NCBI GenBank assembly: GCA_902705825.1
Contig: CACSIL010000002.1
Coordinates: 145,166 to 209,165 of the forward strand
DNA length: 64,000 nucleotides
Direction: 5' to 3'
DNA from: Halioglobus japonicus
GTDB lineage: Bacteria; Pseudomonadota; Gammaproteobacteria; Pseudomonadales; Halieaceae
In this document: positions 1-64,000 of the stretch, one piece after another
Layout of the letters: the number at the start of each line of letters is the position of its first letter
How positions within the stretch are numbered: the stretch's first letter is position 1
Notes under the pieces: generated by a model
The model's input: the letters and a program-made list of their open reading frames with translations, nothing else
Told to the model about the DNA's origin: nothing
Databases searched by the model: none
Made by a program: the position numbers and the translations under genes

Positions 1-36
1 ATTATTGGTGCCCAGTGTTACATAGCCGACTCTCAT
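1..36 (-). CDS. VOC-family (glyoxalase-fold) protein, 5' end only
   Basis: Only the first 12 codons lie in the window, reading MRVGYVTLGTNN on the minus strand. This matches the usual opening of vicinal-oxygen-chelate (glyoxalase/bleomycin-resistance) proteins. A strong AAGGAG sits 7 bases before the ATG (minus strand, about 44-49), which supports a real start. The substrate cannot be told. The 110 bases between this start and the sulfatase-like stop at 147 hold no gene I can see. Confidence 0.55.
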   Translation of the reverse strand, partial: MRVGYVTLGTNN

Positions 37-146
37 AAGAAGCTCCTTACGCTCGTATTGAAACAGGTAGTAGTGTAAATCAAAGCGGTATCCACTCGAT
101 ACAGTACATGTTCCGGCACGGTGCACTCTGGCGACGTCACAGGGCG

Positions 147-1946
147 TTACTGCGACTCAGTAGTCTCTGTATCAGGTACTGCCTTCCAGTCCTCTGCAAT
201 CCAGCTGTGGCCGGTATTGCGGTACTTCCTGAAATCCTGCAGCTTATCCTGATATCCCTTAACCCAGTCATAGTGTCTGTAGCTGCGGCCATGGCGTCGA
301 TTTTTCTCAAAGACCTGCGCAAGCTCGCTGTCCAGGTTGCCGTCCAACTCAGCAAGTATCAATGATCCTGTATCGCCCAGTTGCACGGGTTGATCATTCC
401 ATGTCATGGCTCCGGTGGCGCCGGCGGGTTTGTACAGAAACAATGGGATACCACGGGCAATATCATCGGGAAACACTGTGAAGTCCTGATCGTGGCCGTC
501 CTCAGGATGAGCAGGTGACATCAGCTGTTCAATCTCGCCTGCGCCATGGTCTCCGAGAATAAGGATGATTGAGTTGTCATAGGCGCCTGATCGTTTTAGC
601 TCGTCCAGTAAGGCCAATGCGCTTTCGAACGAATAGTATACTTTCTTCCGATATGCCCTGACGACGTTGTCATAATCACCCTGATACCTCGATAAGAACG
701 AAGACTCAACACGAGCATCGTCAATTTTCATCCACGGCATACCGTCAATATCCCAGCGTGTATGAGCCCCGGTAAGGTGATAGTACTTGAACGTGAGTTG
801 CTCCCGGTTTACCTGAATTCCCTCGGCTACCTCTTTGCGAAATTGAATGTCGCGAGACAGTGGACCGTTGTGCTGGGCGAATTGCATCCGCATGCGGTCT
901 TCCTTATTGGGAAGAAATGTCCGGCGGTAGCGATGATGTAGGAGCCAGCGTCCGTTCCGATACAGGTAGCCTTTCAAAATGTGTGGAGCAGCGCGAAACA
1001 GGGAATAATCAAGTAAAGTGATACCAGAGAACAGAGCACTGGAATCCGATGCAATCAAGTTCGATACAATTGCCGGGTCCGGGAGAATCGATGTTTTGGT
1101 AAGCCAGGGATACAGGTCAACACTGAACCCGCGAGATCGCAGCGCCGGAAGCAGGGATGCGGCGTTACGAAACGCTTTCTCACGATACTCGGTGAAAGTG
1201 CCGATATTTTCAAACGCCAATCCTGTCAGTATCTCCGGCACTGATACGGCGGTTCCGCGGAACCCGCTGGTTGCATTGCGGTACCAGGTAAATCCCTCAA
1301 GCTGACTTTCCATTCGAGGATTGGATTTGACAATATCCCATGCAATATCGTTTTGCACTGCATCGAGGGCCAGTACGATTATGTTTTTACCCGGTGAAAA
1401 CAAAAAGGACGACTCAGGGTCGAGTGAGTACCGGTTCCAATCCCACTCGAGTGCGCTTTGTTCTTCGATAATCGTTTTCTGTTCACTGTAGGCCGACAGC
1501 AGCATGACTGAGGCGCAAACGAAAGCCAGCCAGACGAAATAGCCCTCAAACTTCCGGTAGTAGATACATGTCCCTACTGCGATTACCACCCAGACCAGAA
1601 GGTCAATCCAGCTGCGAATATTATTCCAATCGAAAACATTCCCGCCGTCAAGCCTTCCATAGTTCCAGTTCAGTATTCCGGATTGGAAATAGGCGCCCAG
1701 AAAAAGTACGGCCAGCAAAGTGCCGAGTACCCGTGCTATTAGCGGTGGCAGCAATAAACCCAGCACGGCGATGGCTGCAACAATGCCAATGGCGGTCGGA
1801 TACAGCCAACGCAATGCATCAGAAAGAGGAAAAGAGAGTTCATTCTGATTGGTACCGTAAAACTGTGTCGGTAGGTAGATCAGTATGATTGTGGCGAGTG
1901 CACCTGCGAGTGTTCCCAGTCGCAAACTCTGCTTCAGTCTGTTCAT
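147..1946 (-). CDS. Membrane-anchored sulfatase/phosphoethanolamine-transferase-like protein
   Basis: A 599-residue protein of the alkaline-phosphatase/sulfatase superfamily. The N-terminal 155 residues hold about four to five hydrophobic membrane segments. The catalytic-type domain follows: a metal-binding Asp in LALDAVQ near residue 195, a Thr/Ser-rich candidate nucleophile stretch at 226-240, His residues near 390-395 and the metal motif GDHGAGE near 465-470. Such proteins transfer or hydrolyse sulfate or phospho groups on surface polymers; the substrate is unknown. I start at ATG 1946 because the longer frame runs back into the upstream methyltransferase and adds a basic, non-family tail. 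It is probably cotranscribed with the next two minus-strand genes (92-base gap). Confidence 0.75.
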   Translation of the reverse strand: MNRLKQSLRLGTLAGALATIILIYLPTQFYGTNQNELSFPLSDALRWLYPTAIGIVAAIAVLGLLLPPLIARVLGTLLAVLFLGAYFQSGILNWNYGRLDGGNVFDWNNIRSWIDLLVWVVIAVGTCIYYRKFEGYFVWLAFVCASVMLLSAYSEQKTIIEEQSALEWDWNRYSLDPESSFLFSPGKNIIVLALDAVQNDIAWDIVKSNPRMESQLEGFTWYRNATSGFRGTAVSVPEILTGLAFENIGTFTEYREKAFRNAASLLPALRSRGFSVDLYPWLTKTSILPDPAIVSNLIASDSSALFSGITLLDYSLFRAAPHILKGYLYRNGRWLLHHRYRRTFLPNKEDRMRMQFAQHNGPLSRDIQFRKEVAEGIQVNREQLTFKYYHLTGAHTRWDIDGMPWMKIDDARVESSFLSRYQGDYDNVVRAYRKKVYYSFESALALLDELKRSGAYDNSIILILGDHGAGEIEQLMSPAHPEDGHDQDFTVFPDDIARGIPLFLYKPAGATGAMTWNDQPVQLGDTGSLILAELDGNLDSELAQVFEKNRRHGRSYRHYDWVKGYQDKLQDFRKYRNTGHSWIAEDWKAVPDTETTESQ

Positions 1947-2038
1947 ATGCGTCTTCCGATGGCGTTTATTATTAGATTGCAGTTTACGCCGGGGAGTGCG
2001 AGGAACTGATGGGAAAACCCTTAAACAGGGCGGCCCGC

Positions 2039-3430
2039 CTAACGGGTTCTCATTAGGTACAGTATCCTTTCGCTCTCGGGTACGGGAACAGCTCTTTCTA
2101 TCTGGAAAAATTGGCAAAAGGCCTGTTCAAAACCTTCCCGGGTATAGCTGGGAAATATATCCTCTCTGGTCGCGAGCAAACGCACTACCTGGGAGTCCGA
2201 CTTGGGTACAAACTCGATGATCAACCATTTGGTCAATTCTGCGAACTGCGCGGCTATGCCATCGAGCGGTACATTGTTGCTGATTGCCAGATGATGTATC
2301 AGGGCTAACGCCAGCAGCGCATCACAGTGCGCTCTTTCCATGAACGAAGACCGCTCGGCATTACCCCAACCTATCGCCGGTGTGGGTGAGACCAGGTTCT
2401 GAACCAGGGGCAGGATATTGCTCGGGCCGTCACTTTTTCGCTGCCTGTAATTCATCTCGACTGCAACAGGATCGATATCCTGCGACAACACTAACTGGCA
2501 ATAGCGTGCTGCAATCTGGCTGTATTCACCGGTGTTGGCGCCGAGATCCTGGACGGTGTTCAATGCATCCGGGATATCTTGCAAAAACGATTCCACCAGC
2601 GCGTGTTTCTCATCATCTGCCCGGCTGGAGTAGTTCGTATTCTGGTAGTAGTCACCCCACTCGGTGTCAGGCATCTTCCAGCGTAACTTTTCGATCACTT
2701 TGGCCAGGCTCTCAATAACCCCAGTCAGCCCCTTTGCGGAAATAGTAACCGCGGTTGCGCGCGCGGCTGTGCCCGTTCCGGCGTCGTCGGCGTGATCCTG
2801 CTGCAGCTTGGAGTGAAAGTGTATATGCGCTGCCAGCGCATAGTTCAACCGTGTCCGAAGGGGCAGTAATTTGCTTGCCAGCGAAAGAGGAATACCATCG
2901 ATATGGCTAATCATCAATTTGGAAAGTTCTGCATCGCGGTAGGACATCAGCGCCAGCGGTGCCAAAAAATGTTGGCAAAACTGTTTATAGGCAACCCATG
3001 GTCGGCCTTCGACATAAGGCTCGAAGGACAGCGTATCAATAAATACTGGTCTGGCATCGAGAAACTGTATATTGAAGGCCGAGGCATCCTTCAACATGAA
3101 GCCGTGTTTCATCGCCTGGTGTTGTATTCGCAGGGTAAGTATCGCCGCATCTTTTAGCTGGCTGAAGCTCCACTCATAGGGGTAGGAGATATACGGAATC
3201 TGCTGAGGTTTGAGAATTTTATAACAGTCTGATGTTCCGGTGATGGTGCCATCAGTGAGTTCTTCATGTGAAACCAGCCAGTGCTTTTCTACCAGCTTCT
3301 GGTAGAGCCCGCTGGACATGAAATTTTGGTAGTGCTCGGCATAGCATCTATTGACCTGCCTGTAGACACAACCCGAGTGCGAAAAAACGAACCCGCTGTT
3401 ATCTCTGAATGACGAAGGCAGGGCTTCCAT
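2039..3430 (-). CDS. Two-domain protein: kinase-like N-terminus plus SAM methyltransferase (NoeA-like)
   Basis: 463 residues. The C-terminal half has a class I methyltransferase motif I (DLGANTGEYSQIA, about 295-307). The N-terminal half contains LKDASAFNIQF (113-123) followed by FIDTL (130-134). The spacing D115...N120...D132 recalls a kinase/phosphotransferase catalytic loop and metal-binding Asp. The family resembles nodulation protein NoeA and methyltransferases found beside exopolysaccharide genes (recognition from memory). Its neighbours are a small membrane protein 57 bases upstream and the sulfatase-like protein downstream. A role in modifying a surface glycan or lipid head group is inference. 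Confidence 0.65.
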   Translation of the reverse strand: MEALPSSFRDNSGFVFSHSGCVYRQVNRCYAEHYQNFMSSGLYQKLVEKHWLVSHEELTDGTITGTSDCYKILKPQQIPYISYPYEWSFSQLKDAAILTLRIQHQAMKHGFMLKDASAFNIQFLDARPVFIDTLSFEPYVEGRPWVAYKQFCQHFLAPLALMSYRDAELSKLMISHIDGIPLSLASKLLPLRTRLNYALAAHIHFHSKLQQDHADDAGTGTAARATAVTISAKGLTGVIESLAKVIEKLRWKMPDTEWGDYYQNTNYSSRADDEKHALVESFLQDIPDALNTVQDLGANTGEYSQIAARYCQLVLSQDIDPVAVEMNYRQRKSDGPSNILPLVQNLVSPTPAIGWGNAERSSFMERAHCDALLALALIHHLAISNNVPLDGIAAQFAELTKWLIIEFVPKSDSQVVRLLATREDIFPSYTREGFEQAFCQFFQIERAVPVPESERILYLMRTR

Positions 3431-3487
3431 GTTGAATCCGGTGGTGGTGTGGTCGGCTATGACTATTTAGCTAGCGAGCGGAATCGA

Positions 3488-3721
3488 TTAAGAATCTTCA
3501 GGTTTCTTGGGAAGGTCGTCGTCATCCAGTAGGCTCGTTGGTGTTTCCTTGCCGAAGAACGCTCGAATTCTATACCAATAATTCTTGATCGTTAAACCGG
3601 CGACAGCGATCCCGGCAATAATACCTTGCAGGATCATACTGCCGGTACCCGGATCCAGATAGGCTGCGGCGGGCGCGGAGAAGGAGATCGCAAAGAGCGC
3701 GCTCAGAAGATACTTAGCCAT
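3488..3721 (-). CDS. Small membrane protein with YLDPGTGS motif
   Basis: 77 residues: a signal-peptide-like start (1-20, ending APAAA), then YLDPGTGSMILQ immediately after the likely cleavage site, a hydrophobic segment (about 30-45) and a short acidic tail. The DPGTGS motif after a signal sequence recurs in small bacterial proteins next to sulfatase-like and glycan genes; no biochemical function is known to me. It is first in the minus-strand cluster with the methyltransferase and sulfatase-like genes, so it may be an assembly partner for them (inference). Confidence 0.7.
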   Translation of the reverse strand: MAKYLLSALFAISFSAPAAAYLDPGTGSMILQGIIAGIAVAGLTIKNYWYRIRAFFGKETPTSLLDDDDLPKKPEDS

Positions 3722-3828
3722 ATCGAGTCCCTGAATTGGTGTGTGCCGTAGAATAGCTAATTGGATAACATATGTACAGAAACCCCATATTCATACAGGG
3801 TACTAGATTCGCGCTAGGCCGCTGGTCG

Positions 3829-4395
3829 CTACTGACGTATCGCCCCGGCAAGTTTCTCTTGTAGCCCGAGTAATTCATCCAGCGCATCCGTGGTCAGCGG
3901 GTCGGTGTCGAATATCGCCTGGTGTAGTGGTGCCAGCGTCAGGTAGCCCAGCAACATGCTGTGAAACGCCATTACCGAGGCGGGCGTAAATCCTGGTGTG
4001 CCAGCGCTGATCTCAGCGCGAGTGCGGCTGAAAAACGGCCGGTACCAACGCTCGACAAGCAGCGCGAGATCCTCCCCTCCAGACAAGGTCGCATGTGCGA
4101 CGATACGTGAGATATTGGGGTTGTTGAGGTGCAATCGCATAATGTCGAGCTGACTGCCCGCCGGGGTGCTTTCGCTGGATATCAGGGTGGTAAAGGGGGT
4201 AAACAGGCGCTGCAGTACTTCTTCAAACAACGCGCGTTTGCTGGCGAAATGTTTGTACAGTGCAGGCCCCTGCACACCTACTTCGTCGGCGACATTTTTG
4301 ATCGTCGTCGACTGGTAACCCTGCCGTGCAAACAGCGATTCCGCCGCGTCGAGGATGAGATCCCTGGTGTGGATAGTTGTTTCTACTGCGGCCAT
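3829..4395 (-). CDS. TetR-family transcriptional regulator
   Basis: 188 residues with an N-terminal TetR helix-turn-helix (about 10-56, including FARQGYQSTTIKNVADEVGV and the following ALYKHF) and a variable ligand-binding C-terminus. It is divergent from the monooxygenase-like gene at 4505. The 109-base space between them carries an inverted repeat at 4419-4438 that fits a TetR operator. It therefore probably represses itself and the catabolic genes to its right and responds to a pathway intermediate (inference from layout). Confidence 0.85.
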   Translation of the reverse strand: MAAVETTIHTRDLILDAAESLFARQGYQSTTIKNVADEVGVQGPALYKHFASKRALFEEVLQRLFTPFTTLISSESTPAGSQLDIMRLHLNNPNISRIVAHATLSGGEDLALLVERWYRPFFSRTRAEISAGTPGFTPASVMAFHSMLLGYLTLAPLHQAIFDTDPLTTDALDELLGLQEKLAGAIRQ

Positions 4396-4418
4396 TGACT
4401 GTGCTCCCGTTTGACGTT

Positions 4419-4438
4419 AGGTTAACGGTTATTAACCT
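4419..4438. promoter_or_regulatory. Candidate TetR operator, AGGTTAA-N6-TTAACCT
   Basis: A perfect 7-bp inverted repeat with a 6-base spacer lies in the divergent promoter between the TetR gene and the gene at 4505. Part of it (TAACGGTTATT, 4424-4434) is echoed by a direct near-repeat (CAACGGTCATT, about 4445-4455), which could be a second half-site. The size and position fit a TetR dimer site. Confidence 0.6.
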
Positions 4439-4504
4439 GTAACTCAACGGTCATTCAACAACACAATAATCGCCATTTAATGGTGGCTTAATGAGGAAAC
4501 CTGC

Positions 4505-5680
4505 ATGAACGCGACAGTAGAAAGTAAAGGGCTGCGCATGGCGCGCTCCATAGAGACTCTGGCTTTGAATGAGGCGGGGCCCTCGGAAAAAAATCGCACA
4601 CTCACGCAACCGCTGGTAGATGGATTGTGGGACAGCGGTCTGATGCAGTTTATGAACCCCAGTGTGGCCGGTGGCCACGAACCGGGTTTTGCCGAATTGA
4701 TTGAAACATGGATCGAGATGGCTCGTCAGGACGGTTCATTGGGCTGGATCGGTATTGCCAATATACCCTCGTCCTGTTTCGCGGCGGCCTATTTACCAGA
4801 CGCCGGCTTTGCCGATATTTTCACGGCTAACAATAACCGCGTCACCATGGGTGGACAATTCTTTCCCAATGGCACCGGTGACAAAGTGGAGGGTGGATAC
4901 AAGGTGACCGGCGCCTGGCAGTTCGGCAGTGGCACCGGGCATTCGGAATATGTCTGCGCCGGTTTTCTGCCGATGGACGATGGCCAGATGGTTATGCTCA
5001 ATGAAGAGATGCCGCTGATGACGGTGGCGGTAGTCCCGCGTGATCAGGTCACGTTCACCGACGGCTGGAATGTCCAGGGCCTCAAGGGCACCGGGAGCTA
5101 TGACTACAATCTGCAGGAAGTATTTGTGCCGGAAAGTCACAGCTATCCGCTGATGACGCGGGAGCCTCTACGCGGCGGACATATCTACAAATTCGGTGTG
5201 TTGCCGCTGACCGCTTGCGGTCATGCAGCGTGGGCACTGGGTGTGGCGCGCAGTGCGATTGACGATGTGCGCGAACTGGCGATTTCCAAAACGCGTATGG
5301 GGGAGAGCAGCTCGCTCGCTCATCGCCCGACATTCCAGCGTAATTTGGCACATCATGAAGGGATGTGGCGTGCCGCTCACCGGCTGGTTGTGGATACCTT
5401 TACCGGCCTTGAAGCAGAAGTAGAAGCAGGAGCCGATGTGTCGCCGCAGATGCGCTGCGATATGCGCCTTGCCGCAACCTATGCCACCGAGGCCTGTCGT
5501 GAAATTGTACAGTGGGCGCATCTGGCGGCGGGCACGACCTCTATCCGTGAAGGCAATCGTCTGGAGCGCGCATTCAGGGATATGTACACTGGTACGCAGC
5601 ATGCGTTTATCAGCGAAAACACCTATATAGAAGCGGGCAAAGTGTTGTTGGGTCTGGCCGATGACAGCCCTGCACTATAG
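4505..5680 (+). CDS. Acyl-CoA dehydrogenase-fold flavin monooxygenase (HsaA/HpaB-like group)
   Basis: 391 residues with the acyl-CoA dehydrogenase fold: N-terminal helices, a middle beta domain (GAWQFGSGTGHSEY, WNVQGLKGTGSYDY) and a C-terminal helical domain. The sequence resembles the flavin-dependent hydroxylases related to 3-HSA hydroxylase HsaA, which use reduced flavin and oxygen, rather than true acyl-CoA dehydrogenases. GAGGA precedes ATG 4505. It is the first gene right of the TetR operator and heads a run of oxidative genes (SDR, BVMO, SDR). The substrate is probably a ring or ketone compound (inference). No flavin reductase partner is adjacent. Confidence 0.7.
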   Translation: MNATVESKGLRMARSIETLALNEAGPSEKNRTLTQPLVDGLWDSGLMQFMNPSVAGGHEPGFAELIETWIEMARQDGSLGWIGIANIPSSCFAAAYLPDAGFADIFTANNNRVTMGGQFFPNGTGDKVEGGYKVTGAWQFGSGTGHSEYVCAGFLPMDDGQMVMLNEEMPLMTVAVVPRDQVTFTDGWNVQGLKGTGSYDYNLQEVFVPESHSYPLMTREPLRGGHIYKFGVLPLTACGHAAWALGVARSAIDDVRELAISKTRMGESSSLAHRPTFQRNLAHHEGMWRAAHRLVVDTFTGLEAEVEAGADVSPQMRCDMRLAATYATEACREIVQWAHLAAGTTSIREGNRLERAFRDMYTGTQHAFISENTYIEAGKVLLGLADDSPAL

Positions 5681-5757
5681 GGCAATATTGGGTCCAGACG
5701 TAGATCGAATTCAACAGCACGCCTAATCTGAGCGACAATAAAACAGGGTGTAAATCG

Positions 5758-6612
5758 ATGAAAGACTTTAAGAATAAAACGGCAGTTGTTACTGGCGGAG
5801 CCAGTGGTATTGGGCGGGCCCTCGGTGAATTGCTACTGTCTAAGGGGATGAACGTCGTCCTTGCAGATATAGAGCAACAGGCGCTGGATTCTACAGTTGC
5901 GGCACTTGCCGCCGGCGGTGGGAAGTGTATTGGTGTGCGCACCGATGTCTCAAAAGCCGACGATGTGCAAAGGCTGGCGGATGCTGCCGTGGCAGAGTTT
6001 GGCGCTATTCATATCGCCTGTAATAACGCGGGCGTTTTTGCCGGTGGCCTGCTGTGGGAACAGAGCGAGGCCGATTTTCAGTGGCAGTTGGATGTCAATG
6101 TCTGGGGCGTGATACACGGTATCCGTACCTTTGTGCCAATAATGGCAGCACAGGATAGCGAGTGTCATATCGTCAATACCGCGTCAATGGCCGCCGTGAC
6201 GGCGATGCCTTATTCCGGTATTTACCACATGACTAAACACGCTGTTCTGGCGATGTCTGAATCGCTCTATCATGAACTGTCTTTTCACGTGCCCAATGTA
6301 AAAGTTTCCGTACTTTGTCCGGAGGCGATCAATACTGGCATTGCGGCGTCGGAACGCAATCGTCCCAGCGAGCTCAGCAAGGACGGTGATATCGTAGAGT
6401 CCGATGCGCGTGCACTGGTGTCGCAGGCGCTCGCGGACAGTGTTGCGGGCGGTATCGGTCCTGAGGTGATGGCGCAGCGCGTTCTGGATGCCATTATTGA
6501 AGAGCGTTTTTATATCCTGTCCGATGAAGCCTGGCGAGAGTCGGCGAACGTTCGCCTTGAAGATGTTCGCCTTGGACGTAATCCCTCATTCGCGCCCCCG
6601 GTCGCCCGGTAA
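5758..6612 (+). CDS. Short-chain dehydrogenase/reductase (first of two)
   Basis: 284 residues, classical SDR: nucleotide-binding TGGASGIG (12-19), NNAG (89-92) and a catalytic triad S143, Y156, K160 (YHMTK). D37 after the second strand (VLADIE) favours NAD over NADP. It is somewhat longer than the usual 250 residues, with a C-terminal extension. It lies between the flavin monooxygenase-like gene and the BVMO. An alcohol/ketone step that makes the BVMO substrate is the obvious inference. Confidence 0.85.
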   Translation: MKDFKNKTAVVTGGASGIGRALGELLLSKGMNVVLADIEQQALDSTVAALAAGGGKCIGVRTDVSKADDVQRLADAAVAEFGAIHIACNNAGVFAGGLLWEQSEADFQWQLDVNVWGVIHGIRTFVPIMAAQDSECHIVNTASMAAVTAMPYSGIYHMTKHAVLAMSESLYHELSFHVPNVKVSVLCPEAINTGIAASERNRPSELSKDGDIVESDARALVSQALADSVAGGIGPEVMAQRVLDAIIEERFYILSDEAWRESANVRLEDVRLGRNPSFAPPVAR

Positions 6613-6646
6613 ACCCACAGCCACACTCATTTGGGAGTTTCCACTG

Positions 6647-8587
6647 ATGTCAGGCAAAACACAGCCAGAGTTTTCCATACCTAACGACGATGCGCTGATC
6701 GAGCGGTCGCTGCTCGATGCCAGTATTCCAACGTTGATGATGAGCATGATTCACATGACGGGCGATGCCAGTCTGCTGGATGGCGCAATTCGTCCCGCCG
6801 GTGTCTATATCAATGAATATCAGGGCTATATGTCTGAAGAGGACAAGGCTGCAATAAGGGCGCAAGCGTTAGAAGTAATCAAGGCATTTCGTGACGGTGG
6901 CTGCAAATTGCCGCCGCCGCCAAGTCCCGACACCATCCACCGCATGATGAATTTTTTCGTGGCCGGTGATGTGCCCAAAGAATATGTACCCATGATGCTG
7001 GAAGAGATGGAACTCGATGACACTGATCAACGCAGCGATGCCTGGGGTAGTGAAGTTCCCGTGGACAGGCGCAAACACCATAAGGTGCTGGTGATTGGCG
7101 GCGGCATGTCCGGCGTACTGGCGGCCTACCGTTTACAAGAGGCCGGTATCCCATATGTCGTCATTGAGAAGAATGCTTCGGTGGGCGGCACCTGGTTTGA
7201 AAACCGCTATCCGGGAGCGCGCGTTGATGTCGGCAATCATTTGTACAGCTACTCCTTTGAGCCCGCTCATCACTGGAGCCAATACTTTTCCCAGCAGAAC
7301 GAACTGCAGGAGTATTTTGAGGGCGTTGTCCAGAATCACCAGTTGCAGCAACATTTCAGGTTCAACACGGAAGTGACCGCAGCCGTTTTTGATGAACAGA
7401 ACAATCAGTGGGTCGTAGACACAGTGGACAAAGACGGCGTCCGGGAACAGTTCGTGGCGAATAGCGTTATCAGTGCTGTCGGCCAGTTGAATCGCCCCAT
7501 TCTCCCGAACGTTCCAGGCGTAGAGTCTTTTGCCGGACAGTGGTGCCACTCGGCGGCCTGGGATCCGGCCATCGATTACACGGGTAAAAAAGTTATTGTG
7601 GTGGGCTCCGGTGCCAGCGCGTTTCAGTTAGTGCCGACAATTGCAGGTGAGGTCGAGCACCTCACGGTATTCCAGCGTTCTGCGCCCTGGATGTTTGAAA
7701 ACCCGATCTACCACAACGAGGTACCAGAGGGTACGAAGTGGTGCTTACAGCATTTACCGTACTACACGCGCTGGTTCCGCTTTCTTATATTTTGGCCCGC
7801 CTGTGATGGCGCTTACGATACGGTATTCGTTGATCCGGATTGGCCGCATCAGGATCGCTCAGTCAACGAGATGAACGATTTTGTGTACCAGATGTTTTCT
7901 GATTACATCAAAGGACAGGTCGGTGACGATGAGGAATTACTGAAGAAGGTGATTCCGGATTATGCGCCCATGGGTAAGCGCACCCTGCAGGACAATGGTA
8001 GCTGGCTTGCTGCACTTAAACGGGACAATGTCGAGCTGGTGACTCAGGGTGTTGCCAGCGTTAATGAGACGGGAGTCATTGCCGAAGACGGCACGTTTTA
8101 TCCGGCGGATGTTATTTTGTACGCCACGGGTTTTGAAACAGACCGTTTCCTCTGGCCCATGGAAATCAAGGGTAGGGGAGGGCAGTTGTTGTCCGCACAG
8201 TGGGGCCTGGAACCTTCTGCCTACCTCGGTGTAACCGTACCTAATTTCCCTAATTTCTACTGCATGTACGGGCCCGGTACCAATCTGGCATTCGGTGGCA
8301 GTCTGATTTTCAACGGTGAATGCCAGATACGCTACATCATGGAATGTCTCAAGGCACTGATGCAATCGGATGCAGCGCGCATGGAGTGTAAAGAGCAGGT
8401 CCACGCCGATTATCAAAAGCGTTTCCGCGAATTGCATGCGAAGTTAATCTGGGAGCACGACTCGATCAAACACAGCTTCTATCAGAATGCCCAGGGCAAG
8501 GTCACACTGCTGTGGCCCTGGAAAATCCTCGACATGTGGCGCTGGACCAAGCAGGTAAACTGCGATGATTATCGTTTTGACAGCTGA
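6647..8587 (+). CDS. Baeyer-Villiger-type FAD monooxygenase, HAPMO-like
   Basis: 646 residues. It has an N-terminal extension of about 130 residues, then two dinucleotide-binding motifs (GGGMSG 151-156 for FAD; GSGASA 320-325 for NADPH) and the family fingerprint FAGQWCHSAAWD (295-306), i.e. FxGxxxHxxxW followed by D. 4-hydroxyacetophenone monooxygenase is known to carry a similar N-terminal extension and is about 640 residues long, so this is the closest known type. Such enzymes insert oxygen next to a ketone to give an ester or lactone. GGGAG at 6633-6637 selects ATG 6647; the longer frame overlaps the SDR. No esterase for the product is adjacent. Confidence 0.85.
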   Translation: MSGKTQPEFSIPNDDALIERSLLDASIPTLMMSMIHMTGDASLLDGAIRPAGVYINEYQGYMSEEDKAAIRAQALEVIKAFRDGGCKLPPPPSPDTIHRMMNFFVAGDVPKEYVPMMLEEMELDDTDQRSDAWGSEVPVDRRKHHKVLVIGGGMSGVLAAYRLQEAGIPYVVIEKNASVGGTWFENRYPGARVDVGNHLYSYSFEPAHHWSQYFSQQNELQEYFEGVVQNHQLQQHFRFNTEVTAAVFDEQNNQWVVDTVDKDGVREQFVANSVISAVGQLNRPILPNVPGVESFAGQWCHSAAWDPAIDYTGKKVIVVGSGASAFQLVPTIAGEVEHLTVFQRSAPWMFENPIYHNEVPEGTKWCLQHLPYYTRWFRFLIFWPACDGAYDTVFVDPDWPHQDRSVNEMNDFVYQMFSDYIKGQVGDDEELLKKVIPDYAPMGKRTLQDNGSWLAALKRDNVELVTQGVASVNETGVIAEDGTFYPADVILYATGFETDRFLWPMEIKGRGGQLLSAQWGLEPSAYLGVTVPNFPNFYCMYGPGTNLAFGGSLIFNGECQIRYIMECLKALMQSDAARMECKEQVHADYQKRFRELHAKLIWEHDSIKHSFYQNAQGKVTLLWPWKILDMWRWTKQVNCDDYRFDS

Positions 8588-8628
8588 ATTTACGGCACAC
8601 ATCTAATTATTGGTAGCGAGACAAAAAA

Positions 8629-9411
8629 ATGTCCAATCTTAAAAATAGAGTAGCGATAGTCACCGGAGCGGCCTCGGGAATCGGGCTCGCCTGCGCACGG
8701 CGGTACGCCGCTGAGGGCGCTATCGTGGTGGGGCTCGACCTGAATGCATCAGAGGAATGGGCCTCGGTGGAGGCCGTATCGCAGCAGAGCCGCTTTCACC
8801 AGTTGGATGTCACTGACGGCGCGGCGCAACGGGCTGCGGTCGAGGAAACCGTGCGCGATTTCGGGCGTATCGACATTTTACTCACCGCAGCCGGCGTTGG
8901 AGCGGGTGGCCCGGTAGGGATGCTGGAGGAGGCCGATTGGGATCGCGTGATCGATATCAACCTCAAAGGCACTTTCCTGTCTGTGAAAGCGGTACTCGAT
9001 ACGATGTCAGCACAGCGCAGCGGCAGCATCATCACCATTGCCAGCGTAGAGGGGCTTAATGGAACCGAAGGCGGTAGTGCCTACAATGCGTCAAAGGGCG
9101 GTGTGGTGCTACTGACTAAAAACGTCGCGATGGACTATGGGCGTATGGGCATTCGTTGCAATGTCATCTGCCCCGGTTTCATTGAAACACCCATGTTGAA
9201 CGATGTGATGGGCCAGATGCCGGAATTCAAGGCAGATGTGATACGCGAGACAAAAGTTGGGCGTCTCGGGAAGCCAGAGGAAATCGCCGGAGCGGCCTAC
9301 TTCCTCGCCTGCGATGACGCCAGCTATGTAACCGGGCATACCATGGTGGTGGACGGCGGTTATACCGCCGGCCACAGCCATGGTCTCGTGCAGTTGATGG
9401 GGTTGGTTTAG
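8629..9411 (+). CDS. Short-chain dehydrogenase/reductase (second of two)
   Basis: 260 residues: TGAASGIG (12-19), S139, Y152 and K156 (YNASK), N111 in DINLKG. The usual NNAG motif reads TAAG (86-89), a small deviation. D37 in VVGLDLN suggests NAD. The C-terminal CDDASYVTGHTMVVDGGYT is typical of this family. It follows the BVMO by 41 bases on the same strand and is likely in the same transcript. It probably oxidises a hydroxy intermediate of that pathway (inference). Confidence 0.85.
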   Translation: MSNLKNRVAIVTGAASGIGLACARRYAAEGAIVVGLDLNASEEWASVEAVSQQSRFHQLDVTDGAAQRAAVEETVRDFGRIDILLTAAGVGAGGPVGMLEEADWDRVIDINLKGTFLSVKAVLDTMSAQRSGSIITIASVEGLNGTEGGSAYNASKGGVVLLTKNVAMDYGRMGIRCNVICPGFIETPMLNDVMGQMPEFKADVIRETKVGRLGKPEEIAGAAYFLACDDASYVTGHTMVVDGGYTAGHSHGLVQLMGLV

Positions 9412-9419
9412 ACTGACCC

Positions 9420-10556
9420 CTAACGACCCAGAATAGAGCGTGCCACCAGCTCTTTCATGATCTCGGACGTGCCGCCGTAGATGCGCTGAATCCGGGCGTC
9501 GGTGTAGAAACGCGAGATCGGGTACTCAATCGTATAGCCGTAGCCGCCAAACATCTGCAAACACTGGTCAATGGTTTTGCATTGCATCTCGGTGCTGGCG
9601 TATTTCAGCATTGCCGCATCCTCTGAAGACAGCTTGTCCTGGGCATAGGCATCGGCGCATTTTTCATAGAAGGCGCGATTGACGGCAATTTCGATCTTGA
9701 CGTCGGCGAGGGTGAAGCGGGTGTTCTGAAAGCTGGCGATGGTCTGTCCGAACGCTTTGCGCTCCAGCACGTAGTCCACCGTGATATCCAGCGCACCCTC
9801 GGCAGAGGCGACAGCCTGAGCGGCAATACCAAGGCGTTCGCGCGGCAGTTCGGTCATCATGATGACGAAGCCTTTATTCAACTCGCCCAGCAATGCCGAG
9901 GCAGGCAAGCGGACATCCTGGAAGAACAACTCAGCGGTGTCCGAGGTATGTTGCCCCATTTTTTCAATTTTTTTGCCGCGCTCGAAACCGGGCAGTGTCG
10001 CATCCACGAGGAACAGTGAGGTGCCTTTGGCGCCTTTGCCGGGATCGGTAATTGCGGCCACGATAATGAGATCGGCCAGCATGCCGTTGGTGATAAAGAT
10101 TTTGGAGCCGTTGAGTACCCACTCGTCGCCATCTTTGACGGCGTTGGTGCGAATGCTCTGCACATCGGAACCGGCGCCGGGTTCTGTCATGGCCAGCGCA
10201 CCCAGAACTTCACCTGTGACCATTTTCGGCAGCCACTGGGCTTTTTGTTCCTCTGTACCGAAATGTTCGATATACGGCGCTACGATATTACTGTGAATGC
10301 CATAGCCGGAGGCAATACCACCAAAGCCCATTCGCGCCATCTCTTCGATGATGGCAAAGGTGACTTGCGGCGTTGTGCCAGCTGCGCCGAATTCTTCCGG
10401 TAAGTCCGGGCAGAGCAGGCCGGCCTGTCCGAGTGTATTCCACAATTCGCGGGGCACCATGTGTTGGGCTTCCCACTCTTCGATGTTGGGGGATATTTCC
10501 TGTTCTAGTGCACGTCGCGTCATATCGCGAAACAGGGTCAATTCTTCATTGTCCAT
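9420..10556 (-). CDS. Acyl-CoA dehydrogenase
   Basis: 378 residues, full acyl-CoA dehydrogenase: AMTEPGAGSDVQSIRT and FITNG for FAD binding, RKAFGQTIASFQNTRF, and MFGGYGYTIEYPISRFYTDARI. The end reads IYGGTSEI, so the position of the medium-chain catalytic Glu (YEGT) is Gly, as in long-chain/isovaleryl-type enzymes whose base lies in an earlier helix. I start at ATG 10556 (MDNEELTLF); the longer frame adds a low-complexity tail reaching into the divergent promoter. It is convergent with the SDR (8 bases apart) and divergent from the aldehyde dehydrogenase, so it is transcribed against the rest of the cluster. Confidence 0.88.
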   Translation of the reverse strand: MDNEELTLFRDMTRRALEQEISPNIEEWEAQHMVPRELWNTLGQAGLLCPDLPEEFGAAGTTPQVTFAIIEEMARMGFGGIASGYGIHSNIVAPYIEHFGTEEQKAQWLPKMVTGEVLGALAMTEPGAGSDVQSIRTNAVKDGDEWVLNGSKIFITNGMLADLIIVAAITDPGKGAKGTSLFLVDATLPGFERGKKIEKMGQHTSDTAELFFQDVRLPASALLGELNKGFVIMMTELPRERLGIAAQAVASAEGALDITVDYVLERKAFGQTIASFQNTRFTLADVKIEIAVNRAFYEKCADAYAQDKLSSEDAAMLKYASTEMQCKTIDQCLQMFGGYGYTIEYPISRFYTDARIQRIYGGTSEIMKELVARSILGR

Positions 10557-10734
10557 GGTATCTGGTCTCTCGGAGGGGGTAGGAGGGCGTAATTTTGCGG
10601 GATTATTTTCCCCGAAACAACGCCCGAGGCCAACTAAATGCAAAAACCGCTGTTCGAGGTGCGGCAGCACTGGTCAGTGGCCGCCAGAGTGCTTACACTT
10701 ATGCTCCTTTGCACCGTTCACCTGGAGAATAATG

Positions 10735-12162
10735 ATGCGCGACTACAAACAGTTTTATATTAATGGCAAGTGGGTTGATCCCGCCACGCCTAACGATTGT
10801 GACGTTATCAACCCCGCGACGGAAGAGGTCTGCGGCACGATTTCACTGGGCTCGGAAGCCGACGTGAACGACGCTGTTGAGGCCGCGCGAGTCGCCTTTG
10901 AGAGCTACAGCCGCACCACCCGGCAGGAGCGAATTGAGCTGCTGGAAGCCTGCGTGGAATCCTACAAGAAGCACTACATGGATATTGCCAATGCCATCCG
11001 CGAGGAGATGGGCGCGCCCCAGAGCCTGGCGAGCACCGCTCAGGCATACACCGGCCAGGGTCACCTGGAGGAAGCACTCAAGGTGCTCAGAACATTCGAG
11101 TTTGAGGAACAACTGGGTAATCACCGCTTGTTCAAGGAGCCAATCGGCGTCTGTGGCCTGATTACCCCGTGGAACTGGCCGATAAACCAGATTTCCTGCA
11201 AGGTGGCACCGGCTTTGGCGGTGGGTTGTACCATGGTGCTCAAGCCCAGCGAAGTCGCACCGCTTTCTGCCTATATCTTCGCCCAGGTGCTGGATGAGGC
11301 CGGTGTGCCCCCCGGAGTCTTCAACTTGGTGAACGGCGACGGCCCCACCGTGGGTACCGCCTTGTCGAAACACCCGGATGTCAGCATGATGTCATTTACC
11401 GGTTCCACCCGCGCCGGTTCGTTGGTGGCGCAAAACGCCGCACCGACCGTGAAGCGCGTGACCCAGGAGCTCGGCGGCAAGTCTCCCAATATTGTATTGG
11501 ATGACGCTGACCTTGAAGCTGCAGTGACCGGTGGTGTTATGCATATGTACAACAACACCGGGCAGTCCTGTAACGCGCCGTCGCGCATGCTCGTTCCTGC
11601 AGCCAAACTGGCCGAAGCTGAGGCTATCGCCGCAAAAGTCACCGAATCCGTCGTGGTAGGTGATCCAGAGGCGGAAACCACAACGATGGGTCCCGTGGTG
11701 TCCAAGGTGCAGTTTGATAAAATCCAGGCGCTGATCCAGAAAGGTATCGACGAGGGTGCCAAAGTAGTGACAGGCGGCCCCGGGCTGCCCGAAGGGATCA
11801 GTAAAGGCTACTTTATCCGTCCCACGGTCTTCTCTGAGGCCAATAACGATATGACCATCGCCAGAGAGGAAATCTTCGGGCCTGTGCTGACCATGATTCC
11901 CTATGAGACTGAGGAAGAGGCGATCCGTATCGCCAATGAAACGCCTTATGGGTTGGCCGGTTACGTACAGAGTGGCGATATCGATCACGCCCGCCAGGTA
12001 GCCTCTAAAATTCGCGCCGGTAATGTGTCTATCAATGGCTCCGCCGCCGGTTTCGATGTGCCATTTGGCGGCTACAAGCAGTCTGGCAACGGCCGCGAAT
12101 GGGGAAGCCACGGCTTTACTGATTTCCTTGAAATCAAGGCCGTTCAAGGCTTCGGCGAGTAA
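10735..12162 (+). CDS. NAD(P)-dependent aldehyde dehydrogenase
   Basis: 475 residues with all key ALDH features: TPWNWP with N147, K170 in LKPSE, FTGSTRAG (221-228), general base E245 in ELGGK, nucleophile C279 in GQSCNAPSR and EEIFGPVL near 380. GGAG at 10723-10726 serves either ATG 10732 or 10735; I prefer 10735 for spacing. Its stop is 2 bases before the glycerol kinase start, so the two are cotranscribed. The substrate is unknown; context suggests an aldehyde from ketone or ester breakdown. Confidence 0.88.
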   Translation: MRDYKQFYINGKWVDPATPNDCDVINPATEEVCGTISLGSEADVNDAVEAARVAFESYSRTTRQERIELLEACVESYKKHYMDIANAIREEMGAPQSLASTAQAYTGQGHLEEALKVLRTFEFEEQLGNHRLFKEPIGVCGLITPWNWPINQISCKVAPALAVGCTMVLKPSEVAPLSAYIFAQVLDEAGVPPGVFNLVNGDGPTVGTALSKHPDVSMMSFTGSTRAGSLVAQNAAPTVKRVTQELGGKSPNIVLDDADLEAAVTGGVMHMYNNTGQSCNAPSRMLVPAAKLAEAEAIAAKVTESVVVGDPEAETTTMGPVVSKVQFDKIQALIQKGIDEGAKVVTGGPGLPEGISKGYFIRPTVFSEANNDMTIAREEIFGPVLTMIPYETEEEAIRIANETPYGLAGYVQSGDIDHARQVASKIRAGNVSINGSAAGFDVPFGGYKQSGNGREWGSHGFTDFLEIKAVQGFGE

Positions 12163-12164
12163 CG

Positions 12165-13655
12165 ATGGGCGAATTCGTACTGGCGATCGATCAGGGTACG
12201 ACGGGTAGCACTGTCGCCCTGATGGATTCGCACGGCAAACTGCGTGCAAGCGTCAACTACGAATTCCCCCAAATCTACCCTCAACCCGGCTGGGTTGAGC
12301 ACCGGCCCATGGATATATGGGCCTCGGTGGGTAAGGGTATTCGCGCGATCATGCGCAAAAAGATTTGCAAACCCAGTGAAATTGCCTGCATTGGTATTAC
12401 CAACCAACGGGAAACTTCGCTGTTGTGGGATAAGCATAATGGAGAGCCGCTCAATAATGCGATTGTCTGGCAGTGTCGGCGCACCACGCAATTTTGTGAG
12501 TCCCTGCGGGTTGCGGGGCACGAGAAAGCTGTGCGTCGTAAATCGGGCCTGGTTCTCGACCCGTACTTCTCCGCCAGCAAATACCGCTGGTTACTGAAAA
12601 ACACGCCCGGTATAGCGCGTGCGCTGAAGAGCGGCCGGGTGGCTGCAGGCACCATCGACAGTTTCCTGATCTGGCGATTAACCGGCGGCGCAGCCCACGT
12701 CACGGATGTCTCCAACGCCTCGCGCACTTCGTTGATGAACCTGAAAAGCCGCCGTTGGGATCAAAGCCTGCTTGAGCTTTTTGAGGTGCCCAGAGACATT
12801 CTGCCTACCATAGTGCCCTCCAGTGCGGTGCTCGGACATACGAAGGGCGTGCCGGGTTTACCCGATGGCATACCGGTTTCCGGGGTTGCGGGTGACCAAC
12901 ACGCCGCGCTATTCGGGCAGGCGTGTTTTGCCGTGGGTGATGCCAAATGTACGTTCGGTACAGGTTCATTCATTTTGATGAATACCGGTTCAGAAATACT
13001 GCACTCCAACGCGGGGCTGCTGACCACGGTAGCCTGGCAGCTTGGTGAAAAAGGCAAACCGGTGTATGCACTGGAGGGCGGGGCTTTTGTTTGCGGGGCA
13101 GCTGTTCAGTGGTTACGCGATGGTTTGAAGATGATCAAACGGGCGCCCGATATTGAAAAACTGGCGCTGCAGGTGCAAGACCACGGTGGCGTCGAGTTTG
13201 TACCTGCCCTGACAGGCCTTGGCGCGCCGCACTGGGCACCCGATGCGCGCGGCACAATTAGTGGCATCACCCGGGGTACTGAGCGCGGGCATATTGCGCG
13301 CGCCACACTGGATGCGATGGCACTGCAAAATGCGGATATCCTCAGGGCAATGGAAAGTGACCTCGGCAAGCGTATGCGTCCGTTGCGAGTAGATGGCGGC
13401 GCCGCAGCCAACGATTTGCTGATGCAAATTCAGGCGGATGTGTTGGGCAGGCGTTTGATTCGCCCTCAGGTTATCGAAACCACCGTTGCCGGGGCCTGTT
13501 ATCTGGCCGGCCTGGGCATCGGTCTCTGGCAGAGCCCTGCCGAGTTGAAACATATCTGGCAGGCAGAGCGCGAATTCGCTGTCAAGATGACGACCGTCGC
13601 CCGGCGCAAACGCCAGTCCTCATGGAACGTCGCACTGCACCGCACGCTGCTCTAG
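12165..13655 (+). CDS. glpK: Glycerol kinase
   Basis: 496 residues, the usual GlpK length. It shows the phosphate-binding ALDQGTT-like start (LAIDQGTTGS), QIYPQPGWVEH, TNQRETSLLW with substrate-binding Arg-Glu, IVWQCRRT, GVAGDQHAALFGQ and LRVDGGAAAN. It phosphorylates glycerol to glycerol 3-phosphate, the entry to lipid synthesis or glycolysis. It begins 2 bases after the aldehyde dehydrogenase stop. There is no glpF or glpD next to it, which is unusual; a related three-carbon substrate such as dihydroxyacetone is possible but glycerol is the default. Confidence 0.9.
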   Translation: MGEFVLAIDQGTTGSTVALMDSHGKLRASVNYEFPQIYPQPGWVEHRPMDIWASVGKGIRAIMRKKICKPSEIACIGITNQRETSLLWDKHNGEPLNNAIVWQCRRTTQFCESLRVAGHEKAVRRKSGLVLDPYFSASKYRWLLKNTPGIARALKSGRVAAGTIDSFLIWRLTGGAAHVTDVSNASRTSLMNLKSRRWDQSLLELFEVPRDILPTIVPSSAVLGHTKGVPGLPDGIPVSGVAGDQHAALFGQACFAVGDAKCTFGTGSFILMNTGSEILHSNAGLLTTVAWQLGEKGKPVYALEGGAFVCGAAVQWLRDGLKMIKRAPDIEKLALQVQDHGGVEFVPALTGLGAPHWAPDARGTISGITRGTERGHIARATLDAMALQNADILRAMESDLGKRMRPLRVDGGAAANDLLMQIQADVLGRRLIRPQVIETTVAGACYLAGLGIGLWQSPAELKHIWQAEREFAVKMTTVARRKRQSSWNVALHRTLL

Positions 13656-13673
13656 TTCGCCGGGTTATCAGAC

Positions 13674-13859
13674 ATGGCAGAGGTCATTCCTTTTCGAAAG
13701 CCTTCCCCGAAAGAAAAGCATAAAGGGAAAAATCTGTGCCGTCACGGCCATCACAAATGGGCAGTGGACACCAAAAAACAGTTCGACGTGAAAGCCGGGA
13801 AACTGGTGACAGTTTACAACTGTGTCCGCTGCGGTGAGAAGAAAGTCACGTCACACTGA
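13674..13859 (+). CDS. Small zinc-ribbon-like basic protein
   Basis: 61 residues, very basic. The N-terminus [10 protein letters not shown] is followed by a Lys-rich stretch, then a likely metal site with CRHGHH (22-27) and CVRCG (51-55). I recall similar conserved hypothetical proteins in gammaproteobacteria; no function is known. It sits 18 bases after glpK and 32 before the DUF2130 gene, so it could belong to either transcript. The ligands and charge suggest nucleic-acid binding (inference). Confidence 0.65.
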
Positions 13860-13891
13860 CCTGGTGTGAAACTTCAGTGAGAGAAAAATCC

Positions 13892-15301
13892 ATGCATGAC
13901 ATTATTTGCCCGCACTGTAATACAGCATTCAAAATTGACGAAGCCGGCTATGCGGATATTCTGAAGCAGGTTCGGGATACCGAATTTGAGGAGCAGTTGC
14001 ACAAGCGATTGGAACTCGCCGAGAAAGAAAAGAACAACGCGGTTGAACTCGCCAGAAGCGAGGTTGTGAGCCAAATGCAGCAAACAGCCTTCGCCAAGGA
14101 TACCGAAATTCAGGCGTTGAAATCCAGACTGGATGCCGGTGAAGCGGCGCAGAGACTCGCTGTCGCCGAGGCCTTGAGCGCGGTTGAGAGAGAGCGCGAC
14201 AAGCTTGCCAATGAACTGGAGAAAGCGAAGCGAGACAGTCTGGCAGCGTCGCAACTGGCCGAAGCTAAACTCTCCAGTGATTTGCGCGAAACGGCGGCGA
14301 AAAAAGACGCCGAGATACAGGATCTGAAAGCGAAGCTTGAGGCGCGTGAAACCGCGCAGTTACTCGCGGTGACGGAGGCGGTAAGAACGATTGAAAAAGA
14401 ACGCGATGAACTGAAAAGTCATCTCAAAGAGACGGAGCTGGAAAAAAAGGTCGCTGAAACAGCGCTCAGGGACAAGTACGAAACACAGATAAAGGATCGC
14501 GATGACGCGATTGAGAGACTCCGTGATATGAAGGCACGCCTGTCCACGAAAATGGTGGGCGAAACACTGGAGCAGCACTGCGAGACAGAGTTCAATCGCA
14601 TTCGCTCAACAGCATTTCCAAGAGCGTATTTCGAGAAGGACAACGACGCGAGTACCGGAAGTAAGGGCGATTATATTTTTCGTGATTCCGACGAGGCGGG
14701 TACAGAAATTGTATCCATCATGTTTGAGATGAAAAACGAAAACGATGCCACCGCGACAAAAAAGAAGAATGAGGACTTTCTCAAGGAACTCGATAAGGAT
14801 CGTACCGAGAAAGGGTGCGAGTACGCGGTGCTGGTGTCCCTGCTCGAGCCCGAGAGTGAACTTTACAATTCCGGGATCGTTGATGTGTTTCATCGCTACC
14901 CGAAGATGTACATAGTAAGGCCGCAGTTCTTCATTCCCATCATTACACTGCTGCGAAATGCGGCGATGAAATCGCTTGAATATAAAACGGAGTTGGCGCT
15001 AGTCAGAGCCCAAAACGTTGACATTACAAACTTCGAAAACGATCTCGATACCTTCAAGAGTGCGTTCGCCAAAAATTATGATTTGGCGTCCAGGAAGTTT
15101 CAAACCGCCATCGATGAAATAGATAAGTCGATCGATCACCTGCAGAAAACCAAGGACGCACTACTGGGTACCAGTAGAAATCTGCGACTTGCCAATGACA
15201 AGGCGCAGGATGTCACCATTAAAAAATTGACCAGGCGAAACCCCACGATGGCGGCCAGGTTTGATGAACTGGCCGATCAAGGTTCATCGGACACTGAATA
15301 A
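13892..15301 (+). CDS. DUF2130 protein: zinc finger, coiled coil, nuclease-like domain
   Basis: 469 residues. The N-terminus has CPHCNTAF (7-14). Residues 25-220 are a highly charged coiled coil that includes an internal duplication of about 48 residues with a 69-residue period (66-113 and 135-182). The C-terminal DUF2130 domain follows: [10 protein letters not shown] (229-238), [12 protein letters not shown] (254-265), [10 protein letters not shown] (276-285). The D...E-x-K pattern (D260, E279, K281) fits a PD-(D/E)XK nuclease-type site, and the layout is like RmuC (inference). ATG 13892 is preferred to GTG 13877 because GAGAG lies just before it. Confidence 0.75.
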
Positions 15302-15336
15302 TGTGGACGCGTCCTACCCAGGCCGCGATTTGTGCC

Positions 15337-15355
15337 CCGGAGTGTTGCGCTCCGG
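15337..15355 (+). other. Hairpin just ahead of the pentapeptide gene
   Basis: CCGGAGTG-TTG-CGCTCCGG forms an 8-bp stem (one T:G pair) with a 3-base loop. No T-run follows, so it is not a standard terminator. It ends 5 bases before the GGAGAG (15361-15366) that serves the GTG start at 15372, so it could affect translation or stop read-through from the DUF2130 gene. Confidence 0.4.
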
Positions 15356-15371
15356 CTAACGGAGAGATCAG

Positions 15372-15968
15372 GTGGAACTGAACGAAAAGAATGAGTACTG
15401 GTCACAGCGATTTGAGCAGCAGGTATTTTCCGGGGCCGAGATAGACTCGAAAGAATTTGATGGCTGTACATTTGACGGATGTGATTTCAGTGAGGCGACC
15501 TTCAAACACTGTAATTTTGTCGAGTGTGAATTTATCAACTGCAACTTGAGTAACGTTAAAATCGAGTACAGCAAATATTCGGATGTGTGCTTTCGAGAGT
15601 CGAAGTTAATCGGCATCAACTGGACTAAAGCGACCTGGCCCGGAATGATATTCAGTTCGCCGGTCAAGTTTTACAAATCAATATTGAACGATTGCTCGTT
15701 CCATGGGCTGTCACTGCAGGAATTCGTGCTGGAAGAATGTAAGGCGCACAATGTTGATTTCCGCGATGGTGATTTCAGCAAAGCGAATTTTACCTATACC
15801 GATTTAACGGGGTCTTTCTTCTCTGGTACAAATTTGTCGGAAGCCGATTTTTCAGAGGCTACTAACTACGATATCGATATCTACCAAAACCGAATAGAAA
15901 ATGCCAGGTTTAGCCGCTATGAAGCCGTCAGGCTGCTTGAGAGCCTGGATATTGAACTGGTTGACTGA
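15372..15968 (+). CDS. Pentapeptide-repeat protein, Qnr-like in layout
   Basis: 198 residues made largely of A(D/N)LxX-type pentapeptides: FDGCTFDGCDFSEATFKHC (28-46), FVECEFINCNLSN, then a less regular middle (about 70-115), FRDGDFSKANFTYTDLTG and NLSEADFSEATN. This predicts a right-handed quadrilateral beta-helix. A terminal segment, RYEAVRLLESLDIELVD, resembles the closing helix of Qnr proteins, which protect gyrase, but there is no proof of that role. The GTG start has GGAGAG at 15361. The gene is A/T-richer than its neighbours: 15481-15540 has 23 G+C of 60. Confidence 0.75.
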   Translation: MELNEKNEYWSQRFEQQVFSGAEIDSKEFDGCTFDGCDFSEATFKHCNFVECEFINCNLSNVKIEYSKYSDVCFRESKLIGINWTKATWPGMIFSSPVKFYKSILNDCSFHGLSLQEFVLEECKAHNVDFRDGDFSKANFTYTDLTGSFFSGTNLSEADFSEATNYDIDIYQNRIENARFSRYEAVRLLESLDIELVD

Positions 15969-16019
15969 TAGCTATTACAGGTAACGCAGTTAACCCAGGG
16001 GTATTTCACAATGGCCGCA

Positions 16020-16652
16020 TCAGCGGTGAGCTTCACTGTCTCTGCGCAGAAGCACTATTGAGAAAACGAATAACCAGCTAAGCGGGATACTGTAAGAGAG
16101 CCGCTGATAGAGCCCAAAATTGTCCCCGGTGGCAGCTGCGTTGAGTATGGGAATTATCATCAGTAGTTGCGCCAGAACCACGCTGATCGAGAACCACCCG
16201 AACCAGCGCATTTGTAGTTCTCGCTGTGCAATAAAGCCCCATATCGCAGGCGCGAGCAGCAAGGTGAGCAGGATTGCGAGCCCTGACATGCCGTGTAACA
16301 CCTGAGTGGTTGACGTGGAATCAGGGTTGCAGCCGATATCACAGGGGAAGTAGCCCGCCGACAATGTGGCAACCCCATGAAGAACGATGAGTAAGCCCGA
16401 CAACCTTGCTGCTCGACTGTCGAAAAATGTTGTTACGAAATAGCCGAAACCCGCAAACAGGATAAATAGCGGGTAGTGGTTGATAAATGGGGCAATCGTT
16501 TCGATCGGGCTTCCTGTTGCGTGAAGCTCGCTCATGGCCTGGGCAACGTGGCTATAGCCTGGGTAGAGCGTTGCGGAGTAACTCACCCCTAGGATCATCC
16601 ATACCGGAGCGAGTAATCCGAAGAAGCATAAGATACGCTGAGATGATTGCAA
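16020..16652 (-). CDS. DUF998 integral membrane protein
   Basis: 210 residues with about six hydrophobic segments and the conserved loop AGYFPCDIGCNPDS near 105-118 that marks DUF998 proteins. The start is TTG at 16652, supported by GGGAG 9 bases upstream on the minus strand. The family has no established function. It is convergent with the pentapeptide gene and divergent from the transglutaminase-like gene. Confidence 0.8.
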   Translation of the reverse strand: MQSSQRILCFFGLLAPVWMILGVSYSATLYPGYSHVAQAMSELHATGSPIETIAPFINHYPLFILFAGFGYFVTTFFDSRAARLSGLLIVLHGVATLSAGYFPCDIGCNPDSTSTTQVLHGMSGLAILLTLLLAPAIWGFIAQRELQMRWFGWFSISVVLAQLLMIIPILNAAATGDNFGLYQRLSYSIPLSWLFVFSIVLLRRDSEAHR

Positions 16653-16834
16653 TAAAGGACTCCCTTCTTCTCGGGCAGTGGTATCTGCCTGCTTGATGTC
16701 TGAGATAGCCTAAAAGACTAGCTTAGCAAGGGCATCGTGCCGCTGAATACAGGCCAGGCTAAAAATAGTACTGTGCCGCCCTTGGGTCTTTTGTCACAAT
16801 ACAATGATTCGGAATCTATTTGAGAGGAACTCCC

Positions 16835-17797
16835 TTGCGCTTGTTGATGATGTTGGCGTTGTGTTTTATTGCTCTCCCGGGGCTGGCGGAATCAAGCGAT
16901 TCCCGGGTATTCCAGTTCACCTATGAAATTCAGGAAGCGGATTTCCCTGCCGGCGAGGCAGTCGATGTGTATATTCCGATGCCAGCCGAATACGCTGGTC
17001 AGAAAATACTGGTGCAGGCTCTGCAGTCTTCCGTACCGGGTGAAAGTGGGGTGGAGCAGGCAAACGGCAATACCTATTATCACCTGCACCGCAGCGCAGA
17101 TAGCACTGTACCGCTGAGTGCAACGCTCTCATGGACTGTCGCGCGCGACGCGGTTGGCGCTACCGGTGACACCTTGTCGGACAAACAGTTGGCACCGTAT
17201 CTGGCCCCAGACACACTGGTTCCTGTAGGGCATAAAGTGCTGGAGCCGATTCTGGCTGAAATCCACGAAATGCGAGAGGATGAATCTCCGGCCGCTACCG
17301 CCCGGGCTATCTACGATTGGGTTGTCGATAATGTCGAATACAAAAAGGTCGGTACTGGCTGGGGTAACGGCGATACCTTCTGGGCCTGTAATGAGCGCTA
17401 TGGCAATTGCACCGATTTTCACTCGCTATTTATCGCACTGGCACGCTCCGAAGGTATTCCCGCGCGTTTTGAGATGGGTTTTCCTGTGCCGCAGGAGCGC
17501 AGTGAAGGCGAAATAGGTGGATACCACTGTTGGGTGCAGTTCTATTTACCGGAGCGCGGATGGGTACCTATCGACGCTTCCGAGGCAGCCAAACATCCGG
17601 AGCTTCGGGATGCCCTTTACGGTGGCTATCCGGCTGATCGTATTCACTTCAGTACAGGTCGTGATCTGGTGCTTTCGCCAGGGAGTGCCGAGGCTCCCCT
17701 GAACTACTTTATTTATCCCTACATTGAAGTTGGCAACGAGCCTTGGGCCGGTACCGTTACAACCCGGTTTTCCTATGCCGAGGTGCCCGCATCCTGA
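16835..17797 (+). CDS. Secreted transglutaminase-like cysteine protease-fold protein
   Basis: 320 residues with a signal peptide (1-18, ending LPGLA). An N-terminal beta domain is followed by a transglutaminase-like domain with a complete triad: C192 in YGNCTDFH, H231 in GGYHCW, D247 in PIDASE. These enzymes cleave or modify peptides or peptidoglycan stems; the target is unknown. GAGAGGA (16822-16828) and the signal peptide favour TTG 16835 over the upstream TTG at 16820. Confidence 0.8.
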   Translation: MRLLMMLALCFIALPGLAESSDSRVFQFTYEIQEADFPAGEAVDVYIPMPAEYAGQKILVQALQSSVPGESGVEQANGNTYYHLHRSADSTVPLSATLSWTVARDAVGATGDTLSDKQLAPYLAPDTLVPVGHKVLEPILAEIHEMREDESPAATARAIYDWVVDNVEYKKVGTGWGNGDTFWACNERYGNCTDFHSLFIALARSEGIPARFEMGFPVPQERSEGEIGGYHCWVQFYLPERGWVPIDASEAAKHPELRDALYGGYPADRIHFSTGRDLVLSPGSAEAPLNYFIYPYIEVGNEPWAGTVTTRFSYAEVPAS

Positions 17798-17810
17798 GCT
17801 AACAGGCTTA

Positions 17811-18371
17811 CTACCAGACGGGCATGCCACTCAACCAAGGGTGGATGTAGACGATCACGGCTACTGTGATAGCGGCAAGTACAATCGTTAACACTTCTGA
17901 CCCCCAGGAGGGTGGAGGCGTTTTTATCCACACGCCTTCCCGTTTACTGATGGCGATAATTTCGATCACGGCCCACAGCAACATGCCCCCGAACAGGACT
18001 ATCGAACGATTGTCTCCGTTCAGTAACAGGTGACTGAAGCCCCATAGTGCGACGCCGGACAGCTGCGGGTGACGGATGATCAGTCGCAGCCGTGAGTTGC
18101 GCGTGCTGACGACCATTAGCAGGAACGCAAAGGCCAGGAGTATCAATGCAATTTTATGCAGCGCCAGGGGTGGGTGGTAGACAATAACAGGCTCCACACT
18201 GCGCCAGCCAAAGATTATCAGGCCGAACGATGCCAACAGCAGCAGTGAGAAGATACCCTTGTAGCCGCCTTCCCCCAGTCGCTTGAACGCACTGCTTCTG
18301 ATTGCAGGAGCAAGGGAGGGGACAAAGTGAACAAAGGCGAAGAGCAGAACCCCGAGCGTAAGTAGAAGCAT
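17811..18371 (-). CDS. NnrU-like membrane protein
   Basis: 186 residues with five to six membrane segments. It contains IIRHPQLSGVALWGFSHLLLNGD near 108-130, the RHPxxxG...H pattern shared by NnrU and isoprenylcysteine methyltransferase-like proteins. NnrU is linked to nitric-oxide metabolism in denitrifiers, but there are no denitrification genes here, so the role is open. GAGGAA 6 bases ahead supports ATG 18371 over the TTG at 18386. It is convergent with the transglutaminase-like gene. Confidence 0.75.
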   Translation of the reverse strand: MLLLTLGVLLFAFVHFVPSLAPAIRSSAFKRLGEGGYKGIFSLLLLASFGLIIFGWRSVEPVIVYHPPLALHKIALILLAFAFLLMVVSTRNSRLRLIIRHPQLSGVALWGFSHLLLNGDNRSIVLFGGMLLWAVIEIIAISKREGVWIKTPPPSWGSEVLTIVLAAITVAVIVYIHPWLSGMPVW

Positions 18372-18711
18372 TGCTGCATTCCTCAAATGGCTGGTACCAG
18401 ACGTTGAATCATAACAGTCCGCTGCGGGAAATCCACGCGGCTGAAAGTGACTGTAGTGACTCTATTGCGTTCGGCCACCACGCCCGGGGCAGAGTGGGGC
18501 AGGCTCGCTTGTCGCCAGATGTACATCCAGAGCCAGATCACTCGGTCTCATCGCTTATCGCTCGAAACGCTTTAGTGAGCCGTTACCAAAATACTTCAAC
18601 TGCGGTCTGGGAACGACCATTGACTTAACGACGTTGCTTATTTCACCAACTGACCCGCCGTGGTCAGCGGATTTCATAGCGTGCGGGCCGCTGCTCCGTT
18701 AAGATTGGGCG
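18372..18711. other. 340-base spacer between nnrU-like gene and hrpB
   Basis: A divergent intergenic region. I see no tRNA, clear terminator, repeat or convincing reading frame. It must hold the promoters of both flanking genes, but I cannot place them with confidence. Confidence 0.4.
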
Positions 18712-21279
18712 ATGAATCCAGATGCAATAAATGACCTCCCCATAAGCGACGTTCTCGAGCAACTTAAAGCCCGAATGAGTGAAGGGAATGAGGTTGTGTT
18801 GCAGGCGCCTCCAGGGGCGGGGAAAACCACGATTGTGCCACTGGCGCTGCTCGACCAGGCGTGGCTGGGGAAGGGAAAAATTTTGCTGTTGGAGCCGCGC
18901 CGTATGGCCGCTCGAGCCGCAGCAGCAAGGATGGCACAGTTGCTGGGCGAACCCGTAGGGGAGACGGTGGGCTACCGCATTCGTATGGACAGTTGTGTCG
19001 GTGAGCGCACGCGCATCGAAGTGATTACCGAGGGTATTCTCACTCACCAGTTACAGCGAGACCCGGGGCTGGAAGGCATCGGGCTGGTGATCTTTGATGA
19101 GTTTCACGAGCGCAACCTCGATTCCGATCTGTGTTTGGCGCTGGCACAGCACGGCCGGGAACTGTATCGCGAGGGCCCGCCGCTGAAACTGCTTGTGATG
19201 TCGGCGACGCTCGATGGTGAAGCTGTCTCGAATATATTGGGCAATGCACCGATAGTTACCTCCAGTGGGCGACAGTACCCCGTTGAGACCCGCTACGGAG
19301 ATCCCTTCCAACTGCGCAACTCCATTGTCGAACCGACTGTCAGTATGGTGTTACTGGCACTCCGTGAGCGAACAGGCAGTATTTTGGTGTTCCTGCCCGG
19401 ACAACGTGAAATCAGCGCGGTGTCGCGCAACCTGTCCGACGCGCTCAAGGCGCTGGGCGATGAGACGGTGCAGATCGCATCGCTCTACGGTGGCTTGTCG
19501 CTGGAGCGACAGCAGTTGGCATTGCGACCAGCGCCAGATGGTATGCGCAAGGTGGTGTTGTCTACCAATGTCGCAGAAACCAGCCTGACAATTGAGGGTA
19601 TCACCGTGGTCGTTGATTCCGGCCTGGTGCGCGAGGCCATTTTCGATCCGCCCACCGGGCTGACCCGCCTGACAACGCGACGTATCTCGCGCGCATCGGC
19701 CCAGCAGCGCGAGGGCAGGGCGGGGCGACAGGCGCCCGGTTATTGCTATCGCCTGTGGACGGAGCAACAGCAGGGCCGGCTAGTGGCCAATGCCACACCT
19801 GAAATCCTGCAGTCTGATCTTGCACCCATGGCGCTGCAGTTGTTGTCCTGGGGTGTTGAGCACCCGAGTGAGTTGCGCTGGCTGGATGAGCCGCCAGAGG
19901 CCTCCTATGCGCAGGCTATCTCGATACTCGAGCACTGTGGCGCGGCGTTTCGCAACCAGTCGGGAAAATTCCAGCTCACACCGCATGGCGTGCGCCTGGC
20001 GCAAATGCCACTCCATCCCCGGCTGGCACATATGCTGCTCGTCGGCTGTGACATTCACGCTGTCGAGACAGCCTGCCTACTTGCCGCGATACTGTCCGAA
20101 CGCTATCCACTGGGTGCACGCGGAGTGGATATAGAATCGACAGTCGCGGTACTGATGGGGCGTGGCCGTTGTCCACCGCAACTGCAGGGCTGGTTCAAAC
20201 GCGTCTGGCAACAGGCGCGCCGATACGCGCGTATGGCCAGTAATCTACATAAACCTCGCAAGTTCTCCGTTAGCGTATCGCCAGATGATGTACTGGGTGT
20301 TTTACTGGCCAGTGCCTACCCGGATCGCATAGGCCGCTTGCGAACGGACGGCGATGGCTGTCAGTACCAACTAAGCAGTGGCCGCAGTGCCGTGTTACCA
20401 AAAGAAGACAGCCTGGCCAGAACGCAGTGGTTGGCGGTGGTAGAGCTGGGCGGGCAGGTGGGTGAGTCCGCAGACCGTATCTACAGTGCCAGCGCGCTAA
20501 ACCCCGACACATTCTCAGATTTGTTGTCGCCGCTGCTGAATGAAGTCGAACATGTGGAATGGGACTATCGGAAAGAGCGGTTTGTCGCGGAGCGCCGTGC
20601 GCTGATAGGCAGTATTTTGTACTCCTCTACGCCGATGGATGAAGTGCCCGAACAGGCCAGGGAAGAGGCATTGCTCGGGGTGGTGCGCAAGAAGGGTATC
20701 TCGATTCTGCCCTGGACCAAAAACCTGCACCAGTGGCGCGCCCGGGTAATGCTATTGCACCGCAGTGCGGCCAGCAGTGACAAGAACCCCTGGCCCAATC
20801 TTTCCGATCAGGCCCTGTTGAATACACTCGAAACGTGGTTGATGCCGTATCTGGCGCCAGTGCGACGGATTGAGGATTTCCAGAATCTTGATCTCAAGGC
20901 GATCTTGCGCGCACTGCTACCCTGGCCGCTACCCCTTGAGTTGGAGCGCATGGCGCCTGAGGTGTGGGTCGTGCCCTCGGGCTCTAACGTGTCCATTGAC
21001 TATACCCAGGATCCCCCGGTACTTGCGGTGAAACTACAGGAAATGTTTGGCTGTATAGAAACACCGACTATCGCCGATGGACGTGTATCCCTGCTACTGC
21101 ATCTGTTATCACCCGCGGGGCGACCGCTGCAGGTGACACAGGATCTCGCTGCTTTCTGGGCTAACGGATACCAGCAGGTGAAAAGTGAAATGAAAGGGCG
21201 CTACCCCAAACACCCATGGCCGGACGATCCCCTGAGTGCGCTGGCAACCCGCCACACCCGGCACCGCTCGGGCACTTAA
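18712..21279 (+). CDS. hrpB: ATP-dependent helicase HrpB
   Basis: 855 residues, a DEAH/RHA-type helicase slightly longer than the Escherichia coli protein. Walker A is APPGAGKTT (32-40), then EPRRMAARAA, Walker B DEFH (129-132), SAT motif III, STNVAETSLTIEGI and QREGRAGRQAPG (motif VI). The C-terminus is the HrpB-specific domain with YPKHPWPDDP near the end. It probably remodels RNA or RNA-protein complexes; its exact role in most bacteria is unsettled. Its TAA overlaps the stop of the convergent DUF3501 gene. Confidence 0.93.
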   Translation: MNPDAINDLPISDVLEQLKARMSEGNEVVLQAPPGAGKTTIVPLALLDQAWLGKGKILLLEPRRMAARAAAARMAQLLGEPVGETVGYRIRMDSCVGERTRIEVITEGILTHQLQRDPGLEGIGLVIFDEFHERNLDSDLCLALAQHGRELYREGPPLKLLVMSATLDGEAVSNILGNAPIVTSSGRQYPVETRYGDPFQLRNSIVEPTVSMVLLALRERTGSILVFLPGQREISAVSRNLSDALKALGDETVQIASLYGGLSLERQQLALRPAPDGMRKVVLSTNVAETSLTIEGITVVVDSGLVREAIFDPPTGLTRLTTRRISRASAQQREGRAGRQAPGYCYRLWTEQQQGRLVANATPEILQSDLAPMALQLLSWGVEHPSELRWLDEPPEASYAQAISILEHCGAAFRNQSGKFQLTPHGVRLAQMPLHPRLAHMLLVGCDIHAVETACLLAAILSERYPLGARGVDIESTVAVLMGRGRCPPQLQGWFKRVWQQARRYARMASNLHKPRKFSVSVSPDDVLGVLLASAYPDRIGRLRTDGDGCQYQLSSGRSAVLPKEDSLARTQWLAVVELGGQVGESADRIYSASALNPDTFSDLLSPLLNEVEHVEWDYRKERFVAERRALIGSILYSSTPMDEVPEQAREEALLGVVRKKGISILPWTKNLHQWRARVMLLHRSAASSDKNPWPNLSDQALLNTLETWLMPYLAPVRRIEDFQNLDLKAILRALLPWPLPLELERMAPEVWVVPSGSNVSIDYTQDPPVLAVKLQEMFGCIETPTIADGRVSLLLHLLSPAGRPLQVTQDLAAFWANGYQQVKSEMKGRYPKHPWPDDPLSALATRHTRHRSGT

Positions 21280-21875
21280 TTCAGTACACTGGGCTGTAGG
21301 TCGTTGGCCAGTGAATCACGTACCGCTGGAGGTAGTTTCACCTTGCTGATTGCATAGGCAGGGTGATCGATACCGGCATAAATATCGCAGCCGGCATTCG
21401 CTGCGGCAATCATCGGCGACGACAATTCAAAGCGCAGAAAATGCACCGAAGACGTTTTGACGTCATTTTCGCGGGGCAGATCCTCATCGGCGATGGGATA
21501 GATGGGCTCACAATCCTCGATTTGGACCCATACCTTCTCCTCGATGCCTATCATCCTGGACAGTTGCAGGGCACGTTCATCGGGATCATCGTATTCGATC
21601 ATAAACGTGGCCTTCCAGTTGTGGCGATCGGGAATCAACGGTCGGTACGCCGCGAGTTCCTCTTCGATGGCGTGCGCTTCAAATACCTTTTCGATGCGCA
21701 GCATTTCCTGGATCTGGTAGCGTATAGTCAGCGCATCCTCGAAGTAGAGTCTGCTGTGTTCACCCAGAGACACCTGTCGGTTTTTTTTATGCGCCATCAC
21801 CTGTGCACGAAAGGCAGGGCGTCTTTGTGAGTACTCTTCAAGTGACCACAGGTCAGCGCGTGACAGGGTAGGCAT
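21276..21875 (-). CDS. DUF3501 protein
   Basis: 199 residues, soluble, acidic, without Cys clusters. It contains LYFEDALTIRYQIQEMLRIEK (minus strand, about residues 44-64) and ends in HPAYAISKVKLPPAVRDSLANDL. I recognise it as DUF3501, a family repeatedly found beside rubrerythrin and an Fe-S oxidoreductase, as here. It is third in the operon, 15 bases after the Fe-S protein. An A8 run falls in codons for HKKN. Function unknown; likely part of the peroxide/redox unit formed by its neighbours. Confidence 0.8.
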   Translation of the reverse strand: MPTLSRADLWSLEEYSQRRPAFRAQVMAHKKNRQVSLGEHSRLYFEDALTIRYQIQEMLRIEKVFEAHAIEEELAAYRPLIPDRHNWKATFMIEYDDPDERALQLSRMIGIEEKVWVQIEDCEPIYPIADEDLPRENDVKTSSVHFLRFELSSPMIAAANAGCDIYAGIDHPAYAISKVKLPPAVRDSLANDLQPSVLN

Positions 21876-21890
21876 CTCAGTCTCCTGTGA

Positions 21891-23213
21891 TTAGAGGCCG
21901 TAGGCCATGCGCAATAGCGTCATGGGGTGCTCGGCGGTAGCAATTTTTTCCGACAGATGGGCAATGTGTGTGGCCGCCATCGGGCAGTCACTCATAAAGT
22001 GCGCAGGGTCCTGCTGGTCTACCTTACGTACCACTGGACGAGCGATTTTTACCGATTTGTCGCGTGTTTCTTTCTTTACGGCATAGGTGCCATCGTGTCC
22101 CGAACAGCGCTCATAGGCGGTGACTGCAGTCTCCTGCACCAGATTGAGGATATCACGGGTTTTCAGGCCGATATTCTGTACACGTTGATGACAGGCCACC
22201 TGGTAGGCGATGTCGCCCAACGCGTTGGGAAACTCGGTGTTAAGGGCGCCGCCCTTGTGGCGCAGCCACAGGTATTCAAATGGGTCGAAAAACGCCGCCT
22301 GTACCTTTTTTACGTCGGCATCGTCCGGGTAGAGCAGCGGCAGTTCCTGCTTGTACATCAATACGCAGGAGGGGATGGGGGCCGTGAGGTCATAGCCTTC
22401 ATCCACCAGTTTGGCCAGTACGGGAATATTGGCTTCCTTCAAGCGCGCGACGGATTCCAGATCGCCCAGTTCCAGTTTCGGCATGCCGCAGCATTTCTCT
22501 TTTGGCACCAGCTCGATATGGACGCTGTTGTGCTGAAACACTTTGATAAAATCCACGCCGATATCCGGCCTGTTGTAATTGCCGTAACAGGTTGCGTAAA
22601 GCGCCAGTTTCCCGGTTGTTGCTCCAACAGCCGTGTGTGAAATAGGGCGGAGCAGGGGATTCACCTGCTTTTTCATCGTTTTGTTGTGGAATTGAGGAAT
22701 GGGTGCGTCGCGGTGAATGTCGGTCGCAGACTCCAACACCTTGCGGAATGTGGTGTTGGCATTCAGTGCGTTCACGGTGATATCGACCAGTGGGATAGAC
22801 GTCAGGCCAAACACGGTATCGGTGCTTGTCAGTACCCTGTCACGCAATTTTGCGCCTGCTTCTTTGAACTTAACCGCTTTGGCGCGCAGCATCAGGTGCG
22901 GGAAATCCACGTTCCACTCGTGAGGAGGAACATAGGGGCATTTGGTCATATAGCATAGATCGCAGAGGTAGCATTGCTCCACCACCTTGCTGTAGTCGGC
23001 TTTATCGATGCCGTCTACTTCCAGCGTGGGCGACTCATCAACCAGGTCAAACAGGGTGGGGAATGAGTCACACAGACTCACGCAGCGCCGACAGCCATGA
23101 CAGATATCGTAGACTCGCTCCAGTTCCCGATCCAGGCTGTCCTGATCCCAGTAATCCTCAGACTTCCACTCGATGGGATGGCGGGTAGGTGCCTCCAGGT
23201 TTCCTTCTCTCAC
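21891..23213 (-). CDS. Heterodisulfide-reductase-like Fe-S oxidoreductase (GlpC/HdrD type)
   Basis: 440 residues. Two N-terminal 4Fe-4S sites are C38/C41/C44/C48 (CHGCRRCVSLC) and C81/C84/C87/C92 (CYLCDLCYMTKCPY). The first CCG-type domain has CYGNYN...CCGMPKLELGD; the second has ACHQRVQNIG and DCPMAATH, with the CCG pair replaced. GAGGGG 6 bases ahead of GTG 23213 fixes the start; the longer frame from 23372 runs inside the rubrerythrin gene. Placed between rubrerythrin and DUF3501, it is a plausible electron-transfer partner for the peroxidase (inference). Confidence 0.85.
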   Translation of the reverse strand: MREGNLEAPTRHPIEWKSEDYWDQDSLDRELERVYDICHGCRRCVSLCDSFPTLFDLVDESPTLEVDGIDKADYSKVVEQCYLCDLCYMTKCPYVPPHEWNVDFPHLMLRAKAVKFKEAGAKLRDRVLTSTDTVFGLTSIPLVDITVNALNANTTFRKVLESATDIHRDAPIPQFHNKTMKKQVNPLLRPISHTAVGATTGKLALYATCYGNYNRPDIGVDFIKVFQHNSVHIELVPKEKCCGMPKLELGDLESVARLKEANIPVLAKLVDEGYDLTAPIPSCVLMYKQELPLLYPDDADVKKVQAAFFDPFEYLWLRHKGGALNTEFPNALGDIAYQVACHQRVQNIGLKTRDILNLVQETAVTAYERCSGHDGTYAVKKETRDKSVKIARPVVRKVDQQDPAHFMSDCPMAATHIAHLSEKIATAEHPMTLLRMAYGL

Positions 23214-23293
23214 AATGTACCCCCTCAGGTGAAAACAAGGTTCATGATTGGGGAGAGCGGGTGGATCGATTAGCGGCCAATCCACCGGTAGTG

Positions 23294-23713
23294 TCAGTCG
23301 TTCAGCGTATCCAGGGCTTTTTGAAAGCGGTTGGCGTGACTGCGCTCGGCCTTGGCCAGCGTTTCCATCCAATCGGCTATTTCATCGAAGCCTTCGTCGC
23401 GTGCAGTTTTGGCCATCCCGGGGTACATATCAGTGTACTCGTGGGTTTCGCCTGCAATCGCGGCCTTCAGGTTGTCTGCAGTACCGCCAATGGGTAGGCC
23501 GGTAGCGGGATCACCGGTTTCCTCAAGGTATTCCAGGTGGCCGTGGGCGTGCCCGGTTTCACCTTCAGCGGTAGAACGGAAAACTGCCGATACATCGTTA
23601 TAACCCTCTACATCGGCCTTGTTGGCAAAGTAGAGGTAGCGACGGTTGGCTTGTGATTCTCCTGCAAAAGCGTCTTTCAGGTTCTGTTCAGTCTTACTGT
23701 TTTTTAGTGACAT
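23294..23713 (-). CDS. Rubrerythrin without rubredoxin domain
   Basis: 139 residues: a four-helix ferritin-like diiron domain with ligand-bearing motifs [35 protein letters not shown] and [10 protein letters not shown]. The C-terminal rubredoxin domain of classical rubrerythrin is missing, so electrons must come from elsewhere, possibly the Fe-S protein encoded next. The enzyme would reduce peroxide in the cytoplasm. A strong AAAGGAG precedes the ATG. It leads the operon rubrerythrin, Fe-S oxidoreductase, DUF3501. Confidence 0.9.
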
Positions 23714-23741
23714 ACAGTATCTCCTTTGGCATTCGCTTCAT

Positions 23742-23755
23742 CACCTGATCAGGTG
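23742..23755. promoter_or_regulatory. 14-bp palindrome in the rubrerythrin promoter region
   Basis: CACCTGATCAGGTG is a perfect 14-bp palindrome lying 29 bases upstream of the rubrerythrin ATG. It falls just downstream of a possible minus-strand promoter (TTGATT, 17 bases, TGTACT; 23796-23768), so a bound protein would block transcription start. It does not match an OxyR, Fur or FNR consensus that I know. Confidence 0.45.
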
Positions 23756-23832
23756 TCTGATAACACTAGTACAGCTATGATTCCATGACAAATCAATTGC
23801 GAAGAAACTGTTGATTGATTTTTGCTCTATAA

Positions 23833-23850
23833 GCCAGCCTGGCAGCTGGC
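23833..23850 (-). terminator. Weak hairpin after the RND permease gene
   Basis: GCCAGC-N6-GCTGGC forms a 6-bp stem 20 bases after the RND stop (minus strand). The following bases (TTATAGAGCAAAAATC) lack a good T-run, so termination would be weak or need Rho. Confidence 0.35.
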
Positions 23851-23869
23851 CGCTACGGCTGATTGCCCG

Positions 23870-26800
23870 TTAGTGCTCCAGCGCTGATTCCCGACGCTTG
23901 AACAGGCCGGAAAAATCGTCCAGCACAACAATAAGACAGGGCACCAGAAACAGTGTGATCAGGGTGCCGAAAAGAACCCCAAAGCCCAGGGATACAGCCA
24001 TCGGTTTGAATAGCGATGTGGAAATTGTCGTGTCAGCCATCATCGGGATCAGCCCGACAAATGTGGTGATACTGGTCAATACAATGGGGCGAAAGCGCAC
24101 GCTGCCGGCGTGGCCGACTACTGCGTGTAGATCGGGGTCGCTGCGCTTTTGCTTATTGATATGATCGACCAGGACCAGACTGGAGTTCACCACCACACCT
24201 GAAAGCGCGACGATACCCAGCAGAGAAAAGAACACCAGATCCATATCCAGTAATAAATGCCCCATGATCGCACCGACGATGCCAAACGGGATCACACTCA
24301 TGATTATCAGCGGTTGCAGATAGGATTGCAGGGGTATCGCGAGCAGCGCATAAATGACCAGCAGGGCCAGCATCGCGCTGCTCAGCAGTGCCCCCATGGA
24401 CTCAGTGCGCTCTTCGGCCTCGCCGGATAAGCCAAAGGTGATGCCGGGGTAGCGACTCTGGATATCGGGCATTACGTCCTGCTGGATTGCACTGATGATC
24501 GCTTCCGGTGCGGTGATATTGCGATCCACGTCGGCGGTGACGGTCACCACGCGTTGGCCATCGACCCGGCGGATCGTGGTATATCCGCGTGCAAGCTTGG
24601 CACTGGCAACACTGCTGAACGGCACTTCTACACCGTTTGGCGTCCGAATACGCATGTCTTCCAGATCACCCATTGAGCGCCGCTCTTCCTCTGGGTAGCG
24701 AACCATGACACGGATGTCGTCCTTGCCGCGTTGAATACGCTGTGCCTCGTAGCCGTAGAAAGCCTGCCTGACCTGTTGGCCGAGGTCGGTCAGTGTCAGG
24801 CCCAGGTTGCGCGCCCCAGGTAACAGTTCGAGCTGCACTTCCTGTTTGCCGCCGCGGAAGGAGTCGGACACATCCATCACGCCGTTGTAGGTTTGCAGCG
24901 CCACTCGCAGCTCAGCTGCAGCGTCGCGCAGATTGTCGAAATTCTTGCCGTAGAGCTCCAGTGACACTGCCTTGCCGAAACCGAAGGCCTCGGAGGTGAA
25001 ACCGAGCTCTATAGCATCGGGAATACTCCCGGTGAGCTCGCGCCAGCGATTCGCGTAGGTACTGGTGGAAATGCCGGAATAGTTGCGTGGCAGGTTGAGC
25101 TCAATGCCCACCTCGGCGAGGTTACTGCCGGCCACCGTTCTGCTGATACTGCCCTTGGCAATGAAGGAGCCGATGCTGCTGATGACATGTGCAATCTTGC
25201 TGCTCTCTCCCGCTTCGAGATCGCGATCAAGCTCTTCACGCAACTGCTCCCCGGCGGCCTCAATGCGCTCTACAGCGCGGGCCGTGCTCTCGATCGGGGT
25301 TCCCTCTGGCATGGTCAGAGTCGCGTACAGATGCGTGCCCTCAACCGGTGGGAAAAACTGAAACTGCATACGTCCACTGGCAAACAGTGACAACGCTAAG
25401 GCCAGGATCACAATACCCAGGGCGATAGTCAGGTACCGCCACTCCAGTGCCTTGTTGACCGCCGGTTGGTAGTAGTGCGTGGCAACATGAGTCAGTGAGT
25501 TGGAAATACGATCCTGAAACGCCAGCCACCGCGTTGCCAGCCAATTCTTGCCGGATGTGCGTTTAACCGAACGATGCGCCAGATGGGAAGGCAGTATCAA
25601 CTGTGATTCGATAAGGCTGAAAATGAGTGCAGCAATAACGGTGTAGGCCAGTGGTTTGTAAAAGCCGCCCATCGGCCCGGGTATACTGAGAATAGGGATG
25701 AAGGTAGCCATCGTTGTCAGCACGCCAAAAATCACCGGCAGCGAGACATCCTGTGCGCCCAGGCGTGCGGCTTCCATTGGCGGACTGCCGCTTTGCTCCA
25801 ACGCATAGACACGCTCACCTACAACAATCGCATCGTCCACCAGTATTCCCAGTACCAGAATGAAGCCCATGACCGAGACCGTACTGATGGACAGGCCCAC
25901 CACCGGAAATATCGCTATCGTTCCCAGCAATGCGACAGGCACACCAGCGGCCACCCACAGCGCCAGTCGAAACCGCAAAAAGAGCGTCAGCACCAGCAGT
26001 ACCATCAGCAGCCCGCTGCGAGCATTGCTGGACAGTGCATCGAGGCGATCTACCAAGTCCTGTGATTCGTCCTGCCAGATCGTGATATTGATACCCTCTG
26101 GCACTTCTGAGCGGGCTTGTTCGAGATACGCCTTGACGCGCTCTGCGATCAGTACAATGTCTTCCTCGCCAACCCGCGACACTTTCAGCGACACTGCGGG
26201 ATGGCCGTCAAAGCGAGCTTGTAGGTCGCTCTCCTCGAAGCCATCGATAACCGTGGCGATTTCTCCCAGTGTGATGGCGGTCCCATCGGAGCGGGGCACG
26301 ACGATGATGTCTTCAAATTCCTTGCCGTGATACGCCTGCCCGGTGGTGCGCAGCAGGATTTCGCCTCCCTCTGTTTTGATCGATCCACCCGGTATATCCA
26401 GTGAGGAGCGCTGGATTTCCTGGCCTATTTCTGCGAGGGTCAAGCCGTGTCGTCTGAGTGTCTGCTCAGACACTTCTATTGCGATTTCATAGGGACGGGA
26501 GAACTCCAGTTCGACTTTGGAGACACCGGGCAGAGCCGCCAGGTCATCGCGCATTCTCTGGCCTATCAGCTTCAGTGTGCGTTCATCTGCCGGCCCGGAG
26601 ATGGCGATTTCAAACACGGTGGCGATAATACTGACTTCGGCTGTAATCGGTTGCTCGGTCTCTGCCGGAAAGGCATCGATGGCATCGACTTTACTCTTTA
26701 TCTCGTTGGCTACCTTGGTCTTGTCCACCCCGGCCACCAGCTCCACACTGATGGAGCAGAAGCCCTCTGACGCCTGTGAGGTGACTTTATCGATGCCCTC

Positions 26801-27025
26801 AGTGCCTTCAATCGCTTCTTCCACTCGCACACACACCGCGGATTCGACCTCTTCCGGTGCTGCGCCCAGGTAGGGCACCCGGATCTGTACCGCGTCGACA
26901 TCCAGGGTGGGGAACTCTTCCTGGTGAATCAGTGGCAGTGCCAGAAGACCGCCGGCGACCAGAATCATCATCAGCAGGTTAGCCGCGACCGAATTGTGCA
27001 CAAACCAGGCGATAATTTTATGCAT
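23870..27025 (-). CDS. RND efflux pump inner-membrane permease
   Basis: 1051 residues, the usual length of AcrB/HAE-type pumps. It has one membrane segment at 10-30, a large periplasmic domain, a membrane block near 335-490 with the proton-relay motif GILVDDAIVVGERVYALE, a second periplasmic domain, and a final membrane block with VVNSSLVLVDHIN. It exports hydrophobic compounds together with the membrane-fusion protein encoded 17 bases upstream. No outer-membrane TolC gene is adjacent, so a genomic TolC is presumably shared. Confidence 0.92.
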   Translation of the reverse strand: MHKIIAWFVHNSVAANLLMMILVAGGLLALPLIHQEEFPTLDVDAVQIRVPYLGAAPEEVESAVCVRVEEAIEGTEGIDKVTSQASEGFCSISVELVAGVDKTKVANEIKSKVDAIDAFPAETEQPITAEVSIIATVFEIAISGPADERTLKLIGQRMRDDLAALPGVSKVELEFSRPYEIAIEVSEQTLRRHGLTLAEIGQEIQRSSLDIPGGSIKTEGGEILLRTTGQAYHGKEFEDIIVVPRSDGTAITLGEIATVIDGFEESDLQARFDGHPAVSLKVSRVGEEDIVLIAERVKAYLEQARSEVPEGINITIWQDESQDLVDRLDALSSNARSGLLMVLLVLTLFLRFRLALWVAAGVPVALLGTIAIFPVVGLSISTVSVMGFILVLGILVDDAIVVGERVYALEQSGSPPMEAARLGAQDVSLPVIFGVLTTMATFIPILSIPGPMGGFYKPLAYTVIAALIFSLIESQLILPSHLAHRSVKRTSGKNWLATRWLAFQDRISNSLTHVATHYYQPAVNKALEWRYLTIALGIVILALALSLFASGRMQFQFFPPVEGTHLYATLTMPEGTPIESTARAVERIEAAGEQLREELDRDLEAGESSKIAHVISSIGSFIAKGSISRTVAGSNLAEVGIELNLPRNYSGISTSTYANRWRELTGSIPDAIELGFTSEAFGFGKAVSLELYGKNFDNLRDAAAELRVALQTYNGVMDVSDSFRGGKQEVQLELLPGARNLGLTLTDLGQQVRQAFYGYEAQRIQRGKDDIRVMVRYPEEERRSMGDLEDMRIRTPNGVEVPFSSVASAKLARGYTTIRRVDGQRVVTVTADVDRNITAPEAIISAIQQDVMPDIQSRYPGITFGLSGEAEERTESMGALLSSAMLALLVIYALLAIPLQSYLQPLIIMSVIPFGIVGAIMGHLLLDMDLVFFSLLGIVALSGVVVNSSLVLVDHINKQKRSDPDLHAVVGHAGSVRFRPIVLTSITTFVGLIPMMADTTISTSLFKPMAVSLGFGVLFGTLITLFLVPCLIVVLDDFSGLFKRRESALEH

Positions 27026-27042
27026 GGGCTTTTATGCTCAGC

Positions 27043-28185
27043 CTACTCGATGATGGGCTTGACGAGCATGCCGTCCACCACCGTTTGCATCGGCGAAATA
27101 CACACCAGTTCGCCGTTATTGATACCACTGCTGACCAGAATGTCGTCGTGTTCCAGACGCAGCAATGTGACCTGACGAAAGTGCAGGCGGTTGTCTTTAT
27201 CTACCACTAATACCTGGTTATCGTCGCGCATTGCGGAGCGGGGCAGGCGAATCACGTCCTCTACCTTGCGCCCGCGAATATCCGCCTGCACAAACATGCC
27301 GACGGGCAGCATCGGGCTGTCGTCATCAATCTCCAAATGCAATCGGGCCACGCCATAAACCATACGGGACTCTTCATCGATCTGTGCTTCGAGGCGCACC
27401 AGCTGCCCCTCCCATAACAGACGGGTTGAGCCAAAATCCGCAGCGATCGTTACCGGCGGACGCTGTGCGTCAGGTATTTGGCCCCGTATCGATAAGGGCA
27501 GTCCCAGGTAGCCCAATTGGTCGGCGGAAATCGGCAGCCTGACTTCGACATAGTCTGTTGCGTAGACCGTGCCTATCTCCTGCCCGCGGGTGACGAACTG
27601 GCCAACGTCCACGTGCTCACTGCGCACCAGGCCGTCAAATGGTGCCTGCAACTGAGTACGTGACAGATCGAGGCGCGCCTGCGCGAGATTGGCCTTGGCC
27701 TCAATCAGGTTGGCTTTCTTCACCTGCGCAATCTGGCGGGCATCGTCGAGCTGTTGCTCGCTGGCCAGCTTTTGTTTGTTCAGGCTGTCGAGGCGCTTCA
27801 GTTCGTCGCTAGCATGGCTGTATTCTGACTCTGAACGCATCAACGCTGCCTCGCTGCGCGCGATCAGCGTCAGATAGTCGGCATCGTCAATACGCAACAG
27901 TACGTCGTCTTTTTTAAAGCCACCGCCATTAACCAGAGAAGGCGATATCCAGACAACACGCCCGGTGACTTCTGGAATCAGTTCACTCTGGGTACGCGGT
28001 TGCACAGTCCCTTGAGAGGTGACGGTTAGATACTCGGCCGCGGCCTGAGCACGCACCACACGCACAGCCGGGGTGATGTGCTCGTAGGGCTCTGGTACCA
28101 GTTCGGGTTTATTCACCGCGAGCAAAAACGCCAGAAAGAGACCGGCGACCAGCAGCACGACAGGGTAGAGAATCTTTTTGTCCAT
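27043..28185 (-). CDS. RND efflux membrane-fusion (periplasmic adaptor) protein
   Basis: 380 residues: an N-terminal membrane anchor (6-24), a lipoyl/biotinyl half-motif, a coiled-coil hairpin (about 120-175, rich in Leu, Gln and Ala), a second lipoyl half (TQLQAPFDGLVRSEHVDVGQ cut across 175-195) and beta-barrel domains. It links the permease encoded next to an outer-membrane channel. It is transcribed with the permease and possibly with ytfJ 65 bases upstream. Confidence 0.9.
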   Translation of the reverse strand: MDKKILYPVVLLVAGLFLAFLLAVNKPELVPEPYEHITPAVRVVRAQAAAEYLTVTSQGTVQPRTQSELIPEVTGRVVWISPSLVNGGGFKKDDVLLRIDDADYLTLIARSEAALMRSESEYSHASDELKRLDSLNKQKLASEQQLDDARQIAQVKKANLIEAKANLAQARLDLSRTQLQAPFDGLVRSEHVDVGQFVTRGQEIGTVYATDYVEVRLPISADQLGYLGLPLSIRGQIPDAQRPPVTIAADFGSTRLLWEGQLVRLEAQIDEESRMVYGVARLHLEIDDDSPMLPVGMFVQADIRGRKVEDVIRLPRSAMRDDNQVLVVDKDNRLHFRQVTLLRLEHDDILVSSGINNGELVCISPMQTVVDGMLVKPIIE

Positions 28186-28250
28186 AAAGGTTTACCGCAT
28201 GTGGCCGGATAGACTGGCCACTTATGCGTGTTGTCCCGGTTGTCGGAGGT

Positions 28251-28808
28251 TTAACTTTTTGCGTTTGCTTTGATCAGCGCCACGGCTGCAGCCATTTCGT
28301 CTTCGCTCATCGCCTTCAAGGTGAAGAGTTTCACCACACCCTTGGCATCGACGATGATCAAGCCACTGCCAGCTTCGCCCAGACTCCACTCGGTTACGCC
28401 TGTACCGTTGTCATCCACAACCATGGTGGAATCCGGGTGCACGCGCTTATTCTTCTCCAGTTCGGAAATCACAAACCCGCTGGTGCCCCACATGGCGGCA
28501 TCCATATTCAAAATCGTGGTGACGTGTACGGTACCCGGTTCAAGGCTTGTTTGCAGCAGATCGGTGAAGGGCTCGAAGATTTTGCTGTCGCCCATGGTGG
28601 CACCAAAATACTGAATCACCTGTACCTTGCCGAGGTTCTGGTCGGATTTCCAGGGGATGAATTTGAAGTCATCGCCTGCCATTGTCAGTTCGCCGCGCTC
28701 TTCGATCGTCAATGTCGACAGAGGCGCATCGACGGCAGGTGCAGCGGCGAAACTGCTACTGCAGAAAAGTGTGAGCGTAAAAGTGGCCATCAGGCGCGAT
28801 ATTGTCAT
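28251..28808 (-). CDS. YtfJ-family periplasmic protein
   Basis: 185 residues with a signal peptide (1-22, ending SSSFAAA). A thioredoxin-like fold is likely, with KVQVIQYFGATMGDSKIFEP and STMVVDDNGTGVTEW, features of the YtfJ family. No CxxC is present, so it is not a disulfide reductase. The function is not established. It lies between ygiQ and the efflux genes on the same strand. Confidence 0.75.
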   Translation of the reverse strand: MTISRLMATFTLTLFCSSSFAAAPAVDAPLSTLTIEERGELTMAGDDFKFIPWKSDQNLGKVQVIQYFGATMGDSKIFEPFTDLLQTSLEPGTVHVTTILNMDAAMWGTSGFVISELEKNKRVHPDSTMVVDDNGTGVTEWSLGEAGSGLIIVDAKGVVKLFTLKAMSEDEMAAAVALIKANAKS

Positions 28809-28861
28809 GGTTATTCTCCGGTTAATTATGCTTGCTGTTTTATGTGTTGATGAAGAGAGTC

Positions 28862-30994
28862 CTAGCGCCTGGTGGTGCGTTTTCGTCGCCCCGGCACCTT
28901 CACCACGCCGTTGTGTTGGGTGGCGAAGGGGCGGGTGCCTGAGGCCGCTCCCGGTGATACGACAGGGTGGTGTTTTGCCGGTTGTCGCGCGGGGACCAGG
29001 TGTTTACTGCCACTGCCTATCAAGTCGGAGCGGCCCATTTTTTTCAGTGCCTGGCGCAACACTGGCCAGTTGTCGGGATCGTGATAGCGCAGGAAGGCTT
29101 TGTGCAGGCGCCGCTGTGGCAGGCCTTTTACCGTTGGCATATCATCGCTTTTATGCGTTACCCGCTTCAGTGGATTTTTGCCACTGTGGTACATCGCTGT
29201 GGCACTGGCCATCGGTGACGGATAAAAAGTCTGAACCTGATCGGCGCGGTATTTGTTGCGTTTGAGCCACAGCGCCAGATGCATCATATCCTTATCCGAT
29301 GTGCCGGGGTGGGCAGCGATAAAATACGGTATCAGGTACTGTTTCTTGCCCGCCGCGAGCGAGTATTTCTCGAACATCGCTTTAAACTGTTCATAGGAGC
29401 CAATACCCGGCTTCATCATCTTCGATAGCGGCCCGTCCTCGGTATGCTCCGGTGCAATCTTCAGGTAGCCGCCCACATGGTGGGTGACTAATTCCTCCAC
29501 GTACTCGGGGCTCTGCACGGCGATGTCATAGCGCAGGCCAGAGGCGATCAGGACTTTTTTCACACCCTGTACATCGCGTGCTCTGCGGTAGAGGTTGATG
29601 AGCGGTTTCTGGTTGGTATCCAGGTTTTTACAGATTCCCGGAAAGACACAACTCAGTTTTCGACATTTTGCCTCCACTTCCTTACTGTTACAGGCTAACC
29701 GCCACATATTCGCAGTGGGGCCGCCCAGATCGGAAATCACACCGGTAAATGCGGGGGATTTATCGCGTATCTGTTCGATCTCGCGGATGATGGAATCTTC
29801 AGAGCGATTCTGGATGATGCGCCCCTCATGCTCGGTAATAGAGCAGAAGGTACAGCCACCAAAGCAGCCGCGCATGATATTCACCGAGTGGCGGATCATT
29901 TCATACGCAACAATGCGGGCGTCACCGTACACGCTGTGAGGAAGACGCGTATAGGGCAGCTCGAATACCTGATCCAGTTCATCGGTTTCCAGCGGCAGCG
30001 GGGGGGCGTTGAGCCACAGTTCCCGGTCACCGTGGGCCTGTACCAGTGGCCTGGCATTGTGCGGGTTGGTTTCCTTATGCAGTACACGGGAGGCATGTGC
30101 ATACAGCGCGGGATCACTGCGCACCGCTTCGAATGCCGGTATGCGTATCACCGCCTGTACGTCGCGCTCAGTGACATTGCCCATCAGGGTGACCGGTTCC
30201 ACTGTCTCCACCGGGCTGGATTTGGTGGCGCACTGTTCCGTGGCGGTATCTACATAGGGGTTGGCGGGCGCGGTAACGGGGCCGACCACATCGATACTGG
30301 TGGAGTCGATAACACGCCAGTCATCGGGTATACGTTTGCGAACGAAGGCGGTACCGCGCAAGTCACGTATGGTGTGAATGGGTTCGCCGGCTGCCAACCT
30401 GTGCGCCAACGAGACAATGGCACGTTCCGCGTTGCCATACAGCAGGAGATCTGCGCTGCTGTCTATCAGGATAGAGCGGCGAACCTTGTCGCTCCAGTAA
30501 TCGTAATGGGCGATGCGTCGCAAGCTGGCTTCTATACTGCCGATAACGAGAGGTACCTGACGGTAGGCCTCGCGCAAGCGCTGGCTGTAGACAATCACAG
30601 CGCGGTCGGGGCGTTTATCGCCGGTATTACCGGGTGTGTAGGCGTCGTCATTGCGCCGCTTTTTGTCAGCGGTATAGCGGTTGATCATGGAATCCATATT
30701 GCCCGCTGCCACACCGAAGAACAGATTGGGCGCGCCCAGCGCTTCAAAATCAGCGGTGGAAGTCCAGTCCGGCTGCGCGATTATTCCCACCCTGAAGCCC
30801 TGTGCCTCCAGTAAACGACCGATAACGGCCATTCCGAAGCTGGGGTGGTCGACATAGGCGTCACCGGTGACAATGATGATATCGCAGCTATCCCAGCCCA
30901 GTGCATCCATCTCGGCGCGGGACATAGGCAGTTCAGGAGCGGGGCCGAAGCATTCCGCCCAGAACTTACGATAGGAGAATAAAGGTGTAGGCAT
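28862..30994 (-). CDS. ygiQ: Radical SAM protein, YgiQ family
   Basis: 710 residues, typical of YgiQ. The radical-SAM cluster motif CFGGCTFCS (C-x3-C-x2-C, near residues 375-383) follows RHSVNIMRG. Upstream are [11 protein letters not shown] and a B12-binding-like N-terminal region ([16 protein letters not shown]); downstream is [20 protein letters not shown]. The reaction is unknown. The C-terminus is a basic, low-complexity tail ending RRKRTTRR. It has its own good promoter overlapping the hairpin at 31033-31059. Confidence 0.92.
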
Positions 30995-31024
30995 GAAAAC
31001 CGCGTCTTGGAAAAATCCGCGGGG

Positions 31025-31053
31025 ATTATAGCACGCGCCTGCCGCTGTGACAG
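31025..31053 (-). promoter_or_regulatory. Sigma-70-type promoter of ygiQ
   Basis: On the minus strand: CTGTCA (-35, 31048-31053), a 17-base spacer, then a perfect TATAAT (-10, 31025-31030), placed 31-36 bases before the ygiQ ATG. The -35 and spacer lie inside the hairpin at 31033-31059. Confidence 0.6.
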
Positions 31054-31059
31054 GCGCGT
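31033..31059 (-). terminator. 9-bp hairpin after the TonB receptor gene
   Basis: ACGCGCCTG-N9-CAGGCGCGT is a perfect 9-bp stem 14 bases after the TonB receptor stop. A short T-run (GATTTTTCC) comes only later, so it is an imperfect intrinsic terminator. It overlaps the promoter for ygiQ. Confidence 0.5.
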
Positions 31060-31072
31060 TGTTCAGTGGGGC

Positions 31073-33493
31073 CTAGAAGTCCCAGCGCAGGGTGGCACCC
31101 CAGGTGGGTGGCTCTTTGTAGTAGGCGATAAAGCGACCGGTCTGCGCTACCGCATCGGCGATAGTCGTGGTGGCCTTGCCGTCGAATACATTGCGGCCCC
31201 AGAAGGTGAGGGTGGTATTCCAGGGCTCATACACCATGCCGGCGCGCAGGTTCACCACATCGTAGGAGCCATCGAGCTTCTCCGGGTCGTTGTTTACGTC
31301 CGTCATGCGCTCATCGGTCCAGATGTACTCGCCGTGGACGAATCCGCCGATCGTGTCGGTGACGCGAAACTGCTGGTTGGCGGTTATCGCTACGACGTTT
31401 TCTGGGTTGCCGGAGACCATACCGCCGCTGCGGTCACAGGAGCCAGTTGGTCCGATAACTGTTTGGCCGCTGACTGGATCGATCACAGGGTTGCCGGTTA
31501 TTGGGTCAATAACTGGCCCATAATTGGTATCGGGGTCGGGTGTGCTGGTTTGCCACGGCGTGCCACTCCAGCAGGGGCCGTTCTCGAAATCGGAGTATTC
31601 CGCGTGATTGTAGGCATAGCCCATTGTGATGGTCGTGTTTTCCGTGGGCATCCACAGCAGATCGAGTTCGCCGCCATACGTTTCGGCGGTGCCGGCGTTA
31701 TCCAGCGCAAAACCGCCGCCCTGGAAGGAGATCGTCTGCAAATCATCGGTATCGGTTTTATGTAACGCGACATTCACACGCAGCCCCTGTTCCGGAAACT
31801 CCGCCTTCATGCCCAGCTCAAACGATTCCGCCGTTTCCGGTTCAAACACCGTATTTACCGTAAGCGGTGTGCGATCTGTATTGATACCGCCCGCCTTGTA
31901 ACCTGTGCCGTAAGACGCGTAGAACATGGTCTGGTCATTCATAAACCAGCTGAGTTTGAAGGTGCCTGTGACCTTGCTTTCATCAAAGTTTTCATCGACG
32001 TTAGGTCGCGGTGCTAACTCGGTCAGGCCGACAAACCCTGGGGGGGCCGGTGAAGGGACTTCTGTGAACGTATTGTTCATGTCCTTGTTTTCCGACGTCC
32101 AGCGCAAACCGCCTGTTACGACAAGCTGATCGGTAAGGTGATAGTCAGCCTGGCCAAAAATCGCATAGCTGTCGTGTTTCTGGTCAGCGACATTGCGCGC
32201 CAGACTGCCCGGGGGCAGGAAGGACTGGGGCAGGGGTGGATCGATTTCCAGAAAGGCGCTGGCCAGTATATAGGCGTCCTCGCCGAGGATGGTTTCGGTT
32301 TCTGAATCGAGAGTCTGGTGGAAGTAGTAGACACCGGCCACGTAGTTGACCTTGTCTTCAAACAGATCGCCGCTGATACGCAATTCCTGCGAGTACTGTT
32401 CCTGCTGCAAGTCGTTGGTTCTTATCAGTGCGTCGATATCGTAGAAATCCGCATCAATGCGATCCTTGGCGTCGTGCTTGCGATAAGCCGAGATACTGGT
32501 GACAAGAAAGTAATCTGTCTGCCAATCGGCCTGCAGAGATACCCCTTCGTCGGTATTTTTCGACTCCGGTTTGAAGCTGGTGCTGACCTTGTAGTCATAG
32601 AAGTCGCTGCCACTTAAAACGGTGCCGCCGAGCTGGTTCTGTACGGTGAGGTCGGTTCCAGGTTTTGCCGGCGGCGCGGGGTTCTGGGCATAAAAGTTGT
32701 TTTCCCAGTTGCCTACCGCACAACATTTTTCATCGACTTCGGAGTGATCGCCGATAAACCGCAGGGTGAGGTCCTCGTTGGGCGTATACAGTGCCTGGAA
32801 GCGCAGTCCCCAGCGGTTCCTGTCATTGATCGCATTGTCCTGCTGCACATTATTTCCGACAGCATCTACTGTGCCATCCCGGTCCATATTGAAACCGGTG
32901 AAACGCAGGGCCAGGACATCATCAATCACCGTCACCGACTTGGCGGCATTGATGTCCAATAAGCCGTAATCACCCGCGCCGCCTTCGATGTAGCCGGAGC
33001 CTTCAAAATCGGGCGCAACGCTGTCTATAAGAATGGCACCGGCCGGGGTGTTACGGCCAAACAGTGTTCCCTGAGGCCCGCGCAGTACTTCGATAGACGC
33101 GATATCGACCATATTGTTGATCATCGAACCCTGCCGCGCGCGGTAGACGCCATCGACGTACAGGCCGACGGAGGATTCCAAACCGAAATTCTGGGTGCTG
33201 GTGAAAATACCGCGAATACCGAAACTGGTATTAGAGGATGTCTGTGTTTGATCGACGGTCAGGCTGGGCGCGATAGCCGATAATTCGAACATGTCGCGAA
33301 CCCCGGATTCCCTGAGCATTTCGCCGGTAAACGCCGTCACAGCGACAGGGACATCCTGCAGGTTCTGAGAGCGTTTCTGCGCGGTCACCACAACCTCTTC
33401 GAGGGCACCCTCTGCGAGTACCGTATTAGGCGTGCTGGCAAGCACCGCGGTGCTTATAGCTAGGGCCAGAGAATGTCGTTGCAGGTGCTTCAT
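31073..33493 (-). CDS. TonB-dependent outer-membrane receptor
   Basis: 806 residues: signal peptide (about 1-28), TonB box-like EEVVVTAQK, plug domain (VPVAVTAF, IRGI, YVDGVYRARQGS, IEVLRGPQGTLFGRNTPAGAI) and a 22-strand barrel ending in WDF. It imports a substrate across the outer membrane using TonB energy; this subfamily often serves unknown organic ligands rather than iron. An extracellular-loop region near residues 660-690 has a short imperfect repeat (VIDPITGNP, VIDPVSGQT, VIGPTG). The nearby catabolic and efflux genes give no firm clue to the ligand. Confidence 0.92.
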   Translation of the reverse strand: MKHLQRHSLALAISTAVLASTPNTVLAEGALEEVVVTAQKRSQNLQDVPVAVTAFTGEMLRESGVRDMFELSAIAPSLTVDQTQTSSNTSFGIRGIFTSTQNFGLESSVGLYVDGVYRARQGSMINNMVDIASIEVLRGPQGTLFGRNTPAGAILIDSVAPDFEGSGYIEGGAGDYGLLDINAAKSVTVIDDVLALRFTGFNMDRDGTVDAVGNNVQQDNAINDRNRWGLRFQALYTPNEDLTLRFIGDHSEVDEKCCAVGNWENNFYAQNPAPPAKPGTDLTVQNQLGGTVLSGSDFYDYKVSTSFKPESKNTDEGVSLQADWQTDYFLVTSISAYRKHDAKDRIDADFYDIDALIRTNDLQQEQYSQELRISGDLFEDKVNYVAGVYYFHQTLDSETETILGEDAYILASAFLEIDPPLPQSFLPPGSLARNVADQKHDSYAIFGQADYHLTDQLVVTGGLRWTSENKDMNNTFTEVPSPAPPGFVGLTELAPRPNVDENFDESKVTGTFKLSWFMNDQTMFYASYGTGYKAGGINTDRTPLTVNTVFEPETAESFELGMKAEFPEQGLRVNVALHKTDTDDLQTISFQGGGFALDNAGTAETYGGELDLLWMPTENTTITMGYAYNHAEYSDFENGPCWSGTPWQTSTPDPDTNYGPVIDPITGNPVIDPVSGQTVIGPTGSCDRSGGMVSGNPENVVAITANQQFRVTDTIGGFVHGEYIWTDERMTDVNNDPEKLDGSYDVVNLRAGMVYEPWNTTLTFWGRNVFDGKATTTIADAVAQTGRFIAYYKEPPTWGATLRWDF

Positions 33494-33652
33494 ATCGAGA
33501 GCCTCTTTAGTTTTATTGTTAGTCTATTATCACCGGTCGACTGGCCAGGCGACAATTCATCTTAGGTCAGGCAGGCAAAAATGTCCCCGCAATAATCCCA
33601 CTTTTTTTGTATGCAAGCGAGCTATGGCTGTAACAGAGCGGCATTGCCGGTA

Positions 33653-34507
33653 TCACTGAGGTGCATGCCCCGGCTTTGGCAGAGGAGAGCCGCAGTTCCT
33701 GCAGTAATGCGCCGTAGGATCGCGTTCGACGGAAGCGCAATTGCTGCAGTTGCGTGAATCGCGCGTCTCTCTGTTCCTGTGCGCCTGTTGCGCTGCCGTC
33801 AACTCAGCAGTGATGATACCCGTGGGCACCGCTATCACGGCATAGCCGATCAGCATGCCGGCGGCAGCGATAATGCGTCCGATAACGGAGTGGGGCACGA
33901 CATCGCCATAGCCAACCGTGGTGATGGTTACAATTGCCCAGTAGATGCTGACGGGAATGTTGTTGAAGCCGTTCTGCCCGCCCTCGGCCACGTAGACCAG
34001 GCATCCGAAAATGGTTGTCAGAATTAACATCATCGCGAAGAAGACAAACACTTTTCGCGCCGAGCGGCGCAGAGCGCCCGCCAGGAAGTTAGCTTCTGCC
34101 AGCAGGGTGAGCAGCCGCAGTACCCGAAAGATGCGTAATATTCGAAGTAGTCGAATAATCAGCAGCGGCGCTGTCTGCGGCACAAACAACGAAAGATAGG
34201 TCGGGAGCAGGGCCAGTAGATCCACAACACCGTATATGCTAAGAACATAACCCTTGCGATTGGGCGCGCACCAGATCCGGATTAGGTACTCCACGGTGAA
34301 CATCAACGTGAAAACCCACTCCAGTTTGAGGTAAAAATTGCCGTACTCAACATCCAGTTTGTGCACCGAATCCAGCATGATGACAGCCACGCTGGCGAGG
34401 ATGACGACAATCAGCCCTATATCAAACCATTTTCCAGCCGGGGTCTCAGTGCCGAAAATGATCTCGTAGTATTTTTCCTGAAGTGGCGATTGTTGTCGCT
34501 TTGACAT
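33653..34507 (-). CDS. Voltage-gated-type potassium channel with C-terminal zinc ribbon
   Basis: 284 residues with six membrane segments. S4 carries repeated Arg (IIRLLRILRIFRVLRLL, 117-133). The pore loop has the K+ selectivity filter TVGYGD (197-202). After S6 the C-terminus holds a zinc-ribbon pair, C254/C257 and C269/C272 (CSNC...CRNC), instead of a large RCK domain. It conducts K+ across the inner membrane; the ribbon may sense metal or help assembly (inference). Divergent from phzF. Confidence 0.88.
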   Translation of the reverse strand: MSKRQQSPLQEKYYEIIFGTETPAGKWFDIGLIVVILASVAVIMLDSVHKLDVEYGNFYLKLEWVFTLMFTVEYLIRIWCAPNRKGYVLSIYGVVDLLALLPTYLSLFVPQTAPLLIIRLLRILRIFRVLRLLTLLAEANFLAGALRRSARKVFVFFAMMLILTTIFGCLVYVAEGGQNGFNNIPVSIYWAIVTITTVGYGDVVPHSVIGRIIAAAGMLIGYAVIAVPTGIITAELTAAQQAHRNRETRDSRNCSNCASVERDPTAHYCRNCGSPLPKPGHAPQ

Positions 34508-34527
34508 GGGGTATTTTTACCGGGGGC

Positions 34528-34549
34528 TGGCCACTGTGCTGTGTGGCCA
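34528..34549. other. Inverted repeat TGGCCAC-N8-GTGGCCA
   Basis: A 7-bp perfect inverted repeat between the divergent potassium channel and phzF starts, followed by TATATT (34551-34556), a possible -10 for phzF. It may be an operator or a hairpin in the leader. Confidence 0.35.
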
Positions 34550-34609
34550 CTATATTAAACGCTGCGGACTTTGTACAACAGGATGAGACTCGAAAGGTTG
34601 GAGAATGCC

Positions 34610-35404
34610 ATGCCCTTACCCATCTATCAGGTAGACGCCTTTGCAGACGGCGTATTTAAAGGTAACCCAGCTGCGGTAATGCCACTGCAGGCCTGGCTTG
34701 ATGATTCGCTGCTGCAAGCCATTGCGATGGAGAATAACCTGTCCGAAACCGCCTATATAGTAGCCAGAGAAGGGGGTTATGACCTGCGTTGGTTCACGCC
34801 GCAGGTGGAAGTTGATTTGTGTGGTCACGCCACTCTGGCGGCCGCCCATGTACTGTTCGAGCATATCGGCGTTGAGACAGATGAAATCCTGTTCCATACG
34901 CGCAGTGGTGAATTGAAGGTACGCCGTGCGGGCGCTCGCATCACCCTGGATTTTCCCGCCACTGATCTCGTGTTAGTCGATGTCGACCTCGCTGTGTGCA
35001 ATGCGCTAGGTGCCATTGCCAGTGAAGCACTGGCCCCTTCGAGCGGGTCGGGTGCAAAGCTGTACGTCTACGAATTTCAGGAAGATATTGCAAAACTGGC
35101 GCCGGATTTCGCAGCGCTGCTGGCCGCTGGTGCTGGGAGTGTCATCGTCTCGGCGCCGGGAGACGAGTGCGATGTCGTTTCACGCTTCTTCGGCCCCGGC
35201 GTCGGTATCAACGAAGACCCCGTCACCGGGTCAGCGCACTGCAGCCTGGTTCCGTACTGGGCCGCTCGCCTGCATAAGGAGCAGTTGCAGTGCCGGCAAA
35301 TTTCAGCGCGCGGAGGCAACCTCGATTGCGAACTCAAGAATGGCCGCGTTTTCATGACCGGTTCAGCCGTAACGTTTATGCAGGGGACAGTTGAGAGCGT
35401 GTAG
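34610..35404 (+). CDS. PhzF-family isomerase/epimerase
   Basis: 264 residues. It has the PhzF fold marks: QVDAF and GNPAAVMPL at the start, catalytic E46 in NLSETAYI, DLCGHATLAAAHVL near 75-88 and GINEDPVTGSAHC near 200. Members isomerise small metabolites; without phenazine genes nearby it is a general metabolic enzyme of unknown substrate. GGAG 6 bases ahead selects ATG 34610. It is slightly shorter than the typical 280-300. Confidence 0.88.
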   Translation: MPLPIYQVDAFADGVFKGNPAAVMPLQAWLDDSLLQAIAMENNLSETAYIVAREGGYDLRWFTPQVEVDLCGHATLAAAHVLFEHIGVETDEILFHTRSGELKVRRAGARITLDFPATDLVLVDVDLAVCNALGAIASEALAPSSGSGAKLYVYEFQEDIAKLAPDFAALLAAGAGSVIVSAPGDECDVVSRFFGPGVGINEDPVTGSAHCSLVPYWAARLHKEQLQCRQISARGGNLDCELKNGRVFMTGSAVTFMQGTVESV

Positions 35405-35676
35405 TGTTTATTGGCGCGTGTGTTTTAAAGAATATGAGGTTGCACCTTTGTCGAAAAATTTCGCTGCGATGTTGTTACAACAATGCAAATTACGGAAGCC
35501 TTCAGGCCATTGGGTGTGGGGAAGCTATGCAGCGAATGGCTTTTTCTTTTGAGCAAGCATAGCTTCCCCACACCCAATGGCCGCGAATAACCAGCAAAAA
35601 CAACCCGTTGCCAGCAGCCCCCAACGTCCATCAAAATTCCAAATCGAACGACATGCCAGACATGCGATAGCCAGAG
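35405..35676. other. Convergent spacer holding hairpin element 1
   Basis: 272 bases between the 3' ends of phzF and bioA. Apart from the 78-bp element at 35505-35582 I see no gene. Frames crossing the hairpin are by-products of its inverted repeat. Confidence 0.5.
35505..35582 (+). repeat. 78-bp hairpin element, copy 1 (26-26-26 layout)
   Basis: A perfect 26-bp inverted repeat (35505-35530 against 35557-35582, GGCCATTGGG... against ...CCCAATGGCC) surrounds a 26-nt loop (35531-35556). The 28 nt from 35532 to 35559 match copy 2 (41673-41700) at 24 positions in the same orientation: GCGAATGGCTTTTTC then TTTTGAGCAAGCA. The arms share only the ends GGC...TGC with copy 2. It lies about 100 bases from two converging 3' ends. 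It is not an intrinsic terminator, because its T-rich stretch lies in the loop. No transposase or terminal duplication is visible. Confidence 0.85.
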
Positions 35677-36966
35677 TTAAAGCTGCGCCACCACATCCAC
35701 CATAGCCGCAGTCAACGTCGCGACATCTGCAGTGCCCATCACATAGGGGGGCATCGCATACACCAGCTTGCCAAACGGGCGCACCCAAACCCCTCGCTCC
35801 ACAAACATCGGTTGCACCTCACGCAAGTCCACCGCTTCTCGCAACTCGATGACGCCTATCGCGCCCAATGTGCGAACATCCGCCACATTGGGTAAATCGC
35901 GGGCGGGTGCGAGCCCCGCAGTCAGTTCGTCATTGAGGCGCTCGACAGTGCGTTGCCAGGGCTGCGACAAGAGTAGCTGGATACTGGCCAGCGCAGTGGC
36001 GCAGGCCAGAGGGTTGGCCATAAAAGTCGGGCCGTGCATAAAGGCACCGGCCTCGCTATCGGTGATGCCACTGCTGATACGGGCATTACACAGCGTTGCC
36101 GCCAGTGTCATATAGCCGCCAGTGAGTGCTTTGCCGACACATAAAATATCCGGCACCACAGCGGCGTGCTCCAGTGCAAACAGCTTGCCGGTGCGGCCAA
36201 AGCCGGTGGCAATTTCGTCGAAAATCAGCAGTACATCGTATTCGTCACACAGGGCACGTAGCCTTACAAGGTACTGCGGTGAATAAAACCGCATGCCGCC
36301 GGCACCCTGTACCACAGGTTCTACGATAACAGCGGCAAGTTCCTCGCTGTGGTGGGCTAATAGCTGTTGCATCTCTTCGATATCGCGGTCTTCGCAGTTG
36401 GCTTCAAATGCGCAGGCTGGTGCCGGTGCAAACCGTTGCTGCGACAGTGCCGCGCCGAATAAATGATGCATGCCCGTCACGGGATCGCACAGTGACATGG
36501 CGCCAAAGGTGTCGCCGTGATAGCCATTGCGCAGTGCCAGAAACTGTTGTTTCCTGGGTTTGCCGATACTGTACCAGTACTGGATCGCCATCTTCATTGC
36601 GACTTCAACAGACACGGAGCCGGAGTCGCTGAAAAACACTCGCTCCAGGGCCGGTGGTGTGAGATCCACCAGTAATTGTGCTAACTGCACGGCGGGTTCG
36701 TGTGTCAGGCCGCCAAACATCACGTGAGACATGTTTTGCAGTTGTGATTGCACTGCCCGATTAAGCACGGGGTGGTTATAGCCGTGTATGGCGCACCACC
36801 AGGAGGCCATACCATCGATCAACTCTTTGCCATCGGCGAGCTTGAGGCGCACGCCGTCGGCACTGATCACCGGAAAGGCATCGGCGCCGCCGGTAGCCGG
36901 CGCATACGGATGCCAGATGACGGCGCTGTCAGCGCGTTGTATTGCGTCCCATGAGGAGTGTGTCAT
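35677..36966 (-). CDS. bioA: Adenosylmethionine-8-amino-7-oxononanoate aminotransferase
   Basis: 429 residues, class III PLP aminotransferase of biotin synthesis converting KAPA to DAPA with SAM as amino donor. It shows [16 protein letters not shown] (51-66), [37 protein letters not shown] (248-260), PLP Lys K279 in VGKALTGGY and [12 protein letters not shown]. Its ATG overlaps the tesA stop (ATGA), so it is translationally coupled behind tesA. The other bio genes are not in the window. Confidence 0.93.
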
Positions 36967-37622
36967 AACTCGGCCAGTAACTGGTTAATCGTGGGCAGCA
37001 CATTGGCCATAATGATGGGCTGGGCTTCGACCGTGGGGTGCAGGCCGTCCGGCTGCACCAGTTGCGGATTTGCGGCAACACCGTCGAGCAGAAAAGGCCC
37101 CAGTACACTGCCGGTTTCTGCGGTTACCGCAGAAAAGCTCTCGCGAAATCTCGAGGTATAGCGTGCACCGTAATTGGGAGGGATTTCCATAGGTAACACG
37201 ATAACCCTGGCGCCGCTCGCCTGAGCCATTGTCACCAGGGCTGAGAGGTTACTTTGTAATGTCTGCAGCGGGAAGCCGCGCAAGCCATCGTTACCCCCCA
37301 GTTCGATGATAACAACACTGGGGTTGTGTTCTTTCAGCAGTGCCGGAAGTCGCCGCAGCCCACCGGAGGTTGTTTCGCCGCTGATGCTGGCGTTGATCAC
37401 TGTGAACTGAGGGTATTGCGCCTGCAGTTCATCCGCAAGTTGCGCAACCCAGCCCTGTTCAAGAGACATACCATAGGCCGCACTGATACTATCTCCCAAC
37501 ACCAGAATTTTCTGCACTGGTTGTAAGTCCTGTCCGTCGGCACGCACATTTGCGGCGAGAGCCGACAGCAGGCATCCAAAAAAGAGTGAATTGCGTATAA
37601 CGCGGTAAAGGGCACGATGCAT
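36963..37622 (-). CDS. tesA: Arylesterase/lysophospholipase, TesA-like GDSL hydrolase
   Basis: 219 residues: signal peptide (1-28, ending ALAANVRA), block I GDSIS with nucleophile S45, GGNDGL (block III) and DGLHP near the end for the Asp-His pair. It is a periplasmic SGNH hydrolase acting on acyl esters or thioesters. ATG 37622 shares two bases with the ybbA start on the other strand, and the upstream extension would run through ybbA. It is followed directly by bioA with a 4-base overlap. Confidence 0.9.
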
Positions 37623-38283
37623 GATCAAATGTGACAATCTCCAGAAACGGGTTCCGATGGCGGGCGCAGAGCTTGCGATACTGAAAGGGATTACGCTGGA
37701 AATCAAGTCGGGAGAATCCGTTGCCATAATTGGGGCGTCCGGCTCTGGCAAGTCGACGCTGCTCGGCTTGTTGGCGGGCCTTGATGAAGCGACGGCGGGT
37801 AGCGTGGTGATAGACGGGACCGATCTTGGGGCGTTAAGCGAAGATGAGCGCGCGCGTTTTCGCGGGCAGCACATCGGTTTTGTGTTCCAGTCTTTCCAAC
37901 TGTTACCGGCGCTTACGGCACTTGAAAACGTGATGTTGCCGCTGGAGTTGCAGGGTCAGAACAACGTTGAGGAGCAAGCCCGGCACTACTTGCAACGTGT
38001 AGGTCTACAGGCGAGGACGGGACACTATCCCCTGCAATTGTCCGGAGGAGAGCAGCAACGGGTGGCTCTGGCGCGGGCCTTTGCATCCAAGCCTGCCATT
38101 TTGTTCGCCGACGAACCTACCGGCAACCTAGACACCACCACGGGTGAATACATTATCGACCTGTTATTTGAGCTGAATAGGGAAGAGGGCACCACGCTGG
38201 TATTAGTGACTCACGATCAGGTACTGGCCGATCTATGCCAGCGGCGTCTGCGCCTCGATGGCGGCGCGCTGGTGCAGGAGTAG
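37621..38283 (+). CDS. ybbA: ABC transporter ATP-binding protein YbbA
   Basis: 220 residues, LolD/MacB-type ATPase: Walker [10 protein letters not shown] (39-47), [18 protein letters not shown], signature [14 protein letters not shown], Walker [14 protein letters not shown] and switch LVTHD. It pairs with the FtsX-like permease encoded 6 bases downstream. The E. coli counterpart also lies divergent from tesA. AAAGGG lies 8 bases before the ATG. Confidence 0.92.
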
Positions 38284-38289
38284 ATTCGG

Positions 38290-40764
38290 GTGTCGATGAC
38301 AGCGACAAAAATGCTGGCGCGCGATTGGCGCGGCGGCGAGTTGGGCGTGCTGGTAATGGCCCTAGTGCTAGCGGTAGGCGTTGTCTCCGGTATTAGCGCG
38401 TTTACCACGCGGCTGCAGAATGCGCTGGAACAGGAAAGCCACCGGTTTCTGGCGGCTGATCTGGTGGTAACCAGTGGTCGGGAGTTGCCGCTGGACTGGA
38501 GTCGGTCAGCCTCAGAAAAGGGGCTGCAGCACGCACTGACATTACAATTCCCCTCCATGGTCTACGTAGGGGAAGAGAGTATGGCCCTGGCGTCGGTCAA
38601 GGCTGTCACTGATGGGTATCCGATGCGAGGCGAAATTACCTACAGCACGGAACCGTTCGGCGCGGTGCGCTCGGCTGACACAGGCCCGGGGAAGGGCGAA
38701 GTTTGGCTGGATTCCCGTCTGTTTGCGTTACTCGATGTGGCGGTTGGCGATAAGGTTACTATCGGCGATGCCCAGTTTTCAGTGGCGGCTGCCGCGCGTA
38801 CTGAACCTGATCAGGCGGCGTCTTTTTACGGTTACGGCCCACGTGTTCTTATGCATTACGACGACATTCCGGCAACCGGTGTCGTGCAGCCCGGTAGTCG
38901 CGTTGAGTACCGGCAGTTGTACGCGGGTGAGACCGCCGCAATTGGTGAATTTCAGCAGTGGTTGGAGCCGCAATTACGCGATGGCCAACGCGCAGTCACT
39001 GTCGATGAAGGGCAACCGCGAATCGGCAGCGCGCTGGATCGCGCCGAGAGTTTTTTACTGTTAGCGGGCAGTTTGGCGGTGGTGCTGGCGGGCGTTGCTG
39101 TCGCGCTCGCTGCGCGGCGCTTCAGTGAGCGCCACCACGATTACGTGGCCATCATCAAAAGCCTCGGAGCAACTTCCGGTACAGTCAATCGGCTCTATGG
39201 CAGCAGCCTGATGTTGCTCGGCGTCATTGCCACTGCGCTGGGGTGTCTGATGGGCTGGGGTATACAGGCGCTGTTTTTTTCCCTGTTTGCCGAGCAATTG
39301 CCGATACAACCCGGGCCCAGTGGTGTGCGTCCCTATGCGATTGGCGCGGTGACATCACTGACCTGTTTGTTCTGCTTCGCCTGGCCGCCACTGCGTCGCC
39401 TGGCACACGCCAGTCCGTTGCGGGTGTTGCGGCGTGACCTACCGATGGAAAACCGACAGGCTATCTATGATTACGTGCTGGGACTGGTAGCGGTCACACT
39501 GTTGATGTGGTGGTACAGCGGGGACTGGAAGCTGACTCTGGCTGTGCTCGCAGGTCTCGGGCTCACTGCGGGCCTTGGCTTCTGTTTGGCTCTCACACTG
39601 CTGCGGGGCGGGCGTCTGGTGGGTATGAGCGCCGGCAGTATCTGGCGCCTGGCGCTGGCGGGTCTGCAGCGAAGGGGCACGGCCAATGCGTTGCAGGTAG
39701 TTATTTTTGCTATGGCCATCATGATGTTGCTGGTGCTTCTGCTGGTACGTACTTCGCTGATTGATGAATGGCAGGCGCAGTTACCCAGCGATGCCCCCAA
39801 TCACTTTATGATTAACATCGGTCCCGAAGATGTACAGGCCATCGAGCAGACACTGCGCGCGGAAAATATTACCAGCGAGCCATTCTTTCCGATGATTCGC
39901 GGGCGCATTATGACCGTGAAGGGCGAGGAGCTGCCCGTCACCGATGACGTGGAAGAGGGGCGTCGTCAGCGCGAGATCAATTTCACCTGGTCGGATACCC
40001 TGCCTCACGAGAACCGGCTGGTGGCAGGGGAGTGGTGGCAACCGGGCACAGAAGAAGCCCTGGTGTCGCTGGAAGAAGAGTTCGCTGCTCGCATGGGGCT
40101 TACCGTGGGTGACTCGGTGAGCTTTCTGGTCGGCTCTGCGCCACTTGAGGCGCGCGTGGCCAGTATTCGCCAGTTGCAGTGGCAGTCGATGCGGCCCAAT
40201 TTTTTCCTGGTTTTCCCGCCCCGTTTACTGGTGGATTACCCCGCAACCTTCATGACGAGTTTTCATCTGGATGAAGCCGATAAAGGCTTTCTCAATCGTT
40301 TTATACGGCGCTTTCCCACCGTGACCGTGATTGAGATGGACATCGTAGTAGAGCAGATTCGAACCATTATCAATCAGGTTTCGGCTGCGATAAATCTGGT
40401 GTTGGTGGTTATTCTGGCCGCTGGCGCTCTGGTGCTCATCGCCGGTGTGCAGGCCAGTGTCGATGCCCGGGTGCACGAGAGCGCGATACTGAGGGCGCTG
40501 GGTGCGTCGAGGCGTCTGATTCTGGGTGGCTTATTGATCGAGTTTGCCACGCTGGGTCTGTTCGCGGGCACGCTCGCGACGCTGGCAGCGGAACTGTCGG
40601 TATATATTCTGCAAACCATGGTGATGGATATGAATTACGTCCCCACGCCGTGGTTGTGGCCGGTGGGTGTTTTCAGTGGTGCGCTGGTTATTGGCGCGCT
40701 AGGTGTATTCAGCTGCCGACGGGTGGTATCTACGCCACCGGTGACGGTATTGCGAGAGTTGTAA
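38290..40764 (+). CDS. ybbP: FtsX-like ABC permease YbbP
   Basis: 824 residues with about ten membrane segments and two FtsX-type permease domains (about 250-380 and 695-810), separated by large periplasmic regions. The ending CRRVVSTPPVTVLREL is typical. It is the partner of YbbA; the transported molecule is unknown, and the family is linked to moving lipids or acting with periplasmic hydrolases such as TesA. Start is GTG 38290 or ATG 38296. Confidence 0.9.
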   Translation: MSMTATKMLARDWRGGELGVLVMALVLAVGVVSGISAFTTRLQNALEQESHRFLAADLVVTSGRELPLDWSRSASEKGLQHALTLQFPSMVYVGEESMALASVKAVTDGYPMRGEITYSTEPFGAVRSADTGPGKGEVWLDSRLFALLDVAVGDKVTIGDAQFSVAAAARTEPDQAASFYGYGPRVLMHYDDIPATGVVQPGSRVEYRQLYAGETAAIGEFQQWLEPQLRDGQRAVTVDEGQPRIGSALDRAESFLLLAGSLAVVLAGVAVALAARRFSERHHDYVAIIKSLGATSGTVNRLYGSSLMLLGVIATALGCLMGWGIQALFFSLFAEQLPIQPGPSGVRPYAIGAVTSLTCLFCFAWPPLRRLAHASPLRVLRRDLPMENRQAIYDYVLGLVAVTLLMWWYSGDWKLTLAVLAGLGLTAGLGFCLALTLLRGGRLVGMSAGSIWRLALAGLQRRGTANALQVVIFAMAIMMLLVLLLVRTSLIDEWQAQLPSDAPNHFMINIGPEDVQAIEQTLRAENITSEPFFPMIRGRIMTVKGEELPVTDDVEEGRRQREINFTWSDTLPHENRLVAGEWWQPGTEEALVSLEEEFAARMGLTVGDSVSFLVGSAPLEARVASIRQLQWQSMRPNFFLVFPPRLLVDYPATFMTSFHLDEADKGFLNRFIRRFPTVTVIEMDIVVEQIRTIINQVSAAINLVLVVILAAGALVLIAGVQASVDARVHESAILRALGASRRLILGGLLIEFATLGLFAGTLATLAAELSVYILQTMVMDMNYVPTPWLWPVGVFSGALVIGALGVFSCRRVVSTPPVTVLREL

Positions 40765-40830
40765 GTTGACGGCGGAGTTTACGGGTTGACGATGGCCACA
40801 ACATTGCAGCCTTGAAGAGCAGGCGTCGAG

Positions 40831-41457
40831 TTACGTGGAGGAATAACTGACGCCGTCGAGAAATATTTGTACACCGAGCTTCACCTGCCGCTGTAAATCG
40901 ATGTGGCGCTCGAATAGCTCCGGCGCATCGACCAGCAGTGTCGATAGCCCATAGATACTGGACCAGGCCGCATTGGCCATGTAGGCGATATCATCTACCC
41001 GCCGAAACACACCGCTTTCCACGCCATGCTGCATGATGTCCTGCACCAGTTGCAGGGTATCGCGACTGGCTTTGCGCAACTCGGGGTATTTGACAGTAGG
41101 CTGTACCGTCGGTCCAAACATCAGTTTGAATAGCTGCGGGTTCTGCGCCGCATAATCCACGTACGTCTGGGCAAACGCGAGCAGTTGCTCCTGTGGGCAG
41201 TCGCCGGTGGTGGCTGCGGCGTCGCGCAGGGCATCAAGCAGGTCGCGATAGCCGTTGGTAGCCATCGCTGCCAGCAACTCGCTCTTGTCAGAAAAGTGAC
41301 GATAGGGTGCCGTTTGCGACACGCCTACCGCACGGGCCAGTGCGCGCAGACTCAATTCATCGACACCGTGCTGCTGTAACTGCTCGATAGCAGTACTGAG
41401 CAACTCAGCGCGAAGATTCCCATGGTGATAGCTTTTTGAAGTGGCAGTATTCGTCAT
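40831..41457 (-). CDS. TetR-family regulator (second)
   Basis: 208 residues. The helix-turn-helix lies at about 15-60 ([20 protein letters not shown] then [12 protein letters not shown]). The C-terminus, with [25 protein letters not shown], is of the WHG-type ligand domain. It is convergent with ybbP. Upstream lies a palindrome GGGTAACCC (41507-41515) that could be part of its operator. No divergent target gene is present, so its regulon is elsewhere or it only controls itself. Confidence 0.85.
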
Positions 41458-41781
41458 GTCGTTAGCTTAACCCAAAAGGCGTGAGAGCTGGAACTTGCTC
41501 TTTCATGGGTAACCCTTTTGCGCCTAATTGGCAGGGTATTAGAAGTATGCAATGTATCGCAGAGGATACAGTGGCAAATCGGGAGACTAGTTGCTGAGTG
41601 TGCCGTGTAGTTGCTGCTCGCTTCAATCACAGAGTCGCGATGCGAGGCGAGCGGCAGCGATAGCACTCTGCGGCAAATGGCTGTTTCAGTTGAGCAAGCA
41701 GGATAGCATCACTGCCGCTCGCCGTTGGACCACCGCAGAAATGGGCCAATCCAATAGTGAATCAGCCCAATCAAAAAAGCC
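41458..41781. other. Spacer between the TetR start and the mdh stop
   Basis: 324 bases. It contains the TetR promoter side with repeated TAACCC motifs (about 41468-41515), then hairpin element 2 at 41646-41723, then about 58 bases to the mdh stop with no clear terminator. No gene is seen. Confidence 0.5.
41646..41723 (+). repeat. 78-bp hairpin element, copy 2 (26-26-26 layout)
   Basis: Arms 41646-41671 and 41698-41723 pair at 20 of 26 positions: 12 contiguous pairs at the outside (GGCGAGCGGCAG), then GAT, one isolated pair, and CTGC at the loop. The loop 41672-41697 is 26 nt, the same as copy 1. The core 41673-41700 (GCAAATGGCTGTTTC then AGTTGAGCAAGCA) is 24/28 identical to copy 1. It lies 59 bases after the mdh stop. 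The arm sequence is unrelated to copy 1 apart from GGC at the outside and TGC at the inside. Confidence 0.8.
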
Positions 41782-42762
41782 CTACGGCAGCAAGTGCTTA
41801 ACCGCGTCGCGCTCCTCTGCCAGTTCCTGCTCAGTGGCAGCCAGCTTCTCACGGCTGAAATCACCGATCTCAGCGCTCTGCACGATCGTCCACTCGCCAT
41901 CACTGCAACGACAGGGGAAGGAGTAAATCAGGCCTTCCTGAATGCCGTAAGAACCATCAGATTGAACACCCATGGAAACCCAGTCATCACCGTCTGTGCC
42001 CAGTGCCCAGGAGCGCACGTGACCGATGGCAGCGTTGGCAGCAGAGGCGGCCGAGGAGGCGCCGCGAGCCTTGATAATGGCGGCACCACGCTGTTGCACT
42101 ACCGGGATGAAATCGTTTTCATACCACTGCTGGTCGACCAGGCTGATTGCAGATTCGCCATCAACCTTGGCATTAAACAGGTCGGGATACTGGGTGGCCG
42201 AGTGGTTGCCCCAGATTGTCATATTGGTTACATCGTTGACTGTCTTGCCGGTCTTGAGCGCAATTTGCGTTTTCGCCCGGTTGTGGTCCAGCCGTGTCAT
42301 CGCGGTGAAGTTGCGTGGATTGATGTCCGGGGCATTGCGCTGTGTGATCAATGCATTGGTATTGGCGGGGTTGCCGACAACCAGTACCTTGATGTTGCGG
42401 CTGGCGTGGTCGTTGATCGCTTTACCCTGTACAGAGAAAATAGCGGCGTTGGCTTCCAGCAGATCCTTGCGCTCCATACCGGGTCCGCGTGGACGCGCAC
42501 CAACCAGCAGGGCGTAATCAGAATCCTTGAAGCCGATATTGGGGTCGTCGGTGCAAACGATGCCAGCCAGCAGAGGAAATGCGCAGTCTTCGAGTTCCAT
42601 TTTAACGCCGTCGAGCGCTTCCAATGCCGGTGTAATATCCAGCAGTTGCAGAATCACAGGCTGGTCATCACCCAGCATGGCGCCGGAAGCTATACGGAAA
42701 ACAAGAGCATAGCCAATCTGGCCAGCTGCGCCGGTTACAGTCACGCGAACAGGTTGTTTCAT
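41782..42762 (-). CDS. mdh: Malate dehydrogenase
   Basis: 326 residues of the cytosolic-type bacterial MDH. It shows [12 protein letters not shown] (9-20) for [23 protein letters not shown], the substrate Arg in [34 protein letters not shown] and catalytic His in [12 protein letters not shown]. It oxidises malate to oxaloacetate in the TCA cycle. GAGGA supports ATG 42762; the longer frame adds 72 non-family residues. Confidence 0.95.
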
Positions 42763-43070
42763 GGGAGAGTGATCCTCATAAATGAATTGATGCCCAAATA
42801 AGCGGCGGACATTGTCGTGGCAAAACGGCGAAATTACAAGTTGAGCGCGTCCGGGGAGGGAATTCGAAAACACCGCACGGTATTTCGGGACGCCCGCTGA
42901 CAGCGGCCTCTTATCACTACTGCGGCGGTTTTGGTTGCGCTGATGGGGTTTGAGCGGTGCAAATGTGGCCATGATCAACGATAGTTCGTCAATTCACTGG
43001 TACGCAACTGGACGCGACCAAGTACTAGCAAGTAAAATGCCCGCCAAATCAAGCACTAACGGCAATCACT
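42763..43070. other. 308-base divergent promoter region, mdh/ttcA
   Basis: No gene is seen. It holds the mdh leader on the minus strand and a possible ttcA promoter on the plus strand (see the entry at 43009). There is no clear operator. Confidence 0.4.
43009..43038 (+). promoter_or_regulatory. Possible ttcA-ccm promoter
   Basis: TGGACG (43009-43014), an 18-base spacer and TAAAAT (43033-43038), 32 bases before the GTG of ttcA. It is a moderate match to sigma-70. Confidence 0.35.
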
Positions 43071-43913
43071 GTGCGCGAACTAACCCGCAAAGACAAACTC
43101 GAATTCAACAAGCTACAGAAGCGCTTGCGCCGCAACGTGGGCAAAGCTATTGCCGATTACAACATGATCGAGGACGGTGACAAAGTCATGGTCTGCGTGT
43201 CTGGTGGCAAGGATTCCTATGGCATGCTGGATGTGCTGGTCAATCTGCGCCAGAGCGCGCCGGTGGATTTCGAACTGATCGCGGTCAATCTGGACCAGAA
43301 ACAGCCCGGCTTCCCCGAGGAAGTGCTGCCTGCGTATCTCTCCGCGATGGATGTTCCTTATTACATTCTGGAGAAGGATACCTACAGCATTGTGAAGGAA
43401 GTCGTGCCGGAAGGTAAAACCACCTGCGGCCTGTGTTCACGATTGCGACGCGGCAGCCTGTACGGGTTTGCCCAGGATATAGGCGCCACCAAGATTGCCC
43501 TGGGGCACCACCGCGACGATATAGTCGAAACCCTGTTTCTGAATATGTTCTTTAACGGCAAGCTCAAGGCCATGCCGCCAAAACTGCTGAGTGACGACAA
43601 ACAGAATGTCGTGATTCGCCCGCTGGCCTACTGCAAGGAAAAGGATCTGGCTCGGTACTCCCAGTATAGGGAATTCCCGATAATCCCCTGTAATCTGTGT
43701 GGTTCACAGGAGCACCTGCAGCGAGTACAGGTCAAAGCGATGCTGGAGCAGTGGGAGAGGGAGTATCCGGGGCGCACCGAGTCGATATTTCGCAGCATCT
43801 GCCACATCTCGCCGTCCCAACTGGGTGATCGCAAACTGTTTGATTTCGAAAGCCTGCGCATAGAACGCGATGCTGAGCTGCACGTACCTGCGATCCAGGT
43901 GGTTAACCTCTAG
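43071..43913 (+). CDS. ttcA: tRNA 2-thiocytidine biosynthesis protein TtcA
   Basis: 280 residues. PP-loop SGGKDS (44-49), [14 protein letters not shown]119 and C122 in [16 protein letters not shown] and a second Cys pair C207/C210 in PCNLCGSQ. It thiolates cytidine 32 of certain tRNAs using an Fe-S cluster and ATP. The start is GTG. The stop shares one base with the ccmA GTG, tying it to the cytochrome c maturation operon. Confidence 0.95.
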
Positions 43914-44530
43914 TGTCCGCAGACAGCGCAGGGGCGCCTGTGCTGGCGGCCCGGTCACTGTGCCTGGAGCGCGGTGGGCGTGAGTTGTTCCACGACCTGT
44001 CCTTTGATATCTGCGCCGGTCAGTTGTGGCAGATTGAGGGCGCCAATGGCGCGGGTAAAACCAGCTTGTTGCGTATTCTGTGCGGCTTGTCCCGGTACGG
44101 TTTTGACGGACAGGTAGAACGCCATGTTCCTCTGCTCTATCTGGGGCACCAGAGTGCGCTGAAAGCGCTGTTGACGCCCAGGGAAAACCTCGCTTTTCAC
44201 GTCAGTGGTGACAGTCGCTACGAGGACGAGAAGATCGAATCTGCGTTGTCGCGCGTTGGCCTGTACGGCTATGAAGACGTTGCCAGCCATACGCTGTCCG
44301 CTGGCCAGCACCGGCGGGTCAACCTTGCGCGGCTGCTGCTGTCGGATGCGCCGCTGTGGTTGCTGGATGAGCCATTCACTGCTATCGATAAAGCGGGTGT
44401 AGAAGAATTGGAGGCTTTGCTGGTATCACAGGTGGCGGCAGGCGGGTCGGTCGTGATGACGTCTCATCAGACGTTAAATGTCGACTGTGATGTCCGTTTT
44501 CTGAACCTTACCACCGGGTTGGTGGCGTGA
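43913..44530 (+). CDS. ccmA: Heme exporter ATP-binding protein CcmA
   Basis: 205 residues: Walker A GANGAGKTS, signature LSAGQHRRVNLARLLL, Walker B PLWLLDEPFTAIDKAG and MTSHQ. It drives the CcmABCD complex that releases holo-CcmE. GTG start overlapping the ttcA stop by one base; its own stop overlaps the ccmB start (GTGA). Confidence 0.93.
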   Translation: MSADSAGAPVLAARSLCLERGGRELFHDLSFDICAGQLWQIEGANGAGKTSLLRILCGLSRYGFDGQVERHVPLLYLGHQSALKALLTPRENLAFHVSGDSRYEDEKIESALSRVGLYGYEDVASHTLSAGQHRRVNLARLLLSDAPLWLLDEPFTAIDKAGVEELEALLVSQVAAGGSVVMTSHQTLNVDCDVRFLNLTTGLVA

Positions 44531-45213
44531 CGGCGCCCGGGGCCGGCCAGTTTTGTATGAGGCTGTTGCGTCGGCAGTTGCTGCTGGCGGTAAGGCGCCC
44601 GCTGGAGATCGGCAACCCTCTGCTATTTTTTGCCATGGTGGTATCCCTGTTTCCACTGGGGCTGGGCCCATCTCCCCAGACGTTGGCCGACTTTGCGCCC
44701 GGAGTGCTGTGGATTACCGCTTTGCTGTCCAACCTGTTGACGTCCGATGCGGTGTTTCGCAGCGATTTTGATGACGGTAGTCTGGAGCAATTGTTGCTGG
44801 CGCCACAGCCGCTGTATCTGTCAGTGTTGGCATACATCGGCGCGCACTGGATCACCACCGGGCTGTTGTTGGCCATCGTGTCACCCGTGTTTGCGCTGAT
44901 GTTGAATTTACCGGGGCAGGGGATTGCTGCGCTGATGGCCAGTTTGTTGATCGGCACGGCGCTGCTGAGCCTGATTGGTGGTATTGGTGCGGCGCTCACC
45001 GTCGGGCTCAAGCGTGGGGGGATGCTGATTTCACTGTTGATCCTGCCGCTGTATATGCCCGTACTTATATTTGGTACTGCAGCGGTGCAGGCGGCGGTCA
45101 CGGGTTTTCCCGCGGGACCGTACCTGGCCATTCTTGGTGCGATGCTGTGTTTGGCTATCGCGCTGGCACCTGTGGCGATGGCCGCTGGATTGAGGATAAG
45201 TATTGATGCGTGA
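44527..45213 (+). CDS. ccmB: Heme exporter permease CcmB
   Basis: 228 residues with six membrane segments. It contains ALLSNLLTSDAVFRSDFDDGSLEQLLL and LILPLYMPVLIFG, which mark CcmB. It is the membrane partner of CcmA in cytochrome c maturation System I. Start GTG overlaps the ccmA stop by 4 bases. Confidence 0.92.
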   Translation: MTAPGAGQFCMRLLRRQLLLAVRRPLEIGNPLLFFAMVVSLFPLGLGPSPQTLADFAPGVLWITALLSNLLTSDAVFRSDFDDGSLEQLLLAPQPLYLSVLAYIGAHWITTGLLLAIVSPVFALMLNLPGQGIAALMASLLIGTALLSLIGGIGAALTVGLKRGGMLISLLILPLYMPVLIFGTAAVQAAVTGFPAGPYLAILGAMLCLAIALAPVAMAAGLRISIDA

Positions 45214-45291
45214 CAATCTTTTATCGTTGAACACGTGCGCGACGGACATTTGGTTGTCCGGCGCGGCACGCTCTGTATAATTGCCGCGGCA

Positions 45292-46038
45292 ATGTGGCCT
45301 ATTTTTCATAAGTTCGGATCCCCTCCCTGGTTGTACTCCATCTCCGGTGCCATCCTGCGTTGGCTGTTGCCCATCACGCTGATCGCACTGATAACCGGAG
45401 CGATCTGGGGCCTGCTGTTTACGCCTGCTGAGAATGTACAGGGAAACAGTTACCGCATTATCTATATTCATGTGCCCGCTGCTGTCGTGGCGCTTGCGGG
45501 CTACTATGTGATGGCGCTCGCGGGAGCTGTCAGCCTCATCTGGCGGATGAAAATGGCCGATGTGGCGATGAAGGCAGCTGCGCCTGTGGGGGCGGCCTTT
45601 ACGTTTATCGCACTTTTTACCGGCGCAGTCTGGGGCAAGCCGACCTGGGGCACCTGGTGGGTGTGGGATGCGCGGATTACGTCCATGCTGGTGTTGCTGT
45701 TCCTGTATCTGGGCGTGGTGGCGCTGTATGAAGCATTCGACAACAAGGAGGCAGCGGGTAAGGCCTGTGCCGTCCTCAGCCTGGTGGGCATGGTGAATAT
45801 TCCGATTATCTACAAGTCTGTAGATTGGTGGTACTCACTGCACCAGGGTGCTTCCATCAAATTCACCGGTGAGACCAGTATCCACAGCAGCATGCTGTAC
45901 CCTCTGTTGCTGATGATTGCCGCTTTTTACGCACTGTTTACCTGTTGCCTGCTGCTCAACATGCGCGCGGAGTTGCTGCAGCGTGAGCAGCGCACGCAGT
46001 GGGTGCGAAAACTTATCGACAAAGAAGTGGTCAATTGA
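45292..46038 (+). CDS. ccmC: Heme-handling protein CcmC
   Basis: 248 residues with six membrane segments and the tryptophan-rich heme motif WGTWWVWDARIT near 118-129, flanked by His residues. It presents heme to CcmE. I start at MWPIFHKFGSPPW, matching the family N-terminus, rather than at GTG 45235. The 78 bases after ccmB carry no clear ribosome binding site. Confidence 0.92.
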   Translation: MWPIFHKFGSPPWLYSISGAILRWLLPITLIALITGAIWGLLFTPAENVQGNSYRIIYIHVPAAVVALAGYYVMALAGAVSLIWRMKMADVAMKAAAPVGAAFTFIALFTGAVWGKPTWGTWWVWDARITSMLVLLFLYLGVVALYEAFDNKEAAGKACAVLSLVGMVNIPIIYKSVDWWYSLHQGASIKFTGETSIHSSMLYPLLLMIAAFYALFTCCLLLNMRAELLQREQRTQWVRKLIDKEVVN

Positions 46039-46241
46039 TGTACTTTGACAGTCTGCAGGCAGTGCTGCACATGGACGGCCACGGGTTTTACGTGTGGGCA
46101 GCCTACGCTGTAACCCTCGTGACGTTAACGGCAACAGTCATAGCACCCGTGCTGCGGCGCAGGCGCTTTTTACGGCAATTGGCCGCACAGCTTAAACGCG
46201 CGCAGGGCGCAACGGCGGCAAGCGCCAGGAGAATTAATTGA
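46038..46241 (+). CDS. ccmD: Heme exporter protein CcmD
   Basis: 67 residues: MYFDSLQAVLHMDGHGFYVW then one membrane segment and a basic, Arg-rich tail, the normal CcmD layout. It stabilises CcmABC with CcmE. ATG shares one base with the ccmC TGA, and its stop overlaps the ccmE ATG by one base. Confidence 0.88.
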   Translation: MYFDSLQAVLHMDGHGFYVWAAYAVTLVTLTATVIAPVLRRRRFLRQLAAQLKRAQGATAASARRIN

Positions 46242-46690
46242 TGCACCCGGTGCGAAAACAACGGCTTTACCTTGTTTTATTCATTGCTCTGTTTTCCAGT
46301 ATTGCGATTGGCCTCGTGGTTTATGCACTGCGCGGCAATATCAACCTGTTTTACCCACCTGCAGACGTCGCCGCCGGGCTGGCCCCGGTAGGGCAGCCTA
46401 TTCGGGTTGGCGGGATGGTGCTGGAAAACAGCATAGACCGTGCCGAGGATAGTCTGGCTATTCGCTTTAAGCTGACCGATTACGAGGCCAATGTGGAAGT
46501 TGTCTATGTCGGAATCCTGCCCGATTTGTTTGCCGAGGGGCAGGGTGCGGTGGCTTCTGGCGTCCTCAACGAGGACGGTGTGCTGGAAGCCACAGAAATA
46601 CTCGCCAAACACGATGAAAACTACATGCCGCCGGAAGTGACACATGCGCTGGAAAGCTCGGGTTACGATGAAAAGGGCAATGCCAAATGA
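46241..46690 (+). CDS. ccmE: Cytochrome c-type biogenesis heme chaperone CcmE
   Basis: 149 residues: an N-terminal membrane anchor (about 9-29), a beta-barrel (VGQPIRVGGMVL) and the covalent heme-binding His, H124, in LAKHDENYMPPEV. It carries heme in the periplasm to CcmF. AGGAG (46227-46231) supports ATG 46241. Confidence 0.94.
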   Translation: MHPVRKQRLYLVLFIALFSSIAIGLVVYALRGNINLFYPPADVAAGLAPVGQPIRVGGMVLENSIDRAEDSLAIRFKLTDYEANVEVVYVGILPDLFAEGQGAVASGVLNEDGVLEATEILAKHDENYMPPEVTHALESSGYDEKGNAK

Positions 46691-48663
46691 TTCCTGAATT
46701 CGGTCACTTCGCGCTCATCCTCGCTCTTTGTCTGGCGCTCATCCTGGCCACGGTCCCCGCCTGGGGAGCCTGGCGTGGCAACAGTGTGGCGATGTCGCTG
46801 GCTCCCAGTCTGGCGGTTGGCATCCTGGTGTTTGTGGGGATCAGTTTCGGCTGTCTGGCCGCGGCCTTCCTGCAGGATGATTTCTCGGTGCAGCTGGTTG
46901 CGTCCCACAGCAACACGCTATTGCCACCGATCTACAAGTTTTCTGCTGTCTGGGGGAATCACGAAGGCTCGCTGGTGTTGTGGGCATTGATTCTGGCGTT
47001 CTGGACAGCCGCTGTTGCACTGTTCAGTTCACAGTTACCGCTGCTGGTTTTATCCCGGGTACTTTCGGTGATGGGGGCTATTTCTGTTGGCTTCCTGTCG
47101 TTCTCCCTGATTACCTCCAACCCGTTCGCGCGGTTGTTGCCCGGCGCACCGGCTGACGGTGCCGACCTGAATCCGCTGCTGCAGGACCCCGGCCTGATTA
47201 TCCATCCGCCGCTGCTCTATATGGGCTATGTCGGATTCTCGGTGGCCTTTGCTTTTGCGATTGCCGCGTTACTTGGCGGCCGACTGGACGCCTCATGGGC
47301 ACGCTGGTCGCGACCGTGGACGAATACAGCCTGGGCCTTCCTCACTCTGGGCATCATGCTCGGCAGTTGGTGGGCCTATTATGAACTCGGCTGGGGCGGC
47401 TGGTGGTTCTGGGATCCGGTGGAGAATGCGTCTTTTATGCCCTGGTTGGCGGGAACGGCACTGGTTCATTCTTTGGCGGCTACTGAAAAACGGGGTCTGT
47501 TCAAGAGTTGGACGGTGTTGCTGGCGATCTTCGCGTTTTCACTGAGCCTGCTGGGAACCTTCCTGGTGCGATCGGGGGTGCTGACATCAGTGCACGCGTT
47601 TGCGGTCGATCCGGAGCGGGGGATGTTCATTCTGGTGTTCCTCGCGCTGGTTGTGGGTGGCTCGCTGACCCTGTATGCATTGCGCGCGCCGGCTGTAAGC
47701 AGTCGCGTGAGCTTCGCCTGGGTGTCGCGTGAGAGCTTGTTACTGTGCAACAACGTGGTGTTTCTGGTCGCTGCGCTGACTGTACTTTTTGGCACCATGT
47801 TTCCACTGATCGTGGATGCGCTCGGTATGGGCAAGGTCTCGGTCGGACCGCCGTACTTTAACGCCGTATTTGTGCCACTGATGGCGCTGCTGGTGCCGGT
47901 CATGGGTTTGGGGCCGGTGTCACGCTGGAAGCGCGACTCCTTGAGTCGCTGGCGCGGTGAGCTGATTATTCCTACGGTTGTGGCGGTGTTGTGCGGTATC
48001 ACCTTGCCTGCGTTGCACGCGCCTTACAATATCTGGGTGGCGCTTGCCGTGCTGCTGTCGAGTTGGCTGGTGTTGGGGCTGGTAAAGGATTTCTGGGAGC
48101 GCCTGCGCAGTGCGTCCACGACAGCAGGCGGGTTGCGTCGCCTGACGCCGGGATACTGTGGCATGGTGATCGCCCATCTCGGGTTTGCAGCCTGTGTCAT
48201 TGGCATTGTGGCCACCAGTCAGTACTCGGTTGAACACGATCTTAAAATGGATCCGGGTGATACCCGGGAAATGGCTGGCTACAATTTTCGTTTTATCGAG
48301 GTGGCCGAGGTGAGTGGTCCTAACTTTGTGGCCCAGGAAGCGCGCTTTGAAGTCACGGAAGATGGTGTGCCGGTCGCCAGTATGAATCCACAGAAACGGC
48401 GCTATCTGGCCAGTGGTTCGGTGATGACAGAAGCGGCCATCGATGCCGGCCTGTTCCGCGACCTCTATGTGGCGATGGGCGAGCCGGTAGGTGACAACGG
48501 CGCCTGGGCAATGCGCCTGCACTATAAGCCGATGGTGCGCTGGATGTGGTTGGGCGCGATATTGATGGCAATAGGCGCATTTACTGCCGCTGCCGACAAG
48601 CGCTATCGACGACAGCGTAAAGCGCTTCCCACAGCTGATGAGGCGGTGTTACATGGCGCCTAG
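46687..48663 (+). CDS. ccmF: Cytochrome c heme lyase subunit CcmF
   Basis: 658 residues with about 15 membrane segments. It has the heme motif GGWWFWDPVENASFMPW and KFSAVWGNHEGSLVLW. It joins heme from CcmE to apocytochrome with CcmH and CcmI. The start overlaps the ccmE stop by 4 bases and the end overlaps ccmG by 11. Confidence 0.95.
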   Translation: MIPEFGHFALILALCLALILATVPAWGAWRGNSVAMSLAPSLAVGILVFVGISFGCLAAAFLQDDFSVQLVASHSNTLLPPIYKFSAVWGNHEGSLVLWALILAFWTAAVALFSSQLPLLVLSRVLSVMGAISVGFLSFSLITSNPFARLLPGAPADGADLNPLLQDPGLIIHPPLLYMGYVGFSVAFAFAIAALLGGRLDASWARWSRPWTNTAWAFLTLGIMLGSWWAYYELGWGGWWFWDPVENASFMPWLAGTALVHSLAATEKRGLFKSWTVLLAIFAFSLSLLGTFLVRSGVLTSVHAFAVDPERGMFILVFLALVVGGSLTLYALRAPAVSSRVSFAWVSRESLLLCNNVVFLVAALTVLFGTMFPLIVDALGMGKVSVGPPYFNAVFVPLMALLVPVMGLGPVSRWKRDSLSRWRGELIIPTVVAVLCGITLPALHAPYNIWVALAVLLSSWLVLGLVKDFWERLRSASTTAGGLRRLTPGYCGMVIAHLGFAACVIGIVATSQYSVEHDLKMDPGDTREMAGYNFRFIEVAEVSGPNFVAQEARFEVTEDGVPVASMNPQKRRYLASGSVMTEAAIDAGLFRDLYVAMGEPVGDNGAWAMRLHYKPMVRWMWLGAILMAIGAFTAAADKRYRRQRKALPTADEAVLHGA

Positions 48664-49195
48664 AATCAAGCTTTTCCTGCCGTTATTTCTATTTGCCTTG
48701 CTGGCTATAGTGCTGTTTCGCGGTCTGTTTCTGGATCCCAGTGAAATGCCCTCCGCGCTGATTGATCGGCCGCTGCCGGCATTTACTCTTCCTGAGTTGG
48801 GTGGGGCGCAGCAATTGTCGCGCGATGATGTCACCGGGCAGGTTGCCCTGTTGAATGTCTGGGCCACCTGGTGTGTGTCCTGTCGCGTCGAGCATCCCTA
48901 TTTACAACAGTTGGCAGATGCCGGGATTCCGATATACGGGCTCAATTATAAGGACAATGACAGCGCGGCGCAGGGCTGGCTGGATGAGTTGGGTAACCCC
49001 TACCGCCTGGTTATCGCCGACCGCGATGGCACCCTGGGCCTGGATCTGGGCGTCTACGGGGCGCCGGAAACGTATTTGCTGGATGCCAACGGCGTTGTGC
49101 GTTACCGCCACGTGGGTGTGGTCAATGAAGACGTGTGGCAGACGATTCTCGAGCCACTGTATCTGCAGTTGAATCAGGGGCAGGTCGCACCGTGA
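48653..49195 (+). CDS. ccmG: Thiol-disulfide oxidoreductase CcmG/DsbE
   Basis: 180 residues: a membrane anchor (6-24) and a periplasmic thioredoxin domain with WCVSC (C74, C77) and the cis-Pro/GVYGAPETYLLD segment. It keeps apocytochrome Cys reduced for heme attachment. ATG 48653 lies inside the end of ccmF; the stop overlaps the ccmH GTG by 4 bases. Confidence 0.93.
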   Translation: MAPRIKLFLPLFLFALLAIVLFRGLFLDPSEMPSALIDRPLPAFTLPELGGAQQLSRDDVTGQVALLNVWATWCVSCRVEHPYLQQLADAGIPIYGLNYKDNDSAAQGWLDELGNPYRLVIADRDGTLGLDLGVYGAPETYLLDANGVVRYRHVGVVNEDVWQTILEPLYLQLNQGQVAP

Positions 49196-49671
49196 AAACT
49201 TTACGTATTCTTCTCGCCGGTGTTTGCCTGGCGTTAGCCGGCCAGGCGTGGGCACTCATTGAAACCTATGATTTCAGCAGTCCCCAGTTGGAGGCGCGCT
49301 ACCAGCAATTGAGTGAAGAGTTGCGCTGCCCCAAGTGCCAGAACCAGAACATTGCCGATTCCAATGCGCCTATCGCACAGGATTTGCGCAAGTTGCTTCA
49401 CCAGCAGCTGGAGGCCGGTGCAAGCGACGATGAAATCCTCGACTATATGTCGGATCGATACGGTGAGTTTGTGCGTTATCGGCCGCGCTTCGGTGGCACT
49501 ACAGTGTTTCTCTGGCTGGCGCCCTTGCTGCTCCTGTTGGCGGCCATTGGCGTGTTGCTTATATCACTGCGCTCGCGAGCAGATACGGGCGCCGCCGATG
49601 GCTCTGTACTCACTGAACAGGAGCAGGCGCGAATACAGCGTTTGCTGGACAAAACGGAGCAGGATTCTTGA
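49192..49671 (+). CDS. ccmH: Cytochrome c-type biogenesis protein CcmH
   Basis: 159 residues: signal peptide (1-21), the LRCPKCQ motif with C46 and C49, LHQQLEAGASDDEILDYM and a C-terminal membrane helix. It binds apocytochrome and completes the heme ligation complex. GTG start overlaps ccmG. Confidence 0.92.
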   Translation: MKTLRILLAGVCLALAGQAWALIETYDFSSPQLEARYQQLSEELRCPKCQNQNIADSNAPIAQDLRKLLHQQLEAGASDDEILDYMSDRYGEFVRYRPRFGGTTVFLWLAPLLLLLAAIGVLLISLRSRADTGAADGSVLTEQEQARIQRLLDKTEQDS

Positions 49672-50891
49672 CCACATTTATGCTGGCCTGTGCCGGACTG
49701 GTACTTCTAAGTAGTGTTTTTTATCTGTTCCCCAGGATGCGTTCAGGAGCGGCCGAGGCCGATCTTGATCGCGCCAATCTGGAGTGGTTCCGACAGCGTG
49801 AGGCCGAGTTGATACGCGACGGCGAAAGTGGCTTGCGCGAAGACGCACGTATTCGCCTGCTGGAGGAGCAGCACGAGCGCAAAGAGCAGCAGATAGAACT
49901 GCAAAAAGACACCGCCCGTTCATTTCCGGTATGGGTTTTGCTGCCTCTGGTGGCCGTGCTCGCCAGTGCGCTGTATTACGCCTTGGGCGCAGCGCCTGAT
50001 GTGCTGATTACCCAGCGCCTGCAGGGGATGCAATCCGACACAACGCCAGAGCAGATGCGCACGCTCATCAAAGATGTAGAAACACGCTCAGCGCAGCGCC
50101 CCGATAACCTGCATTATCTGGCGATGTTGGGGCAGTTTTATATGGCGGAGGAGGATTACGGCCAGGCTGCCAGGACTTACGATACGCTGGTAGACGCGGT
50201 ACCCGGCGACGCACAGGCTCTGGCCTACGCAGCGCAGGCGGAATATCTGGCTAACGAGCGCACTCTCGGTGATCGCGCCCGGTTGCGTGCGGAACAGGCT
50301 CTGGCAGCTAATCCACATCAGCGCACAGCCCTGGGCCTGCTGGGTATGGCCTCTTTCGAACAGGGGCAGTACCGCGCCGCTATTGAGTATTGGCAGCGGC
50401 TTGTTGCGATGGAACCGCCGGGCTCAGAGAGTGCGCAAATGATTGGGCAGGTAATTGCCACCGCGCGCCAGCAACTGGCACAGGAAGACCCGACAAGCGC
50501 TGCTTCCGTGGCGCAGCAGCCAGCTGCCGCTGCATCTACCAAGGGCGTGACAGTGACTGTTACAGCGCCGCCGGGTGCCGCCATCGCGGCCACAGATACT
50601 GTCTTTATATTGGCGCGCAACGCCAATTCCGACAGCCGTATGCCCATCGCGGTGCAGCGCTTGAGCGGTGCACAGCTGCCGGTCACCCTGCGCCTGGATG
50701 ACGGAAATTCCATGGCGGGACAGAAGCTCTCTCAAACAGCATCGGTTATCGTCGCCGTGCAGGTCTCTGCCAGCGGTCAGCCTGGAGAGGCAAATGCATC
50801 GTGGTTAGGGCAGGTGGGACCCATTGCGCCTTCCGATGATGCCGAACCGCAAACGATTGTTCTGCACAGCAATACCGATTCTTCCGAGTGA
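49668..50891 (+). CDS. ccmI: Cytochrome c biogenesis protein CcmI (TPR)
   Basis: 407 residues: two N-terminal membrane segments (about 3-22 and 85-105), a TPR block (about 130-265, with LAMLGQFYMAEEDYGQAARTY) and a C-terminal periplasmic beta domain (VTVTAPPGAAIAATDTVFILAR). It chaperones apocytochrome c to CcmFH. TTG start overlaps the ccmH stop. It is the last gene of the coupled run from ttcA. Confidence 0.9.
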   Translation: MTTFMLACAGLVLLSSVFYLFPRMRSGAAEADLDRANLEWFRQREAELIRDGESGLREDARIRLLEEQHERKEQQIELQKDTARSFPVWVLLPLVAVLASALYYALGAAPDVLITQRLQGMQSDTTPEQMRTLIKDVETRSAQRPDNLHYLAMLGQFYMAEEDYGQAARTYDTLVDAVPGDAQALAYAAQAEYLANERTLGDRARLRAEQALAANPHQRTALGLLGMASFEQGQYRAAIEYWQRLVAMEPPGSESAQMIGQVIATARQQLAQEDPTSAASVAQQPAAAASTKGVTVTVTAPPGAAIAATDTVFILARNANSDSRMPIAVQRLSGAQLPVTLRLDDGNSMAGQKLSQTASVIVAVQVSASGQPGEANASWLGQVGPIAPSDDAEPQTIVLHSNTDSSE

Positions 50892-51193
50892 TTCTCAAAT
50901 GGGACGGTTTATAGTGGCGGATTATCAAGGTGTGTTCAGCCGGTGAAATCCGCGTAGATCTATCATCCGCTGGAGGACGCCACAGTGGCATTTTCGAGGT
51001 GGCTGTAGCGCTGCAGCTGATGTCGCCCGAGGCCTGGTCAAAAAGCGAATTTCCGTATTTCCCCTGTTCAGGCATAGTGTTGTTCGATTAAAGTATATAC
51101 ACTACATCTTGTGTTTCAGCGCCAGAGAGAATTTTCGTTTAGCTGAAATAAACGTATAAAAAACAAATGGTTGTGCAACATACTTAAGGTGCT
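50892..51193. other. 302-base leader between ccmI and smc
   Basis: No gene is found. The first half can fold: GCGGATT (50917-50923) pairs with AATCCGC (50947-50953), and GCCACAGTGGC (50979-50989) followed by ATTTT could end the ccm transcript weakly. The second half is A/T-rich, with a CGTTTA/TAAACG inverted repeat near 51138-51157 shortly before smc, and probably holds the smc promoter. It matches no riboswitch I know. Confidence 0.45.
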
Positions 51194-54100
51194 ATGCGAC
51201 TAAAGTCAATCAAACTGGCAGGATTCAAGTCATTCGTGGATCCCACGTCGGTCAATTTCCCCAGTAATATGTGTGCTGTTGTGGGCCCTAATGGCTGCGG
51301 CAAATCCAATGTTATTGATGCTGTGCGCTGGGTGATGGGGGAAAGTTCCGCAAAAAACCTGCGCGGCGAGTCCATGGCTGATGTCATCTTCAATGGCTCC
51401 GTCAATCGGCAGCCAGTTGGGCAGGCTTCCATCGAGCTGGTGTTCGATAACAGCGAAGGTCGCGTCGGTGGCGAATACGCCAGCTACGCCGAAATATCCA
51501 CGCGGCGACAGGTCACGCGCGATGGACAATCAGACTACTTTCTCAATGGCACCAAATGCCGTCGCCGCGACATAACCGACATCTTCCTGGGTACAGGTCT
51601 GGGTCCGCGCAGTTACGCGATTATCGAGCAGGGGATGATCAGTCGTCTGATCGAGTCCAAGCCGGAGGAGTTGCGGGTTTTCCTTGAGGAAGCGGCGGGC
51701 ATCTCCAAGTATAAGGAGCGGCGCAAGGAAACAGAAAGCCGAATGCGGCGCACCCTCGAAAACCTTGATCGCCTGACCGACCTGCGTGATGAGCTGGCAC
51801 GGCAGTTGCAACACCTGCAACGTCAGGCACAGGCGGCGGAAAAGTACACCGAGTTCAAGGCCGAGGAGCGCGAGTTGAAGGCGCAACTGCTTGCTCTGCA
51901 ATGCCAGGCGCTGGACGACCAGATAAAAACGGCAACGCAGACAGTGGGCGAGCTGGAGGTCAAGCTGGAGTCGATTCACTCCGAACACCAGCATGTCGAT
52001 ACCGCGATCGAACAGCACCGCGTAGATCACACCGATCGCACAGATGACTTCAACAAGGTACAGGCCACGTATTACCAGCTGGGCTCCGAAGTCGCTCGTA
52101 TTGAGCAGACCATCAAGCACCAGCAGGAACGCGGCCAACAACTGCAGGAAGATCTCGCACAGACGGCGTCGAATCTCGTCGAGGCGGAAAGCCATCTGGG
52201 AGAGGACCGCAGCAAGCTGAACAGTTGGGAGGCAGAGCTAGAGGTTCTGGGCCCGGATATGGAGCGTTTGCAGGCGCTTGAATCCGAATCAGCCGAGGCA
52301 CTTTTACTGGCCGAAGAAGCGATGCATGAGTGGCAGCATCAGTGGGATGAGTTCAACCAGCACGCTGCCGAGCCGCGCCAACAGGCCGAAGTACAGCAAT
52401 CAAGAATACAGCATCTGGAGCAGGTGTTGCAGCGTCTGCAAGGGCGTACCCGGCAGTTGGAAGAAGAAAAGCAGGGGCTGGCGACGGGCCCCGCCGACAC
52501 CGAGGCGGACGAGTTAGGCGAGCAGTTGGCTGAGGTCGAGCTGACCATGGCTGAACACGAGCGGCGCAGCGAATCACTGGTAGAAAAACTGGCTTCGACC
52601 CGTGATGCACGGACTCATCTGTCGACTGAACTCAACCAGGTACGCTCGACCTTGCAGCAGATGCGCGGTCGCATGGCGTCACTGGAAGCGCTGCAACAGG
52701 CGGCACTGCAGGATAGCAGTCAGAGCGTCGGAGCATGGCTGCAGGCGCATCAGCTGACGGATAAATCGCGACTGCTGGAGACCATGCAGGTCGATGATGG
52801 CTGGCAGTTGGCAGTGGAGACAGTGCTGGGCGATTATCTGCAGGCTGTCTGTGTCGACGATATCGGCTCGTTGGGAGATTATCTGGAGAGCTTCGAGCAG
52901 GGCAACCTGCTGCTGGTAGAGCCTGCCGCCGGGGACACATCGGCCCCGGGCTATCTGTCCAGTCTGGTGCAGAGCGGCGGCCGCGCGGACGGCTTGCTCG
53001 CGGGTATTCGCGCGGCGGATGATTTAGCCCAGGCGCTGCAAGTGCGAGCGTCGCTGGCACCCCATGAATCGGTTATCACTCGTGATGGTATCTGGATGGG
53101 CCGCAACTGGGTGCGTGTGGCGCGTGTTTCCGATAGTGACGGGGGCGTCATCCAGCGTCAGGAAGAACTGGAGGCTTTGGCTGCGAAGTTGGAGGCCCAG
53201 CAGGCGCGGGAGATGGAGCTCGCGGAGCAGTTACAGGAGAGCGAGGAAGCGCTGAAAACGCTGGAAGATGAGCGCCAGGAGTGTCAGCGCGAGTTGCAAC
53301 TCAGTACGCGCCAGCATGCCGAAACCAGTGCGAGGGTCTCCGCCTACCAGGCCAAGTCCGAGCAGATTAAACTGCGCAACGAGCGAATCAATACCGAGAT
53401 AGACGAGGCTAGGGCCCAGTTCCAGCAGGAACAAGAGTCGGTAGCCGAGGCGAGAACGGTGTTGGCGGAGTGTATCGAACGTATGGAGGGGGACTCCCGC
53501 CGACGTGAAGAACTGTTGGCTGACCGCGACAAGATTCGTGGCACCCTGGATAGTGCGCGGCAAAAAGCACGCGAGGACAAGGATGGGGCCCATCAGGTGG
53601 CGATGAGATTCCAGTCGCTCGACACGCAGTTAAATGCTGTGCGTGAAACCATTGAGCGTACAAATAAGCAGGTATCGCAGTTACAAGAACGCCGGGAGAG
53701 CCTGAGCGCAGCTCTGCGCGAGAGCGACGATCCTCTCACAGGCTTGCGCGAAGAGCTGGAGCAGCAACTTGAGATGCGCCTGGAATCGGAAGGTGAACTC
53801 AGTATGGCGCGCCAGTTGGTGGCAGATGTAGAGCACCAGTTGCGCGAAGCTGAGCAGCAGCGGGCAGCCATTGAGCAGCGCGCGGAAACCGTGCGCAGTG
53901 AGCTGGAGCGCCAACGTATCAGCAACCAGACGCTGCAGGTGCAACGCAACACGATCTTCAAGCAGTTGCAGGATGAAAAACATGAGCTCGAGGACGTGTT
54001 GAGCAGCATGCCTGAGGGTGCCAATGAGCCGGAGTGGCAGAACGCTCTGGAGCGTGTCGCCAATCGCATCTCTCGACTGGGGCCAATAAACCTGGCGGCT

Positions 54101-54691
54101 ATCGATGAATACAATCTGCAGTCGGAACGCAAAAACTACCTCGATGCCCAGAACGAGGATCTGGTGACTGCCCTGGAGACCCTTGAAGCGGCCATCCGCA
54201 AGATCGACAAGGAGACCCGCAACCGTTTCCGTGAAACGTTTGAAAAGGTCAATTCAGGTTTGCAGGAATTGTTCCCCCGCGTATTTGGTGGTGGCAGCGC
54301 CTACCTCGAAATGACCGGTGACGATCTACTCGATACCGGCATTACCATTATGGCGCGCCCCCCAGGCAAGAAAAACGCAACCATTCATCTGTTGTCAGGC
54401 GGTGAAAAGGCGCTGACAGCTATTGCGCTGGTCTTTTCCATCTTTCAACTGAACCCTGCGCCATTTTGTATTCTTGATGAGGTGGATGCGCCTCTGGATG
54501 ATGCCAATACAGGGCGGTATGCACGTTTGGTTAAAGAGATGTCCGACAAGGTGCAATTCATTTATATTACGCACAATAAGATCTCCATGGAGTTTGCCGA
54601 TCAACTGATGGGTGTCACCATGCACGAGCCGGGCGTATCAAGATTGGTGTCTGTCGATGTGGAGGAGGCCGCAGCACTGGCGGCCAGTTAA
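51194..54691 (+). CDS. smc: Chromosome segregation ATPase SMC
   Basis: 1165 residues: Walker A GPNGCGKSN (32-40), a long coiled coil, the hinge (about 510-650, with VDDGWQLAVETVLGDYLQAV), a returning coiled coil and a head with signature LLSGGEKALTAIAL and Walker B FCILDEVDAPLDDAN. It organises the chromosome. It is an SMC of the type that replaces MukB in many gammaproteobacteria. scpA and scpB are not in the window. zipA follows 29 bases later. Confidence 0.95.
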   Translation: MRLKSIKLAGFKSFVDPTSVNFPSNMCAVVGPNGCGKSNVIDAVRWVMGESSAKNLRGESMADVIFNGSVNRQPVGQASIELVFDNSEGRVGGEYASYAEISTRRQVTRDGQSDYFLNGTKCRRRDITDIFLGTGLGPRSYAIIEQGMISRLIESKPEELRVFLEEAAGISKYKERRKETESRMRRTLENLDRLTDLRDELARQLQHLQRQAQAAEKYTEFKAEERELKAQLLALQCQALDDQIKTATQTVGELEVKLESIHSEHQHVDTAIEQHRVDHTDRTDDFNKVQATYYQLGSEVARIEQTIKHQQERGQQLQEDLAQTASNLVEAESHLGEDRSKLNSWEAELEVLGPDMERLQALESESAEALLLAEEAMHEWQHQWDEFNQHAAEPRQQAEVQQSRIQHLEQVLQRLQGRTRQLEEEKQGLATGPADTEADELGEQLAEVELTMAEHERRSESLVEKLASTRDARTHLSTELNQVRSTLQQMRGRMASLEALQQAALQDSSQSVGAWLQAHQLTDKSRLLETMQVDDGWQLAVETVLGDYLQAVCVDDIGSLGDYLESFEQGNLLLVEPAAGDTSAPGYLSSLVQSGGRADGLLAGIRAADDLAQALQVRASLAPHESVITRDGIWMGRNWVRVARVSDSDGGVIQRQEELEALAAKLEAQQAREMELAEQLQESEEALKTLEDERQECQRELQLSTRQHAETSARVSAYQAKSEQIKLRNERINTEIDEARAQFQQEQESVAEARTVLAECIERMEGDSRRREELLADRDKIRGTLDSARQKAREDKDGAHQVAMRFQSLDTQLNAVRETIERTNKQVSQLQERRESLSAALRESDDPLTGLREELEQQLEMRLESEGELSMARQLVADVEHQLREAEQQRAAIEQRAETVRSELERQRISNQTLQVQRNTIFKQLQDEKHELEDVLSSMPEGANEPEWQNALERVANRISRLGPINLAAIDEYNLQSERKNYLDAQNEDLVTALETLEAAIRKIDKETRNRFRETFEKVNSGLQELFPRVFGGGSAYLEMTGDDLLDTGITIMARPPGKKNATIHLLSGGEKALTAIALVFSIFQLNPAPFCILDEVDAPLDDANTGRYARLVKEMSDKVQFIYITHNKISMEFADQLMGVTMHEPGVSRLVSVDVEEAAALAAS

Positions 54692-54720
54692 TCGGACGAA
54701 TCTAAAAACGGATGTAGCGA

Positions 54721-58276
<3,556 letters not shown>

Positions 58277-58465
58277 GCGGCAGCGGGCACGCGGCAGTTC
58301 AAGATGCGACACCAGTCTCACTATAAAGAGCTAAGTGTCGGAAAAGTAACACTATTCAACTCCCCCTCCTGATGAAAACCCCGCTGACATGTGCCACAAT
58401 CGAAGAGCTTTTCATGCGCTTCATTGCGCGATCTTTTTATAGCCAGACCAATAAAGAGCAGGCCA

Positions 58466-60238
58466 GTGAAACCAACTGACACTAAGAATCCTGAGTATTT
58501 TCACAAGGTCGTGGATTGCCAGTATGCATGCCCCGCGCATACCCCGGTCCCCGAGTATATTCGCCTCATTGCCGCCGAACGGTATACCGATGCCTACATG
58601 GTCAACTGGCAATCCAATGTCTTTCCAGGGATTCTTGGACGGACTTGTGACAGACCCTGTGAGCCGGCATGTCGTCGCGTGCGCGTGGAAGAAGAGCCAG
58701 TGGCGATCTGTCGGCTCAAGCGCGTTGCAGCAGACAACAAGGATGATATCTCCGATCGGCTTCCCGAGATTCCAAGCAAGAAAAATGGCAAACGTGTTGC
58801 GCTTATCGGCGCCGGCCCGGCATCCCTGACAGTGGCGCGTGGTCTGGCACCACTGGGTTACAGCATCGATATTTACGACAACCAATTTGCTGGCGGTGGC
58901 ATGATGCGCAGCCAGATACCTTCATTTCGCCTGCCCATTGAAGTGCTCGATGAAGAAGTGAACTACGTTCTGGATATGGGCTTAAACGCGACTTTTGATG
59001 TGCAAGTCGATAGTCTGAAAGAGGTGTTGGACAAGGATTACGATGCGGTATTCGTCGGCACAGGGGCACCGCGTGGCAAAGGACTCAACCTGCCGGGGCT
59101 GGAAGATGCCATGCCCAATGTGCACCTGGGCATTGAATGGTTGGCCAGTGTGGCTTTTGAGCACACCAAATCCATTGGCAAACGTGTATTGGTCCTCGGT
59201 GGGGGCAACACCGCGATGGATTGTTGCCGCACCTCGCGCCGCATGGGTGGAGAGGATGTGCGGGTAGTTGTACGCAGTCCTTTTGATGAGATGAAAGCCT
59301 CGCCATGGGAGAAGGAGGATGCCGCCAGTGAAGGCATTCCTATCTACAACAACCATGTGCCCAAAGAGTTCGTGGTTGAAGACGGGAAGCTCAAGGGCAT
59401 GCATTTTGAGAAAGTCGAGGCACACTATGACGAAGAGGGTAAGCGAACCCTGGTGCCGACCGGCGAAGATCTCGTTTTCATGGAGGCCGACGATGTCTTG
59501 ATGGCGATCGGTCAGGAGAATTCATTCCCGTGGATTGAACGTGATCTGGGTATTGAGTTCGATAAGTGGGAGATGCCCGTGGTGGATAAAGTTACATTCC
59601 AGTCTACCAATGAAAGGGTGTTCTTTGGAGGTGATTCTGCCTTCGGCCCGGAAAACATCATTACCGCTGTGGCCCATGGCCATCAGGCAGCGGTCAGTAT
59701 CGATTTATTTTGCCGTGGCGAAGATGTGCTCAAGCGTCCGCCACCGATCGTCAATCAGTCGAGCCAGAAGATGGGTGTGCATGAATGGAGCTACGATAAC
59801 GCCGTGGCCAATGATTTGCGCTACGCAGTTCCGCATGCTCCGCTGTCCAAGACCCTGAAGAACCGTAAAGTGGAAGTCGAACTGGGGTTCGATGTTGATA
59901 CCGGCTACAAAGAAGCGGAGCGCTGTCTTAATTGTGACGTGCAGACAGTGTTTGACGAGTTGCGTTGTATTGAGTGTGACGCCTGCGTGGATATCTGCCC
60001 GACAGATTGCATTACCTTTACCAACAATGGCACCGAGGAAGATTTGCGGCAACGCCTTGAGGCACCTGCCAACAACCTCTCTCAGGATCTCTACATCTCA
60101 GCCGATCTACCCACGATGCGGGTAATGGTGAAGGATGAGAATGTTTGTCTACATTGCGGCTTGTGTGCAGAGCGGTGTCCAACCACAGCATGGGATATGC
60201 AGAAATTTCTCTATAATGTCAGCAAGGCGGGGGCGTGA
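58466..60238 (+). CDS. GltD-like FAD/NAD(P) oxidoreductase with C-terminal ferredoxin domain
   Basis: About 590 residues. N-terminal Fe-S region (CQYACPAHTPVPEYI; CDRPCEPACRR), FAD-binding GAGPASLTVARG, NAD(P)-binding VLGGGNTAMDCCR and a C-terminal two-cluster ferredoxin (CIECDACVDICPTDC; CLHCGLCAERCP). It passes electrons between NAD(P)H and the 2-oxoacid oxidoreductase encoded by the next two genes. The start is uncertain: GTG 58466 has a weak AGCAGG, while an upstream GTG at 58391 would add 25 residues. The stop overlaps the next GTG by 4 bases. Confidence 0.85.
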   Translation: MKPTDTKNPEYFHKVVDCQYACPAHTPVPEYIRLIAAERYTDAYMVNWQSNVFPGILGRTCDRPCEPACRRVRVEEEPVAICRLKRVAADNKDDISDRLPEIPSKKNGKRVALIGAGPASLTVARGLAPLGYSIDIYDNQFAGGGMMRSQIPSFRLPIEVLDEEVNYVLDMGLNATFDVQVDSLKEVLDKDYDAVFVGTGAPRGKGLNLPGLEDAMPNVHLGIEWLASVAFEHTKSIGKRVLVLGGGNTAMDCCRTSRRMGGEDVRVVVRSPFDEMKASPWEKEDAASEGIPIYNNHVPKEFVVEDGKLKGMHFEKVEAHYDEEGKRTLVPTGEDLVFMEADDVLMAIGQENSFPWIERDLGIEFDKWEMPVVDKVTFQSTNERVFFGGDSAFGPENIITAVAHGHQAAVSIDLFCRGEDVLKRPPPIVNQSSQKMGVHEWSYDNAVANDLRYAVPHAPLSKTLKNRKVEVELGFDVDTGYKEAERCLNCDVQTVFDELRCIECDACVDICPTDCITFTNNGTEEDLRQRLEAPANNLSQDLYISADLPTMRVMVKDENVCLHCGLCAERCPTTAWDMQKFLYNVSKAGA

Positions 60239-62103
60239 TTGTGAAGCGTATTGAATCGGTCAACGACTTCGTTATTAAATTTGCCAATGTGAATGGCACG
60301 GGCTCAGCCAGCGCCAACAATCTGTTTGCCAAGGCGCTGTTCCGCATGGGCTTGCCGGTGTCGCCCAAGAATATTTTTCCCTCCAACATTCAGGGCCTGC
60401 CTACCTGGTACGAGGTGAGGGTGAATGACAAGGGCTATCTCGGCCGCCGTGGTGGCATAGATATCGCACTGTCAGTGAACCCGCAGAGTATGGCGCAGGA
60501 CATTCGTGAAGTGTTGCCCGGTGGGTATTTTGTCTATGACAGTACCAAGCCCCTGGATTTACGTCTGCACCGGGATGACATCACAATCATCGGCGTGCCT
60601 CTTACCAGAATCTGTAATGAACAGTACGACGACCCGAGACAGAGGCAGTTGTTCAAGAACGTGATCTATGTCGGTGCGCTTGCGGCACTTCTGGATATGG
60701 ATTTCAAAGTGCTGACGGGGTTAGTTGAGGATCAGTTCAAGGGTAAGAAAAATCTGGTGTTGCCGAATATTCACGCATTGGAGTTGGGCTATCAGCACGC
60801 CCGCAACAACCTGGATTGCCCGATAGGTATACGGGTAGAAAAGAGCGACAAAGTAGGGGACAAGATCCTGCTTGATGGCAATACCGCTCTCGGTCTCGGT
60901 GCGCTTTACGGCGGAGCAACCGTTGCCGCGTGGTACCCCATCACCCCGTCTACTTCAGTGGTGGATGCTTTTGAAAAATACGCCAAGCGGGTACGGATTG
61001 ATCCGGGTACTGGCCAGCGCAACTACGCCATCGTGCAAGCTGAAGATGAGTTAGCTGCAATCGGTATGGCAATTGGCGCCAGCTGGAATGGTGCGCGTTC
61101 ATTTACAGCCACTTCCGGGCCTGGTGTGTCGCTGATGAGTGAATTTTTGGGGCTAGCGTACTTCGCGGAAATTCCCACGGTGTTGTTTAACGTGCAGCGT
61201 GCAGGGCCTTCCACCGGCATGCCGACCCGTACGCAGCAGGCAGATATTCTATCCTGTGCCTACGCGTCGCATGGCGATACCAAACAGGTTCTGTTGTTTC
61301 CTTCAACGCCAAAAGAGTGTTTCGATTTTGGTGCGCTGTCCTTTGATCTGGCGGAGCGCCTGCAGACGCCCATCATCCTGATGACTGATCTCGATCTCGG
61401 TATGAATGACAATATGTCGGAGCCACTGGCCTGGGATGACGATCACAAGTATGACCGCGGCAAAGTGCTCACTGCTGAACAGCTGGAGGCGGGCGTTGAG
61501 TTCGGTCGCTACCTCGATGTCGACGGCGATGCCATCTGCTACCGCACCTACCCGGGCACGCACCCCACCAAGGGTGCCTTCTTCACCCGTGGTACTTCAC
61601 GCAATGAGTACGCTGTTTACACCGAGAAGGGTGAAGAGTACGAGGCCAATATGCTTCGCCTGCTGAGGAAATGGGACACGATCAACGAATATGTCCCGGC
61701 GCCCATTACGGTGGACTGTGGCAAAGATACCGATACCGCCGTTTTATATTTCGGCACCAGTGAAGAATCCTCGCGCGAAGCCCTGGATCACCTGGTAGCT
61801 GAGGGCGTTTACCTGAATGCCATGCGAGTGCGGGCATTTCCTTTCAACAAGGACGTGCAGGAGTTTATCGAGCGACACAAACAGGTGTTTGTCATCGAGC
61901 AGAATCGCGATGCCCAGTTGCGTACCCTGTTGATGGCCGAGTTCGAGTTCGGCCCCGACAAGCTGAAGTCAGTGCTTTGTTTCGACGGTACCCCCATCAG
62001 CGCGCGTAATATTCGCAAACAGATAAAGAAACACCTCAATAGCGACAATGTGCTGCCACTGCACCGTGATACCGCGTTGCTGCGAACCGGAGAACGTTCA
62101 TGA
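60235..62103 (+). CDS. 2-oxoacid:acceptor oxidoreductase, fused gamma-alpha subunit
   Basis: 622 residues. Residues 1-190 are a gamma domain (KFANVNGTGSASANNLFAKA, RRGGIDIA); the rest is the alpha (pyrimidine/core) part with GNTALGLGALYGGATVAAWYP, the EDELAAIGMAIGASWNGAR loop and TSGPGVSLMSEFLGLAY. Together with the beta subunit it would oxidise a 2-oxoacid such as 2-oxoglutarate with CoA, or act on indolepyruvate-type substrates; the sequence does not decide. GTG start overlaps the upstream stop. Confidence 0.88.
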   Translation: MIVKRIESVNDFVIKFANVNGTGSASANNLFAKALFRMGLPVSPKNIFPSNIQGLPTWYEVRVNDKGYLGRRGGIDIALSVNPQSMAQDIREVLPGGYFVYDSTKPLDLRLHRDDITIIGVPLTRICNEQYDDPRQRQLFKNVIYVGALAALLDMDFKVLTGLVEDQFKGKKNLVLPNIHALELGYQHARNNLDCPIGIRVEKSDKVGDKILLDGNTALGLGALYGGATVAAWYPITPSTSVVDAFEKYAKRVRIDPGTGQRNYAIVQAEDELAAIGMAIGASWNGARSFTATSGPGVSLMSEFLGLAYFAEIPTVLFNVQRAGPSTGMPTRTQQADILSCAYASHGDTKQVLLFPSTPKECFDFGALSFDLAERLQTPIILMTDLDLGMNDNMSEPLAWDDDHKYDRGKVLTAEQLEAGVEFGRYLDVDGDAICYRTYPGTHPTKGAFFTRGTSRNEYAVYTEKGEEYEANMLRLLRKWDTINEYVPAPITVDCGKDTDTAVLYFGTSEESSREALDHLVAEGVYLNAMRVRAFPFNKDVQEFIERHKQVFVIEQNRDAQLRTLLMAEFEFGPDKLKSVLCFDGTPISARNIRKQIKKHLNSDNVLPLHRDTALLRTGERS

Positions 62104-63152
62104 GTTACCAACTACCAAAATTCAGACACCCGGATCTTCCTGTGAATGATCTGGGATATACCCGCGCAGATTACGAGGGTGCCATTTCAACGCTGTGCGC
62201 TGGTTGTGGTCACGATTCCATCAGTGGTGCGATTGTTCGAGCCTGTCATGAACTGTCGATAGAACCGCACAAGATAGCGAAACTTTCGGGTATTGGTTGT
62301 TCGTCCAAAGCGCCGACTTACTTTTTGGGCAACTCCCACGGGTTTAACTCAGTGCATGGCCGTATGCCGTCGGTAGTGACGGGAGCCGCCCTGGCGAATC
62401 GCGATATGTTGTATATGGGCGTGTCCGGAGATGGCGACACGGCCTCGATTGGCATGGGGCAGTTCGCTCATGTGGCCAGGCGCAATCTGAATATGGTCTA
62501 CATCGTTATGAATAACGGTTGCTATGGCCTCACCAAGGGCCAGGATTCAGCAACTGCCGATAGAGGCTCTGCCAGTAAGAAAGGAGATGCGAATATCTAT
62601 AGTGCGATCGATCTGTGTGGCACAGCACTGCAGATGGGCGCGACCTTCGTAGCGCGCAGCTTTTCCGGCGATAAAGAGCAACTGATACCGCTGATCAAGG
62701 CCGCAATTTCTCACCGTGGGTTTGCCCTGATTGATGTCGTCTCTCCCTGTGTGACATTCAACAATAATACCAAGTCCACCAAAAGCTATGAGTTCGTTCG
62801 AGAGCACGCCGAGGCAACTGGCACGATCGATTTTGTGCCGATGCACAATGAGATCACCACGGAATACCAGCCGGGTCACGCACACGAAGTCACTATGCAC
62901 GACGGTTCTTCCATTCGCTTGTACAAAATGGATGAATCGCTCAATCCATTTGACCGGCGCTCGGCGGTAAATGTGTTGGAGGAGCACCGTAGCTCAGGCA
63001 ATATCCTGACCGGACTGATCTATATGAACCTGGATTCACGCGATTTGCACGAGGTGCTGGAGACCTCTCAGCGACCTCTCAATGCGCTGGATGAATCCGA
63101 TTTGTGTCCCGGTAATAAGATGTTACTGAATATCAATGCGAGTTTACGTTAG
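62100..63152 (+). CDS. 2-oxoacid:ferredoxin oxidoreductase, beta subunit
   Basis: 350 residues. Fe-S ligands in TLCAGCGHDS and GIGCSSK, the thiamine diphosphate motif SGDGDTASIGMGQF through NNGCYGLTKGQ, and a further Cys in VSPCVTFNN. It holds the TPP active site. It overlaps the alpha gene by 4 bases, and its stop comes 148 bases before phoB. A beta subunit carrying no separate ferredoxin gene fits delivery to the flavoprotein's own clusters. Confidence 0.9.
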   Translation: MSYQLPKFRHPDLPVNDLGYTRADYEGAISTLCAGCGHDSISGAIVRACHELSIEPHKIAKLSGIGCSSKAPTYFLGNSHGFNSVHGRMPSVVTGAALANRDMLYMGVSGDGDTASIGMGQFAHVARRNLNMVYIVMNNGCYGLTKGQDSATADRGSASKKGDANIYSAIDLCGTALQMGATFVARSFSGDKEQLIPLIKAAISHRGFALIDVVSPCVTFNNNTKSTKSYEFVREHAEATGTIDFVPMHNEITTEYQPGHAHEVTMHDGSSIRLYKMDESLNPFDRRSAVNVLEEHRSSGNILTGLIYMNLDSRDLHEVLETSQRPLNALDESDLCPGNKMLLNINASLR

Positions 63153-63232
63153 CGCGCATTGAGAGCCTGTGTGACCCTGTCTGCGTGATATGGGGCGCTT
63201 TAGTACAGATTTGTTGCAGTTTTTTCTTTGCT

Positions 63233-63261
63233 TGTCATGTAATTGTCATACTTGAGACATT
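63233..63261 (+). promoter_or_regulatory. Pho box upstream of phoB
   Basis: TTGTCAT-GTAA-TTGTCAT (63233-63250) is two 7-bp half-sites at the 11-bp period of the PhoB consensus, with a third weaker GAGACAT (63255-63261) in register. It lies 40-68 bases before phoB, so phosphate-starvation autoregulation is expected. Confidence 0.8.
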
Positions 63262-63300
63262 TAATACCATTTCTTGAGTATAACCACGGTTTGAGAATCG

Positions 63301-64000
63301 ATGAGCACAGATACAGTACTGATTGTTGATGATGAGTTTGCCATCCGGGACATGCTGCGCATGGCCCTGGAAATGGCGGGCTATCAATGTATTGAGGCTG
63401 AAGATATTCAGCGGGCTTACCAGCTGATCGTTGATGAGAGACCGGCCATCGTGCTGCTAGACTGGATGTTGCCAGGAGGCAGCGGCCTCGAACTCATGCG
63501 GCGCCTCAAGCGCGAGGAACTCACCCGTGAGATGCCGGTAATCATGCTGACAGCCAAAACAGCCGAAGACAACGTAATCCAGGGACTCGATGTCGGCGCT
63601 GACGATTACATGACCAAGCCCTTCGCGCCAAGAGAGCTGCTGGCGCGCATCAAGGCCTTGTTACGCCGCGCTGGCGGTAGTGCCGAGAGCGAGAAAATCC
63701 AGGTCAATGAGCTGCTGTTGGACGGTGAAAGCAAGCGCGTTTTCATCGCCGATCAGCCATTGGAGATGGGGCCTACAGAATTCAATCTATTACAGTTTTT
63801 TATGTCTCACCCCGAGCGCGCCTATACCCGTGGCCAGTTGCTGGATCAGGTGTGGGGGGCAAATGTGTATGTCGAGGAACGCACGGTTGATGTTCACATC
63901 AGGCGCCTGCGAAAAGCCCTGCAATCTGCGTCGGGTGACTACAGTAATTTAATCCAGACAGTGCGCGGCACAGGTTACCGCTTTTCTTCGCGGGGTGCTT
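63301..64000 (+). CDS. phoB: Phosphate regulon response regulator PhoB (3' end cut)
   Basis: 233 residues are visible with no stop before the window end. The receiver domain has D10/D11, phosphoacceptor D54 in LLDWMLPG, T84 and K106 (TKPFAP). The C-terminal OmpR-type winged helix shows LEMGPTEFNLLQFFM, YTRGQLLDQVWG, VEERTVDVHIRRLRKAL and TVRGTGYRF. E. coli PhoB is 229 residues, so only the last few codons are missing. It activates phosphate-starvation genes; phoR is expected just beyond the window. The Pho box lies upstream. Confidence 0.95.
   Translation, partial: MSTDTVLIVDDEFAIRDMLRMALEMAGYQCIEAEDIQRAYQLIVDERPAIVLLDWMLPGGSGLELMRRLKREELTREMPVIMLTAKTAEDNVIQGLDVGADDYMTKPFAPRELLARIKALLRRAGGSAESEKIQVNELLLDGESKRVFIADQPLEMGPTEFNLLQFFMSHPERAYTRGQLLDQVWGANVYVEERTVDVHIRRLRKALQSASGDYSNLIQTVRGTGYRFSSRGA

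What the first reader, a model, noticed from the sequence alone, without database searches (positions are those of the whole stretch)
41646..41723. Second copy of the hairpin element with different arms but the same core and sizes
Arms 26 nt, loop 26 nt, core 24/28 identical to copy 1 and in the same orientation. The arms pair at 20 of 26 positions, so this copy looks older than the perfect copy 1. Both copies sit within 60-100 bases of a stop codon. Two copies with unrelated but self-complementary arms are evidence for a mechanism or selection that keeps pairing rather than sequence.
Basis: seen in the sequence. Interest (0 to 1): 0.8.

Follow-up and report, generated by a model that had tools for sequence, protein, structure and literature searches.

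The report
Conserved-tip hairpin repeats in Halieaceae
The two window hairpins belong to a scattered family of intergenic DNA repeats in some marine bacteria whose long stems change almost freely yet stay paired while the tip stays much the same, which suggests that something recognises the folded single strand by its tip.

Summary
In detail: copy 2 (41646-41723) has arms 26, loop 26, 20/26 pairs and a 24/28 core match to copy 1 (35505-35582). It belongs to a family of intergenic hairpins in a few Halieaceae genomes (type-B tip pattern in 8 of 140). Twelve type-A stems pair at 95.5% of cells, with double changes in 20 of 26 pairs. The core is a closing G-C, a covarying pair, a tandem G.A/A.G step and a second covarying pair, then a variable loop. 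Both window copies have orthologous hairpins in G016, with partly recoded arms. The near relative G001 has a different hairpin type, as an inverted pair, at the copy-2 site and apparently at the copy-1 site. So the arms descend and are compensated, not made afresh. Arrangement is BIME-like (two-member groups -+ 13, +- 2, ++ 1), but stems (20-31 bp) exceed published REP stems (5-13), and neither RAYT nor reverse transcriptase follows the family. G.T exceeds A.C on the motif strand, favouring selection on one folded strand, RNA or ssDNA. Most likely a new variant of bacterial palindromic repeats, read by its tip; binding partner and mobility enzyme unknown.

The parts
41646..41671 (+). left arm of copy 2
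   Evidence: pairs 20/26 with 41698-41723; orthologous arm in G016
41672..41697 (+). tip (loop plus inner tandem G.A step) of copy 2; the first G of the tandem G.A step is an A here (GCAAAT for GCGAAT)
41698..41723 (+). right arm of copy 2
41639..41645 (+). 5' flank GATGCGA, seen just before the stem in several other type-A copies
   Evidence: flank list read by eye
35505..35530 (+). left arm of copy 1
   Evidence: 26/26 WC pairs
35531..35556 (+). tip of copy 1 with the GCGAAT...TGAGC module
35557..35582 (+). right arm of copy 1
41782..42978 (-). lactate/malate dehydrogenase-family gene (mdh); its stop lies 59 nt from copy 2
   Evidence: Pfam PF02866, PF00056
40831..41457 (-). TetR-family regulator on the other side of copy 2
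   Evidence: Pfam PF00440
34571..35404 (+). PhzF-like gene left of copy 1
   Evidence: Pfam PF02567
35677..36966 (-). class-III aminotransferase right of copy 1, convergent with PhzF
   Evidence: Pfam PF00202

Best explanation
A family of non-coding intergenic hairpin repeats of some Halieaceae. Each unit is a stem of 20-31 bp (26 in type A) of nearly free sequence, topped by a conserved tip: a closing G-C, a covarying C-G/T-A pair, a tandem G.A/A.G step, a covarying A-T/G-C pair, then a variable loop. What is recognised is the folded single strand that carries GYGART...YGARC. The tip is the recognition site; the stem only has to pair, so it drifts by stepwise compensation. Units often sit as inverted pairs or short tandem arrays between genes, like REPs in BIMEs. 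I infer that they act as protein-bound single-strand hairpins (RNA near gene 3' ends, or ssDNA) and that they spread or are exchanged by an enzyme encoded elsewhere. Shown: the family, covariation, orthology at both window sites, a type replacement at one site (apparent at a second), inverted pairing. Inferred: the binding protein, the 3'-end role, the mobilising enzyme.
For: Core and stem go together: of 15 core hits (up to 2 mismatches) in G000, G001 and G016, 14 sit in hairpins and one (L016) does not. Covariation in the 12 aligned: 95.5% of 312 cells paired, 20 of 26 pairs with double changes, slid controls 36-43%. Tip pairs covary: 33/35 and 31/35 standard pairs, 0 of 5000 shuffles as high. 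Thirty type-B representatives, chosen for having a stem, have stems so different that shuffling right arms among them cuts pairing from 552 to a mean of 319 (max 366) of 660 cells. G.T over A.C: 39:18 in 47 representatives, p 0.0075; 81:14 over 82 hairpins. Orthologs at both window sites in G016, a different type in G001. Two-member groups -+ 13, +- 2, ++ 1. In 2.46 Mb of the own genome 15 of 22 long hairpins carry the 5' half of the motif.
Against: No orientation bias to co-directional neighbour genes (10 with, 8 against) and none to GC skew (11 against 11 of 22), so neither the RNA nor the replication-fork version gains support. A.G and C.T mismatches are equal in the filtered set (10:10), although the unfiltered counts favoured A.G (43:14; 17.2:5.5 cluster-averaged). 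No T-tract follows the two window hairpins. No transcript data. The type-B pattern is in only 8 of 140 family genomes, which speaks against an essential role.
Confidence: 0.5

Rival explanations
1. Template switching during replication keeps the arms complementary by copying one arm from the other; no selection on a folded strand is needed.
For: A published mechanism (PMC8794818, abstract and outline seen; PMC8604942, abstract start in the listing). Copy 1 is perfectly paired while 9 stem pairs differ on both sides from its ortholog. E-type stems of G000 (29 bp) and G001 (26 bp), at different sites, differ in length yet are largely paired. Adjacent double changes 35 against 28.6 expected, p 0.058.
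Against: At 1-3 differing pairs 89 of 97 changes are one-sided. G.T exceeds A.C. Pairs inside the tip also covary. The clustering test is not significant.
Confidence: 0.2
2. Each insertion makes new arms by inverted copying of the target flank.
For: Type-B representatives have nearly unrelated stems (mean left-arm identity 30%, but they were picked to be under 70% alike).
Against: Orthologous copies share 16 of 26 stem pairs; arms form graded families; the orthologous spacers of more distant genomes hold no hairpin with the motif.
Confidence: 0.05
3. Ordinary REP/BIME elements with unusually long stems, moved by RAYT or, as proposed for CGTC REPs, by other transposases.
For: Inverted pairs and arrays, mostly intergenic. 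CGTC overlaps the 3' foot in 14 of 74 hairpins against 2 in 148 control windows (many of the 14 may be related copies), and CGTC REPs are said to lack a dedicated transposase (PMC3733652, abstract). 6 of the 8 type-B carriers do have a PF01797 gene.
Against: No PF01797 gene in G014 and G016, which carry the hairpins. None of 16 PF01797 loci, most with up to 1.5 kb of flank, holds the tip motif with a stem. Published stems are 5-13 bp (CGTC 8-9) and loops 2-20 (CGTC 4-5) (PMC3733652, passages). GTAG: 0 of 74.
Confidence: 0.15
4. They act as transcription terminators that replaced the intrinsic one.
For: After mdh, 8 of 11 genomes without the element have an intrinsic terminator of -12 kcal/mol or better; 0 of 4 with element or remnant have (best -7.4, G000) (cut-off set after seeing the values).
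Against: No T-tract next to the two window hairpins on either strand; no sense orientation bias; the mdh case is one clade, perhaps one event.
Confidence: 0.15

Closest known systems
REP elements (GTAG and CGTC superfamilies) and BIMEs
   Same: dispersed intergenic palindromes, opposite-orientation dimers and clusters, types differing between species, G.T stem pairs (PMC3733652, abstract and passages; BIME definition in the abstract start of PMC2817692); CGTC at the 3' foot of some copies
   Different: stems 20-31 bp against 5-13; long tip with tandem G.A step; stem sequence nearly free; no GTAG at the foot (0 of 74); RAYT does not follow them
REPINs (PMC3116915, search listing only)
   Same: miniature repeats built of inverted palindromes, presented as mobile DNA
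   Different: dependence on RAYT and conserved REP ends with a variable middle are recalled; here RAYT is missing from two carriers and the middle is what is conserved
Correia elements of Neisseria (PMC2649163, abstract start in the listing)
   Same: small element with inverted repeat and conserved core
   Different: a conserved inverted repeat there (recalled), freely varying stems here
HUH-Rep origin stem-loops of small rolling-circle replicons (recalled, no call)
   Same: conserved loop on a stem that must pair but may vary
   Different: those are single origins of replicons; these are dispersed chromosomal copies, and no Rep gene was searched for

Membership tests
REP elements (GTAG/CGTC) | short stem of 5-13 bp | tested here: not met
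   arms 20-31 bp, median 25, in 78 hairpins
REP elements (GTAG/CGTC) | unpaired GTAG or CGTC tag at one end | tested here: inconclusive
   GTAG 0 of 74 at either foot; CGTC 3 of 74 at the 5' foot and 14 of 74 at the 3' foot, 2 in 148 control windows
RAYT-mobilised REP | RAYT (PF01797) in carrier genomes, flanked by the repeats | tested here: not met
   absent in G014 and G016, present in the other 6 of 8 type-B carriers; 0 of 16 PF01797 loci hold the motif hairpin (up to 1.5 kb flank)
BIME | units in alternating inverted orientation, clusters | tested here: met
   groups: 34 single, -+ 13, +- 2, ++ 1, 8 of three or more (strict motif, so some partners are missed, for example at L065 and L113)
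Rfam families | score above a family gathering threshold | tested here: not met
   none (window, L003, L005, L007) or (five loci, where sub-threshold hits are nine microRNA-like and one isrG)
Intrinsic terminator | GC hairpin followed by a T-tract | tested here: not met
   flanking sequence of both window copies; the scan allows loops of 3-8 only and so cannot judge these hairpins
Retroelement-derived repeat | reverse transcriptase in carrier genomes | tested here: not met
   no PF00078 in G000, G001, G008, G013, G014, G015, G016; G027 and G032 not searched
Integron attC site | R box pair GTTRRRY and integrase | not tested
   motif and idea recalled; no search made

The most novel reading that the evidence does not exclude
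The tandem-G.A tip is the target of an unknown nuclease or recombinase that acts on extruded hairpins and moves or swaps whole hairpins between sites, so that the same intergenic spots carry different hairpin types in sister species: a hairpin-tip-directed element system with a structure-only stem.
Probability: 0.15. Interest if true: 0.85.

Novelty: new variant of a known kind. Interest (0 to 1): 0.6.

Why it matters
REP-type palindromes are classed by their stem and loop sequences and end tags. Here mainly the tip and the pairing are kept, and orthologous sites exist with recoded stems and with exchanged types. That is a natural experiment on whether selection, template copying or transposition keeps such hairpins, and it gives a defined motif with which to fish for the protein that reads them.

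Tried and rejected
RAYT as mobiliser: presence does not follow the hairpins and its loci lack the motif hairpin (16 loci, 11 of them from hairpin carriers). Reverse transcriptase: absent from the seven carriers searched. Rfam: nothing above threshold. Viral contigs: 0 exact matches with a type-A and a type-B pattern. Plasmids (copy 2 query) and phages (copy 1 query): no match. Genes beside arrays: 10 of the 43 ORFs listed were scanned; none is a transposase, recombinase or reverse transcriptase by Pfam. Orientation to genes or replication: no bias. Template-switch clustering: p 0.058. The A.G strand asymmetry was dropped after the filtered count. Five of the 11 hits of the loose pattern (L040, L044-L047) show no hairpin in the scan. 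Two genome-contig hits of 39 (L111, L120) show no motif hairpin and look like chance.

Caveats: types were defined by tip motifs and representatives picked to be under 70% alike in the left arm, so the contrast of stem identity (30% type B, 47% type A) with tip identity (83%, 85%, equal-length pairs only) is partly built in. Searches kept only sites with a stem. Of the 15 hits, 12 were aligned; left out were L016 (no hairpin), the C19 copy with an N and the contig-end copy on G016:C1. Gene context rests on naive longest-ORF calls; at L018 it says divergent although the synteny says otherwise, and 27 of 82 hairpins overlapped a naive ORF. Some hairpins taken as single have a partner (L110, L207). 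Four of the 13 -+ groups come from one genome with alternating arrays (JANSYN01). The same genomes appear in two collections (contig lengths of G016 and JAUICG01 agree), so overlap. Hairpin pairs are not independent.

Full report
What is there. Copy 2 lies at 41646-41723 and copy 1 at 35505-35582, both on the + strand, each 26+26+26 nt. Copy 2 pairs at 20 of 26 positions and copy 1 at 26 of 26; the 28-nt core matches 24/28. The core pattern is found twice in the window against 0.02 expected, and no shuffle of 200 folds as well as either strand of either copy.

A family, not two copies. The core has 7 hits in the whole genome at up to 3 mismatches, 6 of them hairpins. Among 57 genomes (own and relatives) at up to 2 mismatches, 3 have it (G000, G001, G016), 15 hits, 14 of them hairpins. 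Twelve were aligned (three left out, see Tried and rejected): 95.5% of 312 cells pair, 20 of 26 pairs have a change on both sides, and sliding the partner by 1-3 columns drops pairing to 36-43%. A model built from them has hits in 4 of 18 genomes of the genus, the fourth being G008 (only 150 first-look candidates were scored per genome). It also led to hairpins with other tips, and beside type A lay a second type, B. A scan for long hairpins that used no motif, over 2.46 Mb of the own genome (about half; contigs with known hits were taken first), gave 22; 15 carry G(C/T)GA(A/G)T at the tip. Thirteen of the 15 lie in the roughly 0.86 Mb taken first (C52, C53, C2). The decayed copy 2 did not pass that scan.

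Distribution. A type-B tip pattern gave 39 stretches in the collection of 84,980 species genomes. Thirty-seven come from six records: three Gammaproteobacteria MAGs, a Haliea MAG, a Halioglobus MAG and Pseudohalioglobus sediminis (Halieaceae); the other two (L111, L120) have no motif hairpin. With up to 2 mismatches, 8 of 140 genomes of the family have it, in 3 of 28 genera: G015 42 places, G013 26, G014 26, G000 16, G016 8, G027 7, G032 4, G001 2; the reversed control pattern hits 5 times in the 140 genomes, once of these in a carrier, G032. Viral contigs, phages and plasmids gave nothing.

Tip. Across 84 motif-bearing hairpins (35 representatives with left flanks under 70% identical) the pattern is G-N-GA-N-T...N-GA-N-C. 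The second base pairs with the second from the end in 33 of 35 (CG 24, TA 5, TG 3, GC 1; AA 2). The base after the first GA pairs with the base before the second GA in 31 of 35 (AT 16, GC 14, GT 1; AG 3, AC 1). No shuffle of 5000 reaches either count. This sets the two GA steps opposite each other, a tandem G.A/A.G module (that such modules form sheared pairs in RNA and DNA is recalled). The search pattern itself required the two GA steps and a stem, so these are not independent evidence; the covariation beside them is. Copy 2 has lost the first G (GCAAAT).

Stem evolution. Representatives of type B share 30% of stem and 83% of tip positions, of type A 47% and 85% (partly built in by the choice of rows). 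Shuffling right arms among 30 type-B representatives drops pairing from 552 to a mean of 319 of 660 cells. Among same-type hairpins, pairs that differ at 1-3 stem pairs show 89 of 97 changes one-sided; at 10-12 differences 386 of 491 are double (not independent). G.T exceeds A.C on the motif strand: 81:14 over 82 hairpins, 26.2:6.3 cluster-averaged, 18 clusters against 4, 39:18 in 47 representatives, p 0.0075. An apparent A.G excess vanished (10:10). Together this looks like stepwise compensation on one folded strand. Template switching (PMC8794818, abstract and outline) remains possible; its expected clustering of double changes is 35 against 28.6, p 0.058.

Orthologous sites. DNA searches with both spacers and their genes show the G016 hairpins to be orthologs of copies 1 and 2: 16 of 26 stem pairs identical at each site, 9 and 7 changed on both sides, 1 and 3 on one side. 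At the copy-2 site G001 carries an inverted pair of a third type, E (tip CCAAGCGAATCACGTGGAGCGAC). At the copy-1 site two G001 contigs end inside E-type sequence, so the same type is likely there, but the contigs are not linked. G008 keeps what looks like only the right half of a hairpin at the copy-2 site and no hairpin is found at its copy-1 site. The other 11 genomes matched at the copy-2 site have no hairpin with the motif there; 8 of them have an intrinsic terminator of -12 kcal/mol or better after mdh, while none of the 4 with element or remnant does. This is one clade and may be one event.

Arrangement. Groups within 420 nt: 34 single, 13 -+, 2 +-, 1 ++, 8 larger. Tandem units of about 160 and 299 bp occur on contig C19 and about 340-370 bp in JANSYN01. 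Neighbours by naive ORFs, where no ORF overlaps the hairpin: 18 co-directional, 13 convergent, 4 divergent, 20 at an edge; 27 of 82 overlapped a naive ORF. Orientation to co-directional genes is 10 with and 8 against, and to GC skew 11 and 11. At the foot GTAG is absent (0 of 74), while CGTC overlaps the 3' foot in 14 of 74 against 2 in 148 control windows.

No enzyme found. PF01797 is absent from G014 and G016 although both carry the hairpins, and present in the other 6 of 8 type-B carriers; none of 16 PF01797 loci has the motif hairpin. Reverse transcriptase is absent from the seven carriers searched. Ten of 43 ORFs next to arrays were scanned and show no transposase.

Literature. Searches listed no paper on such repeats in Halieaceae or on hairpin repeats with conserved tip and free stem; I saw only the listed titles and abstract starts (in, 10 of some thousands). 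PMC3733652 (abstract and passages) is the nearest catalogue that I saw. This is absence from these eight searches of an open-licence library, not proof.

Verdict. I file it as a new variant of bacterial palindromic repeats: BIME-like in layout, not REP by stem length or RAYT link, undecided by end tag.

Noticed in passing
L124 7280-7420; L123, L136: In G013-type units the hairpin is flanked by GCGAATATG on the left and CAGCCTTCC(G/A)AGG on the right, which looks like a tip motif split by another unit. L112, L114 and L129 show only part of it (L112 is cut on the left). Possibly nested insertion.
   Followed up: partly
L067 19281-19336, L182 1495-1544, L131 4792-4890: Separate palindromes with AAGGGGTCAGA arms; a similar one lies in a PF01797 locus, L054. 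A different repeat family.
   Followed up: no
L187 11122-11214: A hairpin with 36-bp arms and a 21-nt loop without the tip motif.
   Followed up: no
L003, L009, L012, L242, L259: Contigs end in or close to these hairpins, so copy numbers from draft genomes are probably too low.
   Followed up: no
L081 12937-13027: A hairpin with GCGAAT at the tip but a 37-nt loop and no GARC end, perhaps a diverged type.
   Followed up: no
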